Assembly: GCA_002787775.1 (NCBI GenBank)
Contig: PCUW01000040.1
Span: 1 to 64,000 of the forward strand
DNA: 64,000 bases
From: Bdellovibrionales bacterium CG12_big_fil_rev_8_21_14_0_65_38_15
GTDB taxonomy: Bacteria > Bdellovibrionota > Bacteriovoracia > Bacteriovoracales > Bacteriovoracaceae
Reading direction: 5' to 3'
Shown: positions 1-64,000 of the stretch, one piece after another
How positions within the stretch are numbered: position 1 is the first letter of the stretch
How the letters are laid out: every line of letters begins with the position of its first letter
The notes under the pieces: model-generated
Told to the model about the DNA's origin: nothing
Databases searched by the model: none
Seen by the model: the letters and a program-made list of their open reading frames with translations, nothing else
Program-made: the position numbers and the translations under genes

Positions 1-30
1 GCGGCGGTATTTATATCGGCGGCGGCATCG

Positions 31-642
31 GTGGGCGGCGGTATTTATATCGGCGGCGGCATCGGTGGCGGAATACCAGGCGGTGGCATCTACGGTGGCC
101 CTGGAATTGGTGGCGGTATTTACGGTCAACCAGGTGGCATCTATGGCGGCGGCGGCGTTATGAACTGTATTCAAGCTCCTTGCCCTGGTGCAGGCGGTGG
201 TGGACTGTATGGTCCTTACTACGGCGGTGGTGGCGGTATCAATGGTGGTATCGGTGTTGGCGTTGGTGGAGGCTTAGGCCCTTACGGCGGCGGCGGCTAT
301 TATGGAAATACTGGTGGTGCTTATGGTGGTGCTGGTGCGAATGCATATTGGCAACAACAACAAGCCTATATGCAACAACAACAACAGATGCAACAGACTG
401 CTTTTGCACTAAACTCTCGTGGACAAGCAGTGACTCAGGCACAACAAGCGACTTGGCAGTCATTACAACAAAATGCTTATGGAGCGCAACAGGCGCTTTA
501 TGCTAACGGAAATATGTATGGAGCTGGAGGACAAGGCTACTATACGGGTGGAGCCCCTTACGCAGCTGGAAACTTAGGATTTCAATTTGGAATCGGGTTT
601 GGCGGCGGAGCAAATTACGGTGGCGGATTCTCATTTAACTAA
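31..642 (+). CDS. Gly-rich low-complexity protein with polyQ tract (5' end unreliable, window edge)
   Basis: ORF with repeated GGGIYGG motifs then QQQQ tracts; followed by a strong terminator; the apparent GTG start lies inside a 34-bp tandem duplication. Confidence 0.6.
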   Translation: MGGGIYIGGGIGGGIPGGGIYGGPGIGGGIYGQPGGIYGGGGVMNCIQAPCPGAGGGGLYGPYYGGGGGINGGIGVGVGGGLGPYGGGGYYGNTGGAYGGAGANAYWQQQQAYMQQQQQMQQTAFALNSRGQAVTQAQQATWQSLQQNAYGAQQALYANGNMYGAGGQGYYTGGAPYAAGNLGFQFGIGFGGGANYGGGFSFN

Positions 643-668
643 AAATTTTTCTTAGCGAAATAGATAAG

Positions 669-695
669 GCGTGCTCAGTGAGCACGCTTTTTTTT
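669..695 (+). terminator. Rho-independent terminator
   Basis: GCGTGCTCA-G-TGAGCACGC followed by a T8 tract. Confidence 0.9.
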
Positions 696-1116
696 ACATA
701 TTATGAACGAGAGTTTTTATAGAATGGCGGAAGATGACTTCAATTTTATTGCCATCAATAATCTTATCAATAACACCTGGGCCGAACTTAGGATGATCGA
801 CGATATCACCTTTTAAGAAAGTTGCTTTCGGTGAGTAATCTTTAGATTTAGTTTTAGCGTTACCAACAGCAGTTAACCAAAGATCAGAAATTGATTCTTG
901 AGAGTTGGCTTTTTTGCTAACAGTTCTAGTACGAGTAGAAACTTTTTTAGCTTTAACTTTAGAAGGGTCTTTGTAAACATGAGTTGCATTGCAAGTTTTG
1001 CACTGAACTTTGTTAATTGTATCACCAGCTTTCATAGTGATAATAATATGGGCAAGAGTAAGTTTGCACTTTCCACAGAAGGAAAGAACCTCTTTGCCGA
1101 CGCCTAAAGAACTCAT
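694..1116 (-). CDS. Zinc-ribbon protein with C-terminal UvrD/PcrA tudor-like motif
   Basis: CGKC...CKTC pair and 'GDIVDHPKFGPGVIDKIIDGNKIEVIF'; start trimmed to ATG at 1116 to avoid overlapping uvrC. Confidence 0.75.
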   Translation of the reverse strand: MSSLGVGKEVLSFCGKCKLTLAHIIITMKAGDTINKVQCKTCNATHVYKDPSKVKAKKVSTRTRTVSKKANSQESISDLWLTAVGNAKTKSKDYSPKATFLKGDIVDHPKFGPGVIDKIIDGNKIEVIFRHSIKTLVHNM

Positions 1117-1177
1117 AATGGGGGCCTTTTTGGTTGTATGGTAAAATCGACGAACGCTGCACACAATACGAGGAATA

Positions 1178-3034
1178 GTGGATAAAGTAAAGGAAAAGCA
1201 CCCCATTGCACTAGGGAAGTTACTGGATAAAGCTCGCAGTTTACCTACTTCTGCAGGTTGTTACCTGATGAAAAATCATTTAGGTGACATTCTCTATGTT
1301 GGTAAAGCAAAACAGTTAAAACCACGCGTAACATCGTATTTTAACGCGTCCACCAAAAGCCCTAAAACTGAAATCTTAGTCTCAAAAATTTTTGATTTTG
1401 AATTTATTGTGACCGGCAATGAAGCTGAAGCTTTAGTTTTAGAAAACAACCTAATTAAAAAACATTCTCCTAAATATAATATCAGGTTAAAAGACGATAA
1501 GTCCTATCCTTACATTATCGTCGACACTAAAGAACCTTTTCCAAGACTTGTTTACGCCAGAAAATTTAAGCGTCGATCTGGCCTTGAAGTTTATGGGCCT
1601 TTTCCAACAGGAACAAATATTGGAGAAGTCCTAAGACTACTAAATAAATCTTTTACGCTTCGAGATTGTACTCTTCGAGAATTTAATTCAAGAAAAGAGC
1701 CTTGTCTTCTTTATCAGATTCATCAGTGTAGCGCTCCGTGTGTCTCTAAAATTAGAGATGAAGAATATAAAAAAGATCTTAAACTCGCTTTAGCATTCTT
1801 ATCCGGCAATGCGAATAAATCTCTCAAGTCGATAGAATCAAAGATGTTAAAGGCTGCAGAAGATGAAAAGTTTGAACTAGCAGCAATCTTGCGTGACCAC
1901 TTAGAAGTTTTAACGACGTTTAATGATAGTGATCAGCAAAAAAATGCCGAGCTTAAAGGCAAAGATAAAGATGTTGATGTGGTCGCTTATCACCAAGGTG
2001 ATGTTGAAGTTGATATTGCTATTTATATGATTAGAAATGGTCTGCTTTTAGGGCATAAGAATTTTAACTTTCCTGTTGTAGATATGAGTGATGATATTGC
2101 ATCCGAAACCTTACAGTTCTTGTTTCATTATTATAGCGAATCTAACGATACTCTTCCTTCGCTCGTAGTGGCACCATTTGATAACGAAGGACGTGAGCTT
2201 TTATCTCAAGCCTTTTCCCTTCAAGATAAAAAAATTAATGTTGATCATCCAAATAAAAAATTCTCCTCGATGTGGCAGTTGGCCTATGATCAATCTGTTG
2301 AACATCAACGAGTTCGAATTAATAATCAAGAAAGTGTTTTTGTAGGACTTAATAAGTTGAAGGAACTTTTGAGTCTAAAAGAAAGACCTGTGACTCTTGA
2401 GTGTTACGATATCGCCATCTTTCAAGGAAGTTCACCGACCGCCGCTAGGATTACCTTTCACGATGGCAAAGCTGATAAGAAAAACTATCGTCACTACCAT
2501 CTTAAAGAATTACCTGAGGGAAATAATGACTTTGCCATGATGGGAGAAGTCGTGCAGAGGCGTTTGAAAGATGGCGATCTACCAGATGTGTTTGTGATTG
2601 ATGGTGGTATGGGACAAGTTAATATTTGGAGAGCCGTCTTAGCCGAGAATAATATCGAAGTCCCTGTGGTTGGTATTGCTAAAGCCAAAAGCGCCAAGGG
2701 AACTGAAGAAAGGCTTGTTATTCCCAATCGAACGAATCCTTATCTTTTGCACAAAAATTTATCACTGTTTAGAATCCTAGTTCAAATGCGTGATGAGGCC
2801 CACAGGTTTTCAAGGCGACTGCACCATAAGCAGGAAAGTAAAAGAACCTTTAGCTCATGGATTGATGAAATTTCAGGTATTGGACCTAAAACGAAAAAGA
2901 CCATTCTTACTAATATTAAGATTTCCAAAGATGAGTTATCGGAATTGTCAGAAGATCGAATTGCGCTTGAGCTAGGTGTAGATAAAAAAATAGCGCGAAA
3001 AATTCGCGCCTATTTTGATTCAATTTCAGATTAA
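1178..3034 (+). CDS. uvrC: Excinuclease ABC subunit C
   Basis: GIY-YIG N-terminus (SAGCYLMKNHLGDILYVGKAKQLKPRVTSYF), UvrC RNase H-like core (VIDGGMGQV), HhH C-terminus; GTG start. Confidence 0.97.
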   Translation: MDKVKEKHPIALGKLLDKARSLPTSAGCYLMKNHLGDILYVGKAKQLKPRVTSYFNASTKSPKTEILVSKIFDFEFIVTGNEAEALVLENNLIKKHSPKYNIRLKDDKSYPYIIVDTKEPFPRLVYARKFKRRSGLEVYGPFPTGTNIGEVLRLLNKSFTLRDCTLREFNSRKEPCLLYQIHQCSAPCVSKIRDEEYKKDLKLALAFLSGNANKSLKSIESKMLKAAEDEKFELAAILRDHLEVLTTFNDSDQQKNAELKGKDKDVDVVAYHQGDVEVDIAIYMIRNGLLLGHKNFNFPVVDMSDDIASETLQFLFHYYSESNDTLPSLVVAPFDNEGRELLSQAFSLQDKKINVDHPNKKFSSMWQLAYDQSVEHQRVRINNQESVFVGLNKLKELLSLKERPVTLECYDIAIFQGSSPTAARITFHDGKADKKNYRHYHLKELPEGNNDFAMMGEVVQRRLKDGDLPDVFVIDGGMGQVNIWRAVLAENNIEVPVVGIAKAKSAKGTEERLVIPNRTNPYLLHKNLSLFRILVQMRDEAHRFSRRLHHKQESKRTFSSWIDEISGIGPKTKKTILTNIKISKDELSELSEDRIALELGVDKKIARKIRAYFDSISD

Positions 3035-3036
3035 GT

Positions 3037-3249
3037 TCAGTTTATAGAGTGAACCTTCTTACCATTGTCACAGCCGCAATCAGCACAGCGTGCGCTTTCT
3101 TGGACGAGTAGGTGACCATAGTCAGAGATATGTGAGTGGACCAAAGAAGAGCCGCAGATCTTGCATGAGCTTATCATCTTTCTAACTTGCTCAGCGTCAC
3201 CAAAGTATTCTTCAAAACTTTCAAATTTAAAATCAGCGTCAAAGGACAT
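3037..3249 (-). CDS. Small zinc-ribbon-like protein (two CxxC pairs)
   Basis: 70 aa, CKIC...CADC. Confidence 0.6.
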   Translation of the reverse strand: MSFDADFKFESFEEYFGDAEQVRKMISSCKICGSSLVHSHISDYGHLLVQESARCADCGCDNGKKVHSIN

Positions 3250-3375
3250 GCAGGTTCTCCCTTTTAGTGGCTAAGTCCCTACGAGTACGTAGAGTAACTT
3301 TGCTTGTAATACTTTTTCGGGACAAATCGCTTAAGCTTTATTAAGTTTGGAGAAACCTAGGATAAGGGGCAACCT

Positions 3376-4164
3376 TTGCAGCATAGTGATTTTTATCAGC
3401 ACCTCAGAGGGCTTAAGCCAGAAGGCGCGGGAGTGCTTGCTTCTAGGCTGTTTCAAGGTACTGAGTGGTACACAGAAGGTGTGCTTAACCTCTCAACCAA
3501 AGAGCCCTTAGCCTCTAAATATGTGCCTAAGGTTATCCCTACAGATCATAGTGAAAAAGCCAAAACGATTGAATCGCTTAAGAAGTTTGCTGACACCAAG
3601 CTTGAGCAGGCAGCTGGTGGTAAAATCCAAATTCCAGGTGGTGAAGTTGCGGTCAAAGAGGGTGTTTCTTTAGGTCGTAAAATAGTAATTGAGTCAAATC
3701 CTCAGACTCCAGCATGGGTTAATTCTGATATCAAAATCATCTTTTTTGGCGAATCTTCAAAGCTTGGTGATGCTAAAGAAAACCAAGAAGACCTAAGGGC
3801 TTCTGAACTCTTAGATAAGATGATCTCTGCCATGAAGCTTGAAGCCAACTCTGTTGTAAAATTATTTAATCAATCAAAACTGGCCAGTTCCGGTAGTGAG
3901 TTTGATGAATTAATGAAAGGCTTTATTGAATCAAAGCCAGACTACATCGTCTCTCTTGGCGCTATAGCCACAAACACTTTACTTGGTAGGAAAGAGAAGT
4001 TGACTAAAGTTCATGGTCAATTTTTCCCTTTAAAGATTCATCAAAATGAAGAGTTTCATGAAGTAAAGCTCATGCCACTTTTCCATCCAGACTTTCTTTT
4101 GATCAATCCCAACATGAAAAGAGCGGCTTGGATTGATTTACAAAAAATAATGTCATCACTTTAA
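3376..4164 (+). CDS. Uracil-DNA glycosylase superfamily-like protein, divergent
   Basis: C-terminal 'IVSLGAIATNTLLG' and 'LMPLFHPDFLLINPNMKRAAWIDLQKI' resemble family 4/5 UDG; the N-terminal GEAPG motif is altered; TTG start. Confidence 0.65.
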   Translation: MQHSDFYQHLRGLKPEGAGVLASRLFQGTEWYTEGVLNLSTKEPLASKYVPKVIPTDHSEKAKTIESLKKFADTKLEQAAGGKIQIPGGEVAVKEGVSLGRKIVIESNPQTPAWVNSDIKIIFFGESSKLGDAKENQEDLRASELLDKMISAMKLEANSVVKLFNQSKLASSGSEFDELMKGFIESKPDYIVSLGAIATNTLLGRKEKLTKVHGQFFPLKIHQNEEFHEVKLMPLFHPDFLLINPNMKRAAWIDLQKIMSSL

Positions 4165-4227
4165 TTTCAATCTCTTGAGTCATCATATTGCTTTGTGTAG
4201 AATGAAGTTGTCTCATGATTGAGGCAA

Positions 4228-4303
4228 CCGGGTTCCCATGACGGGAACGACACAGCTCATGGATCTCACTTTGTGAGACCACCGGAACCCCGCGGGGAAG
4301 TTC
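4228..4303 (+). promoter_or_regulatory. Candidate structured 5' leader of spoIID
   Basis: GTTCCC-ATGAC-GGGAAC; TCTCAC-TTT-GTGAGA; GAAC-CCCGCGGGG-AA-GTTC covering the SD; alternative GGGTTCC(4230-4236)/GGAACCC(4284-4290). Confidence 0.5.
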
Positions 4304-5530
4304 ATGGTGTGGAGTCGAATTAAATTATCGATCGCTGCTTTCGTATTGCTATTTCCTCTGCTTGGAAATTCAGCTATTAGCTTCACTGAAATTGCGGAAA
4401 AAATACGACTCAAAACAGGTACTCCACTTTTGCGTGTACGAGTTGCGAAGGCACTCCAAGCGATTCAAGTTAGCGGTACTGATCTTGCTCGTACCCTACA
4501 CTTAACAAAAAATTCAAAAAGTTATGCGGGTAAAAAAACAATAAAATTCGAATGCGCAAATGTTGCGAGAAGAAATACGACTTCACCACTTCTATTGGCT
4601 TCATTGGGTTCACCAACGGGATTATTGTCTGTCGATAAAGATGGCGAGCAAGGTAAATATTTAGGAAAAATACTTATTTCGACTTCAACAGATCAAAAGC
4701 GTTGTGATGTTATTAACGAAATTGATATGGAAAGTTATCTTTCAACTCTTTTAGCAAAAGAGATGAATTCGAAATGGCCTGTTGAAGCCTTAAAGGCTCA
4801 AGCCGTTGCTGCTAGAACCTATGCTCTTCATAAAATTTATTCAAAAGAAGTTTCAAAAGTCTTCGGCTCAGAAGTTCCATTTGATCTGGAAAGTTCAGAA
4901 AAGCATCAAGTCAGTGGAAAGTTTTCTGATGAAACCCCCAATACTAGACTTGCCGCCGTATCAACGGCTGGAGAAGTCTTAGTAAATAATGAGGGCGAGT
5001 TAGCCCCAGTCTTTTTTCACGCCAAGTGTGGTGGACGAACAAGACTTCCTGAACAAGTTTGGCAAAATCCAGTTAAAGGTTATGAGTCAGTCAATTGCCC
5101 TTTTTGCAAAGACCATGGAAAACCTGGTTGGCAAAGTGAAATTTCGACGGAGCGATTAGAAAAATTTGTTCGATGGGCGACAAATAAAGGATATTTTCAT
5201 CCAAAGAGAGTTGTTCAAACAGGTGAACTGATTAAAGTTGCTGATGATCGTTGGAGCGCTAATCGTCTGCGCATCAGTTATGGAAACATAACCGCCTTAA
5301 TGGAAAAATCTGTTCTTCGAAGATATTTTGGTCGCGTTGAACTTAGATCGAATAATTTTCATATCCGTTATGCTTCGACAGGAGATTTGATTCTTGAGGG
5401 TAATGGTCATGGCCACGGAGTGGGTTTGTGCCAGATGGGCGCACTTGAAATGGCGCAACGTGGATACGATCACAAAAAAATATTATCTTACTACTTTCCC
5501 AACATGAAACTTGTTAAGGTTTATCAGTAA
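4304..5530 (+). CDS. spoIID: SpoIID/LytB domain protein (putative peptidoglycan lytic transglycosylase)
   Basis: 'EIDMESYLSTLLAKEMNSKWPVEALKAQAVAARTYAL' and 'GHGHGVGLCQMGA' SpoIID hallmarks. Confidence 0.92.
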   Translation: MVWSRIKLSIAAFVLLFPLLGNSAISFTEIAEKIRLKTGTPLLRVRVAKALQAIQVSGTDLARTLHLTKNSKSYAGKKTIKFECANVARRNTTSPLLLASLGSPTGLLSVDKDGEQGKYLGKILISTSTDQKRCDVINEIDMESYLSTLLAKEMNSKWPVEALKAQAVAARTYALHKIYSKEVSKVFGSEVPFDLESSEKHQVSGKFSDETPNTRLAAVSTAGEVLVNNEGELAPVFFHAKCGGRTRLPEQVWQNPVKGYESVNCPFCKDHGKPGWQSEISTERLEKFVRWATNKGYFHPKRVVQTGELIKVADDRWSANRLRISYGNITALMEKSVLRRYFGRVELRSNNFHIRYASTGDLILEGNGHGHGVGLCQMGALEMAQRGYDHKKILSYYFPNMKLVKVYQ

Positions 5531-5531
5531 A

Positions 5532-6293
5532 ATGATAAGAAAGCTCTTAGCCATATTCCTCTTTGTTTTTTCTACAAAGCTTTTAGCTGTGACAGTTTTA
5601 ATTGATCCAGGTCACGGCGGCGATGACCATGGAGCTAAAGGAAATTATAAGTCTGGTAAAAAAAGTTTAGAAGTCTTAGAAAAGGATCTAACTCTATCCA
5701 TAGCTAAGAAAGTCAAAGATCTTTTATCTCCTCATTGCCATGCCTATTTAACTAGAAGTATCGATAAAACACTTAGTCTTGAAAAACGAGCTGAAGTAGC
5801 GGAAACGATTAAGGCAGATTTATTTATTTCCATTCATGTCAATTCAAGTCGAACAGCTGGCGCTCATGGCTTTGAAACTTATTATCTTGATAATCACGAC
5901 GATGCAGCAGTCAGAAAAGTTGAAGAAGTTGAAAACAAAATGTCAGGTGGAGAAGGTGAAGAGATCATCATCAGACAAATTCTTACTGATTTAGTTGTTT
6001 CAAGAACAGTGACTAGCTCTAAAGCGTTAGCCAATTCAATTCACGGCGAGCTTAAGAAAACATTGCCAAGAAAGTTTAAGTTAACAGATAGAGGAATCAG
6101 ACCTGGTTTATTTTATGTTTTAGCCTTATCAAAACGTCCAGCAGTCCTTCTTGAGGCCGGCTTTATGTCTAATGATGTTGAGCTAAAAAAAATGTCGAGT
6201 GAGAAATTTCAAGATGAATACGCCAAAGCAATCGCTCAAGGCGTTCGAGACTTTATCAAAGTTCGTTTTAAACCTTCAGTTTCATTGTTTTAA
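5532..6293 (+). CDS. N-acetylmuramoyl-L-alanine amidase (Amidase_3)
   Basis: 'VLIDPGHGGDDHGAKG', 'LFISIHVNS', 'AVLLEAGFMSN'; start at ATG 5532 preferred over 5511. Confidence 0.93.
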   Translation: MIRKLLAIFLFVFSTKLLAVTVLIDPGHGGDDHGAKGNYKSGKKSLEVLEKDLTLSIAKKVKDLLSPHCHAYLTRSIDKTLSLEKRAEVAETIKADLFISIHVNSSRTAGAHGFETYYLDNHDDAAVRKVEEVENKMSGGEGEEIIIRQILTDLVVSRTVTSSKALANSIHGELKKTLPRKFKLTDRGIRPGLFYVLALSKRPAVLLEAGFMSNDVELKKMSSEKFQDEYAKAIAQGVRDFIKVRFKPSVSLF

Positions 6294-6428
6294 AAAACTT
6301 TCCATCAAACAAAAAGGAAAGGGTAGATCCGTTTTTTAGACATACCTATCCCTTTCCTCTTGGAGGAGGGAAAACTTTATAAATTCATCCTGCACTCTTT
6401 TAATTAAGTGCAGGATAAAGTCTATGTC

Positions 6429-6935
6429 TTAGTAAGTTCCAGAAGCAGCGAACGTTGAGCGTTCTTGCGTTCCGTATTGAGATACGAAGTCTAGGTTACC
6501 AGCTGCTCCATTCACGGTTGGTGTTACACCAATATAAGTGACTTGAGCCATTTGTAACGGTTGACCGTTGTTAAGCGGACAGATCGAAACCTGAAGGTTA
6601 TAGATCTGTTGGTTTACTTTTTCGATCACGATAATATCTGGATATTCTGCAGAGTTTTGAAGCCCTACATAATAGTTACCAGATCCTTGAAAACCACCAC
6701 CTTGAGAAACCTGACCATTATTAATCGTTAGATTTTGAATGGTGGCAGCTCCATAGCGGCATGGTGCTTGGCTTCTAAGATTGTTAACCTGGTTTGCGGC
6801 CTGTGGGTTACCAATATTACTAAAGCCTGATGTACCGGTAATATTACTACCAGCTTTGTTGTCTTTTCCGCAGCTAGCTAAGCTTAAGCCTATGGCTAAT
6901 ACGGATACTAAATGAATTGCCTGTTTCGTTTTCAT
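6429..6935 (-). CDS. Putative lipoprotein
   Basis: Signal peptide with lipobox LASC; RBS upstream. Confidence 0.75.
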   Translation of the reverse strand: MKTKQAIHLVSVLAIGLSLASCGKDNKAGSNITGTSGFSNIGNPQAANQVNNLRSQAPCRYGAATIQNLTINNGQVSQGGGFQGSGNYYVGLQNSAEYPDIIVIEKVNQQIYNLQVSICPLNNGQPLQMAQVTYIGVTPTVNGAAGNLDFVSQYGTQERSTFAASGTY

Positions 6936-7105
6936 CTTCTCTCCTCCTCGATGAAATCAGTCCTAAAAAGGGTTTGCCCTAATTAATGCATGAATAATGC
7001 CAAGTGTTATAACTAGGGGGACTAGGCTTGATCTACTGTATTATTAGGTATTTACAAGTTTTATTAAGGAGCCAGCAACTCGCAATTTTGTAAGTTCTTT
7101 AGCAT

Positions 7106-7124
7106 GTGTCTAATAACTAGACAC
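7106..7124. promoter_or_regulatory. Inverted repeat GTGTCTA-N5-TAGACAC
   Basis: Perfect 7-bp dyad in the intergenic region about 100 bp upstream of the gene at 7222. Confidence 0.4.
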
Positions 7125-7221
7125 AAATCATCAAATTGGCGGCATTTCTTGACCCTCTCTAAGCGATTGATATTCTTAGTTTATAATCAAGTTGAGTTAA
7201 CAATTTTTACGAGGAGTCCCC

Positions 7222-8211
7222 ATGTCTGGAGGGCCAACACATGATCAAGGCGATAAAGGTGTTCTATCTTTAAACAACACCTCTGATTGGATGAATAAAA
7301 TTAAGACGATCTTTATATCTGCGTTTAAGGACGATCAGGTTAAGTTCAGGCTAGGTATAGCGTTTAAGCTCATGATGTTGCCGTGTTTTACCTTAGCTAT
7401 TGCAATGGGCTTTTTTTGGACCTTCTTAAAGATGGATCTGTTTTTCTTTGAAGCTTATAACATTAGAGAAGTAGGTAACTTTCAAGAAATCTATTTTGAT
7501 TATATTCTCTCGACAGTTATCGGTCATACTCCCTTATTACTAGCTTTTATAGCCGGAACTCTTCTTTTGGGTCTTTATATATCGAATATGGTGCTTAGAC
7601 CGTTTAGGACTATTGGCAACTACTGTGAGGATATTGTTGAAGGTAGAGTCTCTAGTTATGATCCAGACTTTTTCTCAGAGCTAAGGCTACTAACAAGATT
7701 TTCAGATTACTTTTTTGTGATTATGCAAAATATGACCAAAAAGGGGAAACTAGAAAATATAGATATACCTGAAAAATATTCTAGAATTCATCAGCCTGTT
7801 TTTGAGAAATCATTTTTCATTCAATTTTCGCTTTTTGTAACAATAACTTCAATCGCAACAGGTATTGCTGTTTTTGTCGCGACGGTTGATATTCATAGTC
7901 AGATTTTTTCACTCGCTGAAAAAACTATTAAAATGACTCCAGCAATTAATTATTTCTTAGAGCGTCAGGAAAATACTCTGTTTGATATTATGACTGGAAT
8001 TCTAGTCGCGCACTTTATCCTACATATGGTTTTCTGCTTTCACCTTTATAATAAGGTGGCTGCACCTGCCTTTGGCATCTTTGCGACCTTTAGAGGATTC
8101 CTAAAAGGCAACCACGAAGCTCGGATACATTTGATTGGATATTACTATTTAAGGCCTGAATGTCGAAAAATTAACAGATATTTGACGTGGCTACAAAAAA
8201 AATACACATAG
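7222..8211 (+). CDS. Multi-TM membrane protein with HAMP-like segments, no recognised output domain
   Basis: Hydrophobic segments followed by 'VLRPFRTIGNYCEDIVEGR'-type juxtamembrane region; good RBS. Confidence 0.7.
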   Translation: MSGGPTHDQGDKGVLSLNNTSDWMNKIKTIFISAFKDDQVKFRLGIAFKLMMLPCFTLAIAMGFFWTFLKMDLFFFEAYNIREVGNFQEIYFDYILSTVIGHTPLLLAFIAGTLLLGLYISNMVLRPFRTIGNYCEDIVEGRVSSYDPDFFSELRLLTRFSDYFFVIMQNMTKKGKLENIDIPEKYSRIHQPVFEKSFFIQFSLFVTITSIATGIAVFVATVDIHSQIFSLAEKTIKMTPAINYFLERQENTLFDIMTGILVAHFILHMVFCFHLYNKVAAPAFGIFATFRGFLKGNHEARIHLIGYYYLRPECRKINRYLTWLQKKYT

Positions 8212-8275
8212 AATCAACCGATACGGGTTATTATGGACGAAATATATTGTCCCTAAGAAACAAAGGATTTCTCTC

Positions 8276-9070
8276 ATGCGTTTTAAGATTTTTTCATTAC
8301 TAATGGTTTCTTCTCTTTTGACTGGCTGTATGTCTGAAGGACAACTCAAAGACAAAATGGCTAAAGTCTTAGCTGAAAATCCAGAAGTCTTAACTCAAGC
8401 GATTGAGAAAAACCCAGATAAATTTGTAACTAGTCTTCAAAAAGCTATTAAAGATGCGCAATCAACAATGGCTAAGAGAAAAGAAGAAGAAGAAAAGAAG
8501 CAATTTGAAGAGTTTTTCGAAAACCCTCTAAAGCCTGAAATTAATAAATCAATGGCTTCAGTTGGTTCTGAAGGCGCTCCAATTGTCTTGGTTGAATATA
8601 GTGACTTTGAATGTCCATTTTGTAAGCGTGGTTACGATACTGTAAACCAACTGCTTGAGCGTTATAACGGCAAAATTCAATTTGTTTATAAGCATCTTCC
8701 ACTTTCATTCCACGCGAATGCTATGCCAGCAGCTCAATACTTTGAAGCTTTAAAACTACAAAGCGATAAATTGGCTTTTGCTTTTCATGACAAAATTTTC
8801 GACAACCAAGGTGCTCTTAAGAATGGTGAAAAATTCTTAAAGAAAATTGCAAAAGAAGTTGGCGCCAATATGACCAAGCTTGAAAAAGATATCAAAAGCG
8901 AAGTTGTTCAAAAGCGTATTGCTGAAGATCAAGCTGAAGCAGCTCAGTTTGGCATTCAAGGAACTCCTGGTTTTGTTATCAACGGTGTACCAGTTAAGGG
9001 TGCTTATCCTGTTGATGAGTTCGAAAGAATTATTGAAGAACTTAAAAAACGTGGAAAATTAGAAATCTAA
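8276..9070 (+). CDS. DsbA/Com1-family thioredoxin-fold lipoprotein
   Basis: Lipobox LTGC, 'VEYSDFECPFCKRGYDTV', 'GIQGTPGFVINGVPVKGAYP'. Confidence 0.9.
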   Translation: MRFKIFSLLMVSSLLTGCMSEGQLKDKMAKVLAENPEVLTQAIEKNPDKFVTSLQKAIKDAQSTMAKRKEEEEKKQFEEFFENPLKPEINKSMASVGSEGAPIVLVEYSDFECPFCKRGYDTVNQLLERYNGKIQFVYKHLPLSFHANAMPAAQYFEALKLQSDKLAFAFHDKIFDNQGALKNGEKFLKKIAKEVGANMTKLEKDIKSEVVQKRIAEDQAEAAQFGIQGTPGFVINGVPVKGAYPVDEFERIIEELKKRGKLEI

Positions 9071-9097
9071 GACGCAAGGCCCAAATTAAAAATCTTA

Positions 9098-9126
9098 AAG
9101 CCCTTCTGAAAAGAAGGGTTTTTTTT
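9098..9126 (+). terminator. Rho-independent terminator
   Basis: AGCCCTTCT-GAAA-AGAAGGGTTTTTTTT. Confidence 0.9.
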
Positions 9127-9205
9127 ATCAATTAGGCCTTGTCAGGCCGCAAAAAATGAGCAACCATTCTAGTTAACCATTCACACATTTTTCATGGAGA
9201 GACAC

Positions 9206-9484
9206 ATGAACCGTAAAGACCTTATCGAAAGCGTACTAAGCGACAAAAACCTTTCACATCTTACTAAAAAAGATGCTGATAACTTCGTTGCATCACTAAT
9301 TGAAACAATCAAGAAGACTGTTAAAAAAGGTGAAGACGTATCTCTAGTTGGTTTCGGTACTTTCACAAAAGCCAAGCGCGCTGCACGTATGGGCGTAAAT
9401 CCTTCAACTGGCGAGAAAATTAAAATCAAAGCGAAAACTTTGCCAAAGTTCCGCCCAGGGAAGGCTTGGAAAGAATTAATGTAA
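9206..9484 (+). CDS. HU/IHF-family DNA-binding protein
   Basis: 'MNRKDLIESVL...VGFGTFTKAKRAARMGVNPSTGEKIKI'; RBS GGAGAG before ATG 9206. Confidence 0.95.
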   Translation: MNRKDLIESVLSDKNLSHLTKKDADNFVASLIETIKKTVKKGEDVSLVGFGTFTKAKRAARMGVNPSTGEKIKIKAKTLPKFRPGKAWKELM

Positions 9485-9510
9485 TTCTTTAACCATCAAG
9501 GATGATGGGT

Positions 9511-9541
9511 GAAGCCCTGACTTAGGTCAGGGCTTTTTTAT
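9511..9541 (+). terminator. Rho-independent terminator
   Basis: AGCCCTGAC-TTA-GGTCAGGGCTTTTTTA. Confidence 0.9.
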
Positions 9542-9772
9542 TTGAAAAATATCTGATTAATAGAGTTGGGGATGGTGCCAAACTGTCTACTTTTTGACGG
9601 TAAGCATTTGTCAGGTGGTAGAAGCTGCCGATTTTGCAAAATAAATCGGAAGAAAGTGCCACAATTATTACCTCCCCCTTGAAGGCGCTGCATATGGAAT
9701 GTATAATTTTTGACGTAGGGGCGGAAAAAAAATCTCTACAAGCCTTTAACCAACCATGGATGGTGGACTAGT

Positions 9773-10312
9773 ATGGCAGAAGCCGAAGAACTCGCAGGAA
9801 AACCCTCGGGTCAATCATCAAAGAATCCTTTATTAACCATCTTGGTTTTAGCCAATACTTTATTAGTGTTAGCAGTTGGATATTTCCAATGGCAAACACA
9901 TCAAAAGATAAATAGTACTCCTAGTGTTCAAGATATCGTCGCTGCTGAAATGAAAAAAAATGTTGGTGAAGATGGACAGGCATTAGAGGGGCAAGCTGTT
10001 GAACAAGATGGAATTTTATTTCCACTTGAAGGCTTTACAGCCAACCTTGCACAAGGTGATGGGCCAAGAAGATTTGTTCGTCTCAATGCAGTTTTAAAAT
10101 TAAGTAAAGATAGTAGTGAAAAAGAAGCGCAGGCTAGAAAGCCTCAAATTCGTGACACTATTATTAGTACGTTAAATTCAAAGCGCCCCGAAGATTTATT
10201 GCAACTCGAAGGGAAAGCTTTTTTAAAAGAAGAGATTAGAAGTGCCATCAATGCTTTTTTAGTTGATGGCCGTGTTATTGATGTTTTTTACGTCAATTTT
10301 CAAATTAATTAA
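9773..10312 (+). CDS. fliL: Flagellar basal body-associated protein FliL
   Basis: N-terminal TM, FliL-like periplasmic domain, position immediately before fliM. Confidence 0.88.
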   Translation: MAEAEELAGKPSGQSSKNPLLTILVLANTLLVLAVGYFQWQTHQKINSTPSVQDIVAAEMKKNVGEDGQALEGQAVEQDGILFPLEGFTANLAQGDGPRRFVRLNAVLKLSKDSSEKEAQARKPQIRDTIISTLNSKRPEDLLQLEGKAFLKEEIRSAINAFLVDGRVIDVFYVNFQIN

Positions 10313-10365
10313 GCCCTTTTCTCAGGAAGAGACAGGGTGGCATGAGATCCCAGGAGGGGATGAAT

Positions 10366-11367
10366 ATGGCCCAAGTACTAAGTCAAGACGAAGTCGACGC
10401 CCTATTAAACGCTGTTAACGATGGCGATGCTGATGATCTTCTAGATGAAGGTGGAGCAGGTGGATTTGGCGCTGATGAAGAAGATGACAATATTCAGACC
10501 TATGATCTTACCAACCAAGACCGCGTTATTCGTGGTCGAATGCCGATTCTTGAAATCATCTACGAAAGATTTATCAGAAGTTTCAGAGTTTCACTCTCAA
10601 ACTCACTGAGAAAAATTTCAACTATCTCGATGATCTCAACCGATCTTCTAAAGTTTGGTGAATTCGTTAACACACTTCCGATTCCAAGTTGTATGTGTAT
10701 CATGCGCTTCAACGAACTAAGAGGCCCTGCGCTTTTAGTTTTTGAAAGTAAGCTTGCTTACGCCATCATCGATTCATATTTTGGCGGAACAGATCGTCCA
10801 TTTACGAAAATTGAAGGAAAAGAATTCACTCAAATTGAATTGTCTTTCATGAAAAAAGTCATGGATATGGCCATCTCTGATCTTGAAGAGTCATGGGCGC
10901 CAGTTCATAGAATTGATGCTCAATATTTACGTACTGAAATTAACCCACAATTCGTTGGTGTTGTTCCTCCATCAGACGTGATTATCGCTACAACTCTTGA
11001 AGTTGAATTTGAAAGTGCTTCAGGCACCATCATGATCGTTGTTCCATATTCAACGATTGAACCAATTAAGCAAAAGCTTTCAAGTAGTTTTCAAACTGAT
11101 AACGACATGGCCGATAGTATTTGGACTAAGGCCATGAATGAACACATTAAAGATGCTCGAGCCACTCTTGTTGTAAAACTTGGAGAAGCAGAGATGACAG
11201 TGGGAGACCTTGTGACTCTTGAGAAGGGAGATATTATTCCTCTTAATCAGGAAGCATCAGGCGAAGTCACACTTGCCGTTGAAGGTGTGGAAAAAATGAA
11301 ATGTTTAATCGGCGTGCATAAAGGCAACCGTGCAGTACAAGTAACTAAACTCATCAGTAGAGATTGA
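10366..11367 (+). CDS. fliM: Flagellar motor switch protein FliM
   Basis: 'VLSQDEVDALLNAV' CheY-binding N-terminus, FliM core; ATG at 10366 (or 10360) downstream of AGGAGGGG. Confidence 0.97.
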   Translation: MAQVLSQDEVDALLNAVNDGDADDLLDEGGAGGFGADEEDDNIQTYDLTNQDRVIRGRMPILEIIYERFIRSFRVSLSNSLRKISTISMISTDLLKFGEFVNTLPIPSCMCIMRFNELRGPALLVFESKLAYAIIDSYFGGTDRPFTKIEGKEFTQIELSFMKKVMDMAISDLEESWAPVHRIDAQYLRTEINPQFVGVVPPSDVIIATTLEVEFESASGTIMIVVPYSTIEPIKQKLSSSFQTDNDMADSIWTKAMNEHIKDARATLVVKLGEAEMTVGDLVTLEKGDIIPLNQEASGEVTLAVEGVEKMKCLIGVHKGNRAVQVTKLISRD

Positions 11368-11379
11368 TAAGGGGATCAT

Positions 11380-11778
11380 ATGGAGAACGAAGTGGGTCAA
11401 AATTCAAATGAAGGAAAAAAACCAGGACTACGCGCCATTGATGATCTAGAGCGTGTTCAGGTTCAAGAGATAGCCGACGAAATTCGCGCCGGTGATGATG
11501 CTCTTAATAAACTTAAAGTTCAAAACCTAGACTTTATTCTAGATATTCCACTCAAAGTAACAGTGGAACTTGGAAGAACATCGATCATTATTAAAGATCT
11601 TCTTCAGCTTGGTCAGGGTTCTGTTCTCGAGCTTGATAAGCTTGCAGGTGAACCATTAGAGATTTTAGTGAATGGAAAACTCGTCGCCAAAGGCGAAGTT
11701 GTTGTGGTGAATGAAAAGTTTGGTATCCGCCTTACAGATATCATTAGCCCAATCGAACGTATCGAAACTTTGAAATAA
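11380..11778 (+). CDS. fliN: Flagellar motor switch protein FliN
   Basis: SpoA domain '[57 protein letters not shown]'. Confidence 0.97.
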
Positions 11779-11807
11779 GTCCCAGCATTTTTGGGAAAGG
11801 ACAGAAG

Positions 11808-12965
11808 ATGAAAGCCTTACGCTTAACACTAGCACTGATCACCGCTCTTCCATTGTTGGCCATGGCAGCAAATGGCATGACAAAAATTGAGGATATCGCT
11901 TACACACCTCAAGCAGAGGGTGGACGTGGAAGTGTCATCATCAAGCTTGCTTCCCCCATTAACGAAATCCCAGAGCTGACAATTAAAGACAATATGGTTC
12001 AGGTTTCAGTTCCTGGTACATTTGTATGGCCAAAAATTGAAAAAAATATCTCTGTCGGCAGTGCTGATGCAACATTGATGGCTTATCAGTTCAACAAAGA
12101 CCTTGTACGCGTAAGAACAGTTCTTCCTTACTCTCTACAAGGTCGTGAAAAGCAGGTTAGCCTAGTTGTAGGTGAAAACTCTGTAGAACTAACTTTTCCT
12201 GTAGAACAATCAAGAAAGACAGCTTCTGCTCCAATAGCAGCCCCAAAAGCTAAGAAAAATTCAGATCAAAATTACGATACAAAATATTTAGAAAAGCTTC
12301 TTTCTGATAAAGAGCTTAAGCAAATTGCCGCAGAAGCTAATAATAGAATTGAGCTTAAGGCCGGTGACAAAAAAGCGGTGTCGGCCCAGGCTGCAAACCA
12401 GCAAGATGAGGTCAATGTGACCCTTTCTGCGACTGATAAAGACGTCAACGCCCCGTTTTCTATTGCTAACTACCTTGGCAAGTTTGTTGCTTTCTTAGGA
12501 TTAGTGCTCTTGGTGTTTTACGCCGCAGCAACCTTAATGAAGAAGGGTGTTTTGAAAAAAGGGAAGCTTGGATTTTTAAACTCTACAAAACCTGTTGAAG
12601 TTCTTTCAACAACTTTTATTGGTCCTAAGAGAAGTGTTCTAACGATTAAAGCTAATGATCAGATCTTTTTAGTTGGCTCATCTGAATCAGGTCTGCAACT
12701 TATCTCTGAGCTTAAAAATCCGGCAGGATTTTTAAAAGAAGGCGAAAGAAAAATCGCTGGCGATAATTTCGATACACAATTAAGAACAACTCCAGAAAAA
12801 GAGTTTCGTTTAAAAGAAACTGTTTCAGCAAACCGCGAAGCAGCAGCAAGTGATTTGAATCTTGATAGTTTTCTTGATTCAAAAACAACTTCAAAAGTAA
12901 AAGATAAGGTCAGATTTTCTGATCAAATTAAAAGTAAAGTTAAAAACTTAAAGCCACTTCAGTAA
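11808..12965 (+). CDS. fliO: FliO-like protein with large N-terminal AMIN-like domain
   Basis: Signal peptide, beta-rich AMIN-like region, single TM and short cytoplasmic FliO-like tail; between fliN and fliP. Confidence 0.75.
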   Translation: MKALRLTLALITALPLLAMAANGMTKIEDIAYTPQAEGGRGSVIIKLASPINEIPELTIKDNMVQVSVPGTFVWPKIEKNISVGSADATLMAYQFNKDLVRVRTVLPYSLQGREKQVSLVVGENSVELTFPVEQSRKTASAPIAAPKAKKNSDQNYDTKYLEKLLSDKELKQIAAEANNRIELKAGDKKAVSAQAANQQDEVNVTLSATDKDVNAPFSIANYLGKFVAFLGLVLLVFYAAATLMKKGVLKKGKLGFLNSTKPVEVLSTTFIGPKRSVLTIKANDQIFLVGSSESGLQLISELKNPAGFLKEGERKIAGDNFDTQLRTTPEKEFRLKETVSANREAAASDLNLDSFLDSKTTSKVKDKVRFSDQIKSKVKNLKPLQ

Positions 12966-12974
12966 GAATTGGCG

Positions 12975-13757
12975 ATGGTAAAGGATACCTTTGTGACTTA
13001 TAAAGCAGGAAGCTTAAGCACAATCATAAAACTTCTAACCTTTGGGCTTGGAAGTTTTTTTGCGTTAAATGCACAAGCTCAAAACACGGCCAGCCTTCCT
13101 GGCATCGCCGTTAATTTCGGACAAGGTGCAGACCTTGTCGATACTCTAGAAGTCTTAGGATTATTTACTGTTTTAACATTGGCACCAGCCGTATTAATTC
13201 TGTGTACATGCTTCACAAGAATTATCGTTGTTCTTTCATTTATGCGCCAAGCGATTGGTACACAAAACCTTCCACCAAACCAACTTCTTATTGGCTTTGC
13301 CATGTTCCTTTCAGTTTTCGTGATGCAACCAACGGGAAAATTAATTTGGGAGCAAGCAGTTCATCCGTATATGGAAAGAAAAATCTCAACAGCTCAAGCC
13401 GTTGATAGAATTGAAATTGGTCTTCGCGCATTTATGAGTAAGCAGACAAGAAAGTCTGATATCCAATTATTTTATGATGTAACTGGAGAGGCAGCAGCTC
13501 AAACTGTTGATGATGTTCCAATCCATTATTTGATTCCAGCTTTTATCATCAGTGAATTAAAGACAGCCTTTCAAATTGGCTTTTTACTTTATATTCCGTT
13601 TTTGATTCTAGATATGGTTGTCGCCTCGGTTCTTATGGCCATGGGGATGATGATGTTACCTCCTGTTGTGGTTTCACTTCCGTTTAAGCTTTTACTCTTT
13701 GTTTTGGTTGATGGTTGGCAGTTAGTTACGGGTTCAATTTTGAGATCATTTCACTAA
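12975..13757 (+). CDS. fliP: Flagellar export protein FliP
   Basis: 'LFTVLTLAPAVLILCTCFTRIIVVLSFMRQAIGTQNLPPNQLLIG', 'MGMMMLPPVVVSLPFKLLLFVLVDGWQLV'. Confidence 0.98.
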   Translation: MVKDTFVTYKAGSLSTIIKLLTFGLGSFFALNAQAQNTASLPGIAVNFGQGADLVDTLEVLGLFTVLTLAPAVLILCTCFTRIIVVLSFMRQAIGTQNLPPNQLLIGFAMFLSVFVMQPTGKLIWEQAVHPYMERKISTAQAVDRIEIGLRAFMSKQTRKSDIQLFYDVTGEAAAQTVDDVPIHYLIPAFIISELKTAFQIGFLLYIPFLILDMVVASVLMAMGMMMLPPVVVSLPFKLLLFVLVDGWQLVTGSILRSFH

Positions 13758-13767
13758 GGGGTGAGTT

Positions 13768-14046
13768 ATGGGCTTTGACGCTTTTACAGAAGTATCTAAT
13801 CAGGCCATTAAGGTCACTCTTTATATTGCATCACCAATGCTTATTGGAGCTCTTTTAATTGGTATCATGGTTTCAATTTTTCAAGCGGTAACTCAGATCA
13901 ACGAACAAACGTTATCGTTCATCCCTAAGATCGTTGTTATCGTTGGAGCTTTAGTTATCTTCGCTCCATGGATGAGTGAGACTTTAACCAGCTTTACTAA
14001 AGACTTGATTATTAACATTCCTGCCATGGTTGCAGTAGGAAACTAA
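13768..14046 (+). CDS. fliQ: Flagellar export protein FliQ
   Basis: 'AIKVTLYIASPMLIGALLIGIMVSIFQAVTQINEQTLSFIPKI'. Confidence 0.97.
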   Translation: MGFDAFTEVSNQAIKVTLYIASPMLIGALLIGIMVSIFQAVTQINEQTLSFIPKIVVIVGALVIFAPWMSETLTSFTKDLIINIPAMVAVGN

Positions 14047-14064
14047 AAAAGGAGAAGACTAGCC

Positions 14065-14844
14065 GTGCTTAATATCACAGTTACCGACATGCAGGTTCTT
14101 GTGGCTTTTTGGTTAACGTTTACTCGTTGGCTTGCGGTTATGTTTCAAATTCCTTTATTTGATAATTTATCTGTTCCAACAATTGTTAAAGTGCTTGGAA
14201 CTCTTGTCATTACTTACGCCTTTTTTCCATTCGTTCAACAAAGTGTTCTTGCAGATGTAAAACTTTATGGACCTGATGCCTTTTGGTGGTTAACAGCTTT
14301 TCATGCGATCGCTGGATTGATCATCGGCTTTCTCGTTAAAAGCATCATGCTGTTATTTACAGCAGCTGGTAGCATGATTACTCAACAAGTTGGTTTTTCG
14401 GCTATCCAATATTTTGACCCTCAAAGTGGTGGTCAAGCGGGTCCATTCGAAAAGCTCATTCAGTGGACAATCCTTATTATGGTTGTAAGCTCTGGTGCAC
14501 TTCTTCCAATGTTTAAAGGCATCACATTAACGTTCTTTAGTATTCAGGCGTCTTCGATTGGTAACCTTTCAACATCGCCAGACTTCTTTGTTTATTTTTT
14601 TAAATCATTATTCATGGGAGCTCTATTACTTTCAGCCCCGCTAATTTTTATGAACCTTCTTATCAATAGTATTTTAGGAATTGTTTCAAGATCAGTTCCT
14701 CAAATGAATATCATCATGGTCAGTTTCGTGGTGAACATTGGAATGGGATTATTAGTTTTTGCAGCTACTTCGAATGAATTTTTCCAAGTAGGTTTTAAAT
14801 TATATACAGAAAGACTGGGCGATTGGTTCCAGTTTGTTAGTTAA
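14065..14844 (+). CDS. fliR: Flagellar export protein FliR
   Basis: FliR topology and position between fliQ and flhB; GTG start. Confidence 0.95.
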   Translation: MLNITVTDMQVLVAFWLTFTRWLAVMFQIPLFDNLSVPTIVKVLGTLVITYAFFPFVQQSVLADVKLYGPDAFWWLTAFHAIAGLIIGFLVKSIMLLFTAAGSMITQQVGFSAIQYFDPQSGGQAGPFEKLIQWTILIMVVSSGALLPMFKGITLTFFSIQASSIGNLSTSPDFFVYFFKSLFMGALLLSAPLIFMNLLINSILGIVSRSVPQMNIIMVSFVVNIGMGLLVFAATSNEFFQVGFKLYTERLGDWFQFVS

Positions 14845-14858
14845 CGTAAAGGAATAAA

Positions 14859-15956
14859 GTGGCAGACGATTCCGATCAGGATGAAAAGACCGAAGAGCCC
14901 TCCGCCAGAAGGATTGAAGAATCCCGTAATAAAGGCGAAGTTGCTAGCTCAAAAGAGCTAAGCAGTGTTCTTGTGCTCGCCGGAACAGCTTTTGCTCTTA
15001 TTTTGTCACTTTCTTATATTTGGGAGAGTTTCGAATTGTATATGGAATGGTTATTTAACCAAGATCTAGCCATTCTTTTTGGTAATCCAAAAGCTTTTCA
15101 AGCATTTGTTGAAAAGAGTGCGATGACTGGATTTAAGTGTGCCATGCCAATCATGCTGGCCAGCGCTTGTGTAGGTGTTTTCGTCAATGTTGCACAGGTT
15201 GGACCTTTATTTGCTGCTGAAGCTTTAAAATTTGATCCAGAAAGAATTAATCCTATTAGTGGATTTAAGAAATTGTTCTCGATGAAAAGTGTGGTTGAAG
15301 CGATTAAAGGAATTATGAAGTTTATCTTTCTTTTATCGATTATTTATATGTTTATGAAAGATCGCTTGATTAGTTTTAATGGATTTCTTCATACTGACTT
15401 TGTCGCAGGTTTTTCTTATGGGAAAGAAATTATTGTTCAACTAACTTTCTTCTTGTTAATCGGGTTATTGATCATCGCGATTGCTGATTTTGCTTATCAA
15501 AAATATAGCTACAGAAAGAAAATGATGATGACTAAAGAAGAAGCTAAGCGCGAACATAAAGAGCAAGATGGCTCTCCTGAAGTTAAACAGCGTATTAAAG
15601 CTCTTCAAAGAGAAATGAGTCAAAAGAGAATGATGTCTGATATTCCAAAAGCAGATGTTATCATCACTAACCCAACTCATATCTCAATTGCTCTTCGCTA
15701 TGATCCTGAAACTATGATTTCACCAGAAATCATTGGCAAAGGTGCTGATAATGTTGCTTTTAGAATTCGAGAAATTGCCAAAGAACACAACATTCCTTTA
15801 GTCGAGAATGTTCCTTTAGCAAGATCACTTTATAAAACAGTAAAAGTGGGACAACCCGTACCACGTGAAATGTATAAAGCAGTGGCAGAAGTTTTAGCTT
15901 TTGTCTTTAGATTAAAAAGAAAGAAAAAGGCTTTCTCGCAGGAAGCGAGATATTAA
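14859..15956 (+). CDS. flhB: Flagellar export protein FlhB
   Basis: 'DEKTEEPSARRIEESRNKGEVASSKEL', autocleavage motif NPTH; GTG start. Confidence 0.98.
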   Translation: MADDSDQDEKTEEPSARRIEESRNKGEVASSKELSSVLVLAGTAFALILSLSYIWESFELYMEWLFNQDLAILFGNPKAFQAFVEKSAMTGFKCAMPIMLASACVGVFVNVAQVGPLFAAEALKFDPERINPISGFKKLFSMKSVVEAIKGIMKFIFLLSIIYMFMKDRLISFNGFLHTDFVAGFSYGKEIIVQLTFFLLIGLLIIAIADFAYQKYSYRKKMMMTKEEAKREHKEQDGSPEVKQRIKALQREMSQKRMMSDIPKADVIITNPTHISIALRYDPETMISPEIIGKGADNVAFRIREIAKEHNIPLVENVPLARSLYKTVKVGQPVPREMYKAVAEVLAFVFRLKRKKKAFSQEARY

Positions 15957-15968
15957 AAGGAATAAGCT

Positions 15969-18044
15969 GTGAATAAGTTTTTCGAGCGTTTTAAATTCCT
16001 CAACGAAAATAGTGACCTTGCCGTAGCGATAGGTTTGCTACTCGTTATGGTGGTGATGATTGTTCCAATCCCACCATTACTACTTGATCTTTTGGTTGCT
16101 GCTTCGTTAGCAATTGCGATTCTTGTGATGCTTGTTTCTGTGTATACAAAGCGTCCATTAGACTTCTCAACTTTTCCTTCAGTCCTACTTGTAACAACTT
16201 TATTTAGATTGTCTTTAAACGTAGCTTCAACTCGTAATATTCTTCTTCGCGGTGGTAGTGAGGGAACAGCGGCTGCTGGTGAGATCATTCGCTCGTTTGG
16301 TGAGTTCGTTGTTGAAGGGAATTACGTTGTTGGTATCGTTGTTTTTATCATCCTCGTCATCATTAACTTTATCGTGATCACTAAAGGTGCTGGTCGAGTC
16401 GCTGAAGTTGCAGCCAGATTCACCTTGGATGCTATGCCTGGTAAACAAATGGCGATTGATGCTGATTTGAATGCTGGTCTCATTAATGATGAACAAGCAA
16501 AAAAACGTCGTAAAGAAGTCGCAGAAGAAGCAGATTTTTATGGTTCTATGGACGGTGCTTCGAAGTTCGTTCGCGGAGATGCCATTGCCGGTATCATGAT
16601 CACCGCGGTGAATATTGTGGCAGGTATCATTATTGGTGTTTCTCAAAATAATATGGATTTTTCTCAGGCCGCCGAAACATTCACTCTACTAACAGTAGGT
16701 GATGGTCTGATTTCACAAATTCCAGCACTAATTATTTCTGTTGCCGCCGGTATTATCACCACAAGAAATACTGAAGATACCAATCTAGGAGATCAGGTAA
16801 GTAAACAATTTAGATTGCATCCAAAAGCCTTATACGTTGCAGGTGCGGTTTTATTTGTTTTCGCTATGATACCAGGGCTTCCACAACTTCCATTCATCGC
16901 TGTTGGTCTCATGCTGTGCTTTGGCGCCTACAGAATGGAACAATGGAATGAAGATGATATTAAAAAGGCATCAGTAGCGAAAACAGATGAGAAGAAAGCA
17001 ACTCCTGAAAATCTCGAAGATCTCCTTACTCTTGAGTTAGTTGAGCTAGAAGTTGGATATGGCTTAGTCAATCTTGTTGACTCAGAGCAAAATGGTGATT
17101 TACTTGAAAGAATTACTCATATTCGCAAACAGTTCGCTTTAGACTGGGGAGTTATCATTCCTTCTGTTAGAATTAAAGATAACCTCGAGCTTAAGCCCGG
17201 TGGTTACAGCGTTAAAATCAAAGGAATTGAAGTGGCGCGCGGTGAACTTATGTCCGATCATTTTATGGCCATGGACCCTGGCTCAGTGATCGAAAAAATG
17301 GACGGAATTGAAACAGTTGAACCTGTCTTTGGTTTACCTGCTGTTTGGATTACTGAAGATCAAAGAGATGATGCTCAATACAATGGGTACACTGTCGTTG
17401 ATCTTTCAACCGTTGTTGCAACTCACTTAACTGAAATATTAAAAACAAATCTTCATGAACTCTTTGGTCGCCAAGAACTTGTTCGTGTTCTTGATAATTT
17501 CAAAGAGCATTATCCAAAAGTGGTTGCGGATCTTGTGCCAGATATTTTACCACTTGGAATTGTCTTAAAAGTGATTCAAAACCTTTTAAAAGAAGGCGTA
17601 TCGGTTAGAGATCTTCGTACCATTCTTGAAAGCTTAGCTGAGTATGGTGGAACAACAAAAGATCCAGACTCACTGACTGAAAATGTTCGCCAATCACTTT
17701 ACAGAACAATTACTGAAAGTATTCGTAGTGAACAAGGTGATATTCCAATCTTTACTCTTGATCGTAAGATTGAAGAAAGTATTGCTGGAAATATTATTCA
17801 AGACGGAGCTAATCAACAGCTTTCTCTTGATCCAAAAATCACTCAATCAATCTTGGCTTCTCTAAATGAAAAAATTGAAGAAGCGACAGGAATGGGCGAG
17901 AAGATGGTTGTGCTTTGTAGCCCAGTTATCCGTCATCACTTTAAACGATTAACAGAGAAATTTATCCCAAATCTCGTTGTCATTAGTCACAACGAGCTTA
18001 GCCCTGATACTCATATCAGATCTCTTGGAACGGTGAGGTTGTAA
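15969..18044 (+). CDS. flhA: Flagellar export protein FlhA
   Basis: 'SEGTAAAGEIIRSFGEFVVEGNYVVGIVVFIILVIINFIVITKGAGRVAEVAARFTLDAMPGKQMAIDADLNAGLI'; GTG start. Confidence 0.98.
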   Translation: MNKFFERFKFLNENSDLAVAIGLLLVMVVMIVPIPPLLLDLLVAASLAIAILVMLVSVYTKRPLDFSTFPSVLLVTTLFRLSLNVASTRNILLRGGSEGTAAAGEIIRSFGEFVVEGNYVVGIVVFIILVIINFIVITKGAGRVAEVAARFTLDAMPGKQMAIDADLNAGLINDEQAKKRRKEVAEEADFYGSMDGASKFVRGDAIAGIMITAVNIVAGIIIGVSQNNMDFSQAAETFTLLTVGDGLISQIPALIISVAAGIITTRNTEDTNLGDQVSKQFRLHPKALYVAGAVLFVFAMIPGLPQLPFIAVGLMLCFGAYRMEQWNEDDIKKASVAKTDEKKATPENLEDLLTLELVELEVGYGLVNLVDSEQNGDLLERITHIRKQFALDWGVIIPSVRIKDNLELKPGGYSVKIKGIEVARGELMSDHFMAMDPGSVIEKMDGIETVEPVFGLPAVWITEDQRDDAQYNGYTVVDLSTVVATHLTEILKTNLHELFGRQELVRVLDNFKEHYPKVVADLVPDILPLGIVLKVIQNLLKEGVSVRDLRTILESLAEYGGTTKDPDSLTENVRQSLYRTITESIRSEQGDIPIFTLDRKIEESIAGNIIQDGANQQLSLDPKITQSILASLNEKIEEATGMGEKMVVLCSPVIRHHFKRLTEKFIPNLVVISHNELSPDTHIRSLGTVRL

Positions 18045-18045
18045 G

Positions 18046-19461
18046 ATGCATGTTCGTAAATTTGAAGCTGAAACATTAGAACAAGCGCTTAAAGATATTA
18101 AGCGCGAACTTGGCCCTGATGCCATTATTCTAAAAACAATCAGTAATGCTGGTATTAAGGGCGCTTTTAAGAAAAGTAAAATTGAAATTACAGCTGCAAT
18201 TTCAGAAAAAAACTACACTAAAAAAGCTAGAGTCGATACGGTTCTTGATCAAGGTCAAAAGGATTCGTTTTATGGCAATCAAGCAGGTCATATTTCGAAT
18301 ATGATTGATCGCCATGATGAATCACATAAGGCTTCTCATCAAGGTATGACACAAGGTTATGGCAAGGCAGCGCTTAATCGCACAGTCAAAACAACTGTGG
18401 ATAAAATTAAGGGCGGACTTGATGACTTTTTAAGTCTTGGAACTAATGAGCAAGCAAAGCCAGCTAAAGCGTCAAATTATAATGAAGAAACAGATGAGTT
18501 TGAAGTCGCGATGGCATCAGCAGCTCCTCAAGAAAAAACTTATACGGAAAAGAAAATTGAACAACCCTCACCAGTTGTTCAAGATCAGCTTCCGTCTCAA
18601 GCCTATGATGATGGAAAAGTTGAAGAACTTGAAAAACGTCTTTGGGAACTTTCTCGCAGTGTTGAAAGAATTGAGAGAAAAGAGCCAGAAGGAATTTACC
18701 AGCTTCGTACAATCTTAAGAAGTCTTGATGTAAGTGATACAGCGATACAAGAAATTATTCGTGGTGCGATGTTTGAACTTTCAAAAGATGAAACTCAAGA
18801 CCCAGATACAGTTTTAGAATATGCTCTACGTTTAATGGTTGATGATATTAAAACTGGAATGCCATTATTTTCTACGGCCGAAGGCTCTGAAAAACCGGTT
18901 GTTACAGTTCTAATTTCTGAAAGCTCATGTGGACAATCTTCAATGGCCAGAAAAATTTCTGCGCTCAAAGAAGGATCAGTTTTAGTTCGTTGCAGTGAAA
19001 GTGAAGATCAACCTTTTACTGAAAGAGTTCTTGGTATTACGGTTCAAAATGCTAAAGGTGTTCCAGATATTATTGGGCAAACACGTAAGGCTATTGAAGC
19101 TAATAAGAACGTCTTTATCGACTTTAGAAATTCATCAGAAGAAGTTCAAGAGGTGAAAAGATTTGTGGATGGTCTTCGTCGCTCTTTTGACAAGGTGGAA
19201 GTCCTTGTCTCTCTTTCCGCCATTCACGCAGAAATCTATAATAGAAAGATAGCAGCTCGTTACCAAGGAATTGCTAACGGAGCAGTGGTGAGTCACCTTG
19301 ATCTATGTTTAAACTTTGGTGCTATTTATAATGTCGCAAGAGATTATAAGACTATGCCACTTAAGTTTTTTGGCACTGGTGAAGTGGTTCCAGATGATAT
19401 TGAATCAGCTACGGCGGAGCGCATCCTGGCAGGGATGTTCCAGCTAGAATCTGAGGCCTAA
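18046..19461 (+). CDS. flhF: FlhF-like SRP-GTPase homolog with degenerate nucleotide-binding motifs
   Basis: N-terminal 'MHVRKFEAETLEQALKDIKRELGPDAIILKT' and C-terminal 'PLKFFGTGEVVPDDIESATAERILAGM' are FlhF signatures; the P-loop position reads ISESSCGQSSM. Confidence 0.88.
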   Translation: MHVRKFEAETLEQALKDIKRELGPDAIILKTISNAGIKGAFKKSKIEITAAISEKNYTKKARVDTVLDQGQKDSFYGNQAGHISNMIDRHDESHKASHQGMTQGYGKAALNRTVKTTVDKIKGGLDDFLSLGTNEQAKPAKASNYNEETDEFEVAMASAAPQEKTYTEKKIEQPSPVVQDQLPSQAYDDGKVEELEKRLWELSRSVERIERKEPEGIYQLRTILRSLDVSDTAIQEIIRGAMFELSKDETQDPDTVLEYALRLMVDDIKTGMPLFSTAEGSEKPVVTVLISESSCGQSSMARKISALKEGSVLVRCSESEDQPFTERVLGITVQNAKGVPDIIGQTRKAIEANKNVFIDFRNSSEEVQEVKRFVDGLRRSFDKVEVLVSLSAIHAEIYNRKIAARYQGIANGAVVSHLDLCLNFGAIYNVARDYKTMPLKFFGTGEVVPDDIESATAERILAGMFQLESEA

Positions 19462-19529
19462 GATCGGTTAGAATATTAGTTAAGTTTGAATTGCTAGGAT
19501 GGTAATTCATAAAAAGGGACAGGACGTCT

Positions 19530-20414
19530 ATGAAGCAAGCGAGCGAATGGCTCATTTCTCAGAATAAATTTCATCGTGACGCGAGATCTCTAGGCCGTAA
19601 GGCACACACTGTATCAATTACAGGTGGAAAAGGTGGCGTAGGCAAAACCTCAATTGCACTTAAGATGGCGCGTATGCTGGCAAAGCAAGACTTCAAAGTT
19701 TTGCTTATCGATTGCGATACTAACCTTTCAAATACTGCAGTTAAACTTGGTTTACCGCTTAACGATCACTTTATGGATCTTGTGACAGCGAAGAAAAGTT
19801 TTGAAGAATGCCTAACTATTGATGGCAATTTCCATCTTCTTTCTGCCTGTAACGGCAATATGGAACTCTTTGAAAAAGAATTAGAATTTGATCGTCTACT
19901 CATCGATGTCATGAGTGCGCACGAAAAAGATTATGATTATATTTTATTAGATTGTCCGGCAGGACTTTCAAAAACATCACTGACGCTGAACGCTTATAGT
20001 GACCAACGCATTGTCGTTGTCACTCCTGATCGTTCATCTATCACTGATAGCTATTCCCTCATGAAAATTCTTAACACTCGTTACGGAGTGAATGAGAACC
20101 ATTTATTGGTTAATAAAGTATCAACTCTTGCTCAATACCAACGTATGGTCAGAACGCTTGGTGAGACAGTTGAGAATTTCTTAACAGCACGTTTAAGAGT
20201 CCTAGGATTCGTGGCCTTTGAACGTGGTGCAGTCGATCGTTTCGACCAGGAGCTACTTGGAGGGGCAAATTCTGCCCTCGAGAGAGACTTCGCTAAGGTC
20301 CTAACTCGCTTCACCGAAGAGACAGTAGGGGCCAACGTAAGCGCGCATGGCCCTGCCCGCCCATATAACTCAATGAGGGTGCGGGAACAGGATGTTCAAC
20401 CCGCTATCTGTTAA
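19530..20414 (+). CDS. flhG: MinD-like ATPase FlhG/FleN
   Basis: 'VSITGGKGGVGKTSIALKMARMLAKQDFKVLLIDCDTNLSN'; position between flhF and fliA. Confidence 0.95.
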   Translation: MKQASEWLISQNKFHRDARSLGRKAHTVSITGGKGGVGKTSIALKMARMLAKQDFKVLLIDCDTNLSNTAVKLGLPLNDHFMDLVTAKKSFEECLTIDGNFHLLSACNGNMELFEKELEFDRLLIDVMSAHEKDYDYILLDCPAGLSKTSLTLNAYSDQRIVVVTPDRSSITDSYSLMKILNTRYGVNENHLLVNKVSTLAQYQRMVRTLGETVENFLTARLRVLGFVAFERGAVDRFDQELLGGANSALERDFAKVLTRFTEETVGANVSAHGPARPYNSMRVREQDVQPAIC

Positions 20415-20423
20415 GGAGTCCAA

Positions 20424-21209
20424 ATGTCGTCTCTCTCTCAAAAATTGAAGAATCTTAAAGACTATAAAACGCATATTGATGCGAAGACGAAAGATCAGAT
20501 CATTGTTGAATATGCTCCTTTGATTAAGTTTATTGCGCAAAAAATTGCGTCAAGATTACCTTCAAATATTGAGTTAGATGATCTTATTTCTTGTGGTGTC
20601 ATTGGACTAATGGATGCTATCGATAAATTCGATCCTACTCGTGATAATAAATTTAAAACATACGCAGAATTTAGAATTCGTGGTGCGATTCTTGATGAAC
20701 TTCGCGCACAAGATTGGGTTCCTCGCTCTGTTCGTGAAAAAGCCAAGACTGTTGAAAAAGCTTATACAAAGCTTGAGTCTGAACTTGGACGTCCAGCCAC
20801 TGATGAAGAAATGTGCGCAGAACTTAACTGCTCACAAGAAGAGTTTCATGATCTACTGAATAAAAGTAAGTCTGTTTCTCTTTTAAATATTGATGATAGT
20901 GCAACATTTAACCGCGGCGATAAAAAGCTTATGGCCGGTTTGATGGAAGATAGTCGCACTTCAAATCCATTTACAATGGTGTCTCATCAAAACCTTCGTG
21001 AAAAAATTAAAGACGGAATTAAGGGATTGCCTGAAAAGCAACGTCTTGTTCTATCATTATATTATTTTGAAGATCTTAACCTTAAAGAAATCGGACAGGT
21101 TTTAGACGTAACTGAATCTCGTGTTTCTCAGCTTCATACTCAAGCGATTATGAAACTAAGAACTAAGCTTCGTACAGTTATTGACTCGCCTGAAGATTTA
21201 GCCAGTTAA
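20424..21209 (+). CDS. fliA: RNA polymerase sigma-28 factor (FliA/WhiG family)
   Basis: Sigma region 2 'ELDDLISCGVIGLMDAIDKFDPTRDNKFKTYAEFRIRGAILDELRAQDWVPRSVR' and region 4. Confidence 0.96.
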   Translation: MSSLSQKLKNLKDYKTHIDAKTKDQIIVEYAPLIKFIAQKIASRLPSNIELDDLISCGVIGLMDAIDKFDPTRDNKFKTYAEFRIRGAILDELRAQDWVPRSVREKAKTVEKAYTKLESELGRPATDEEMCAELNCSQEEFHDLLNKSKSVSLLNIDDSATFNRGDKKLMAGLMEDSRTSNPFTMVSHQNLREKIKDGIKGLPEKQRLVLSLYYFEDLNLKEIGQVLDVTESRVSQLHTQAIMKLRTKLRTVIDSPEDLAS

Positions 21210-21221
21210 TTCGGAGGCGCT

Positions 21222-22070
21222 TTGGAAGAAACATTACGTGATATCCGACGCGCCTATGGCGACAGCCTCAGACAAATTGAAGATTTAAGAAAAATCGGAG
21301 GAGCTTCAATGGCTCCTCTTGCTAATCAAATTCAATATTACCTAACCAGTATGCTTGATTCGGCACAGTCTCAAGGTCCACTACCAGTTCAATATAAAAA
21401 CCTAACTCAGGTTTTTAAAAATCAAATAAACTCGACTTTAGCTAAGGCCTTTCCAACAGGAGACAGCGTAAAGAGATTAAGTTCTTATTTTGAGCAGACA
21501 GCAGGCTTTTATATTTGGGAAAATGCATTGGCCCATACTGAAAGACTTACTACTATCGCTAATTCTTTTGCACCGACACAAGTGGATTTTAGGCTTGAGA
21601 ACGATGGTATTGTTATAAAACTTAATCCATCTGATCAAGCTAATATCAGTGCTTGTCGTGTAGAGGCTTATAAATTTACTCAAGAACTCTTTAAGCAAAA
21701 ATCAATCCTCTCTTACACAATATGTGAAAAAAGTGAATTAAGCGTTGAACTTCGAATTCGTTACTCAGTCTTAGAAGACAGAGACATTAGTTTTAACGTG
21801 GATTCTCTATGCTTAAACCCAATATTTTCAAATTATGTGACTACAATTGATGCTTTAAAAAACATTGGTGAACATCACGTGGTAATGATTGATCAAAATG
21901 CTAATGTTAAATTATTAAATTCTATTCCTGACCAGGATACTTTAAATTCTACAATGATTCATTTACCCTTTCTCTTTCGTCCTCTCTCGCTCATAATATT
22001 TGGAGAGGGGAGCCTGCAGGCAAAACACGCGAAGAATTCTCGTGTTGAGCTTTTTGAACTCTTTAGATAA
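21222..22070 (+). CDS. Hypothetical protein in flagellar operon
   Basis: ORF directly downstream of fliA; no family recognised; TTG start. Confidence 0.7.
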   Translation: MEETLRDIRRAYGDSLRQIEDLRKIGGASMAPLANQIQYYLTSMLDSAQSQGPLPVQYKNLTQVFKNQINSTLAKAFPTGDSVKRLSSYFEQTAGFYIWENALAHTERLTTIANSFAPTQVDFRLENDGIVIKLNPSDQANISACRVEAYKFTQELFKQKSILSYTICEKSELSVELRIRYSVLEDRDISFNVDSLCLNPIFSNYVTTIDALKNIGEHHVVMIDQNANVKLLNSIPDQDTLNSTMIHLPFLFRPLSLIIFGEGSLQAKHAKNSRVELFELFR

Positions 22071-22106
22071 ATTCCCCTAAAAACAACTTCAGGATGAGGT
22101 TTTAGT

Positions 22107-24458
22107 ATGTCCATACGTGCGTCTCGCTCTTCATTTTATTTCTTCACAACCATTATTATTGCCTCTGTCATTAGCTTAGTTGCTGGCTCATATTGGTTTT
22201 GGACTCAAGGGCCATCACAGGGTTCAAAACTTGCAGAAGTCTTTGAAGCAGGCTTAGTCATGGATCGCCTCCTTGATGAAAAAAATATTAATGAACTAAA
22301 CGAGCTTGTATCAAACGATCAAGTTCGATTGGCCACAAAGAAACTTTCAACTATTGAAAGTGATACAAAGATGATTGAAAGATTAACAAATAACGATTCA
22401 GCTGAAGAATTTCTTGAGGCATCAACAAAATTAAGAAGCCAAATGAACTCGCTAATTGAATATCCTGAACTTTCGTCAATATTTTCTGTACTCACAAATA
22501 AAATGTCTGCCTTTGAATCATTTGTTGTCCAAAGTCAGTGGAGAACATTATCAAGACTATCGAAAAAAGTTGGAGCAAGGCTAGAGCCCGCTCAAGCCAA
22601 GTCCCCTGGTGCATTTTCATACGCAAAGCTAAAACAGACCGTTGAAGGTACGACTGACGATATCGAGATGATGAAGAAAGTGACCACGAACTCAGTTTTA
22701 TCAAGTGTCGACAAAAATACAATTCTTAATCGTTTGATAACAATGGAAAGTGAACTTGATATGCTTAATAGGTATGTCAAATCTCTTGCCGAGTTTAATC
22801 CAATTTTTAATAACTATAAGAAGACTTGGCAACAATGGACAAAAGCAGCTTCACCAAATTTGGCTAAACTAAGGCTTGATCAAGAAAATGTATCTCAATG
22901 GCTTCTCTATGGTGTTGTTCTTGTCATTACCTTTTTAATGATTGGTTTATTTGTAGGTGTTGGAATTAGTCAAAGTGAATACAAAACGAATTTAAAAGCA
23001 TGGGAAAAAGACTCTGTTGAAATGCTTCGTGATCGACTCCTTCCAACAGATGGTAAAGAATCTAAAGAATGGAGCAAAGAATTTTCTTTAGAATTCTCAA
23101 AGTACCGCGAGTATTTTCATAAGCGCATGAGTTTTGGAACGATCTTTCAAGAGGCAACTCCTTTTAGTGCATTCTTGCTTGATTCAAATCTAGGTGTGGT
23201 TTGGGCCAACGATCTCTTCTCTAAATGTTGGAATATCGAAGCCCAGCAAGACAATGAAGCGAATTTGACTTGGGATTACCTTTCAGGATTTACCAATCTT
23301 GGTGAAGATGATCCTGTTATTTTGGCCCTTCGCCAAGGTATTGCAGGAATATATCAAATCCAAATTAAAGCCTTTGGTCTTGAAGAAACAGCTCCATATG
23401 AAATGTATGTTTCACCAGTGGATTATGCAGGCCAAAAACGAGTGATGATTTTCCTTTACCCATTACATACGGTTGAAGAAAGTTTAGCAGAGCAAACAAA
23501 AGCTGTTGTAGGCCCTGCGATCAAAGCTCTTGAAGCTATATCTGCCAGAGAGTTTGAAGGTGAAGTGCTTGAAAAACTTGAATCACAATTTTCAAGTGCA
23601 GGTATCGCTGATCTTTATTCACAATTTGAAAAATTTAACTCCCATGTTGGTGATCGTATCGAATCTCTTGAAGGCGAAATTAATTACTTAAGACAGGAAC
23701 TTATTAAAGCAAAAAGTCAGGTTAGTCTTCATGAAGCCAGCTTAAAGCAAAATATCAATCTTGTTGAACAAACAGTTCAAAGTTTTGATCAAGTTAAAAC
23801 AAATATTATCTCTTCAGTTGATTACCGTTATGAAGTTGAAAAACTTTACGCTGATACGGTAGCCACCGCAAAAATCTTATTTAAAGAGGAAGATGATCTT
23901 TTAACAGATTCAATGAGTGTTTACGATCTCTTAGGCGAAAACCAAAAAGCTACCGCCTCTGTTTCTAAAATACGTGAGCAACTTAAAGATATTAAACGTG
24001 ACTTTGATGATACACGTTCAAGATTAAATCAAAGTATTGATCAAGCCCTTGTTTTTTCAAAGCGTGATCAAGATGGTGGAGTGCTCGAAGCGCCTCTTCA
24101 TAAAATTCGCGGTGAAGTTAAAGCCTTTGATCTGACTCAGGCCAATCTTACAAAAACTTTAAAATCTCTTGATGTTTCTCTATCAAAAATGGAGATGATT
24201 CTTGATGATCACAGACCACCTTCTTTTGAAAAACTAAAACTTAACTTTAGTGATGCTAGAGCGAGAATTGAAAGTGATATGTTCAAAGTCAGTAAACTTG
24301 CTAGAGAAGGCGAGGTGATTGATGAAAAAGTTATTACATCGCTTAAGAAACTCTTTAGTGATTTCAAACATTCAAGACAGCATTCGTTTGTTTCATTAAA
24401 TTCAACAAGTGAAAAGATGAAGTCAAATCAGGGCGAGAGCTTACAGCAGCAGGTCTGA
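22107..24458 (+). CDS. Large membrane-anchored coiled-coil protein with PAS-like segment
   Basis: N-terminal and central TM helices (~res 15-35, 270-290), 'FSAFLLDSNLGVVWANDLF' PAS-like, long heptad-rich C-terminus. Confidence 0.75.
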   Translation: MSIRASRSSFYFFTTIIIASVISLVAGSYWFWTQGPSQGSKLAEVFEAGLVMDRLLDEKNINELNELVSNDQVRLATKKLSTIESDTKMIERLTNNDSAEEFLEASTKLRSQMNSLIEYPELSSIFSVLTNKMSAFESFVVQSQWRTLSRLSKKVGARLEPAQAKSPGAFSYAKLKQTVEGTTDDIEMMKKVTTNSVLSSVDKNTILNRLITMESELDMLNRYVKSLAEFNPIFNNYKKTWQQWTKAASPNLAKLRLDQENVSQWLLYGVVLVITFLMIGLFVGVGISQSEYKTNLKAWEKDSVEMLRDRLLPTDGKESKEWSKEFSLEFSKYREYFHKRMSFGTIFQEATPFSAFLLDSNLGVVWANDLFSKCWNIEAQQDNEANLTWDYLSGFTNLGEDDPVILALRQGIAGIYQIQIKAFGLEETAPYEMYVSPVDYAGQKRVMIFLYPLHTVEESLAEQTKAVVGPAIKALEAISAREFEGEVLEKLESQFSSAGIADLYSQFEKFNSHVGDRIESLEGEINYLRQELIKAKSQVSLHEASLKQNINLVEQTVQSFDQVKTNIISSVDYRYEVEKLYADTVATAKILFKEEDDLLTDSMSVYDLLGENQKATASVSKIREQLKDIKRDFDDTRSRLNQSIDQALVFSKRDQDGGVLEAPLHKIRGEVKAFDLTQANLTKTLKSLDVSLSKMEMILDDHRPPSFEKLKLNFSDARARIESDMFKVSKLAREGEVIDEKVITSLKKLFSDFKHSRQHSFVSLNSTSEKMKSNQGESLQQQV

Positions 24459-25088
24459 GATAAAGCCTTGAACATTATGTTCTAGCTGTTCTAAATTTGA
24501 ATCATTCATAATAACGAGATCACTTTGATCTCGTTTTTTATTGATATCCCACTGTCTGGTTAGAATCTTTAAGCTCAACTCTTCGCTAATACCATCGCGA
24601 TCCATAAGCCGCTTTACTTGTTTCTCTGGAGAACTCCAAACGCAAACCTTTAGATCGACAAGTGGGGCTAATTTTTTTTCAAAAAGTAGGGGAACATCAT
24701 AAATGATAAAATCTTGTTTTTTTGAATCTTGTTTCTGGTAAGCTTCTTTAAAAGCCTGGGGCATTCTTTGATAAATGATGCTCTCAATCTTGGCCTGAAG
24801 CTGTGAATTACTAAAGAAAGCTTCTCTTAGGATTTTAAAATCAATTTTTTGATCAACGATACATTCAGGATGTGCCGCTTGTATTTCTGAGATCACTTCA
24901 TTTTTTTGATAAACGCTTTTGACTAATTGATCAGCGTCGATGATGGAAAAACCTTCTTTTAGAAGAATCTTACTGACAGTTGATTTACCAGTTGCGATTC
25001 CACCAGTTAAACCAATCACTGGTACTGGCATTTGATAGAGCCTCGAAGGCACACTAAGAGAGATCAAATCTGGGCGAATATTTTTCAC
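24441..25088 (-). CDS. coaE: Dephospho-CoA kinase
   Basis: 'VIGLTGGIATGKSTVSKILLKEGFSIIDADQLVKSVY'. Confidence 0.95.
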   Translation of the reverse strand: MKNIRPDLISLSVPSRLYQMPVPVIGLTGGIATGKSTVSKILLKEGFSIIDADQLVKSVYQKNEVISEIQAAHPECIVDQKIDFKILREAFFSNSQLQAKIESIIYQRMPQAFKEAYQKQDSKKQDFIIYDVPLLFEKKLAPLVDLKVCVWSSPEKQVKRLMDRDGISEELSLKILTRQWDINKKRDQSDLVIMNDSNLEQLEHNVQGFISDLLL

Positions 25089-25089
25089 C

Positions 25090-25869
25090 TTATTTTTCCT
25101 CGCCTTTAGCTAAGTTCCAATAATGATCTAATTGCATCTGATCAAAGTCGTTAAATGTTTTATTTTCAGCTTTAATCATATCTTCAATTCGATTAAAACG
25201 TCTGACAAATTTCTTGTTAGCGTCTCTTAGCGCTTCTTCTGGATCGACATCAAGATGTCTGGCAAGTTGAGCAACGGAGAAAAGAAAATCACCAAGCTCT
25301 TCTTTAACTCTATTTTTGTTGATCTTACTGACCATTAACTCTTCTTTTAATTCTTGCCACTCTTCTTCGACCTTATAAGAAACTTGGGCAGCATCATCCC
25401 AATCAAAATTAAGATCTTTTGTTTTAGCACCAATCTTAAAACTGCTCGTCAGCGCTGGAGCAGCTAGATCATTTGTATCAATCGAGTACTTTTTTTGCTT
25501 TTCGGCGGCTTTGATCTCTTGCCACTTAACTTTCACTTCTTCAGAGGTTTTTGCGTCTCCGTCGGAAAAGACATGAGGATGGCGGCGCACCATTTTGTCT
25601 GAGAGCTTCTTGGCCACTGATTCGAGATCAAATTGTCCCTTCTCGCTGGCGAGTTGGGAATGCAAAACAACCTGGAGCAAAACATCACCGAGCTCTTCTT
25701 CCATTTCGCTAGTATTTTGATTTTCGACTGCCTGCACGAATTCGTATGATTCTTCAATGAGAAAGGGCAAAAGTGATTCATGAGTTTGTTTCAAATCCCA
25801 TGGACAGCCACCGTTTGGGTCACGAAGCTGTGCGACAACTTTTTTGAGTCTAGAGATTTCTTCATTCAT
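25090..25869 (-). CDS. mazG: Nucleoside triphosphate pyrophosphohydrolase MazG
   Basis: 'LRDPNGGCPWDLKQTHESLLPFLIEESYEFVQAVE', two MazG repeats; alternative start 25887. Confidence 0.95.
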   Translation of the reverse strand: MNEEISRLKKVVAQLRDPNGGCPWDLKQTHESLLPFLIEESYEFVQAVENQNTSEMEEELGDVLLQVVLHSQLASEKGQFDLESVAKKLSDKMVRRHPHVFSDGDAKTSEEVKVKWQEIKAAEKQKKYSIDTNDLAAPALTSSFKIGAKTKDLNFDWDDAAQVSYKVEEEWQELKEELMVSKINKNRVKEELGDFLFSVAQLARHLDVDPEEALRDANKKFVRRFNRIEDMIKAENKTFNDFDQMQLDHYWNLAKGEEK

Positions 25870-25917
25870 AAGTCTTCCTTTGCCCATAGCAAGTCATTTC
25901 CGCTATGATAGCTAACA

Positions 25918-26475
25918 ATGCAAAGGGATACCATAGCTTCAGACATTTCTAAAATTACTCTTCATTTAAGCTTGAGCGTCAAACTTATGCCTAAAGAGTA
26001 TAAAAGCCTAAAACAGGCTTTAGTGGCAGCAATTGATGTTTGCTCGAAGTTTACGTTCGCTAAGAACGCAAAGCACGGAGTTAAACTCAAGAATGTTAAT
26101 GAAATAGATCTATCTTTGCTGATTTGTGGAAAACAGAAAATCAGATCACTTAATAAATCGTGGCGTCAAAAAGACTATGCCACTGATGTTTTAAGCTTTC
26201 CGGTTCATGATGATTTAAGAGACAGTCCTTTTGGCTTACCGCCAGAATTAGAACTTGGTGATATGTTTATCTGTCATCAAGTGGCCCAGTCTCAAAGTAA
26301 AGAATACAAAGTTACGTATGAGCAAGAGATTGTTCATCTGTTTATTCATGGTTATTTACACCTTCTTGGGTTTGACCATGAAATTTCAAAATCTGAAGAA
26401 AAAATAATGCAAGGCCATGAGCAAGCTTTAGTTAAAAAAGCTTATGACAAAATTGGCTGGGGGAAGAATGGATAA
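25918..26475 (+). CDS. ybeY: Endoribonuclease YbeY
   Basis: 'HLFIHGYLHLLGFDHE', 'YATDVLSFP'. Confidence 0.95.
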   Translation: MQRDTIASDISKITLHLSLSVKLMPKEYKSLKQALVAAIDVCSKFTFAKNAKHGVKLKNVNEIDLSLLICGKQKIRSLNKSWRQKDYATDVLSFPVHDDLRDSPFGLPPELELGDMFICHQVAQSQSKEYKVTYEQEIVHLFIHGYLHLLGFDHEISKSEEKIMQGHEQALVKKAYDKIGWGKNG

Positions 26476-27617
26476 TTCGATTAAAATCAAACTCGACGAA
26501 ATGAGATCCGAGATGCGTGACTACGAAAATCGCTTGGAGGATCTACGGAGGTCGCTTTGACGTTTCTAGAAAAACTAATCGTATCAATGAAATAAATGAT
26601 ATGGAAGCCCTTGATGGCTTTTGGGAAGATGCTACCCACGCTTCAAAAATTCAAAAAGAAAAATCAGTTTTAAAAGATGTCGTTGATACCTACGTGGAAT
26701 TAAAAACAGCTTATGATGAGTTTGAAGTTCTCGTTGAATTTGCAGCAGAAGGTGATGAAAATTCGGCGAGTGAAGGTATTTCAACCGCTGAACAATTTTT
26801 GGCTTTATTTTCTAAGGCCGAGCAGAAAGTCCTTCTGTCAGACGAGGTTGATCCGAATAATGCCATCGTAAGCATAAATGCTGGTGCAGGTGGTACAGAG
26901 TCCTGTGATTGGGCCAGTATGCTAGAGCGTATGGTGATTCATTGGGCCGAACATAAAAAATTCAAACTAACTATGATGGATGAGCAGCCAGGTGATTCCG
27001 CTGGAATTAAAAGTGCAACAATTCTAGTTGAAGGCAACTTTGCTTACGGCCAATTAAAAAGTGAGTCTGGAGTTCACAGGCTTGTTCGAATTTCTCCTTT
27101 CGATTCGCAGGCTAGACGGCACACTTCTTTTGCTTCGATCTATGTAACACCTGAAGTTGATGATTCAATTAATATTGAAATTTTAGATAAAGACTTACGT
27201 ATTGATGTCTTTAGATCTTCAGGAGCTGGTGGACAGTCGGTGAACACGACGGACTCTGCTGTTCGAATTACCCATATTCCAACAAATATCGTCGTTAACT
27301 GCCAAGCCGAACGCTCTCAGCTGAAAAACAAAGAGCGAGCCATGGGTGTGTTAAAATCAAGACTCTATGATCTTGAGATGGCCAAGCGCCGTGAAAAGCT
27401 AGACGAAGCTGAAGCTGGTAAAAAAGAAATTGGTTGGGGCGCACAAATTCGCTCTTATGTTTTACATCCCTATAAAATGGTTAAAGATCATCGTACAGGA
27501 TTTGAAAGTTCAAACACTGATAAGGTGTTAAATGGTCATATCGATGGCTTCATGGATGCCTTTCTGCGCTGGAGTGTTAGTGGCGAGTCTATTCGTGATG
27601 ATGGTGATCTCGAGTGA
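26468..27617 (+). CDS. prfB: Peptide chain release factor 2, programmed +1 frameshift
   Basis: ATG 26468 frame reads MDNSIKIKLDEMRSEMRDYENRLEDLRRSL then TGA (26558-26560); CGGAGG-TCG-CTTTGAC slippery context; +1 frame continues DVSRKTNRIN... with GGQSVNTTDSAVRITH. Confidence 0.95.
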
Positions 27618-28789
27618 TCAATCTGCTTAAAATCTTAATGTCCGGCAAAGCTTCATTAAAATTCGCTCTTGGCGTTATTTCAGGCTTAGCTTTTTCCATG
27701 GCCGTTATTTTGGCGACGATTGGACTGATGGATGGATTTGAAACCACCATGCGCGAAGGCCTTAGAAAAACCACAGGGGACTTTTCGATCTATTCACGCG
27801 ATGGTTTCTTTACTCCGGATCAAAACCTTATTGATTCTCTTTCAGACGTAGGTGTTGAGGCCTATAGCGGATTGTTGCAACTCGAAGCTTTTGCTTTAAA
27901 AGAGGGTGTCGGCAAAGGAATTTTACTTCGAGGAATTGAAAAATCAGATTTCTTAAATGTGACCAATCTTGAACTACCATCAATGAGTGGGGGAGTGGTT
28001 CTAGGAAAAGTGTTAGCTGAATCTCTTAATGCTAAAGCAGGAGATCAGGTTGTTTTATCTTTTGCCCAAGGAAATTCTTCGTTGGCAGCACTTCCGACAT
28101 TAACACCGTTTAATATTGAAGGGACTATTTCCCACGGCATTTATCAAAAAGACGAGCGCTTTGCTTATACCGACTTAAATTCTTTGCAAGAAACACTTGG
28201 TTTATCAAATGCAGTGAACTCGATGATTGTTAGACTTAATCCTAACGTCACCACAGAGCAAATTAGCCAAGCGATTGAAGATCTGCGCTCAAGAATTGGT
28301 ATTAATTATACCATTAGGCCTTATTGGTCGGATTTTAGAACGTTACTTCAAGCCGTCAAAGCTGAAAAAGTTATGATTGGTTTAGTATTACAAGTCATCG
28401 TCGTCATTGCCATTATCAACGCGGCAGCTTTCATTATTTTCTTATCTGAGAGTCGCTCACAGGAATTATTTTTATTTAAAGCACTTGGAATGTCTCAAAA
28501 TGCTTTGGCCAAAGGGATGAAGATACTCGTTGCACTTCTTTGGGCGATCTCTAGCTTACTGGCCTTAGTCTTTGAGCGCTTCTTTAGCTTTCTCATTGCT
28601 AATTACGGTGCCAGCTTTTTACCTGGTGATATCTATTATGTTTCTTCAATTGAGCCAGTCCTAAGATGGCAAGACTTTGCCCTCGTCTCTTTGGGTGCAC
28701 TCGTTTGGGTTGCGATCATTTTAAGTTTTTCTTTAAGACAACTTAGAAAAGCACCTGTACTGCAAGGACTTAGAAAGGAGTTCTCTTAA
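27614..28789 (+). CDS. LolC/E-type ABC transporter permease (FtsX family)
   Basis: MacB/FtsX-like periplasmic domain and TM layout, next to a LolD-like ATPase. Confidence 0.88.
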   Translation: MINLLKILMSGKASLKFALGVISGLAFSMAVILATIGLMDGFETTMREGLRKTTGDFSIYSRDGFFTPDQNLIDSLSDVGVEAYSGLLQLEAFALKEGVGKGILLRGIEKSDFLNVTNLELPSMSGGVVLGKVLAESLNAKAGDQVVLSFAQGNSSLAALPTLTPFNIEGTISHGIYQKDERFAYTDLNSLQETLGLSNAVNSMIVRLNPNVTTEQISQAIEDLRSRIGINYTIRPYWSDFRTLLQAVKAEKVMIGLVLQVIVVIAIINAAAFIIFLSESRSQELFLFKALGMSQNALAKGMKILVALLWAISSLLALVFERFFSFLIANYGASFLPGDIYYVSSIEPVLRWQDFALVSLGALVWVAIILSFSLRQLRKAPVLQGLRKEFS

Positions 28790-29455
28790 ATGTCACAAAA
28801 CTATATTGAAATTCAAACGGTCGCTAAACATTACGGAAAAGTTAAAGCTCTTAACGGGGCTACACTCGCCTTTGAAAAAGGTGGTCAGTATGCTTTGACG
28901 GGCGCTTCAGGTTCAGGCAAGTCAACGTTGTTATATTTGATTGGCGGGCTTGATCGCGCTGATGAAGGAAGTGTTTTAGTTGATGGTAAAAATTTAAATA
29001 CTTTTAATGATGAAGAACTCGCAAAGTACCGCGGTAATGAAGTTGGATTTGTTTTTCAATTTCACTTTTTATTAAACTCTCTTAACTGCATTGATAATAT
29101 TTTACTGCCCTCAAAAATCTCGGCGCAAAACTCAAAAGAAGTCGAAAAGCGTGTGGCCGATCTCGCAAATCAATTAGGTGTTTCTAATTTACTTGAAAAA
29201 TATCCTTATCAGCTTTCTGGCGGAGAGCAGCAAAGAATAAATATTATTAGAGCTCTCTCTTTAAAGCCTAAACTTTTGCTGTGCGATGAGCCAACTGGAA
29301 ACCTTGATTCCAATAATACTGAGATCGTCGTTAATCTGCTTATGAAACTTGCCTCTGAAAACGGAACAACTTTAATCGTAGTCACTCATGATCGAAGCGT
29401 TGCATCGCGTTTTAGTCATCAAGTTGAGATGAAAGATGGTCAAATTGTGCATTGA
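28790..29455 (+). CDS. lolD: LolD-type ABC transporter ATP-binding protein
   Basis: 'GASGSGKSTLLYLIGGLDRADEG', 'LSGGEQQRINIIRALSLKPKLLLCDEPTGNLD'. Confidence 0.92.
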   Translation: MSQNYIEIQTVAKHYGKVKALNGATLAFEKGGQYALTGASGSGKSTLLYLIGGLDRADEGSVLVDGKNLNTFNDEELAKYRGNEVGFVFQFHFLLNSLNCIDNILLPSKISAQNSKEVEKRVADLANQLGVSNLLEKYPYQLSGGEQQRINIIRALSLKPKLLLCDEPTGNLDSNNTEIVVNLLMKLASENGTTLIVVTHDRSVASRFSHQVEMKDGQIVH

Positions 29456-29565
29456 TTCAAGATCTTGAATATAGGAAAAATCCTTTAAAGATCGTGGGGT
29501 TCTTGCTACTTTTTCCAGACTAATTTCGTTTTAAATACAGTTGACTGTTTTGAGGATCATACGCA

Positions 29566-31911
29566 ATGCCATACAAAGGCCAAACTGGTTACAAATCTCT
29601 GCCAGTTTTTATCCTATGTATTTTTATAATATGTTTATCCATTGGTATGGTGGCTTCTTCTAATACAGCTTTTGCTCAATCAACTAATATCCAAGATTTA
29701 GGCCCAAGAAAAAACCTCTTTAAAATTGATGGCATCGAAGTTCGTGGACTTAAGAAAGTTGAAAAAGAAGCTGTGCTTGAAAAAATAAGTGCACGTAAAG
29801 GCATGAAGCTTGATAACTATCTCTTAAAGCGCGACCTTGAAAAAATTTATAGCATGAAGTTTTTTGAGCAAGTCGAAGCTCACCAAGAAAAGAAAGGTCG
29901 ACGCGATATTCTAGTTTTCAAAGTTAAAGAAAAACCAATCATTACCAAAATTACTTATAAAGGTAACGATGAACTTTCTGAGGATGATTTCAAGGACAAG
30001 GTTAAGACTAGGCCTTTCGCCATTCTTGATGTCAGTACCATTCAAAGTGATGTCATCGCTCTTCAAAAACTCTACGAAGAAAAAGGCTTTTACCTAGCTT
30101 CAGTTCATTTTAGAGTCGTTCAGATTAATGATGAAAACGTTGAGCTTGTTTACGATATTAAAGAATACGACAAAGTTCGCGTGAAGAAAGTGGCTTTCCT
30201 TGGAAACAAAGCTTTTAGCGATTCTCAGCTTAAAGATATTATGGAAACCAGAGAAGAGAGTTATTTCTCTTGGATGTCTGGGTCGGGTAATTTTAAAGAG
30301 TTTAACTTTCAAACAGATATTGAGCGCCTTAAGTATTTCTATAAAACTAAAGGCTATCTTCAAATCAACGTTGCAACACCTGAGATTACTGTTTCAGACG
30401 ATAAGAAATGGGTATTCATCACCGTTAAGGTTCAAGAAGGTCCTCAGTTTAGCGTCAATAGAGTGAAGTTCTTGGGCGAAGTCTTATTTCCGGAAGATGA
30501 TCTTAGAGAAAAAATTAAGCTCAAGGGTGGCGCGACTTATTCGGAAGAACTGTTAAGACAAGACATTCAGTTACTTACTGAAATGTACCAAGATGAAGGC
30601 TACGCTTTTGCCAACGTACTTCGTACACTTGAAGTCGTTCCAGGTGAGAACAAAGTTGATATCGAATTCTCATTTGAAAAAGGTAAAATCGCTTATTTTG
30701 GTAAAATTATTGTTAAAGGTAATACCAAGACAAGAGATAAAGTTGTTCGCCGTGAACTTAAAATCAAAGAAGGCGTCAGGTTCTCTGGAACGGCCCTTCG
30801 CGAGTCGAAAGAAAATGTGAACCGTCTTGGCTTCTTTGAACAGGGAAGTGTTGTCTTTACAACAGTAACTCCTCCGGGGCGCGACGACGTTCTTGACGTG
30901 GAAATTTCAGTAAAAGAGAGAAATACCGGACAAATCTCACTTGGAGCTGGTTATTCAACAGCGACTGGTGGATTCCTTCAGGCTTCGATTGCACAAAATA
31001 ACTTTAGAGGCCTAGGTCAAAACCTGTCGTTTAGTCTTTCTCTTGCTGATCAAAACCAAACGTTCAACGTAGGATTCACTGAACCATATTTGATGGATAC
31101 AAAGTGGACTGCCGGTTTTGATATCTTTAGAACCAACAACACAACCTCAGACAGCTTTAGTTATAAGCGTAAAGGCTTTGATGTTCGCGTTGGTTACCCG
31201 ATCTTTGATTACACAAGATTGTTCTTAACTTACAAGCTTGAAGATACTCAAATCAGCGCTAAAGAAGACCCAACAATTGATGAAGCTGTAGAAAATGGTA
31301 TTGCTTCTTCAGTGAGAACAACATTGCTTCGTGACCGTAGAAATAATACTTTTGAGCCGACCGAAGGATACTATGTTTCTGCTTCAACAGAATATGCTGG
31401 TGTTGGTGGCGATAAAAAGTGGTGGCTTAACGAAGTTGATGGAAGGCACTACTGGAACTTGGTTGGGGATCTGGTCTTTAGATCAAGGCTTTACGCTGCC
31501 AAACTAGAGCGAGTAGGAAACCAGGCAATCCCAAGAACTGAAAAACTAACCCTTGGTGGAGCTAGAAACCTTAGAGGTTATGACTTTGAGGCCATTGGGC
31601 CAAAAAGAACTGTGCCAAACGTCACGACAGGTCAAAATGAAACCTTCAATGCTGGGGCTTTATTTGCGACTTATACAACCTTCGAATTTGAACACCCATT
31701 AGCTCGTGAAGCAGGTCTTAAATGGGTTGTATTCTTTGACGCAGGCGATGCTGGAAAGATTGACCAAATTGATCTGAAAATGGACTACGGTTTTGGATTT
31801 AGATGGTTCTCTCCAATTGGTGTACTAAGATTTGAATTTGGATACCCAATCAACCCATCAAGCACAGATGCTGGTAGCCAATTCCACTTCGATATTGGAC
31901 AATTATTTTAA
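29566..31911 (+). CDS. bamA: Outer membrane assembly factor BamA
   Basis: Five POTRA-like repeats and Omp85 barrel ('GGARNLRGYDFEAIGP'). Confidence 0.96.
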   Translation: MPYKGQTGYKSLPVFILCIFIICLSIGMVASSNTAFAQSTNIQDLGPRKNLFKIDGIEVRGLKKVEKEAVLEKISARKGMKLDNYLLKRDLEKIYSMKFFEQVEAHQEKKGRRDILVFKVKEKPIITKITYKGNDELSEDDFKDKVKTRPFAILDVSTIQSDVIALQKLYEEKGFYLASVHFRVVQINDENVELVYDIKEYDKVRVKKVAFLGNKAFSDSQLKDIMETREESYFSWMSGSGNFKEFNFQTDIERLKYFYKTKGYLQINVATPEITVSDDKKWVFITVKVQEGPQFSVNRVKFLGEVLFPEDDLREKIKLKGGATYSEELLRQDIQLLTEMYQDEGYAFANVLRTLEVVPGENKVDIEFSFEKGKIAYFGKIIVKGNTKTRDKVVRRELKIKEGVRFSGTALRESKENVNRLGFFEQGSVVFTTVTPPGRDDVLDVEISVKERNTGQISLGAGYSTATGGFLQASIAQNNFRGLGQNLSFSLSLADQNQTFNVGFTEPYLMDTKWTAGFDIFRTNNTTSDSFSYKRKGFDVRVGYPIFDYTRLFLTYKLEDTQISAKEDPTIDEAVENGIASSVRTTLLRDRRNNTFEPTEGYYVSASTEYAGVGGDKKWWLNEVDGRHYWNLVGDLVFRSRLYAAKLERVGNQAIPRTEKLTLGGARNLRGYDFEAIGPKRTVPNVTTGQNETFNAGALFATYTTFEFEHPLAREAGLKWVVFFDAGDAGKIDQIDLKMDYGFGFRWFSPIGVLRFEFGYPINPSSTDAGSQFHFDIGQLF

Positions 31912-31952
31912 TTTGAAGAAAGTTATCTACTAAGACGGATTTGGAGATAGAG

Positions 31953-32459
31953 ATGAAAATTATATCAGTAGCATTATTGGCCATAACTCTTGCAGCACCA
32001 GCGGCTCACGCTCTTGTTCTTGGCAAAGTTGATATTCAAAAAGTTCTTTTAACAGTGAAGCAGGGACAAAAAGTTCGTGAAGAACTCAAAAAAGAATTTG
32101 ATAAAAAACAAGGTTCTCTTCAAAAAGAAGAGGGTTCTATAAGAAAAATGCAAGAAGACTTTCAAAAGCAAGGCGTTGTCATGAATGACAAAGCTAAAGC
32201 TAAGAAAGAGCAAGAGATTCAAGAAAAGATTATTCTTCTTCAGCAAAAATCAATGAGCTATCAAAAAGAAATTCAAGAAATGGAAAACAAACTTAAAAAG
32301 CCAATTCTTGAGCGCGTAAAAGAAGTGATTGATGAAGTCTCTAAATCAGCTAGTGTTGATATGACTTATGAATCATCAACAGCTCCTATCGTTTATGCGA
32401 AAGATGAAAAAGATTTAACAGATGATGTTGTTAAGGCTTACGACAAAAAGTTTAAATAA
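31953..32459 (+). CDS. skp: OmpH/Skp family periplasmic chaperone
   Basis: Signal peptide, Lys/Glu-rich coiled coil, downstream of bamA. Confidence 0.9.
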   Translation: MKIISVALLAITLAAPAAHALVLGKVDIQKVLLTVKQGQKVREELKKEFDKKQGSLQKEEGSIRKMQEDFQKQGVVMNDKAKAKKEQEIQEKIILLQQKSMSYQKEIQEMENKLKKPILERVKEVIDEVSKSASVDMTYESSTAPIVYAKDEKDLTDDVVKAYDKKFK

Positions 32460-32539
32460 GAAGAACTTTTCTAAGCACTACGTTTAAGTTTTATAAATAG
32501 GGAACGACGAGTGCGTTCCCTTTTGTTTATGGACAAACC

Positions 32540-33550
32540 ATGAATTTAGATGAAATTTTAAAATCAGAAAAAAATATTGAAGTCTTAATTCCTGCTAAGT
32601 CTAAGGAAGTGACGTTTTTAACTGATCTGGATCATCTAACAGACAATGCTCTAGTCATCCTTGGTGATAAAAAGTTCTTAAGTAAATTTTCTTCTCTTAA
32701 GTCCAAACCTAAAGTTCACGTCATCGTTAATGAAAAAATAGCCACCGAAGCTAAGAGTCTAGAAAATGATATTCTTTCTCTTTCGGTTTCAAAGAATGTA
32801 CCGCTAACAATTTCTCTATTATCAAAAATATTTTTCGATCAAAAAACTAAAAGCTTAAATCATTGGCATGATGGCAGACAAAATGGTTCAGTCTCCCTTG
32901 ATCCTTCAAGCTTTATTGCTCAAGGAGTTCACCTCGGTCACGATGTCGTGATAGAGGCCAATGTTAAAATCCATTCAGGTTGTGTGATTGAAGGGCCATG
33001 TACAATTGGCGAAGGCTCTGAGCTTTTTGCAAACGTAACTGTTTATCCTTTCACTAGTATTGGTAAGAACGTCCGAATCCATTCAGGAACAGTTATTGGT
33101 GCTGATGGGTTTGGTTATAATTTTGATAGCGGAATTCATCATAAAATTTGGCATTTTGGTGGAGTGACGATTGGTCACAACGTTGAGATTGGAGCCAATT
33201 CGTGTGTTGATCAGGGTACTTTTTCTCCAACAACAATTGGAGATGGAACCAAGGTTGATAATCATGTTCAAATCGCTCACAACTGTAAAATTGGTCGTGG
33301 GGTTATTATCTGCGGGCATGTTGCTTTTGGTGGAAGTGCAGTCATCGGTGACTTCACTGTCCTTGGTGGCAAAGCGGCAGTTGGAAATGGAGTGATTGTT
33401 GGCAAAGCCTGCCAGGTTGCTGGAAATGCCATGGTAAATTCAGATATTGAGGATTCGAGTGTTGTTGCCGGTCACCCTGCTAGACCATTAAAAGAATGGC
33501 TTCGTGGAGTCGCTTGGCTAAGACAGCAATCTCTAAAATCGAAAGGATAA
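32540..33550 (+). CDS. lpxD: UDP-3-O-acylglucosamine N-acyltransferase LpxD
   Basis: Left-handed beta-helix hexapeptides, 'HKIWHFGGVTIGHNVEIGANSCVDQGTF'. Confidence 0.96.
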   Translation: MNLDEILKSEKNIEVLIPAKSKEVTFLTDLDHLTDNALVILGDKKFLSKFSSLKSKPKVHVIVNEKIATEAKSLENDILSLSVSKNVPLTISLLSKIFFDQKTKSLNHWHDGRQNGSVSLDPSSFIAQGVHLGHDVVIEANVKIHSGCVIEGPCTIGEGSELFANVTVYPFTSIGKNVRIHSGTVIGADGFGYNFDSGIHHKIWHFGGVTIGHNVEIGANSCVDQGTFSPTTIGDGTKVDNHVQIAHNCKIGRGVIICGHVAFGGSAVIGDFTVLGGKAAVGNGVIVGKACQVAGNAMVNSDIEDSSVVAGHPARPLKEWLRGVAWLRQQSLKSKG

Positions 33551-33554
33551 ATCT

Positions 33555-34049
33555 ATGTTAGTCACAAAAGAGAATGTTTTAAATTTTTTACCACACAGAG
33601 ATCCGTTTCTGTTTATTGATGGAGTTGAGAAAGTTCAACCAGCAAACCCTATCACTGAAGGGCAGCTACTAACTCCAAAAGAAATCATTGATTCTGTGGT
33701 CACAGCAAATTGGCACGCTAGAGCAGATCATCCAATTTTTGAAGGTCACTTTCCAGGAAAGCCAATTCTTCCAGGCGTCGTTCAAGTTGAGATGATGGCA
33801 CAAGCTGCAAGCTTCTCTTATTTTCTTGTATGTGAGGATCCTTATAACCAAGATATGGATGTAGCGCTTCTAGGTGTAGATAAGGCTAGATTTAGAAAAC
33901 CAATTCTTCCAGGAATGGACTTAGTTATTACCTGTAAGGCGACAAAAGTACGAGGACCTATCAATAGCTTTGATTGCCAAGTTCATGTTGCTGGAGAGTT
34001 AATGAGTGAATGTTCTGTTTTGGCCCAAATTGCATTTAAAAGGAAATAA
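33555..34049 (+). CDS. fabZ: 3-hydroxyacyl-ACP dehydratase FabZ
   Basis: 'FLPHRDPFLFIDGVEKV', 'HFPGKPILPGVVQVEMMAQAAS'. Confidence 0.97.
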   Translation: MLVTKENVLNFLPHRDPFLFIDGVEKVQPANPITEGQLLTPKEIIDSVVTANWHARADHPIFEGHFPGKPILPGVVQVEMMAQAASFSYFLVCEDPYNQDMDVALLGVDKARFRKPILPGMDLVITCKATKVRGPINSFDCQVHVAGELMSECSVLAQIAFKRK

Positions 34050-34052
34050 CAT

Positions 34053-34844
34053 ATGAGTGTTTCGATTCATCCATCCGCCATCGTATCTCCTGAAGCGAAG
34101 ATTGCACCAAATGTTTCGATTGGACCTTTTTCTATTATTGGTCCAAATGTTGAAATAAGCACGGGTTGTATAATCGGAGCCCAGGTTCATATCGATGGCC
34201 ATACAAAAATTGGTGAAAATAATCGTTTCGAATCTTTCTGCAGCATAGGTGCAGCTCCACAAGATACTTCTTATAAAGGTGAGCCAACTCAAACCGTGAT
34301 TGGTAGTGGGAACACTTTTAGAGAATATGTCTCGGTTCACCGTGGGACATTAAAAGATAACGGCATCACGAATGTAGGAAATAATTCATTATTTATGGCC
34401 TATGTACATCTTGGTCACGATGTTCAGTTTGGTAGCAATTGCGTCGTCGCTAACTCAACTAACTTTGCAGGACACGTTAAAGTTGGTGACAGAGTTATTA
34501 TTGGTGGTGGAAGTCAGATTAGCCAATTTGTTTCTATTGGTAGAGGCGCTTATATCGGTGGTGCGACTGCGATCGATAGAGATATTCCAATATTTTGTAC
34601 GGCCTATGGAAATAGAGTGAAGCTCAAAGGCGTTAATATTATCGGGATGAGAAGACAGGGTGTAGAGAAAGCCGCCATTAGCGAAGTCTTAGACTTTTAT
34701 AGAACAATGGAAGCCTCGGCGCTTTCTCCTAGAGCATTCGTTGAACATGAAGAACATATGGCGGAGTTTAAAGACAACGTTATTATTAGTGAAATGGTTT
34801 CATTTATTAGAGTAAGTGAAGTCGGGATTGCACCATTTCTATGA
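34053..34844 (+). CDS. lpxA: UDP-GlcNAc (or diamino variant) acyltransferase LpxA
   Basis: Hexapeptide repeats, 'FREYVSVHRGT', 'AYVHLGHDVQFGSNCVVANS'. Confidence 0.97.
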   Translation: MSVSIHPSAIVSPEAKIAPNVSIGPFSIIGPNVEISTGCIIGAQVHIDGHTKIGENNRFESFCSIGAAPQDTSYKGEPTQTVIGSGNTFREYVSVHRGTLKDNGITNVGNNSLFMAYVHLGHDVQFGSNCVVANSTNFAGHVKVGDRVIIGGGSQISQFVSIGRGAYIGGATAIDRDIPIFCTAYGNRVKLKGVNIIGMRRQGVEKAAISEVLDFYRTMEASALSPRAFVEHEEHMAEFKDNVIISEMVSFIRVSEVGIAPFL

Positions 34845-35779
34845 AGGCAATTAATACAGCACTTATCGGTTATGGTCACCTTGGACGTTTTCACGCACAA
34901 AAAATTGTTGCGCTCGATTTATCTAACTTAGTTGCTATCGTTGAGCCATCAAAAGCTGGTCAACAAACAGCTAAAGATGCTCATCCTAATGTTTTAATTG
35001 TGAACTCTATTGATGAGCTTCCAGCCAATGTGGAAGCAGCCATCGTGGTCACTCCCACATCATTTCACTTTGATTTATGCAAAAAACTCATTGAAAAAAA
35101 TATTCATATTTTCTGTGAAAAGCCAGTCACAGATAAACTCGAAGATTCTTTAACCCTTCAAAGCTTAATGAAAGATAAGAAATTAGTTTTTCAGGTAGGA
35201 CATAGTGAAAGATGTCATGAAGCTTGGGAGCAAAAAGGCTTAATGTCTCCTTATCTAGGAGCAGGAGCTCATCTTCGACTTGATCGTTACGCTGCCTTTA
35301 AAGGCAGAGCGACAGATGTTGATGTGGTTAATGATCTCATGATTCATGATCTTGATTTGCTTCGATATTTATTAGGTCAAGATCCTGTTAATGTCAGCGC
35401 GACGGGATTTAAACAAAGAACAAACAAATGGGATCACGTGGTGGCTCATTTCACTTTCACCAACGGCTGCGTCGCTGACATCACAGTCGGTCGCGGGCAT
35501 GTTCACGAAGTAAGATCACTTGAAGGCTCAAGTGAGCATGGCGTCCTTCGAGTTGATTTAATGAATAGTCAGATTCAGATCGCTCATAAAGAAGCCAGCG
35601 AGATTAAGGTTATCAATTATACAAAAAGAGACCATTTATTAATGGAGCAAGAAAATTTTTATCGCTCTATTAATGAGGGAAGCACTCCGATGGTTACTCT
35701 TGAAGATGGCGTTAAAGCAGTTAAATTAATTGATGCCGTTCTTCGCTCTCTTGAAACAAAAAATGTGGTTAATCTCTAA
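34841..35779 (+). CDS. Gfo/Idh/MocA-family oxidoreductase (GnnA-like candidate)
   Basis: 'ALIGYGHLGRFHAQKIVALDLSNLVAIVEPS', 'CEKPVTDKLEDS'; located between lpxA and lpxB. Confidence 0.88.
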   Translation: MKAINTALIGYGHLGRFHAQKIVALDLSNLVAIVEPSKAGQQTAKDAHPNVLIVNSIDELPANVEAAIVVTPTSFHFDLCKKLIEKNIHIFCEKPVTDKLEDSLTLQSLMKDKKLVFQVGHSERCHEAWEQKGLMSPYLGAGAHLRLDRYAAFKGRATDVDVVNDLMIHDLDLLRYLLGQDPVNVSATGFKQRTNKWDHVVAHFTFTNGCVADITVGRGHVHEVRSLEGSSEHGVLRVDLMNSQIQIAHKEASEIKVINYTKRDHLLMEQENFYRSINEGSTPMVTLEDGVKAVKLIDAVLRSLETKNVVNL

Positions 35780-36918
35780 TGAAAGAATGGTGCCTGTTAA
35801 TTGCCGGAGAAAAATCAGGTGAGGAACACGCACTAAGCTTTTTACCTGCCTTAAAAAAACTTAATCCGAATTTAGAATTCTTTGGTGTTGGTGGTGATGA
35901 ACTTCAGGCCCAGGGAATGGAGTTAAGTTATCATCTTAAGGATTTTTCAAGCTTTGGTTTTTCTGAAGTTGTGAATAAGATTCCTTTTTACCTAAAAGCT
36001 TTAAATAAACTCACACAAGAAGTTAAAGATCGTCAGTGCAAAGTTGCTATTCTTATCGATTTTCAAGATTTCAATTTGAAACTGGCAAAAAAACTAGCTA
36101 AGCAAGGGGTACAGATTTTATATTATGTCGCTCCTCAAGCATGGGCGTGGAAAGCTTATCGCGCTAAAGTCTTACAAAATACTGTTCATACACTATTTTC
36201 GATCCTGCCCTTTGAGAAAAAATGGTTTAATGATCGGGGTGTTTCGAAAATCATCTCCGTACCGCACCCATTATTGATTAATTATGCAAAAGCTTTAGCA
36301 GATCTTGAGACAAGAACATATGAGTCAATGAATGAGAAGGTTCGACTTTTGTTACTTCCTGGAAGTCGAAATGATGAAGTGAGATTCTTGCTTCCAGAAT
36401 TTGAAGAAACGGTAAAGCATTTAAGAAAAACATTGAATAAGAATGTTGAAGTTGGAATTGTTTATTCTTCAAACGTAAAACAAGAGCATTGGAATTCTTT
36501 TAAACAAAACATTGATCATTCTTGGACAAATACAGATTTAGAAAAAGCCATGAAATGGGCCGATATTGCATTGGCGACAAGTGGTACTGTGACACTTGCC
36601 ACGGGTTTATTTCAGTTACCAACAGTAGTTGCCTATAAAGGGTCACTTTTGAATCAATATATTTTCGAGACCTTTGTTAAGTACGATAAACCAATTTCAC
36701 TTACCAACCTAATCCTTGATCAAATTGTTTTTCCAGAGTTTATACAAGAAAGAGCCACTTCTTTTAACATGACAAAAGCTTTGTTAAAATTAATTCAAGA
36801 TCCCAATGAATTTAATAGAGTAAAGATGAGCTTGACCAAACTTCCCAATTTACTTTCAGGAGACGGTGAGCCCGCAGAGCATATGATGAAAGCTTTTCAT
36901 TTGAAGGAGTCTGTATGA
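35779..36918 (+). CDS. lpxB: Lipid-A-disaccharide synthase LpxB
   Basis: 'IAGEKSGEEHALSFL', 'YYVAPQAWAWKAYRAK', 'LLLPGSRNDEV'. Confidence 0.95.
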   Translation: MKEWCLLIAGEKSGEEHALSFLPALKKLNPNLEFFGVGGDELQAQGMELSYHLKDFSSFGFSEVVNKIPFYLKALNKLTQEVKDRQCKVAILIDFQDFNLKLAKKLAKQGVQILYYVAPQAWAWKAYRAKVLQNTVHTLFSILPFEKKWFNDRGVSKIISVPHPLLINYAKALADLETRTYESMNEKVRLLLLPGSRNDEVRFLLPEFEETVKHLRKTLNKNVEVGIVYSSNVKQEHWNSFKQNIDHSWTNTDLEKAMKWADIALATSGTVTLATGLFQLPTVVAYKGSLLNQYIFETFVKYDKPISLTNLILDQIVFPEFIQERATSFNMTKALLKLIQDPNEFNRVKMSLTKLPNLLSGDGEPAEHMMKAFHLKESV

Positions 36919-37973
36919 TAGCTCTTTCAAAAATTTTCCAATATCTCTTAATGCCACTGGCTTTTCTTTGGGAAGCTTACTACCGTGTTAGACGTTTCTT
37001 TTATACGTATGGTTATTTAGATCAAAATATCTTCCAAGTTCCAATCGTATCCATCGGAAATCTGACCTTTGGTGGAACTGGTAAAACACCTTTTACTTTA
37101 TGGTTATCTGAGTTTTATGCACGTCATGACTTAAAAATTATGATTTTAATGCGTGGATATAAAGGAAAACTTGAAAAGAGTAGTGGGATTTTACGTGGTG
37201 GACGTAAGCTTGGTTATAATCCTTTTGATTACGGTGATGAACCACTTCTTTTGGCTAGACGTCTTGAGCAAGCAAGTATCGTTGTGGGTAGAAATAGAAG
37301 TGAAAACCTTCGCTATTATTTTGCGAACGAAAAGCCGGACGTGGTGCTGTTAGACGATGGCCATCAACATCTTAAACTTTATCGAGATATAAATATCGTT
37401 TTATTTGATGCCTTGATGCCAATTGATCGCTACAAAGTCGCTCCGCTGGGTTATATGCGAGAGGGTTTCTCTGCACTAAAAGCTGCTGATCTTGTCGTTA
37501 TTGGCCGAGCTGACCAAGCTCTTCGTGAAAATATTGATGAACTTAAAGTTCTTGTGAAGAAATTCTCCCCACCAGGAACTGTTTTTGCTGAAATCGGTTA
37601 TCGTCCGACAGGCGTCTTTAATGCCAGAACTTCAGTTAAAGAAGATATTCAAACTTTGCAGGGAAGAAAAGTTATCTGTCTTGCGGGTATTGCATCTCCC
37701 GTATCATTTTACGCTCTTGTTGAATCTCTCGGAGCAGACCTTATTGAAAGACATACATTCCCTGATCATCATTATTTTACAGGCGAAGAAGTTAAGGAAA
37801 TTATTGATCAAGCTAAAGAGCGCGATGCTCTTGTTTTAACCACTGAAAAAGATATGGTTAAGCTTAGAAGGGTTAGTGATGATGAAGCGATTCATTACCT
37901 TGAAATCAATGTTGTGTTTTTAGATGGCGCCAAAGAAACAGAAGCGCTTCTTCTAAAGGCGGCTAAGAAATGA
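36915..37973 (+). CDS. lpxK: Tetraacyldisaccharide 4'-kinase LpxK
   Basis: 'VSIGNLTFGGTGKTPFTLWL', 'DVVLLDDGHQHLKL'. Confidence 0.96.
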   Translation: MIALSKIFQYLLMPLAFLWEAYYRVRRFFYTYGYLDQNIFQVPIVSIGNLTFGGTGKTPFTLWLSEFYARHDLKIMILMRGYKGKLEKSSGILRGGRKLGYNPFDYGDEPLLLARRLEQASIVVGRNRSENLRYYFANEKPDVVLLDDGHQHLKLYRDINIVLFDALMPIDRYKVAPLGYMREGFSALKAADLVVIGRADQALRENIDELKVLVKKFSPPGTVFAEIGYRPTGVFNARTSVKEDIQTLQGRKVICLAGIASPVSFYALVESLGADLIERHTFPDHHYFTGEEVKEIIDQAKERDALVLTTEKDMVKLRRVSDDEAIHYLEINVVFLDGAKETEALLLKAAKK

Positions 37974-38992
37974 AATCTGCAATGATTTTATTTTTCGTTT
38001 TCTTATTTGGTTGTGCAACACAGAATGATCGACCCGTTCCAGCCGATGGAGAAGCTTTACTTAAAGAGTTTGAAGTTACAAAAGAAGAACAAGAAAAGTT
38101 TTCATTTGAGGCCATTAAGCCAACTCCAGCGCCAGCTCCTGAAGTCAGAGACACCGTTAAGAAAATAAAATTAAAAAAGCCTATTACTGAAAAGAAAGAA
38201 GTTATAAAGAAGAATACCGTTACGAAAACGGCGAAGGTATATCCCGAGGATTATCCCGAAGCTTTTAAAGAACTTTTTAAAGACGCGCATAAAACTTGGT
38301 CAAAGTTTAAGCCACTTATTCGTGTCGGCGAAAGTATTAATTTTGAAATTACTTATTTAGGAATCAAAGCCGGCAATATTAAATTCATGGTCTTAGATAA
38401 TGGTAAACGCGGAGATGATCTTATTCACCATTTTAAAGCGACCTTATCTTCAGCTGATTATTATAAATATATTTATAAACTTGATGATTATGTTGAAAGC
38501 TTTATTCTTGCTGATTCATTCTTACCGCTTAAATACACATTAATTCAGCGTGAAAGTGGACAAAGTGTAGATGAACTTCAACTCTTTGATCACGATAAAC
38601 TTCAAAATAAGCAGTGGTTTAAAAAATTAAAAGATGGAAAAACGAAGAAGGACGATAAGGTTGGCTTTATTCCGGAACTCTTTTTAGACCCTCTTTCACT
38701 TCTTGCTTTTTTTAGAGGACTTCCACTTCAAAAAGGTGATGTTTACTCTGTTCCAGTTATTGTGAGATCTAAAGTGTTAAAAGTAACTGCAACTGTTATC
38801 GACTATGAAAAAATTGAAGTACTAGATAAAAATCGTGATGCTGTCAAAATATCTGTCTATGTTGAACCTACAGAAGAGGGCAAGAAACCAACTACGATGA
38901 ACCTTTGGTATAATAGAGATGAATCACGTGAACTGCTTAGATTTAATGCTGAATTAAAGTTTGGTAGTGTTGAGGGCGAGTGGGTCCCTTAG
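37970..38992 (+). CDS. DUF3108-type putative lipoprotein
   Basis: Lipobox LFGCA, 'RVGESINFEITYLGIKAGNIKFMVLD'. Confidence 0.75.
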   Translation: MKSAMILFFVFLFGCATQNDRPVPADGEALLKEFEVTKEEQEKFSFEAIKPTPAPAPEVRDTVKKIKLKKPITEKKEVIKKNTVTKTAKVYPEDYPEAFKELFKDAHKTWSKFKPLIRVGESINFEITYLGIKAGNIKFMVLDNGKRGDDLIHHFKATLSSADYYKYIYKLDDYVESFILADSFLPLKYTLIQRESGQSVDELQLFDHDKLQNKQWFKKLKDGKTKKDDKVGFIPELFLDPLSLLAFFRGLPLQKGDVYSVPVIVRSKVLKVTATVIDYEKIEVLDKNRDAVKISVYVEPTEEGKKPTTMNLWYNRDESRELLRFNAELKFGSVEGEWVP

Positions 38993-40134
38993 TTGATACA
39001 CCAAAACCTTCGGTTTTGTTTTTTGGACCATTTATTGGTTGGGGCCCAAAAGAGCGCGGACTTTTAAGAGAAGCCAAGGAAGTCACCTCTATTGGTATTA
39101 AAGTTGTCATTTGTTGTCCGCTTGATTCCTATATCCATGTTGAAGCAAAAAATCTTGGGATTGAAACTCAAGCTATAAGAGTCGTAAGTGGCGCAAGATG
39201 GATGAATGCTTATAAAGATGTTTTTAAACTACTCATTAAAAGACATCAGTTAACGCATTTTCATTGTTTTGATAATATCTCTCTTTTTATTTGCTCCTAT
39301 TTTTTAAGACCTTATCCGCAGATTGCTCTTATTTGGTCGATTCACGGAACGCCTCCAACGCTTAAAGGTAATTGGCTTGAAAAAATTCTTCTTAAAAGAG
39401 CTGATCGTTTTCTACTTCCTTCAAGTTTGTCTGTTTCTAAGTTAACTGAACAATTAAAAATCCCTACTCATAAAGTTGCTCGTGTGGGATTAGCGATTGA
39501 TTCTAAAAGTATCTCTAATCATGAACCAAGTTTGCTTGATGGATTTAAGATTGGTCTTTCACTGGTTGATGGTGAAGAGTCACTCAAATCAACTGAAGTC
39601 GTGGCACGAAGCTTAGCTCTCGTCTTGGCCAGAGGTATTGATAATGCCAAATTATTGCTTCACACACCAAGAGATTGGAATACTTCTGTTTGGCGCTCGG
39701 GCCTAGAATCGGTGATAGACTCCTTAGATTTAAAACCTTATGTCACCTTTGTTTCAGGTGTGGATTTTTCAAGCTTTATAAGCGACATCCATATAAGTAT
39801 TGCGATTGAAACTAGCACAGTGCCCTATGATCAGTTAGAGACAAGTTTTTTGGCAGGTGTGCCGGTCATTTATCCTAGAAACCGCTCTTACAGAGACCTT
39901 TTATATGGTGTTGAGGTAGGTGCATTCTCTTATAAGCCTCGTGATTCTAGGGAGATGGCAGAGAAAATCCTTAAGTTGTACTCGACCTGGAGTGAGCAAC
40001 GTCAGGCCATGCAAGGGCTAAAAGAAGAGCACTCAAAGTGGCATGAGCCAGCGTTAGTAAGGTCTCAACTTGAGCAGGTTTATAAAAAGACGATGCTTCG
40101 TCGTGCTAAATATTGGCTACAATATAACAAGTAG
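38980..40134 (+). CDS. GT-B-fold glycosyltransferase-like protein
   Basis: GT4-like architecture: 'WSIHGTPPTLKGNWLEKILLKRADRFLLPSSLSVSKL', 'SFLAGVPVIYPRNRSY'. Confidence 0.75.
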   Translation: MGPLVDTPKPSVLFFGPFIGWGPKERGLLREAKEVTSIGIKVVICCPLDSYIHVEAKNLGIETQAIRVVSGARWMNAYKDVFKLLIKRHQLTHFHCFDNISLFICSYFLRPYPQIALIWSIHGTPPTLKGNWLEKILLKRADRFLLPSSLSVSKLTEQLKIPTHKVARVGLAIDSKSISNHEPSLLDGFKIGLSLVDGEESLKSTEVVARSLALVLARGIDNAKLLLHTPRDWNTSVWRSGLESVIDSLDLKPYVTFVSGVDFSSFISDIHISIAIETSTVPYDQLETSFLAGVPVIYPRNRSYRDLLYGVEVGAFSYKPRDSREMAEKILKLYSTWSEQRQAMQGLKEEHSKWHEPALVRSQLEQVYKKTMLRRAKYWLQYNK

Positions 40135-40208
40135 CATTAAAAACAAGTTCTTCCAAGGTCTTATCCCTTCACAGATAGTAATCCATAGAGTAATCTCGCC
40201 CCTCAAAT

Positions 40209-40257
40209 CCGTCTTTGACGGTACTTAATGAAACCGGATTTTACTGACGTAAAATCC
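40209..40257 (+). promoter_or_regulatory. rpsA leader: two tandem perfect hairpins
   Basis: CCGTC-TTT-GACGG and GGATTTTAC-TGAC-GTAAAATCC just upstream of AAAAAGGGG and ATG 40273. Confidence 0.55.
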
Positions 40258-40272
40258 AAAAAGGGGTGTCTT

Positions 40273-41997
40273 ATGACACAACAAGAATTAATGCAGAAGT
40301 GGATGAAAGACTTTGATGTTGTAATCGGCGAAGACGTTGATACACATGATGAGACTGAATTCGAAAAACTTCTCAATGCTACCGAAACCAAACAGTTTAC
40401 TGAAGGTGAGGTATTTAACGGTAAAGTCATTTCTATCGGACCTGACTACGTTATGGTTGATATCGGTTACAAGCAAGAAGGACTAGTTTCTACTCGCGAA
40501 TTCCAAAATTTTGATGGAACACTCAAAATTAAAGAAGGCGAAACTATCGAGGTTTACCTTGATAAGTTAGAGTCTGCGATGGGTAACCTTGTTCTTTCTA
40601 AAGACAAAGCTGAAATTCTAAAAGCATGGGATAAAATCTCTGATGCTTGTGAAAAAGGTTTAGCAGTTCAAGGTACAGTTGTTGCTAAGGTTAAAGGCGG
40701 CCTTTCTGTCGATATCGGCGTTAAAGCTTTCCTTCCTGGTTCACAAATTGACCTTCGTCCAACTCGCTTCCTTGATAAGTACATTGGTAAAACAATGGAA
40801 TTCAAAGTTATTAAGTTTAACAAGAAACGTGGGAACATCGTTCTTTCACGTCGTGCTATTCTTCAAGAAGAGCGTGGTAAACTTCGTAACGAAATCCTTT
40901 CTCAGATCCAAGAGGGTATGATTGTTAAAGGTATCGTTAAAAACATCACTGATTACGGTGCGTTCATCGATCTTGGTGGTATTGACGGTTTATTGCACAT
41001 TACTGATATGTCTTGGGGACGTGTGAAGCACCCATCTAATCTCCTTGGTATTGGTGATGAAATCGAAGTTAAGATTCTTAAATTCGATCAAGAAAAAGAG
41101 CGCGTATCTCTTGGTCTTAAGCAAGTTCAAGCTAACCCTTGGGAAACTGCTGATCAAAAATACACAGCTGGAACTAAAGTTTCTGGTGAAATCGTTTCTG
41201 TTAAAGACTACGGAATCTTCGTTGAACTTGCTGACGGTATCGAAGGCTTGATTCACGTTTCTGAAATGTCTTGGACAAACAAAATCAAAAACCCTGCTAA
41301 GCATTTCAATGTTGGTGAAAACCTTGAAGCAGTTGTTCTTGATGTTGATACTGAAAACAAGAGAATCTCTCTTGGTGTTAAGCAACTTGAGCCAAATCCT
41401 TGGAACGCTCTTGAAGCAAAATACAAAATCGGATCAAAAGTTACTGGTAAAGTTAAATCAATCGTCGACTTTGGTGTATTCGTAGACCTAGGTGAAGAAG
41501 TTGATGCTCTTATCCACGTATCTGACCTTTCTTGGACTCGCAAAAACATCAACGTTAATGATGAGTTTAAAGAAGGCCAAGACGTAACTGCTATGGTTAT
41601 CGCTCTTGATAAAGAAAACCAAAAGTTCTCTTTAGGTATGAAGCAACTTGAAGAAGATCCATGGAAGAAGATTGAAGAACGTCTTCCAGTTGGTTCTGTT
41701 CTAGAAGCTGAAGTTGTTCGTGTTACTGAGTTTGGCGCATTCGTTGAACTTGAAACAGGTATCGAAGGTCTAATTCACATCTCTGAAATGTCAGAAGAGC
41801 GTGTTGAAAAGCCAGAAGATGTTGTTAAAAAAGGTGACACTCCAAAAGTTATGGTTATCTCAGTCGACAAAGAAGCTAAGAAAATTGGTCTTTCGATGAA
41901 GTCTGCAGCTAACTCTGCTAATGGAGCTGGTACAACTGATTCAGCTAAGAAAAGCACAATGGCTGATAAGTTAAAAGATTTCCAAGTTAAAGAATAG
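40273..41997 (+). CDS. rpsA: 30S ribosomal protein S1
   Basis: Multiple S1 repeats ('GLVSTREF', 'GAFIDLGGIDGLLHITDMSWGRVKHPS'); RBS-supported start at 40273. Confidence 0.97.
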   Translation: MTQQELMQKWMKDFDVVIGEDVDTHDETEFEKLLNATETKQFTEGEVFNGKVISIGPDYVMVDIGYKQEGLVSTREFQNFDGTLKIKEGETIEVYLDKLESAMGNLVLSKDKAEILKAWDKISDACEKGLAVQGTVVAKVKGGLSVDIGVKAFLPGSQIDLRPTRFLDKYIGKTMEFKVIKFNKKRGNIVLSRRAILQEERGKLRNEILSQIQEGMIVKGIVKNITDYGAFIDLGGIDGLLHITDMSWGRVKHPSNLLGIGDEIEVKILKFDQEKERVSLGLKQVQANPWETADQKYTAGTKVSGEIVSVKDYGIFVELADGIEGLIHVSEMSWTNKIKNPAKHFNVGENLEAVVLDVDTENKRISLGVKQLEPNPWNALEAKYKIGSKVTGKVKSIVDFGVFVDLGEEVDALIHVSDLSWTRKNINVNDEFKEGQDVTAMVIALDKENQKFSLGMKQLEEDPWKKIEERLPVGSVLEAEVVRVTEFGAFVELETGIEGLIHISEMSEERVEKPEDVVKKGDTPKVMVISVDKEAKKIGLSMKSAANSANGAGTTDSAKKSTMADKLKDFQVKE

Positions 41998-42060
41998 TCC
42001 TTAGTATTACTAAGTTTTATTGATGAGGCCCAGGTTTATCCTGGGCCTTTTTTATTTTAG
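41982..42060 (+). repeat. Direct repeat copy A (rpsA tail plus terminator)
   Basis: ~75 bp near-identical to 43065-43145. Confidence 0.9.
42027..42053 (+). terminator. rpsA terminator
   Basis: GGCCCAGG-TTTAT-CCTGGGCC-TTTTTT. Confidence 0.93.
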
Positions 42061-42324
42061 AATAACAATTTTGCCCGCAAAGTACTCCGGTGCTCTCGAG
42101 TCTATCCCTTGCCCACACTGCTTATGATGGCTAACTATAAATTTACCGTGAGACTCAAGTCGTTTTGTCGTTTCATCAAGTTTTAGTTGGCACTCAGATT
42201 GAGACTCTTGAGAATAAACAAGAAGTTCAACCACATCAGATCCTCTTGATGTTGTAAGTTGAGCGTTAGCATGAACGATTGATGGAATGATAGATAAAGA
42301 TACAATAAAGAATAAAGCTCTCAT
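42052..42324 (-). CDS. Small secreted hypothetical protein
   Basis: 90 aa with N-terminal signal peptide. Confidence 0.6.
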   Translation of the reverse strand: MRALFFIVSLSIIPSIVHANAQLTTSRGSDVVELLVYSQESQSECQLKLDETTKRLESHGKFIVSHHKQCGQGIDSRAPEYFAGKIVILK

Positions 42325-42649
42325 AAGTATTGCCCTCTTAGAGTTTGATTGGTTTTGATCAATGTAATTGAAGCTTTAATTTTTCCAATTAAACTAGATT
42401 AAGATGTGAATATTTTACAAAAGAGTATCAAGTCAAGAAATAATAATCACTTCAAAATTCATCCTTTACCTAATTGAAAGCATATATTGGATTTTATAAG
42501 AGTGTCTAAATTGCCTAAACAGAGACATTTAGAAGTGTTTTTGTTTATAAGTCCTGTAAATCTTACCCTTAAGACATTTTTTTATGTAACAGACACCTTT
42601 TGGGGATGAATAGGTCACTTTCGTTACCGAGACCAAAAGGGGAATTTGA

Positions 42650-43080
42650 ATGAATATGCAACTAATCGCTTCTTGCGCGATCCTGGCTACAAGCTCTATC
42701 TTTTCTTAGGATATGGGAAGTCTTATGCTTAAAGTTATTTATGGTGAAGATGATCGCGTTGGCATGATTGATTCAAATAATCCACTTTTTATCAAGCTTG
42801 CTAGCTAACGGCAGCACAAATTTAAACGAAACTAACCATAAGAGGTTCTGATGCTGTACTAAGCTTCGGATCTTTAGAAAATGGAATGGGTGTATGCCCT
42901 ACTGAGAAATTTGCGGCACAAAATAGTATCGCAAAATGTTCAGTCTTTTTAGTTGCTAAAGACTTGCTTGTTACGGCCGGTCACTGTGCAAGATCTCCAG
43001 AAGAATGTGAAAGATACGCTTGGCTTTTTGACTATAGAGAAGGAGAGGTTGATGACGGTAAAATCCCAGTTAAAGAATAA
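42650..43080 (+). pseudogene. Decayed trypsin-like serine protease (paralog of 46528..47448)
   Basis: Collinear nucleotide similarity to the intact paralog from the start codon through 'FDYREGEV.DGK.P'; stops at TCT-TAG (~42706-42711) and GCTAGCTAA (~42800-42808); 3' half missing. Confidence 0.9.
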
Positions 43081-43145
43081 ATCTTAGTAAAATACTAGGT
43101 TTTATTAATGAGGCCCAGGTTTATCCTGGGCCTTTTTTCATTTAG
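43065..43145 (+). repeat. Direct repeat copy B (fused to protease pseudogene)
   Basis: CCCAGTTAAAGAATAAATCTTAGTA...GGCCCAGGTTTATCCTGGGCCTTTTTT. Confidence 0.9.
43112..43138 (+). terminator. Terminator, identical hairpin to the rpsA terminator
   Basis: GGCCCAGG-TTTAT-CCTGGGCC-TTTTTT. Confidence 0.93.
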
Positions 43146-43228
43146 CCTTGTCATATAGAAAATAACTGTAAATTGAGCCCACTTGCTCCTATAATTCTAT
43201 TTAGTAAAACTTAAAACGAAGGCTTGGT

Positions 43229-44953
43229 TTGTACTCGCTTGGCATTATTGCTCTTCAGGGGCATTGCTCCACCATATCCTTGTATAAAGACGACGAATTA
43301 GTATTCGCTCTATCTGAGGAGCGATTATCTCGAATTAAAGAAGACTCAAACTTTCCTGAGTTCGCCATCAAAGCCTGTTTAGATAAATTCAATTTAAAAA
43401 TGCAAGATATCGATTCAATTTCCTTTGCTTGGAATCCATGGAGTAGCCTGTGGTTTTATTTATTAAAAAATTTAAAGCACACAACATTTGATTTCTTGTT
43501 CGGTAAACGAATAAACGGAAAGCGCTCAAGAGTTAAAAAGTTTTTAGAGATGATCTTTATTAGATCATATATCAAAAAGACATTTGGCCATTGTCCTAAG
43601 CTTAGTTTTAAAGATCACCATACATGTCATTCTTTAACTTCGATCTTTCATTCAGGTTTCACAGACCCATTGAGTCTCGTCATTGATGGTTACGGCGATA
43701 GAGCAACCATAAGCTTATACAAATTAAATGGCCGTCATCATCAATTACTTCAAGAAACTTTTTTTCCTGATTCTCTTGGTTTATTTTATTCAATGTTTAC
43801 ACAATTCTTAGGTTTTACTTCAGATATAGATGAATATAAGTTCATGGGACTTTCTTCATATGGTGAACCAAGTCTTGTCGATAAAATTAATCAAGTCATC
43901 TCCTTTGATGAAAATAACTTTGTTAAACTGAATTTGACATATTTTACATTTCAAAAATCATCCAATGTTTTTTATTCTGATAAACTCATTGAGCTTTTAG
44001 GTGATCCAAAAACTTATGATTTCAAACAAAGAACAGATTTAGCTAAAAGTGTTCAAGTTGTTTTCTCTCAAGTGATTTTAAAAATAATAAAAAATATCAA
44101 ACAAAAGTACGGACAAGAAACACAGAGCATTTGTTTTTCTGGCGGAGTTTTTCAAAATTGTGTTTTAAATAAAGATATTAGAGATAGTAAGATATTTAAA
44201 AATGTATTCTTTACTCCACTTTGTTCTGATCTTGGTACTGCCATTGGAGCTTGCTTGAGCGAGCGTTTATCAAAAGGCTTAAGTCTCAAAAAGCTCAGTC
44301 ATTTGTATTTAGGTAGTTCTTTTTCTGACACCGAAATTGAAAAGATTCTGAAATTCTTTAATTTAAACTACACGACCTCTGAAAACCTTACAAAAGATAC
44401 GGCAAAAATTCTTGAGCAAGAAAATATTATTGGTTGGTTTCAAGGGGCGAGTGAGCTTGGTTATAGAGCTTTAGGTGCACGCAGCATCTTAGCTGATCCT
44501 AGAAAACAAGAAATGAAAGATAAGGTTAATCACAAAATAAAAAAACGAGAATCATTTCGTCCTTTTGCTCCTGCTACGACCAATGAGTTTGTTCATAAAT
44601 TCTTTGAAGTCAGCGGCCAAGAGCTTGGTTATATGATTGAGACTGTTGATGCTAAAAAAGAAATGGCAAATGAAATAGCTGCAGTTGTTCATGTTGATTC
44701 ATCCTCTAGAGTACAAGTCGTTAGCGAGCAGGATAATAAGATTTTTTATGATCTGCTCTTAGAATTTGAAAAACAAACAGGCGTTGGCGTTCTCCTTAAT
44801 ACATCTTTTAATATTAAAGATGAGCCTATCGTGAACTCCCCTCAGGATGCCTTGATCTGTTTTGCTCGTGCCAATCTTGACTACCTCGTTATGGGTCGTT
44901 TCATTATACCTGCAAATAGTAATAATCATTTTATATCGAGATATCAGTCGTGA
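43229..44953 (+). CDS. NodU/CmcH/TobZ-family carbamoyltransferase
   Basis: 'HHTCHS', 'VIDGYGD', 'GWFQGASELGYRALGARSILADPR', 'RESFRPFAPA'. Confidence 0.92.
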   Translation: MYSLGIIALQGHCSTISLYKDDELVFALSEERLSRIKEDSNFPEFAIKACLDKFNLKMQDIDSISFAWNPWSSLWFYLLKNLKHTTFDFLFGKRINGKRSRVKKFLEMIFIRSYIKKTFGHCPKLSFKDHHTCHSLTSIFHSGFTDPLSLVIDGYGDRATISLYKLNGRHHQLLQETFFPDSLGLFYSMFTQFLGFTSDIDEYKFMGLSSYGEPSLVDKINQVISFDENNFVKLNLTYFTFQKSSNVFYSDKLIELLGDPKTYDFKQRTDLAKSVQVVFSQVILKIIKNIKQKYGQETQSICFSGGVFQNCVLNKDIRDSKIFKNVFFTPLCSDLGTAIGACLSERLSKGLSLKKLSHLYLGSSFSDTEIEKILKFFNLNYTTSENLTKDTAKILEQENIIGWFQGASELGYRALGARSILADPRKQEMKDKVNHKIKKRESFRPFAPATTNEFVHKFFEVSGQELGYMIETVDAKKEMANEIAAVVHVDSSSRVQVVSEQDNKIFYDLLLEFEKQTGVGVLLNTSFNIKDEPIVNSPQDALICFARANLDYLVMGRFIIPANSNNHFISRYQS

Positions 44954-46350
44954 TAAATAAAAATGTAGCTTTTTGGGGGCAAACCCTAATGTGGATACTT
45001 CTAGCCTTTTTGATGTCTGTATTCATGTATGAGCATATTTCTTCTCATTATATTTTTTGGAAAGATCCTACGATTTGGTTTTTTCCTATTTTAATATCGA
45101 AGAGCTATATTAATTGGGACTTATCACGTGTTGTTGCCCACCTGCTAAATGATGCTCCTCTTCTATTGTGGATGCAGATGTCCTCAAATATTAAAATCTT
45201 AGCCTATGTTTTCTCTGCTACAGTTTGGTTTTGGTATTTTGTAAGTTTTCTGTTTTCATTTCTTTATATTTTGAAAAGAGATGAAAGATATCTTTTAGTT
45301 CTCTTTCCCATTATCTTAAGCGCCTCTATAAAAGCTTTTCTTTATACGGAAATTCATTTTATCGCTATTTTAGGTCTTCCAGCTTTATTATTGCTTTTAA
45401 GCGAGAAAGAAAAAAGTACTGTTAGACAGATTTTTTTAAGTATTTTGCTGATCGCATTGGGCTTTACGCACCAGTCAGTCATTTTTTATTACGCCAGTGT
45501 AATTTTATTTCTTTTTATTTCTAAAAATATAAAAATTTTTCCAGGCCTAACGCGGATCATTCCTCTGTTAATTTCTCTTGCCATGCTTATCTATAACTTA
45601 TTAGTCATTTTTAAACCTAATGATGAAGTATGCGATGCCTGTATCAGTGATTTTAGAACAACATTGTTTTATATTGGTGGGTATTGGAGCGTTTGGGTGT
45701 TTTTAGCTTTCTTTGTTCCTCTTTTTTATCTTTCGCGCAAAGGATACAAATTCTTAATTCCATTTCTAGCTTTGTATGGGTATTTCTACTCAGTTTCGCT
45801 TCAAAAATATAACTACACTGAGCTCTTTGTACAATGGAATGGTCGTATTCATATAATTCTTATCTTTAGTATCATGTGTTTTTTAGTTCTTTTGTTGAAA
45901 TTCCTAAGCAAGATAAATCTTTTAAAAAGAATTAACGCCTTAACTCCAATATATTGTTGTTTATGTATTGTGAGCTCATTTAGTTATATAAATGTTTGGA
46001 AAGATATCAAAATGGATCTCTCGAGCGTTTCAAATCGAGTTGACGAAAATAAACCACTAGTGATGCTAACCCTTTCAAATCCTGAATTTAAAATGGCGCC
46101 AGTTAATTATAATGCAGTTTTAGCGGCCCGTAATATTCAGGATCTCAGTCTCTTTTTTCAGTTAGTTGAAGGCAAGCAGGTCATTCATCGTCTTATAGTT
46201 AGAGATTATGACTATAAAAATACCCAAGAAGCCTTTGATCGACTTGCTCGACTTGAAGATTTGGGGATAACTTTTTCTAAGCCTTTAAGCGATTGTATTG
46301 AAGAGTTCGAAGTTAATTTAAAAGATGCCAGCTGCGTACTTAACTTTTAA
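44950..46350 (+). CDS. Polytopic membrane protein (glycosyltransferase-like topology, uncertain)
   Basis: Many TM helices, 4-bp overlap with the carbamoyltransferase. Confidence 0.7.
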   Translation: MINKNVAFWGQTLMWILLAFLMSVFMYEHISSHYIFWKDPTIWFFPILISKSYINWDLSRVVAHLLNDAPLLLWMQMSSNIKILAYVFSATVWFWYFVSFLFSFLYILKRDERYLLVLFPIILSASIKAFLYTEIHFIAILGLPALLLLLSEKEKSTVRQIFLSILLIALGFTHQSVIFYYASVILFLFISKNIKIFPGLTRIIPLLISLAMLIYNLLVIFKPNDEVCDACISDFRTTLFYIGGYWSVWVFLAFFVPLFYLSRKGYKFLIPFLALYGYFYSVSLQKYNYTELFVQWNGRIHIILIFSIMCFLVLLLKFLSKINLLKRINALTPIYCCLCIVSSFSYINVWKDIKMDLSSVSNRVDENKPLVMLTLSNPEFKMAPVNYNAVLAARNIQDLSLFFQLVEGKQVIHRLIVRDYDYKNTQEAFDRLARLEDLGITFSKPLSDCIEEFEVNLKDASCVLNF

Positions 46351-46527
46351 ACACATATCTATGATTGATCTAAGTGTTTGATTTTACGAAGATAATTATC
46401 GCTAAAAAATATTTAGAGATCCATCAATACCTATAAACTTTACACTTAAACTAACTAATTATGACACAGACCGTCTTTTGGGGGATGTATAGCTAAATCT
46501 GTTGCCAATAGTCCAAAGGGGTCTTTA

Positions 46528-47448
46528 ATGAAAATGCAACTTATCGCTTCTTGCGCGTTAGTTTTAACCAATGCATCTATCTTCGCTCAAGACATGAGCA
46601 TACCAAAAGTCATCTACGGTGAAGATAATCGTGTTGATGTTGCCGATTCGAATAACCCACTTTTTATTAAACTTGCTATGTCGACAGCAGCTCAAATTGA
46701 AAAGAGTAAGCTCACAGTAAGAGGTTCAGATGCTATTTTGTCATTTGAATCACTTGAAAATGGCATGGGTGTTTGTCCAACTGAAAAGTTTGCGGCCCAA
46801 AATAGTATCGCAAGATGTTCGGGCTTTTTAATTGCTAAAGACCTTCTTGTTACAGCAGGACATTGCGTTCGCTCACAAGATGAATGTGATAAATACGCTT
46901 GGGTTTTTGACTACAGAGAAGGTGAAGTTAATGATGGAAAACTTCCTTCATCAAGCGTTTACTCTTGTAAGAAGATTATTCGCCAAGCTCTTGATCCAAT
47001 ATCAGAAGCTGACTACGCTCTGATTCAACTTGATCGTAAAGTTAAAGACAGAAAGCCACTTAAGTTTAGAAAAAGTGGAAGTCCAAGTGTTGGTGACGAG
47101 TTAGTTGTGATTGGACATCCTTCAGGATTAACAACCAAGATATCTGATGGTGCTAAGGTTATTGAGAACAGCGCTGATCAATATGTCTTAACTGATTTAG
47201 ATACATATGGTGGAAACTCAGGTTCGGCCGTATTCAATGCCACTTCAGGAGCTATTGAAGGTATTCTAGTTCGTGGTGCTAAAGACTATGTCTATGATTG
47301 GCAGCAAGGCTGTTACGTTTCAAACGTGTGTGAGTCTGTTGGCGGCGCAGGTTGTGAAGGTGAAGAAGTTAGCCGTATCAGTAAGGTAAAACTCGGTAAA
47401 TTTACAGGAATTATTGGATTCTTTAAAAGACTGTTTGGTCTTCTATAA
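46528..47448 (+). CDS. Secreted trypsin-like serine protease
   Basis: Signal peptide, 'LVTAGHC', 'DYALIQLDR', 'GNSGSAVF' catalytic triad motifs. Confidence 0.93.
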   Translation: MKMQLIASCALVLTNASIFAQDMSIPKVIYGEDNRVDVADSNNPLFIKLAMSTAAQIEKSKLTVRGSDAILSFESLENGMGVCPTEKFAAQNSIARCSGFLIAKDLLVTAGHCVRSQDECDKYAWVFDYREGEVNDGKLPSSSVYSCKKIIRQALDPISEADYALIQLDRKVKDRKPLKFRKSGSPSVGDELVVIGHPSGLTTKISDGAKVIENSADQYVLTDLDTYGGNSGSAVFNATSGAIEGILVRGAKDYVYDWQQGCYVSNVCESVGGAGCEGEEVSRISKVKLGKFTGIIGFFKRLFGLL

Positions 47449-47471
47449 TTCATAATGGTTTGGAGATTGAT

Positions 47472-47762
47472 ATGATCGCGAATATTAAAAAATTCAAGTT
47501 ACTACAAGATAAAGAAGATAGCCTCGTCGAGGGTCTTGGTGTGACAATGCTTATCAATCTCGCTCACCTTGTATCAGTAAAGCCAATTAATGTGGCTACT
47601 CAAGCGGGAGTCGTTCAAGCTTATTGGATTAGACTCTCTAATGGGAAAAAGTATAAAGCGACAGAAATCCCTGAAGAACTGTCAGAGCTTTTAAAAAATG
47701 ATGTCATGAATTTTGCGCAACTTAATGGAAGTGAGATTGATTCCATTAATGATGTTCACTAA
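47472..47762 (+). CDS. Hypothetical protein
   Basis: ORF with ATG at 47472; no family recognised. Confidence 0.6.
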   Translation: MIANIKKFKLLQDKEDSLVEGLGVTMLINLAHLVSVKPINVATQAGVVQAYWIRLSNGKKYKATEIPEELSELLKNDVMNFAQLNGSEIDSINDVH

Positions 47763-47764
47763 AA

Positions 47765-48889
47765 CTAGTGATCGAATCTTAGAGTAATTAGATTATTCTC
47801 TTCTTTTTCTTCAATTGCTGAAATACTAGCAGGAATCGGCTTTTTTAAAGAGTTACCGTATAAAATGGTAATCAAGACTTTATCTAAGACTTTAAATTCA
47901 CCTTTTCGTTTTTCGATAAGGTGAACTTCTTGCGTCGTAATTTCTTCTATTTGATAAAAAACCTCACTAGAGAATTGTTCCTCTGCAAGCTGACGTTTCA
48001 ATCCAATTTTTTCTTTTGGCTGATTAAAAAGAACAGGCGAGTTAAGGCTGATATCAAATTTAGCTTCGACGTACCAATATTTTGCATATTCAGAGGGCTT
48101 ATTAAATACAGTTATTTTGGCACTTAATGGTGAGCTAAGTGAGCTATCTAAAATAGAATGGACGATGATAGAATCGCCCAGTTTAAATTCATTTTTTACA
48201 AGTGTTTGAAAAGAAACTCCATGTGTTTCAACTTCGCTCAAGATATATGTCGATGGCTCTGTAGAAGGCTTTCCTAAAACAACTCTCTTGGTTTTTGTCG
48301 TTAATTCACTCAAACCTTCATTTGAAGTCTCTTTAACAACACCTTTATCTGAGAATGCTAGAGTCGAAGCAGTATCTTTAATTTCTGGTTTTTTAGCAAA
48401 AACATAAGAACCAGTTTTTTCTGCAGAGTCTTCATCTTTAGGTATGTCTGAGATAGATGTTAGATCCGTATTTATAACTTGAAGGACCTGTGAAATAAGA
48501 TCTAAATCAGCTTTGTCCATATCATTAGAGTCAGCATCTGGAGCAAGATCTGATGGTGAAAACTCAGAGAGCTTTAAGACAGTCGTTGGAGCTGATAAAA
48601 TAATAGCTTCTTTTTCTACTCGCTCAATTTTACATTTAAATATATTCAAAAGGTCTTCGTGAAAGCAGTTGAGGTCTTTAATATTTTTAAGGGCATTTTG
48701 ATTGGCAGATTTATCAAGCCTAAATTTGAGTTGTCTTTTATCTTTATCCCAATGAATCAATAAAGAATGCAAAATAATAAGGCGTCCTTCTAAGTGGGTC
48801 CAAAGATAACAAGACTCAATAGATTGAGATAACTCATCGAGCTGTTGATCAATTTGAGGAATGTCGGCAATCTTATTTTGAAATCTCAC
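47765..48889 (-). CDS. Hypothetical protein, possible PilZ-like domain
   Basis: Central 'RVVLGKPSTEPSTYILSEVETHGVSFQTLVKNEFKLGDSIIVHSILD' weakly PilZ-like. Confidence 0.55.
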   Translation of the reverse strand: MRFQNKIADIPQIDQQLDELSQSIESCYLWTHLEGRLIILHSLLIHWDKDKRQLKFRLDKSANQNALKNIKDLNCFHEDLLNIFKCKIERVEKEAIILSAPTTVLKLSEFSPSDLAPDADSNDMDKADLDLISQVLQVINTDLTSISDIPKDEDSAEKTGSYVFAKKPEIKDTASTLAFSDKGVVKETSNEGLSELTTKTKRVVLGKPSTEPSTYILSEVETHGVSFQTLVKNEFKLGDSIIVHSILDSSLSSPLSAKITVFNKPSEYAKYWYVEAKFDISLNSPVLFNQPKEKIGLKRQLAEEQFSSEVFYQIEEITTQEVHLIEKRKGEFKVLDKVLITILYGNSLKKPIPASISAIEEKEENNLITLRFDH

Positions 48890-48934
48890 TAAAAGAGTAT
48901 AGCAAAACTTCTAGGTCTTTAATATCAGGGTAAA

Positions 48935-49324
48935 TTATTTTTTACCTAAGGCCTTGATCACCGCTTTTAAAAGACCTTGGCGAGTGAAAGGCTTAATTAA
49001 AAAGCATTTAACTCCCAAATTAATGGCTTTAAGGGCATGCTCGTTTTGCATGGCCCCAGACATAAAGATAATCTTATGCTTTCTAGAGCCAAGAGTCATT
49101 ACGAGGTTTTCAATCATATTAAGACCATCTTTATCTGGCATTTGATTATCAATAATTAAAAGATCAAATTCTTGATTTCGAACTTTTTGAAGCGCAACCG
49201 TTGAAGAAGTCGAGGAGACAATAAAAGAGAAAATATTAAAGCTTTTAAGCATGACTTCAATGAGGTCACAGATATGCTGTTCATCATCAACAACTAGAAC
49301 AGAGAGCTTTTTACTTTCACTCAT
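48935..49324 (-). CDS. CheY-like response regulator
   Basis: 'VLVVDDEQHICDLIEVML', 'LLIIDNQMPDKDG', 'CFLIKPF'. Confidence 0.93.
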   Translation of the reverse strand: MSESKKLSVLVVDDEQHICDLIEVMLKSFNIFSFIVSSTSSTVALQKVRNQEFDLLIIDNQMPDKDGLNMIENLVMTLGSRKHKIIFMSGAMQNEHALKAINLGVKCFLIKPFTRQGLLKAVIKALGKK

Positions 49325-50837
49325 TTGAGGCTCCTAGGACTTTAGAAATGGCTTCTAAAACTTGGGAATTATTAAATGGCTTGGTAATAAAAGTTGAGAT
49401 GTTTAATGTCTCTTTATCTTTTTGGAATGTTTCTTTTCCATTAAGCGCACCACTTAAATAAATAATAGGAATATCTTCTTCAAGAGCTCTAATTTTTTGT
49501 GCCAGCTCACTACCTGAAAATTTAGGCATGGCTAGATCTGTGATGACAAGATCAATCTCCGTTTGAATGAGAATATGAAGTGCATCATCACCACCTGTAG
49601 ATCCTACTACAGAATAGCCTGCAGCTTGTAGCATTTCATCGAGTTCATTTAGAACTGCTGGATCATTATCGACGATAAGAATCTTCTTTTGATCACCTTC
49701 TCCGATTTCAGGCCCAAAACCACCAGAAGTAATCATACTACTCATTTCCATCGTTGGAAGTTGAATAGAAAAACAGACACCTTGCTTTTGATTCTCGAAG
49801 GTGAGTGTGCCTTGATGCTTTTCAATAAGTCTCTTGCTGATAGAAAGTCCAAGTCCCGAACCCTTTCCTATATCTTTTGTCGTAAAAAAAGGCTGGAAAA
49901 CATTATCTCCAATTGATGAATCAATTCCTGGGCCGTTATCAGTAATAGAAAAGCCTACAAAATGATCAGCTTTAGTAAAAGAAATAGTAACGCTGGGATT
50001 TTTAACTTGGTTATCTAAAAGTGCATCAAATGAGTTTTTCAAAAGATTAACAATCACTTGTTCAAGCTCAACTGGATTCGCTTGAATGATTAATGGTTCA
50101 TCGATTTCATTAATCTCCATTTTAATTAAGTCTTTTCGAGATCCTGTATGTGTAAGTTCACAGGCACCTTTTGTCACTTTCTGTAGATCACAAAATTGAC
50201 GATGATCATCATTTGTTCGAACATAGGATTTCATATTATTGATAATCGATGAAATTTTTTCAAGAGATGTCGTAACTCTATTGATAGAGGTAATAACTTC
50301 TTCTTTATTCAAACTCGCATTCTCTTTTAATTCCCATTCAATATTTTGAGCATACCCATAAGCGACTGTTAAAGGATTATTAATTTCATGTGAGATGCCA
50401 GCAGAGAGTTCACCTAACGTGGCTAGCTTATCTGTTTGTAGTATCTTTTCATGTGTTTTCTTGATCTCTTCAAGTTGAATCTTGTATTTATCATATAGAT
50501 TACGTTCAACAGTAAGGTCATTGAAGGAGAGTATGATGTTATCCTCTTCCTTAATCGCCTTTATTACAACTGTAATGGGACCATAACCTTGAGTTGTAAA
50601 CAGAATTGATTCTTCTGAGATGCCAGTTGTATTTTTTTGAGCTCCCTCAAAAACTTTGGTAATGACTTCTTTTTTATCAAAAAGCTCTGAAAATTGCTTT
50701 GTATTCTTAAGAACACGAGGGGATGACTGGATAAGAACTAAAAAAGCTTGATTGAAATATACGATGGATTGATTGTTATCGATAACAACGACTCCAGATA
50801 ATAGATCATCAAAAAGTTTATACTTTTCTGTACTCAT
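49317..50837 (-). CDS. Hybrid sensor histidine kinase (PAS-HisKA-HATPase-REC)
   Basis: 'LGELSAGISHEINNPL', 'ITDNGPGI', 'GKGSGLGLSI', REC 'ILIVDNDPAV..LVITDLAMPKFSG'. Confidence 0.95.
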   Translation of the reverse strand: MSTEKYKLFDDLLSGVVVIDNNQSIVYFNQAFLVLIQSSPRVLKNTKQFSELFDKKEVITKVFEGAQKNTTGISEESILFTTQGYGPITVVIKAIKEEDNIILSFNDLTVERNLYDKYKIQLEEIKKTHEKILQTDKLATLGELSAGISHEINNPLTVAYGYAQNIEWELKENASLNKEEVITSINRVTTSLEKISSIINNMKSYVRTNDDHRQFCDLQKVTKGACELTHTGSRKDLIKMEINEIDEPLIIQANPVELEQVIVNLLKNSFDALLDNQVKNPSVTISFTKADHFVGFSITDNGPGIDSSIGDNVFQPFFTTKDIGKGSGLGLSISKRLIEKHQGTLTFENQKQGVCFSIQLPTMEMSSMITSGGFGPEIGEGDQKKILIVDNDPAVLNELDEMLQAAGYSVVGSTGGDDALHILIQTEIDLVITDLAMPKFSGSELAQKIRALEEDIPIIYLSGALNGKETFQKDKETLNISTFITKPFNNSQVLEAISKVLGASNE

Positions 50838-50842
50838 GAAAC

Positions 50843-51304
50843 CTACTTTATAAAATTAAAATACTGAGCTTCAAGAGCATCAAACTCAAGTTCAGTTCCC
50901 GAATCATTTTTCTTAATGGGTGCTTTTTTGTTAGAAACTTCCTGAATTCTTAGAAGAACTTTAATCTCCTCGTCAGCGTCAGGATCAAAATAGGGAGCGT
51001 AAAAGCTTTCAATTGAAGCATTTGCTGGCAAAAAGCCTTCAACCATATTCATCTGCTCAATCATAATTTGCGGGCAGCTTTTATAAATAATCTTCGCCTT
51101 TTGATTTAGAGCAGTAACGAGATTAATGAGCTCTCTAACGCCACAAGAATTAATTAGGTTTACACCTGAAAAATTCAAATGAAATACGTTCGCCTCACAA
51201 GATGTTAATGCCTCAAAATTAGCATCTTCATCAATTCGTCCCGTCAAAATGACTTCAGCAACATTATTTTCTAGATTAACTTTAATATCCAGACCTGAAC
51301 TCAT
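50843..51304 (-). CDS. STAS-domain protein
   Basis: 'HLNFSGVNLINSCGVRELINLV'. Confidence 0.75.
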   Translation of the reverse strand: MSSGLDIKVNLENNVAEVILTGRIDEDANFEALTSCEANVFHLNFSGVNLINSCGVRELINLVTALNQKAKIIYKSCPQIMIEQMNMVEGFLPANASIESFYAPYFDPDADEEIKVLLRIQEVSNKKAPIKKNDSGTELEFDALEAQYFNFIK

Positions 51305-53748
51305 GAAATCTCCCTAACCTTGAAATGAAAAGAGGTGACTCTTCCCTTAAAATTCTTGTATCGCTTTGTAGCTTCTAAAACACATTTAATCGTAGTTGAT
51401 TGATTCTTATGAATATCAATCCAAATTTGATTAGTGGATTGATAGACGAGGTATAAGCCTAATCCGGCTCCACGACCATCTTGCTTTGGAGATTGTGTTT
51501 CTTTTGCTCTTTTAAAGGCCTGTAATATCTGGTCTTTTGTCAGCATACCCTTGTTGTCTTGGACTTCAATCATAATGAAAGAATCATCGACACTGAGGTT
51601 AACTGAAACGATGGAATCTTTATCGCTAAAGGCATTAGTAACAAGCTCGTCTCCAATTAAAGAAAGATAGTCTCTTGGACTTTGAAACCATCCAGGAAAT
51701 TCTTTTGTTTTTAAAAAGAGATCAATTTCATTTCTATATTCTTCTAATTTCTGGCCCTGCCAAGAAAATAGTGGGGTTCCTATTGACGGAGCATTGAGTT
51801 CAATTTCGTGACTTAAAATTGGTGAGTTATGTCCAATTAAATGATCAACGTTTGTATTCTCACAAAGAAAGTCGATACTTTCTTTTGCATCGAGGTGACT
51901 AATGACAGTGTTGTTATTAATAAATTCAATGTCTTTAGTCGTATGGGTAGAAACCAAACGACAAAGGACTAATGTAACATCGTCATCACTTGGTGTGCCG
52001 CCACTAAAAGTCAGAGCTTCACTACTTATAGCACTTTGCCATAACTTAAGATTAGAATTCTTATTCTGTGTAATACTGGTGTGGAACTTACGATCACCAT
52101 ACGGCTTATTTTCTTTATTTGTGTTTTCAACAATTCCATCGGTATACAAGACGAGAAGGTCACCTTCTTCATATGAAATCTGCTTATTCTCAAAGGTTGA
52201 ATGATGCTCTTTTCCTAGGTGAGCAGATGGCTCACTTAAAAGAGGAATAAGATCTTGCCTAGAAGGTTGATCGATTTTCGCACTCAAAAGATAAGGAGGG
52301 TTGTGAGCTGCATTTGACCAAGTTAGTGTTTTCGTCTCTTTATCAACCACTGTACATAGCATTGTCATATACAATTGTTTACCAGCACCGCAGATGGCCT
52401 TATTAAACCACTCAAGCATGGCATTGGGCTTAACTATCAGTTCTGGTTGTGTCTTTAACAATTCTTCTAGCGTATGTAGGGCGCAATTAGCTGTCGCTGT
52501 AATCAGAGCAGCAGGAACGCCATGTCCAGTTGCATCAGCGATAAAAATAGCACTTTTACCGTTTGATTCTATATATCCCCACCAATCTCCGCCGCATTCA
52601 GATGCTGGCGCATAGAAAGCCGAAAACTCAGCACCTTGAATAGTTCCTTCAAAATTGGGAAAAAATGAATCTTGAACTAATTTTGCAACTTCAACTTCTC
52701 GCTCGAGGCGTACTTTCTCTTTCATTTGCTCCATGAATTGAACAATTTTTTTCCCCATATAATTAAAGGAATCAGAAAGGGCACCAATCTCATCTCTAGA
52801 CTTTACTTCAACACTATTTTCAAAATCTCCAGCGACAAACTTTTGTGTACCTTCAAAAAGTGTTTCTAAAGACTTGGTTAATGATCTTGAAAAAAGAATA
52901 CCGATGATAATGGCTAAACTTAAGAGGAAGACAGCGTAAATATAAGACTGCTTAATCAGTTTATCGGCTACTGAAAAAGCTGCTGATTTTTTTATGATAG
53001 ATATTGAAATCGGATTCGTAAGATTTTCTTGTTCAAAAGAGATAAGGCTTAATTGGTCGTTGAAGTTTGCTTCGAAAACACCTTTTTTGATGCCTTTAGC
53101 GAGATATTCATCTTTAAGCTGCTTTAAAATACCTGGGGCTGATTGATCTGTTAATGTTTCAAATCCTGGAGACATGATTAGATTATCTATTTCGTTATTC
53201 TTTTGAACTAAGCTTTCGACTAGAGAAATTTGTGCAATTTGTATGGATTCATTGAGTTTTGTTACGATGGTAATAACGGGTTTATTTTTAAAAAAGTAGA
53301 AAAATGTTTTGTCAGCTGATGAAGTTATTTGTCCCCAGTTTTGATCAATCGCTTTATCAATATCCTGCCTAGAAAGAGATAATTTAGATAAGCCGGTATG
53401 ATCAAGGATTCCAGTCGTAAATTTATTTTTTGAAAGATCAAAGATACGGTAATCAATAAAAGAGGGAGAAGAATCAAAAATATTCTTAATATCCTCACTC
53501 TTAGTAAGTAGTCCCATGATATGTAATGTTCTTTTTGATTCTTGAATTGTATTTAAAATATCTCTTGAGATAGACCTTGAAGAATCTTGAACTGAATTAA
53601 AAATATATGCAGATTTATCTTCGATGAACTTAGTTAAAGCATATTGTGCATAAGCAGCAAGGCTTATAAGTAATACCAATGAGAATAAGCTTATAAGCTT
53701 GAGTTTCAAAGGAAAGAGAATAGGTCTTTGAAGTTGTTTAATTTCCAT
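51301..53748 (-). CDS. RsbU/SpoIIE-type PP2C phosphatase with HAMP and C-terminal HATPase domain
   Basis: Two TMs, HAMP ('RSLTKSLETLFEGTQKFVAGDFENSVEVKSRDEIGALSDSFN'), 'ASECGGDWWGYIESNGKSAIFIADATGHGVPAALIT', C-terminal 'SLIGDELVTNAF...GRGAGLGLYLV'. Confidence 0.92.
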   Translation of the reverse strand: MEIKQLQRPILFPLKLKLISLFSLVLLISLAAYAQYALTKFIEDKSAYIFNSVQDSSRSISRDILNTIQESKRTLHIMGLLTKSEDIKNIFDSSPSFIDYRIFDLSKNKFTTGILDHTGLSKLSLSRQDIDKAIDQNWGQITSSADKTFFYFFKNKPVITIVTKLNESIQIAQISLVESLVQKNNEIDNLIMSPGFETLTDQSAPGILKQLKDEYLAKGIKKGVFEANFNDQLSLISFEQENLTNPISISIIKKSAAFSVADKLIKQSYIYAVFLLSLAIIIGILFSRSLTKSLETLFEGTQKFVAGDFENSVEVKSRDEIGALSDSFNYMGKKIVQFMEQMKEKVRLEREVEVAKLVQDSFFPNFEGTIQGAEFSAFYAPASECGGDWWGYIESNGKSAIFIADATGHGVPAALITATANCALHTLEELLKTQPELIVKPNAMLEWFNKAICGAGKQLYMTMLCTVVDKETKTLTWSNAAHNPPYLLSAKIDQPSRQDLIPLLSEPSAHLGKEHHSTFENKQISYEEGDLLVLYTDGIVENTNKENKPYGDRKFHTSITQNKNSNLKLWQSAISSEALTFSGGTPSDDDVTLVLCRLVSTHTTKDIEFINNNTVISHLDAKESIDFLCENTNVDHLIGHNSPILSHEIELNAPSIGTPLFSWQGQKLEEYRNEIDLFLKTKEFPGWFQSPRDYLSLIGDELVTNAFSDKDSIVSVNLSVDDSFIMIEVQDNKGMLTKDQILQAFKRAKETQSPKQDGRGAGLGLYLVYQSTNQIWIDIHKNQSTTIKCVLEATKRYKNFKGRVTSFHFKVREIS

Positions 53749-53785
53749 TATTTAATTCGTAGATATTATCTCAAAGACCACTATA

Positions 53786-56227
53786 ATGAACAAGAAGACA
53801 CTTTTTGACGAAGGGAGAATGAAAAGTTCCAAGTTAGACTGGATATTAGTCGGATTTTTTTCCATCGTGGCCGTATGGAGCGCTAAAATTTTATACTGGC
53901 CATCATCGCTAGACTCGTCTGGCACGGGCTCTTTCGCTAAAATTGAAAGCTTGAGTAATATTGTTAAGAGTAAATCAGTTGGAAATTTAGCTTGGAATGA
54001 TGTGCAAGTAGGACAAACCTTTAAGCGGAAAGATTTACTTTTTACCTATGATAAATCACGCGCCAAGTTAATTCTTGAGCGCGGTGAGAACCTTGAGCTC
54101 TTGCCAAATTCCTTAATCGAGCTTGATCAATTCTCCGGTGGCTTAGCCATTCAAGTTAAAGAGGGACTAATTTATCTTGATATTAAAGAAGGTGAATCAG
54201 TTAAAGTGAATTTAGGTGGCAAGCAGATTTCTTTAAGTTCAAAAAATGCAAAGGTGAAGTTATCCACTTCAAATGGAATTTCAAAACTTGAAACTTCTAA
54301 TGGCGATGTATCAGTTCAGTCTTCAACTGGTGAAACTTTTAAACTAGATCAAGATAACCAAATCGAAGTTAATGATTCTAGTGAAATTAAACTTAGTGAA
54401 AAGTTCGTAAAGCTTCTTTCTCCAAAAGATGGAGCGCAGATATCTATTGATGAAGATGCCATTGAAGTTGAATATCAATGGGAGTTTACTAGCCAGTCTT
54501 ATCGCACTAATCCTGAGATAGAGATCTCGCAAAGTTCAATATTCGAATCAGAAAAATTGATCGATGATGATGATGATATTGGAGTTGGAACATATTTTTG
54601 GCGTGCCGTTAATGATGAAGGTGTCGTTTTATCAAGCACCAATACTTTTGAAATAATAAAAAATCAAAAGATTGAAAAGATCGATCCAGCTCCTGTTTTA
54701 CAACTTCTTACCCCTGCTGATTTGGCCGAAATAAATGTAAGTCGCCCCGGAGATAATGTTGAGTTTAGCTTTTCTGGGCAAGCAATCATTGAAATTGCCA
54801 AAGATCAGAAATTTGACGACATTGTTGTTTCAGCTGACGTAGACAATTCATTCTTATGGAAAGTTGAAAGCTTGGGGCGTTTTTACTGGCGAATCAAAAA
54901 GGATTCAATTTATTCAGAGATTAGAGAAATCAATATTAAGCCTGGTGCTATTTTACCCGCACCAGATCTGGAGCGAGCTCCAAGTGAGTTAAAACTTATC
55001 CCACTGAAACCTCAAAGTTTTATTTATTCATTAATAAGCAATGCCTATGCTCAAGATTTTTCCGCTGAGTTTGAATGGAGTGAAGTTGATGGTGCACAGG
55101 CTTATATCATTGAGATCTTTGCTGATAAAAATCAAAGTAAAATTCTCAGTAGACAAAAAGTTAATGATAACCAATTCATTTGGATTGGAGCACCTCTAAG
55201 ACAAGTTTGGTGGCGTGTAAAGGCGATTGATCAGTGGCAGCGCGAGGGAGTTCCAAGTGCATTAGTGCAAACGGCGTTAATCCCACCAAATGGTTGGGAA
55301 GAGACAGAGATTGAGCTAGATTCACCAAGGCATCGAAGCGAGTTTAAGCAAAATAATTCCGTAGAATTTGAATGGGACAGTAAACCTGGTGTAAAGGATT
55401 GGATATTTTTATTATCAAAGGATTTAGATTTTAAGAAACCCGTTAAATCTCAAAAAATATCTTCAAATGAAATTGTCTTAAATGATCTGCCGGTAGGTGA
55501 GTGGTATTGGAGAATTAAAGCCTTTGATAGCTTAGGTAGAGAACTTTTAAGTAAAAGAAGAAAAATTATTATAACTGCATTAGATGTCGTTGAGGTGGCC
55601 AAAGAAGAAACAAGAGTGAACGAATATAAACTTAGACTCAATCTAAGGTCTCCTTTTGATATTGATATCGGATTACAAGCTTCCAAGCCCAATTATGAAC
55701 TTAAGAAGGGAAGACAGGATTTTAATCTGACAGGGATGACGGCCAGTGGTTTTAATTTAAATCTATCACGCGAACTAAGTCACTATCGCCTTTTTTCTAA
55801 TCTAAGTTGGGTCAGTGGTAAGGCCTTTGATTCGCTTGGTTACCAAGACAGTTCATTAAATCTTGGTCTTCAAAAAAGTTATGATTGGAATTTATCTTTT
55901 CCTGTTTGGGTTGGAGCTGGTTTATCGCTAAACAGGCTTTCATCTTATGAGCGAGCAGCCAATTCAAATACGTTGTCAGATTCAACGATTTCAACCTTTT
56001 CATTGCACTCATCTTTATTAGCTCAGCCCTTTGTCTGGGATAATAAATATATTGAAACTCAACTCGATCTAAGTCTTCTGGGTCAAATGGCTTTTGGTCT
56101 TCACGCCAAATATTTTGTCGGAAAATGGTTTTATGGTGTTGGTTTTAAAAATCAGACGATTGAAAAAGAAGGTGATTATAGCGTTACGACTTTAATGCTT
56201 CACTTTGGTTATCGTTGGCAGCGCTAA
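53786..56227 (+). CDS. FecR-domain protein with Fn3-like repeats and C-terminal beta-barrel-like region
   Basis: TM, FecR 'DLLFTYDKSRAKLILERGENLELLPNSLIELDQF'; W-rich repeats 'FYWRIK/WYWRIKAFD'; C-terminus 'TLMLHFGYRWQR'; start may be 53819. Confidence 0.8.
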   Translation: MNKKTLFDEGRMKSSKLDWILVGFFSIVAVWSAKILYWPSSLDSSGTGSFAKIESLSNIVKSKSVGNLAWNDVQVGQTFKRKDLLFTYDKSRAKLILERGENLELLPNSLIELDQFSGGLAIQVKEGLIYLDIKEGESVKVNLGGKQISLSSKNAKVKLSTSNGISKLETSNGDVSVQSSTGETFKLDQDNQIEVNDSSEIKLSEKFVKLLSPKDGAQISIDEDAIEVEYQWEFTSQSYRTNPEIEISQSSIFESEKLIDDDDDIGVGTYFWRAVNDEGVVLSSTNTFEIIKNQKIEKIDPAPVLQLLTPADLAEINVSRPGDNVEFSFSGQAIIEIAKDQKFDDIVVSADVDNSFLWKVESLGRFYWRIKKDSIYSEIREINIKPGAILPAPDLERAPSELKLIPLKPQSFIYSLISNAYAQDFSAEFEWSEVDGAQAYIIEIFADKNQSKILSRQKVNDNQFIWIGAPLRQVWWRVKAIDQWQREGVPSALVQTALIPPNGWEETEIELDSPRHRSEFKQNNSVEFEWDSKPGVKDWIFLLSKDLDFKKPVKSQKISSNEIVLNDLPVGEWYWRIKAFDSLGRELLSKRRKIIITALDVVEVAKEETRVNEYKLRLNLRSPFDIDIGLQASKPNYELKKGRQDFNLTGMTASGFNLNLSRELSHYRLFSNLSWVSGKAFDSLGYQDSSLNLGLQKSYDWNLSFPVWVGAGLSLNRLSSYERAANSNTLSDSTISTFSLHSSLLAQPFVWDNKYIETQLDLSLLGQMAFGLHAKYFVGKWFYGVGFKNQTIEKEGDYSVTTLMLHFGYRWQR

Positions 56228-57265
56228 ACTTAAAAACAAAATTAAAAAAAATGTTAAAAATTGATCGCCTGAAGAATTATGATCACTATCAATTGAGCCG
56301 CATCCAGTGGCAAGTTTTCCTTGAAATGAATTGGTAAACAGATCAGAGGTCTCAACGTTAACTCCTGAAGTAATTGTAATACCTGAAGTGTTGATATTTG
56401 AGCCACCGGAAGTTTCAATGCGGATTCGTCCAACACCACCAGCCCCACCAGCGTTGGCACTTGGCCCAACACCCGCAGTTCCACCAGCCAAATTAACAGT
56501 GCCGTTAATATCCACTCCACTTAAAGCTTGAATCAGAATTGTTCCACCAGAGCCGCCGCCGCCGCCGCCAGAACGTGTATCTCCGTTTCCACCATTTCCA
56601 CCATTCGCATTAATTGTTCCGGCAACGCTAATTGAAGTGGCCGATCGTAAAGTTAAGAAACCACCGCCACCACCGCCAACACCTGGTGCATAACTAAAGA
56701 CACTGTCGTCTCCAGCTCCACCAGCTCCACCGCCAGAGCCACCAGCTAGTGAAGAAGAAGAGCTTCCTCCACTACCAGCGATACCACTTCCAGCAGCTCC
56801 TGAAGTACCGGCACTACCGTTACCGCCACCACCTGCTCCGGCGCCAGAAAAAACGACTGAAATTTGACCTGTACCGCCGCCGCCGGGAGTATTTCCATTA
56901 CCAGCGCGGCCACTTCGTTCACCATTACCAATCCCACCAAGGTAACTGCCGCCAATATTTCCACCAGCACCACCTAGAGCTCCACTAGTATCAATAGCCG
57001 CACCATTGGCACCGTTAGCACCGTTGAGTCCGTTTAAACTAATTGAGCCTGTAATGTCGATTGAAGATCGAGACAAAATAACAACAGCTGATTGGCCTGC
57101 ATTAAAAGTAACGGCGCCAGTAATGGTTACGCTATCGCATTGATAGGTTCCACCATTTCCAGCTGCAAACGTGGCGTTAGTACAACTACCAAGAGAGCCG
57201 TTACCAAAATCAATGGCAAACGCCATTATTGGAAAGAAAAGAATGATAAGAGATAATTGCTTCAC
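56192..57265 (-). CDS. Secreted Gly-rich protein
   Basis: Signal peptide (MKQLSLIILFFPIMAFA), 'GGGGGGSGG' repeats, C-terminal hydrophobic segment. Confidence 0.8.
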   Translation of the reverse strand: MKQLSLIILFFPIMAFAIDFGNGSLGSCTNATFAAGNGGTYQCDSVTITGAVTFNAGQSAVVILSRSSIDITGSISLNGLNGANGANGAAIDTSGALGGAGGNIGGSYLGGIGNGERSGRAGNGNTPGGGGTGQISVVFSGAGAGGGGNGSAGTSGAAGSGIAGSGGSSSSSLAGGSGGGAGGAGDDSVFSYAPGVGGGGGGFLTLRSATSISVAGTINANGGNGGNGDTRSGGGGGGSGGTILIQALSGVDINGTVNLAGGTAGVGPSANAGGAGGVGRIRIETSGGSNINTSGITITSGVNVETSDLFTNSFQGKLATGCGSIDSDHNSSGDQFLTFFLILFLSLALPTITKVKH

Positions 57266-57303
57266 TCTTAAAGTGTATCAAGAGTGAAGCGAGCTTGAAA
57301 ATC

Positions 57304-58887
57304 TTAATTAAGTTTGACGATTTTGATCTGACTATAGACTTCGTTTTCACCAAACCCAGAGGCATAACCAAAACCATAAGCGTGAGAGCCACCACAACGA
57401 TGTTCAAGTCTAATAATCGTCTGCTGCGTCAGGGTAAATGTTCCCTTAAGTACAGACTGAGTCATTGAAGCAGCACCATTATTACTAAAGCCAGTAGCAC
57501 CAACTAAAACAGTCCCACCGCTAATAGAATCGACTAATCTTGTCTTGTGTTGAGAACTTAAAAAAGCTGGAACGATTCCATCAATTTCGTATTTACCTGG
57601 CTCAAGAACAAAATTACTTCCACTAAGACTTACAATGGAAGAATCACCTTCAACAGTATTGAGATCTCTCGTGATCCAAGAACCAGCAGTACAAGCTCCG
57701 CCGTGAACACCTGAAGCCTTAATATCTTTTACGTAAGCAATCGCCGCTGATCCACCACCTGCGCTATCAGGAAGTAAGCTTGCTGCAATTTTTCCATCCA
57801 CGCCAACTTGAACAATTTGACCAGGACCAGTTCCAATATCAACAACAGCATCACTACCTGCCGGACCTTGTAATCCTTGAAGACCCTGTAAACCTTGAGG
57901 ACCCATTGGACCCGCAACACCTGCAGGACCTTGCGCGCCAGTATCGCCTTTATCACCCTTGTCGCCCTTATCACCTTTTAGGCCTTGAGGACCTTGTGCT
58001 CCAGTAGCACCGGCAACACCAGCAGGACCTTGAGGTCCAATCGCACCGGTTGCACCAACTGCTCCCGTAATACCAGCTGGACCTTGTGGACCGACTGGAC
58101 CTGCAACCCCAGCGGGACCTTGCGCACCTGTGTCGCCTTTATCACCTTTTAATCCTTGAGGGCCTTGAGCACCATCTGCTCCCGCAATACCAGCTGGACC
58201 TTGAGGACCAACGGCACCGGCCGCACCGGCAGGACCTTGTGCTCCCGTATCACCTTTATCACCCTTGTCGCCCTTATCACCTTTTAAGCCTTGTGGACCT
58301 ATTGGACCTTGAGCACCAACAGAACCATTCACACCCGCTGGACCTTGTGGACCGGCCGGACCTTGAATTGTTGTCGCCGCTGTATTTTGAACAGAGCCAT
58401 CAGGAAAAATAATACCGTCACCGCTAACTAAGAAACCATCAACGGCCATATCGCCATCATCATTGATAAATGGAATCTGCCCCGCACTCGTTCCGATATT
58501 AACTTCTAAAACACCTTTTTCAGTAATAACTCCACCTGCTTGACCGTTAGCAAGTAAACCAACTCCAGCAGTAATTTCTAGATCAGAACCACCGCCATGA
58601 CTTGGACGATCGATCCAACGATGACCATCCCAAACAAGTTGATCGCCAGATTTATTGCCGCGACCTGGGTTATCCCAATAAGCATATTGCACTGGAACCC
58701 AACGAAATCCATTCCAAGTAATAATCTGTCCTGCCTTAGGACGACGAACTAGCGGTCTAAAAATTTTCGCTAGAGCTGAAGCGATAGATTTCTTGTGATC
58801 TTTATGATCTTTGTGATCATCTTTAGCGCTCACTGTGTGAGAAGTGAGTAAAAGCATCATTGTCATGAATAGGCTTAATGTCTTCAT
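57304..58887 (-). CDS. Secreted collagen-like fibre protein with phage-fibre-like N-terminal and globular C-terminal domains
   Basis: Signal peptide, '[40 protein letters not shown]', 57 uninterrupted Gly-X-Y triplets, ~170-aa C-terminal domain. Confidence 0.88.
57852..58365 (-). repeat. Collagen-like Gly-X-Y coding repeat tract
   Basis: 57 G-X-Y triplets in three modules GPQGLKGDK(n)GDTGAQGPA. Confidence 0.88.
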
Positions 58888-59034
58888 ACGTACCACGCCT
58901 TTATATATTTCAATTAGGATAACCCCTGAACTTCAAAGAAAATTTAACTGTTTGAAATTAGGAAGGAGCTAAACAAATAAGCAGTACCTAAATGGCTATT
59001 TCACAAGAAAAGGTGGCGATTTTTTAAGTGAGTT

Positions 59035-59394
59035 TTAAGATTTTGGGTACTTAGCTGGATCGATATCAAGATCATTCTCGCGCTTGAACTCTTCGCGAAA
59101 ACTATCTGGTATGACATCAATACCAATTCGTTTTCCAAAGGTAACGAGAAATGGAATCGTTAATGGAGCGAATGGAAGAACAGCAAAAACACCAAGACCA
59201 ATAGTTTTTAAAAAATCTTGAAATTGAAGATTAGCATCCTTCATTTCTTCTTCAGTCGCTAAACCTCTAGAGAATTTTAGATAGGTCATGATCATATCTT
59301 TTGTTTCGATACTTTCACGCTCAAGAGCTCTTCTTATTTTTTTTAAAACAAGAACGAGACGTCTGGGAACAAAGACCGGCTTTTGTTTTTCCAT
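59035..59394 (-). CDS. LETM1-like domain protein (putative)
   Basis: 'FLKTIGLGVFAVLPFAPLTIPFLVTFGKRIGIDVIPDSFREEF'. Confidence 0.6.
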   Translation of the reverse strand: MEKQKPVFVPRRLVLVLKKIRRALERESIETKDMIMTYLKFSRGLATEEEMKDANLQFQDFLKTIGLGVFAVLPFAPLTIPFLVTFGKRIGIDVIPDSFREEFKRENDLDIDPAKYPKS

Positions 59395-59397
59395 GTT

Positions 59398-59655
59398 TTA
59401 ATCTTGATCTTGTTTGTTACAGCAGCCCACATGAGAGTCGAGTTCATCTTCTAGTTCGTGGCGAAGTGTTGCTAGATCTTCTTCGTTAACACCTAGGCTT
59501 TTGGCCAAGGATTCAGGAAGACTAGGGGAGACAATTCTAACTTCAATACCAATGGCTTCCATATCGCGGGCATAGTTCCAGGCTTTTTGCGCATCTTGCA
59601 AACTACACTGGAACAGAACCTGGTCTTGCTCATCGAGCACTTTGACGTCAGACAT
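59398..59655 (-). CDS. Hypothetical protein
   Basis: ORF from ATG at 59655 (MSDVKVLDEQDQ...). Confidence 0.6.
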   Translation of the reverse strand: MSDVKVLDEQDQVLFQCSLQDAQKAWNYARDMEAIGIEVRIVSPSLPESLAKSLGVNEEDLATLRHELEDELDSHVGCCNKQDQD

Positions 59656-59709
59656 AACCAAACTGTACCATCGCTTTAACAAAAAACCATCAGCTATTGG
59701 GAGACAAAG

Positions 59710-60042
59710 ATGCAAAAGAAGATGGTTGTCTACGTCGAAAAAGAAAAATTTCTTCGAGAATTAATGGAAAAAGCGATTAGTGGCGCTGGTTTTGATATTT
59801 ATAGCTACCCAGATCACGATTGCATGCACTTTATCGATGATTTAAAACCAGATCTTCTCATCCTTGATGGCCAAACAATTTCTAAAGAATTTATTGAACG
59901 ACTAGATGCGCATATTCCAGTGATTCTTACTGGTGATCTTCCTGCGCTAGAAAGCCTTTCAAGGCCGATTCACACCCATATAGAAAAACCATTAGGTCCA
60001 TTTGATTTAGTGGCAATTGTCTCTAAAATTTTACAACAGTAA
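59710..60042 (+). CDS. Atypical receiver (CheY-like) domain protein
   Basis: 'LLILDGQT' phosphoacceptor-like Asp, 'ILTGD', 'IEKPL'; acidic pair after beta-1 replaced by EKE. Confidence 0.7.
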   Translation: MQKKMVVYVEKEKFLRELMEKAISGAGFDIYSYPDHDCMHFIDDLKPDLLILDGQTISKEFIERLDAHIPVILTGDLPALESLSRPIHTHIEKPLGPFDLVAIVSKILQQ

Positions 60043-60200
60043 TTCTTCAAAACTGTTTTAGAATAACGCTCGAAGCACCGATGGATACTGGTCTTTGAAA
60101 CAATTTTACAATTGGAGTAGAGCTTTGGATCATCGAGAATTTTTCCAATTCTGTTTTAATTTTTCGATGAGTGTCGCGGTGGTTCTCGGTTCGTATTGGT

Positions 60201-61544
60201 TTAAGTACTACTATCTGAGTTGAAGTCCATGTGGTTGTAGATTTCACTATCAGGCGCCAAGATATATTTATTCATTCTTAAAGAATCAAAAATAAAAGCT
60301 GGCACTCTCACGCGATAAAAAATACCTGTTTCATGGTTATGTGTTGAGAGAATATTCGTTTTTCCTGCCACAACTGAGTGAGCTTCACCGTCTTCATATG
60401 GCACGAAAAGATCATACTTATTTTGTTTTTCTAAAAACCAATTCACCACATGGCTACGAAGCGCTTTGATATCTTCAGGATTAAAAGAACTGACAACAAA
60501 AGAGCCGGCGTGACTTCTTTTAATAATCTTCTCTTTGATCGGATCATTAAGGAGATCTTTTTTATTAAAGACAATCAGCTGTTCTTTATCGTGAACACCC
60601 AGTTCATTTAAAACTTCACGAGTGACTTTAAGCTGTTTCTCATAATGAGGATCGCTAATGTCTGCGACCAGAATAAGAAGATCAGCTTCTAGAGCAGATT
60701 CTAATGTGGTTTTAAAACCTTCAATTAATGTATTAGGAAGATTTGAAATAAATCCCACCGTATCAATCAAAATCATTGGTGGGTGAGTGTCAGGATTTAA
60801 TGTTCTAAAGGTTGAGTCTAGCGTGGCAAATAGCTTATTCTCTTCAAGAATACTTACTCGACACATTCTATTCATCAAAGAGCTTTTACCAGCGTTGGTA
60901 TAACCAACAAGGGCCGCTGTAACAGCTTTGTTTTGGCGCTTCTTTTTTTGTTGTTCACGAGACTTTTTAATCGTTTCTAATTCTTTTTTATGAAATTCAA
61001 TTCGATCGCGAATAATACGACGATCCAGCTCGATTTGTTTTTCACCTTCACCGCCCAGAACACCAACACCACCACGCTGACGGTTTAAGTGGGACCAAAA
61101 GCCCATAAGTCGCGGAAGAAGATATTGAAGCCTGGAAATTTCAATTTGAATCTTGGCTTCTCTGGTTCTTGCGTGTCTGGCAAAAATTTCTAAAATAACG
61201 TGAACGCGATCGATGACTGACATACCAGTAATCTTTCGAATATTTCTTACCTGCGACGCTGACAGTTCGAAGTCAAAAACTAATAAGTCTGAGCCTTCGT
61301 CTTTGGCCTGCTTGGCCACTTCTTCAAGTTTTCCAGAGCCTAAGAAAGTTGCCGCATCAATTTGTTTTTTATTTTGAATAATTTCACTCATGGCCTTAAT
61401 GCCAAGGGTGCGAAGGAGTTCTCTAAGCTCTGTTAAAGAGCGCTGACTTTCTTGAATCGTTCGATGTTCATCGAGCTGTGGAGCGACTAAAGAAACTAAT
61501 GTTGCCTGAGACGAGATATTAATATGAAATTCGTTATCTAACAT
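60201..61544 (-). CDS. hflX: GTPase HflX
   Basis: 'AALVGYTNAGKSSLMNRM', 'LIDTVGFISNLPN', 'GGVGVLGGEGEKQIELDRR'. Confidence 0.95.
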   Translation of the reverse strand: MLDNEFHINISSQATLVSLVAPQLDEHRTIQESQRSLTELRELLRTLGIKAMSEIIQNKKQIDAATFLGSGKLEEVAKQAKDEGSDLLVFDFELSASQVRNIRKITGMSVIDRVHVILEIFARHARTREAKIQIEISRLQYLLPRLMGFWSHLNRQRGGVGVLGGEGEKQIELDRRIIRDRIEFHKKELETIKKSREQQKKKRQNKAVTAALVGYTNAGKSSLMNRMCRVSILEENKLFATLDSTFRTLNPDTHPPMILIDTVGFISNLPNTLIEGFKTTLESALEADLLILVADISDPHYEKQLKVTREVLNELGVHDKEQLIVFNKKDLLNDPIKEKIIKRSHAGSFVVSSFNPEDIKALRSHVVNWFLEKQNKYDLFVPYEDGEAHSVVAGKTNILSTHNHETGIFYRVRVPAFIFDSLRMNKYILAPDSEIYNHMDFNSDSST

Positions 61545-62373
61545 TGAGCTCCACAATTTTATTATCTAAGAGTCGGGTTTTGCCCATAAAGACAGCACCG
61601 ACTAAGACAAAAAATTTATCACCGCTTTGAGGTGCTCGCAAGCTATTAGCCTCGAGTATTTCAAGGTAATCCCAGACAGGATTCTTGGTAATGTCGTTAA
61701 TCTGACTTAAAACAGCGCTTAGACCCTCTTGATTTAAGACAGAGCTCAACTGCTCGATGGTTCTTGGCAATATAAGGGCATCTTGGCGTTGATTGTCATT
61801 GAGATATTGGTTTCGCGATGAAAGCGCCAAACCGTCGTGGTCTCTTATGATTGGTAGCATCTTAATATGGGCCGTAAGTCTAAGATCTTTAGTCATGCGC
61901 TCAATGATTTTAACTTGCTGATAATCTTTTTGACCAAAGTAAGCTAGCTCAGGCTTTACTAAAGTAAAGAGCTGATAAACAACTGTGGTCACACCAGCAA
62001 AATGAGTCGGTCTAGATTTTCCACAGAGAATTTTAGAAAGTTCTGGAAGTGCAATTTGAGTTTGAAATCCTTCAGGATAAATTTCACTATTATCTTTTGG
62101 GGCAAAAACAATAATGTCACCGTCAAGTGTCTTAAGTTTTTCTAAATCGTCATCCAAAGTTCTTGGATATTGCTCATAATCTTCACCGGGTCCAAATTGT
62201 TTTGGATTAACAAAGATGGTGACAACAGTACATTCATTTTCTTTTACCGACTGTTCAACAAGGCTTAGATGACCAGAATGAAGATTACCCATGGTTGGAA
62301 CAAGGCCAACAGAGCGACTAATAGAATTTCTCCACGAAATAAATTCAGACGTGGAGGCTATGAGTTTGATCAT
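61534..62373 (-). CDS. panC: Pantothenate synthetase
   Basis: 'GLVPTMGNLHSGHLSLV', 'FGQKDYQQ', 'ALSSRNQYL'. Confidence 0.96.
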   Translation of the reverse strand: MIKLIASTSEFISWRNSISRSVGLVPTMGNLHSGHLSLVEQSVKENECTVVTIFVNPKQFGPGEDYEQYPRTLDDDLEKLKTLDGDIIVFAPKDNSEIYPEGFQTQIALPELSKILCGKSRPTHFAGVTTVVYQLFTLVKPELAYFGQKDYQQVKIIERMTKDLRLTAHIKMLPIIRDHDGLALSSRNQYLNDNQRQDALILPRTIEQLSSVLNQEGLSAVLSQINDITKNPVWDYLEILEANSLRAPQSGDKFFVLVGAVFMGKTRLLDNKIVELNVR

Positions 62374-63583
62374 GCCTAATTGATTCCAAAATTTTATGAG
62401 CAAGTTGCTCTTTTGTTAATGTACCCTGAAATACGATATTCTGATTACCGCGATAAAAAATATATTCAGGCGCAGTATCACCAAAGCCCTGATTAAAACC
62501 AACTTTCGTGCCAATCAATAAATCAACAGGCTTATCGTTCCATTTCTTATCAAGCGTTGTCACAGAGAGATCTGTTTCTGCTGCAAAACCAATCATGGTC
62601 TGCTCAGAACTTCTAAGACTTAAGAGATGTTTTAAAATATCTTGAGACTTTTCAAAGGGGAGTGATCCACTAAGTTGATCTTTTTTTAATTTTGATGCGC
62701 TTGTGTGAAAAGCAATGTCACCAATGGCCGCACTTGAAATATAAGCACTCGCGTCTTTAAAAGAAGCTGTAACGGTTTCAAACATCTCTTGCGTAGTTGC
62801 TACTCTATCAATCAAGACTCGTGGATGATCAATAAGCAAATCAATTTTTGAAGTAGAGTATTTCGCGCCGACTAAGTGGACTTGATATCCAAGGCGTAAA
62901 GCTTCAACGGCAAGCCAATAACCAGTTTCTCCAGAACTCGCGTTGGTCACAAATCGAACAGGATCAATCGGTGCAATCGTGGCACCTGTTGTGATTAACA
63001 CTTTCTTTTGAAGTGCTTTATGCTCAAAACTTTGAATCAACGTTAACATTTCTTCAACGCTTGCTAGTTTACCGTCCCCATTTTCACCACAAATCATTTC
63101 ACCACTCATCGTTGAGTGCATATAAGTGAGTGGAAGAGAACTTAGTGTTTCACGGTTCTTTTTAACAATGGCATTGTCCCACATAGCAGGATTCATGGCC
63201 GGAAATAAAAGAACAGATACTTCAGGTTTTAAAGCTAAAAATAAACACGAAAGTAAATCATCAGCTAGACCATGACCTAATTTGTTTAATGTATTAGCAC
63301 TCAGTGGAGCGATAACAACTTTTTGCGCCCATCTGGCCAGAGCGATATGTAAGACTTGATCATGCTCAAGTCCGTTGAACATTTCTTTTGTAGGGTTGTG
63401 ATCATCTTGAGGTAAGTAAACATAGTCAGCACCCAAGTGCTTAAAAATTTCTGGCTTAATAAAATCCAGAGCACCCTGAGTTAAAACAACTCGTACATTA
63501 TGTTTAAGCTTAGTCAGTCCTCGAACAAGATCGAAGGCTTTATAGCAGGCAATGGATCCGGTAACGGCCACAATGATATTCAT
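62345..63583 (-). CDS. coaBC: Bifunctional phosphopantothenoylcysteine decarboxylase/phosphopantothenate-cysteine ligase
   Basis: 'VAVTGSIACYKAFDLVRGL', 'PAMNPAMW', 'LITTGATIAPIDPVRFVTNASSG'. Confidence 0.96.
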   Translation of the reverse strand: MNIIVAVTGSIACYKAFDLVRGLTKLKHNVRVVLTQGALDFIKPEIFKHLGADYVYLPQDDHNPTKEMFNGLEHDQVLHIALARWAQKVVIAPLSANTLNKLGHGLADDLLSCLFLALKPEVSVLLFPAMNPAMWDNAIVKKNRETLSSLPLTYMHSTMSGEMICGENGDGKLASVEEMLTLIQSFEHKALQKKVLITTGATIAPIDPVRFVTNASSGETGYWLAVEALRLGYQVHLVGAKYSTSKIDLLIDHPRVLIDRVATTQEMFETVTASFKDASAYISSAAIGDIAFHTSASKLKKDQLSGSLPFEKSQDILKHLLSLRSSEQTMIGFAAETDLSVTTLDKKWNDKPVDLLIGTKVGFNQGFGDTAPEYIFYRGNQNIVFQGTLTKEQLAHKILESIRHDQTHSLHV

Positions 63584-63605
63584 AAGGGCGAGAATCGCAT
63601 AATCC

Positions 63606-63998
63606 CTACATTATTCCTAGTTCATATGCTTTCTTAAGGCAGAAGTGCAGGGAGTGATGGATAAGGTGTGGCTCACTCATACAACCGGGAAACAGGGGTT
63701 TAAGCAGTTCGCCGTGGCCACCGGTGATCATAATGCTTTGCGCATCATTGTCCTTAAGCTCGTCTTGAATTTTATGCAGTAAAAAATTGTAGCCCTGGGC
63801 AATAGCATCAAAGGTGTTAAGCGCTTTAATCGTAGGCTCCGCCTGAATGTTAACTTGATCAAGACTCAGTCTTGGAAGCTTGGCTCCTTTAAGTTTGAAC
63901 ACATCAAGATAGGTTTCAAAGCCTGGAATAATAATTCCACCGCTGTGACCATTTTCACTGAGTAGATCAATCGTCGTAAAGGTACCAGCATCAATCAC
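63606..63998 (-). CDS. coaX: Type III pantothenate kinase (5' end beyond window)
   Basis: 'IDAGTFTTIDLL', 'GGIIIPGFETYLD', 'ITGGHGELL'; runs to the window edge. Confidence 0.85.
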   Translation of the reverse strand: MIDAGTFTTIDLLSENGHSGGIIIPGFETYLDVFKLKGAKLPRLSLDQVNIQAEPTIKALNTFDAIAQGYNFLLHKIQDELKDNDAQSIMITGGHGELLKPLFPGCMSEPHLIHHSLHFCLKKAYELGIM

Positions 63999-64000
63999 GG

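Follow-up and report, generated by a model that had tools for sequence, protein, structure and literature searches.

FlhF is the third SRP-type GTPase. The purpose of its GTP cycle is unsettled: depending on the species, mutants point to a need for GTP binding, for hydrolysis or for neither (PMC12826062, PMC12713375, PMC6092412). In Vibrio, the K305A mutant and other P-loop or G4 mutants show reduced or abolished polar placement (PMC6092412). In Shewanella, the FlhF NG domain needs neither GTP nor GDP to bind HubP, and FliG is bound by the FliG interaction domain, or FID (PMC11236974). FlhG carries an N-terminal DQAxxLR helix, the Gln of which is co-catalytic for FlhF (PMC12826062).

Pseudo-GTPases as such are already known. 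The pseudo-GTPase domains of p190RhoGAP, like the domain described below, retain the GTPase fold as a protein-interaction module after motif loss (PMC5593906), but they are eukaryotic and Ras-like rather than SRP-type, and are not the sole copy of a flagellar switch. A similar pairing is found in BcsE, whose N-terminal domain is a degenerate RecA-like ATPase that goes with an active MinD-like SIMIBI ATPase, BcsQ (PMC7439463), although it belongs to another fold family and to the cellulose secretion pathway. Among open-licence papers, we found no description of FlhF as a pseudo-GTPase, in Bacteriovorax, or with a degenerate Walker A motif, nor of a pseudo-GTPase FlhF that spans a class and is paired with a rewired FlhG; a 2025 review of FlhF-FlhG evolution is silent on degenerate and GTPase-deficient FlhF and on that of Bdellovibrio.

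The window analysed here, that is, the whole stretch of 64,000 nucleotides, contains a flagellar gene cluster in the order fliM-fliN-fliO-fliP-fliQ-fliR-flhB-flhA-flhF-flhG-fliA. The gene under study is an uninterrupted frame of 471 amino acids on the forward strand (18046-19461, ORF translation). It lies between flhA (15969-18044, +; TIGR01398, 912 bits) and a MinD-type ATPase gene (19530-20414, +) that we assign to flhG by its position and its MinD-type match, followed by fliA, encoding sigma-28 (20424-21209, +; TIGR02479, 275 bits). Farther downstream, after a 282-aa ORF, is a 783-aa ORF (22107-24458) without an NCBIfam match, and the start of the window is occupied by a glycine-rich, low-complexity ORF of 203 amino acids (31-642).

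The protein encoded at 18046-19461 is a true FlhF ortholog of Bacteriovoracia, because it combines the flhA-flhF-flhG-fliA gene order with a putative N-terminal FliG-binding domain and an SRP-type NG fold. Its first 64 residues (18046-18237, +) form a structured domain corresponding to the FID of the B domain. This domain, in which the preliminary description regarded the FlhF motif as intact, matches the FlhF profile and is the most conserved region of the family, with a mean modal-residue share of 0.85 and a dN/dS of about 0.02. It is followed by a linker of low conservation (0.44; about residues 65-190, 18238-18615, +), by the helices of the N domain (about residues 191-282, 18616-18891, +; predicted helices at 189-208, 215-226, 231-244 and 253-267), and by the pseudo-GTPase (G) domain (residues 283-467, 18892-19446, +), which is supported by a match to the SRP-GTPase fold and by purifying selection. 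As for FliG itself, the FliG_C domain has four matches in the window's own genome (L099, L100, L101 and L102); the strongest is the first, in a 345-aa frame, and the other three may be paralogs or related domains.

Standard profiles recognize this protein in part. The FlhF model TIGR03499 gives 58.5 bits where the cutoff is 174, the match being confined to residues 1-252, and Pfam SRP54 gives no match to it; the FlhF proteins of B. bacteriovorus HD100 and of a member of another family of the phylum (L063) pass both. When a profile built from 25 members of the family is compared with the PDB, the top-ranking structure is that of B. subtilis FlhF (2px0; E 1.7e-10, positions 214-459); FtsY and Ffh rank lower, and an FlhF FID chain is matched as well (9en1, E 0.0012, positions 3-55). 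An AlphaFold2 model, made from a shallow alignment of five sequences, has a mean pLDDT of 63.6; the helices and strands of the NG region mostly lie at 70-92, the last 30 residues are poor, and the linker, where residues 77-187 have a pLDDT below 50, is predicted to be disordered. Foldseek searches with this model recover FlhF structures 8r9r (E 5.7e-8) and 2px0 (E 2.2e-7, target TM 0.64). Since the protein falls below the TIGR03499 cutoff, lacks an SRP54 match and has its GTPase motifs replaced, we regard it as an FlhF ortholog that stands outside the FlhF GTPase equivalog.

The motif replacement was examined using 48 non-identical sequences of one GTDB family, covering at least 22 genera and including Halobacteriovorax marinus SJ, together with 34 outgroup FlhF sequences that represent other families in the phylum. 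The preliminary description had read three GTPase motifs (P-loop, G3 and G4) as lost, and these readings are correct, with positions right to within a codon or two. The P-loop position reads SESSCGQSSM (residues 291-300; with the preceding Ile, 18913-18945), and the degenerate G1 motif itself, SESSCGQSS, occupies residues 291-299 (18916-18942, +). Here, the first P-loop Gly is replaced by Ser and the Walker A Lys by Gln in 48/48 family sequences, versus Gly and Lys in 34/34 outgroups. By this comparison, the Ser/Gln substitution is far beyond chance, because it is fixed in all of the relatives and the original residues in all of the outgroup proteins. The G3 position reads FIDFRN from about 19114, with DFRN in place of DTAG at residues 359-362 (19120-19131, +); the family pattern is D-[YFLVI]-[KRN]-x, in which the Asp alone is retained. 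At G4, SHLD replaces [TS]KxD (residues 416-419, 19291-19302, +); the Asp is kept in 48/48 sequences, and the Lys is replaced in 47 and retained in one. In addition to these three motifs, the G2/I-box (DTF/Y-K...EQL) is unrecognizable in the family. A frameshift or a misread motif was rejected as an explanation: the frame is continuous and the relatives agree.

Compared with canonical FlhF (TIGR03499; 2px0, 2px3, 3syn and 8r9r), the Bacteriovoracia protein thus has the same gene order, FID, linker, NG fold and G4 Asp, but lacks the Walker A Lys, the first P-loop Gly, the G2 I-box and DTxG, with the G4 Lys nearly absent and the TIGR03499 score below the cutoff. Canonical FlhF also shares with the family K303, D359, D419, G425, P438, G445 and the PDDIExA..ER stretch, which is part of the C-terminal GTGxxxPDDIExA..ER signature; in the window it reads FFGTGEVVPDDIESATAERI and is intact, as had been described. 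Newly fixed positions of the family include E396, Y398, N399 and K401.

Some residues near the former site remain, namely the G4 Asp, a Gly of the P-loop, the Ser/Thr that follows the Lys position, and the second conserved Lys (K303), so weak nucleotide binding would be possible. This forms the main rival to a nucleotide-free protein: FlhF may be an unconventional binder that holds GTP/GDP or another nucleotide through S291, Q297, K303 and D419, and forms a nucleotide-dependent but hydrolysis-independent dimer. In fact, S291, Q297, K303, D359 and D419 each occur in at least 98% of family members (D419 being invariant), which indicates that the pocket is not drifting, and some FlhF proteins require GTP binding but not hydrolysis (PMC12713375). 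However, G1, G2 and G3 have been lost together, along with almost every G4 Lys, and we consider such binding unlikely.

The preliminary description treated the motif loss as a feature of this one gene. The loss itself is confirmed, but it is a class-wide trait, shared by 48/48 family sequences, rather than a single aberrant gene. A family profile search finds the pseudo-GTPase flhF in 111/116 class genomes, few of these copies having stops or fragments, and the five genomes without it also lack flhA. Note that all of the class genomes examined belong to one GTDB family, the named relatives being Halobacteriovoraceae, Bacteriovoracia and Bdellovibrionales MAGs. In a maximum-likelihood tree (midpoint root, bootstrap not fully settled), one 100/100 branch separates the family from all outgroup FlhF, so that a single loss suffices.

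A canonical FlhF encoded elsewhere would make the frame at 18046-19461 a redundant or decaying paralog. The window's own genome is 92.7% complete, and the flhF of a same-genus genome (G001, 74% complete) carries one in-frame TAG at codon 21 (L004:1561-1563), both of which would leave room for this explanation; the TAG may be a sequencing or assembly error or a strain-level loss. However, the search for a second canonical FlhF found none: the window's genome yields two SRP54 domains, the number that Ffh and FtsY would account for, and the rest of the class likewise has only two SRP-type GTPases per genome, several of these genomes being essentially complete. With an E-value threshold of 1e-15, no genuine third SRP-type GTPase is present in the 116 class genomes, and there is therefore no canonical backup FlhF in those searched; an apparent third match in two of them (G005 and G087) is a single gene split over contig ends. 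The pseudo-GTPase gene, moreover, is present in nearly all of these genomes and evolves with a dN/dS of about 0.07. These genome searches already refute redundancy for the class as a whole, and we regard it as extremely improbable for the present locus.

The presence of Ffh and FtsY is relevant to another explanation, in which the pseudo-FlhF is the non-catalytic half of an obligate heterodimer with Ffh, FtsY or FlhG that shares a composite active site. SRP GTPases do act as composite dimers, and both candidate SRP partners appear to be encoded in the genome, but we know of no published pair of Ffh or FtsY with FlhF, and we give this arrangement very little weight.

Selection was estimated in five sets of close relatives, in which dS is near saturation so that the ratios are rough: dN/dS is 0.06-0.09 in the pseudo-G domain, about 0.01-0.05 in the FID and 0.18-0.30 in the linker. 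On these ratios, purifying selection acts on the pseudo-G domain, and dN/dS and conservation together reject a pseudogene. A GTPase fold whose catalytic motifs are gone, in a gene under selection, agrees with a pseudo-GTPase, and this reading of the preliminary description holds at the sequence level. Most likely, the class ancestor lost those residues of the GTPase domain that contact phosphate, Mg and guanine, and the fold was retained and reused.

The adjoining flhG, previously called intact, is so in one respect only. Its ATPase P-loop, GGKGGVGKT, is preserved, as is GKGGVGK[ST] throughout the family, but the FlhF-activating DQAxxLR helix is absent and is replaced by a WL motif, which in the window lies in the N-terminal SEWLIS (SEWLISQN). 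Within the family, DQAxxLR occurs in 0/45 FlhG sequences and the N-terminal WL motif in 44/45, all but the divergent L024; the outgroup counts are 11/26 for DQAxxLR and 0/26 for WL. The loss of the co-catalytic Gln motif also speaks against the unconventional binding of nucleotides considered above. When non-identical FlhF are counted in those outgroups whose FlhG is readable, DQAxxLR is present in 9/12 of those that have the G4 Lys versus 0/11 of those that do not (Fisher p 0.0003), but most of the 11 belong to one clade, and thus the association is not independent evidence. As far as these alignments go, the loss of the FlhG activator motif parallels the loss of the FlhF motifs across the class. 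Two short FlhF proteins of 378-380 aa in another family (f3; L029:595-1731 and L030:1480-2622) have DSPA at G3 and lack the C-terminal VPEDIE..ER, and the FlhG adjoining them lacks any N-terminal extension.

The FlhF of B. bacteriovorus HD100 (L079:1147-2580) comes from the same phylum, lies in the same gene order and is accompanied by an FlhG without DQAxxLR. However, it differs from the window protein in having an intact P-loop (GPAGSGKTS) and an SRP54 match with an E-value of 6e-26, its alterations being limited to G3 (DYTG) and the G4 Lys (TSLDE). Because the P-loop is intact while G3 is altered, the G4 Lys is lost and FlhG lacks its motif, FlhF of the HD100 type looks, from its motifs, like an intermediate, half-way state. 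The Bdellovibrio-type family (f6; L076-L089) as a whole has kept the P-loop and lost the G4 Lys (TSLDE) and the Thr of DTxG, again with an FlhG without DQAxxLR.

We consider it probable that FlhF in Bacteriovoracia serves as a scaffold which holds FliG at the pole independently of nucleotide, with the FlhG ATPase as its sole regulator. In this scheme, FlhF would bind no GTP, as its sequence suggests; the FID would bind FliG, as in homologous proteins; the pseudo-NG domain would dock on a polar factor or on itself without GTP; and the FlhG ATPase would be the only remaining nucleotide clock, its WL helix probably docking on the pseudo-NG domain. A GTP-free tether is mechanically possible, since the NG domain of Shewanella FlhF binds HubP irrespective of the nucleotide. 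H. marinus BE01, a close relative of SJ, has a single polar flagellum (PMC5760749). Because the Vibrio mutants are impaired in placement, the loss of GTP in Bacteriovoracia must have been compensated. The FimV/HubP profile TIGR03505 gave no match in our search, and the controls were likewise without a match. A more specific proposal, which we advance only tentatively, is a rewiring to one clock, in which FlhF would be a dead-GTPase scaffold and FlhG, docked by its WL helix on the former active site, would alone set flagellar number and timing through its ATPase cycle.

That FlhG has lost its activator motif in step with FlhF lends evolutionary support to the published model in which FlhG activates FlhF. 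A flagellated class without the GTPase motifs, which includes a cultured species (H. marinus) seen to bear a single polar flagellum, is also a natural experiment on the GTP-independent functions of FlhF, and it suggests that a GTP switch thought to be central to flagellum placement could be dispensable in a mostly predatory class.

Follow-up and report, generated by a model that had tools for sequence, protein, structure and literature searches.

What does a protein with a collagen shaft and a phage-like tip do in the family Bacteriovoracaceae, and is it a relative of the mosaic adhesive trimer (MAT) fibres of Bdellovibrio? The question is raised by a gene in the window, by which we mean the whole stretch of 64,000 nucleotides analysed here. 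An earlier note, made from the letters of the DNA, had described the gene product as a candidate trimeric adhesin with MAT-like architecture. We call it CLP, for collagen-like fibre protein.

The gene and its orthologues

The coordinates given for CLP in the earlier note were correct: the reading frame lies on the minus strand and starts with the ATG at 58887, which, by our reading, has an AAAGG sequence about 10 nt upstream. The parts that had been noticed previously were also found (Table 1). These are the signal peptide, the two W-repeats (computed positions aa 52-67 and aa 80-95), the tail-fibre-type segment and a C-terminal region with cysteines, which comprises 181 aa after the collagen and contains two Cys residues, C399 and C498. 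The count of 57 uninterrupted Gly-X-Y triplets was exact, and collagen was the sole Pfam family recognised in CLP. Reckoned at 0.286 nm per residue, the shaft would be about 49 nm long. The first part of the fibre segment is homologous to a linker that follows the collagen in one orthologue (44% over 45 aa). The Pfam search of CLP detected neither a C-terminal anchor barrel of the YadA type nor an S74 domain.

Table 1. Coordinates of CLP, its parts and the neighbouring genes in the window
Feature	Position	Strand	Basis or remark
CLP (collagen-like fibre protein, 527 aa)	57307..58887	-	ORF reading; stop codon 57304-57306
Signal peptide, aa 1-21, cleavage VSA|K, without lipobox	58825..58887	-	sequence reading
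Two W-repeats ([32 protein letters not shown]) and spacer	58603..58734	-	sequence reading
Fibre linker segment, aa 102-170, end [12 protein letters not shown]	58378..58584	-	
Collagen shaft, 57 unbroken Gly-X-Y triplets, aa 176-346	57850..58362	-	Pfam PF01391, E 2.8e-27
Post-collagen linker ([33 protein letters not shown]), aa 348-380	57748..57846	-	conserved among orthologues
C-terminal tip domain (CTD), predicted TNF/C1q-like jelly roll, aa 381-527	57307..57747	-	AlphaFold2, Foldseek, viral homologues
GLY, Gly-rich exported protein, C-terminal CGS, TM helix and basic tail	56195..57265	-	38 bp 3' of CLP
RNA hairpin across GLY start codon	57259..57290	-	-20.2 kcal/mol, z -4.8
FEC, N-terminal TM anchor, FecR-like and Fn3-like domains, possible C-terminal beta-barrel	53786..56227	+	
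HAMP-SpoIIE phosphatase-HATPase, divergent from FEC	51301..53748	-	Pfam
STAS-type protein, 153 aa	50843..51304	-	same-sized ORF, same position in relatives
Hybrid histidine kinase, 506 aa	49317..50837	-	same-sized ORF, same position in relatives

The features of CLP are far beyond chance, since orthologues occur in 38 of the 129 genomes of the family, most of them with 25-89 triplets. The exceptions are L067, which has 7 triplets, and three collagen-free outliers (L069, L073 and L074); several of the shorter orthologues are cut by contig ends. The tip domain is nearly always present in a single copy, and the number of 38 carriers is a lower bound because contig ends can hide CLP. In the same-genus genome G113, for example, the contig stops within GLY, the neighbouring gene, therefore the absence of CLP there is uninformative. 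Among 73 good genomes of the family 25 carry CLP. With carriers making up only 38 of the 129 genomes, CLP is not essential to the way of life of the family. Two of the carriers can be named: L003 is an isolate of Halobacteriovorax marinus, L004 a MAG from the Bacteriovoracales. Most orthologues possess, after the signal peptide, a beta-rich domain of about 130 aa with two invariant Cys residues; the CLP of the window, L037 and L039 have no such domain, and in these three its place is taken by two W-repeats and an FPDG segment. According to a quickly built tree the CTDs of the CLP locus are compatible with a single clade; the tree in which they were kept together was the better one, by 39 log units (p-AU 0.94). 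The three collagen-free tips are outlying copies within the family. Two of them, L069 and L073, fall among the viral tips and may be separate copies that came from phages.

The tip domain and the proposed fibre

The suspicion that the tip resembles phage fibres was borne out by sequence comparison: the CTD matched the tail fibre family PHROG_24210 (7e-18) and was 35% identical to tail fibres of Sulfitobacter phages, and Synechococcus phage S-RIP1 was matched by the tip of an orthologue. A search with a profile built from 37 bacterial tips identified 40 viral contigs carrying the domain (29-45% identity), where it terminates fibre-like ORFs without collagen. For none of the 37 CTDs did a Pfam family score above its cut-off, BclA_C and C1q included; this tip-domain family, common to phages, giant viruses and bacteria, is without a Pfam entry.

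AlphaFold2, run on the tip of the window protein as a monomer with viral and bacterial homologues, yielded an all-beta model (pLDDT 95.0, pTM 0.88). Foldseek found 232 chains of solved structures at E <= 0.001, and the best 50 of the 232 were mostly members of the TNF/C1q family. The best matches were the CTD of F-BclA (9h38, 4.8e-7), then the tip of the MAT protein Bd2734 (8okw, 1.2e-6); APRIL, EDA, C1q (1pk6) and BclA (1wck) were further matches, and several of the solved fold relatives sit on collagen stalks. The closest viral models, at a TM of about 0.9, included proteins of the collagen-like type from Fadolivirus and Pithovirus as well as a protein with collagen repeats from an uncultured Caudovirales phage. 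The relatives among solved structures emerged from the fold comparison only; when these structures were searched by sequence, with the CTD by itself or with a profile of it, nothing was returned. As modelled, the tip has the TNF/C1q jelly-roll fold, in agreement with the C1q-like C-terminus proposed earlier. Of the 37 bacterial tips 34 had a pair of Cys residues; of the 29 tips from viruses and other sources a single one did. Because the pair is specific to the bacterial tips, these appear to be an exported version of the domain, presumably stabilised by a disulphide. Collagen repeats together with the same tip domain as in CLP are also found in a protein from Bacteroidota, about 837 aa long, which is encoded by a Sphingobacteriales MAG (L005).

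Collagen repeats depend on trimer formation, which is usually brought about by a cap with the C1q/TNF fold, as in F-BclA, BclA and C1q. The CTD of F-BclA forms a trimer (PMC11952670). Because CLP combines a collagen repeat with a C1q/TNF fold, we infer that it is a trimer, which would assemble into a fibre whose shaft measures 49 nm and whose binding head points outwards. Judging from the signal peptide, the chain would be taken across the inner membrane; three chains would then trimerise via their CTDs, and the CTD trimer would nucleate the collagen triple helix. Anchored to the cell surface by its N-terminal end, the fibre would carry the phage-type tip at its far end, and this tip would bind a ligand on some other cell or surface. 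One may speculate that in this mainly predatory family the likeliest ligands are glycans of the prey envelope, and that GLY and FEC take part in surface attachment, the latter being a guess from their constant company.

Our main reading is that CLP is a surface-displayed, collagen-shafted trimeric adhesin, which works like MAT, BclA or phage fibres, and we put its probability at roughly 0.7. On this reading the probable product is a fibre on the surface, with which the bacterium adheres to other cells, possibly prey. The 57 triplets, the confident model of the tip, its matches among solved structures, the viral homologues, some of them with collagen, the Cys pair of the bacterial tips, the conserved gene order, the single clade and the chromosomal neighbourhood speak for such a fibre; the lack in the window protein of the N-terminal domain of most orthologues and the restricted distribution in the family count against it.

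Kinship with other fibres

It is instructive to compare CLP with the fibres of Bdellovibrio. MATs (e.g. Bd2734 and Bd2439; PMC10769870) are, like CLP, exported and fibre-like, with W-repeat linkers and a TNF/C1q-like tip related to phage adhesins. All 21 MATs of strain HD100 have a common domain of about 130 aa after the signal peptide, and at the C-terminus 13 of the 21 carry an S74 domain and the other 8 a variable adhesive tip (PMC10769870). CLP differs from them in having neither this N-domain nor the beta-helical regions or S74 found in several MATs, in possessing a collagen shaft, and in being encoded by one copy as opposed to 21 paralogues in HD100. We built a profile of the MAT N-domain from seven Bdellovibrio proteins, among them one with a match to the solved structure 8oks. 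The search for MAT domains, proposed as a check in the earlier note, was negative for this domain in CLP and in the source genome (92.7% complete), as opposed to 21 copies in a Bdellovibrio comparison genome (G132). Nor did hhalign align the MAT N-domain with the N-domain of the CLP orthologues (probability 0.2%), and the sequence family of the tip has no entry for G132 among the matches listed. That CLP nevertheless truly belongs to the MAT superfamily, with collagen in place of the usual shaft, would be in line with the likeness of its tip to that of Bd2734 and with the W-repeats, which are also found in long MAT-like Bdellovibrio proteins, including a 1295-aa ORF of G132 where they occur together with the MAT N-domain. 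The W-repeat is, however, a weak, common linker motif, and with the N-domain results we consider membership very improbable and rejected it. Of the resemblance claimed earlier, the fold of the tip and the fibre plan stood, but membership did not: CLP is like a MAT in fold and plan, but it is not one by descent of the defining domain.

A second comparison concerns BclA and F-BclA of Bacillus (1wck, 9h38; PMC11952670), which have a collagen stalk capped by a TNF/C1q-like CTD, trimeric in those proteins. The CTD of CLP shares 15-19% identity with theirs in the Foldseek alignments and gave no match to the Pfam BclA model; moreover, BclA and F-BclA are appendages of Gram-positive spores and their N-terminal anchoring is unlike that of CLP. 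A role in spore clustering has been proposed for F-BclA (PMC11952670). As F-BclA is the closest solved relative by fold, and CLP is encoded by a single-copy gene, unlike the repertoire of 21 MATs, CLP might, as a protein of the surface or the matrix, serve self-aggregation or biofilm formation, comparable to BclA-type fibrils, and not the recognition of other cells. We regard this as unlikely, though worth bearing in mind; the tip family is common to phage fibres that recognise hosts, which argues against it. The tips of Sulfitobacter phages pCB2047-A/C and Synechococcus phage S-RIP1 are 31-38% identical to the bacterial ones. In such PHROG_24210 fibres a signal peptide is not expected, almost all lack the Cys pair, and the fibres examined on viral contigs are, unlike CLP, without a collagen shaft. 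The homology to phage tips could also mean that CLP serves a resident prophage or a tailocin as its tail fibre. However, CLP has a signal peptide, our ORF reading found coaBC- and panC-like genes and no phage genes among its chromosomal neighbours, the locus is one and the same, with the same neighbours, across many genera, and its tips are compatible with a single bacterial clade. Based on the neighbours and the conserved locus we rejected the prophage origin, whose probability we consider close to nil. Legionella Lcl and streptococcal Scl are also exported surface adhesins with a collagen shaft; their similarity to CLP, including the NCBIfam matches, essentially covers the collagen part and falls far under the family cut-offs. 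The preferred reading, a surface adhesin fibre, is best put as follows: CLP has a collagen shaft and resembles MAT, BclA and phage fibres in kind, but does not belong to their families. This placement is well supported, and such a protein is undescribed in the searched literature, where we found no relevant paper on collagen-like proteins in Bacteriovorax or Halobacteriovorax.

Gene neighbourhood and a possible role in prey recognition

The order CLP-GLY-FEC is kept at most loci. GLY is the next gene after CLP in 34 loci, with a usual gap of 26-54 bp. Its C-terminus consists of an invariant Cys (SCG motif), a TM helix and a basic end, a tripartite arrangement which resembles known sorting tags but is without a match in NCBIfam. 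The AlphaFold model of GLY was of low confidence (pLDDT 53) with no usable fold match, therefore we claim no function from it. A hairpin, unrelated in sequence, occurs at the CLP-GLY junction of about 20 of 33 orthologous loci, in some cases followed by U-runs; it may be an attenuator setting the CLP:GLY ratio. FEC is convergent with GLY, their 3' ends overlapping by 36 bp, and its C-terminus is a possible outer-membrane barrel. Homologues of FEC, many of them partial, were found in 112 of the 129 family genomes, often beside SpoIIE, STAS and kinase genes. At the CLP-bearing loci examined, a homologue of the SpoIIE-type phosphatase was present in 31 of 42 (two loci are duplicates). The STAS-type protein is, by its sequence, likely an anti-anti-sigma-like partner.

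The searched papers offer no explanation of prey recognition in the Bacteriovorax/Halobacteriovorax line. CLP is a concrete single-copy candidate for this role, which is present in the Halobacteriovorax marinus isolate and comes with a structural prediction and a conserved set of partners open to deletion and testing. Taken furthest, CLP-GLY-FEC together with the SpoIIE/STAS/histidine-kinase switch could form an appendage that predators of the Bacteriovoracaceae type keep under regulation and devote to recognising prey, and which arose when a phage fibre tip was put on a collagen shaft, independently of the Bdellovibrio MATs. We put this idea forward tentatively and hold it to be rather doubtful; if true, a predatory bacterium would have come by a phage-type tip along a second route, apart from that of the MATs.

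Because the FecR-type protein and the SpoIIE/STAS/kinase block are also present in relatives without CLP, the regulators may belong to FEC and not to the fibre. In four of the CLP-less relatives (L256, L264, L265 and L271) a lipoprotein-like protein of about 770 aa is encoded between GLY and FEC, in which we recognised, by our own reading, VWA-like and RCC1-like sequence.
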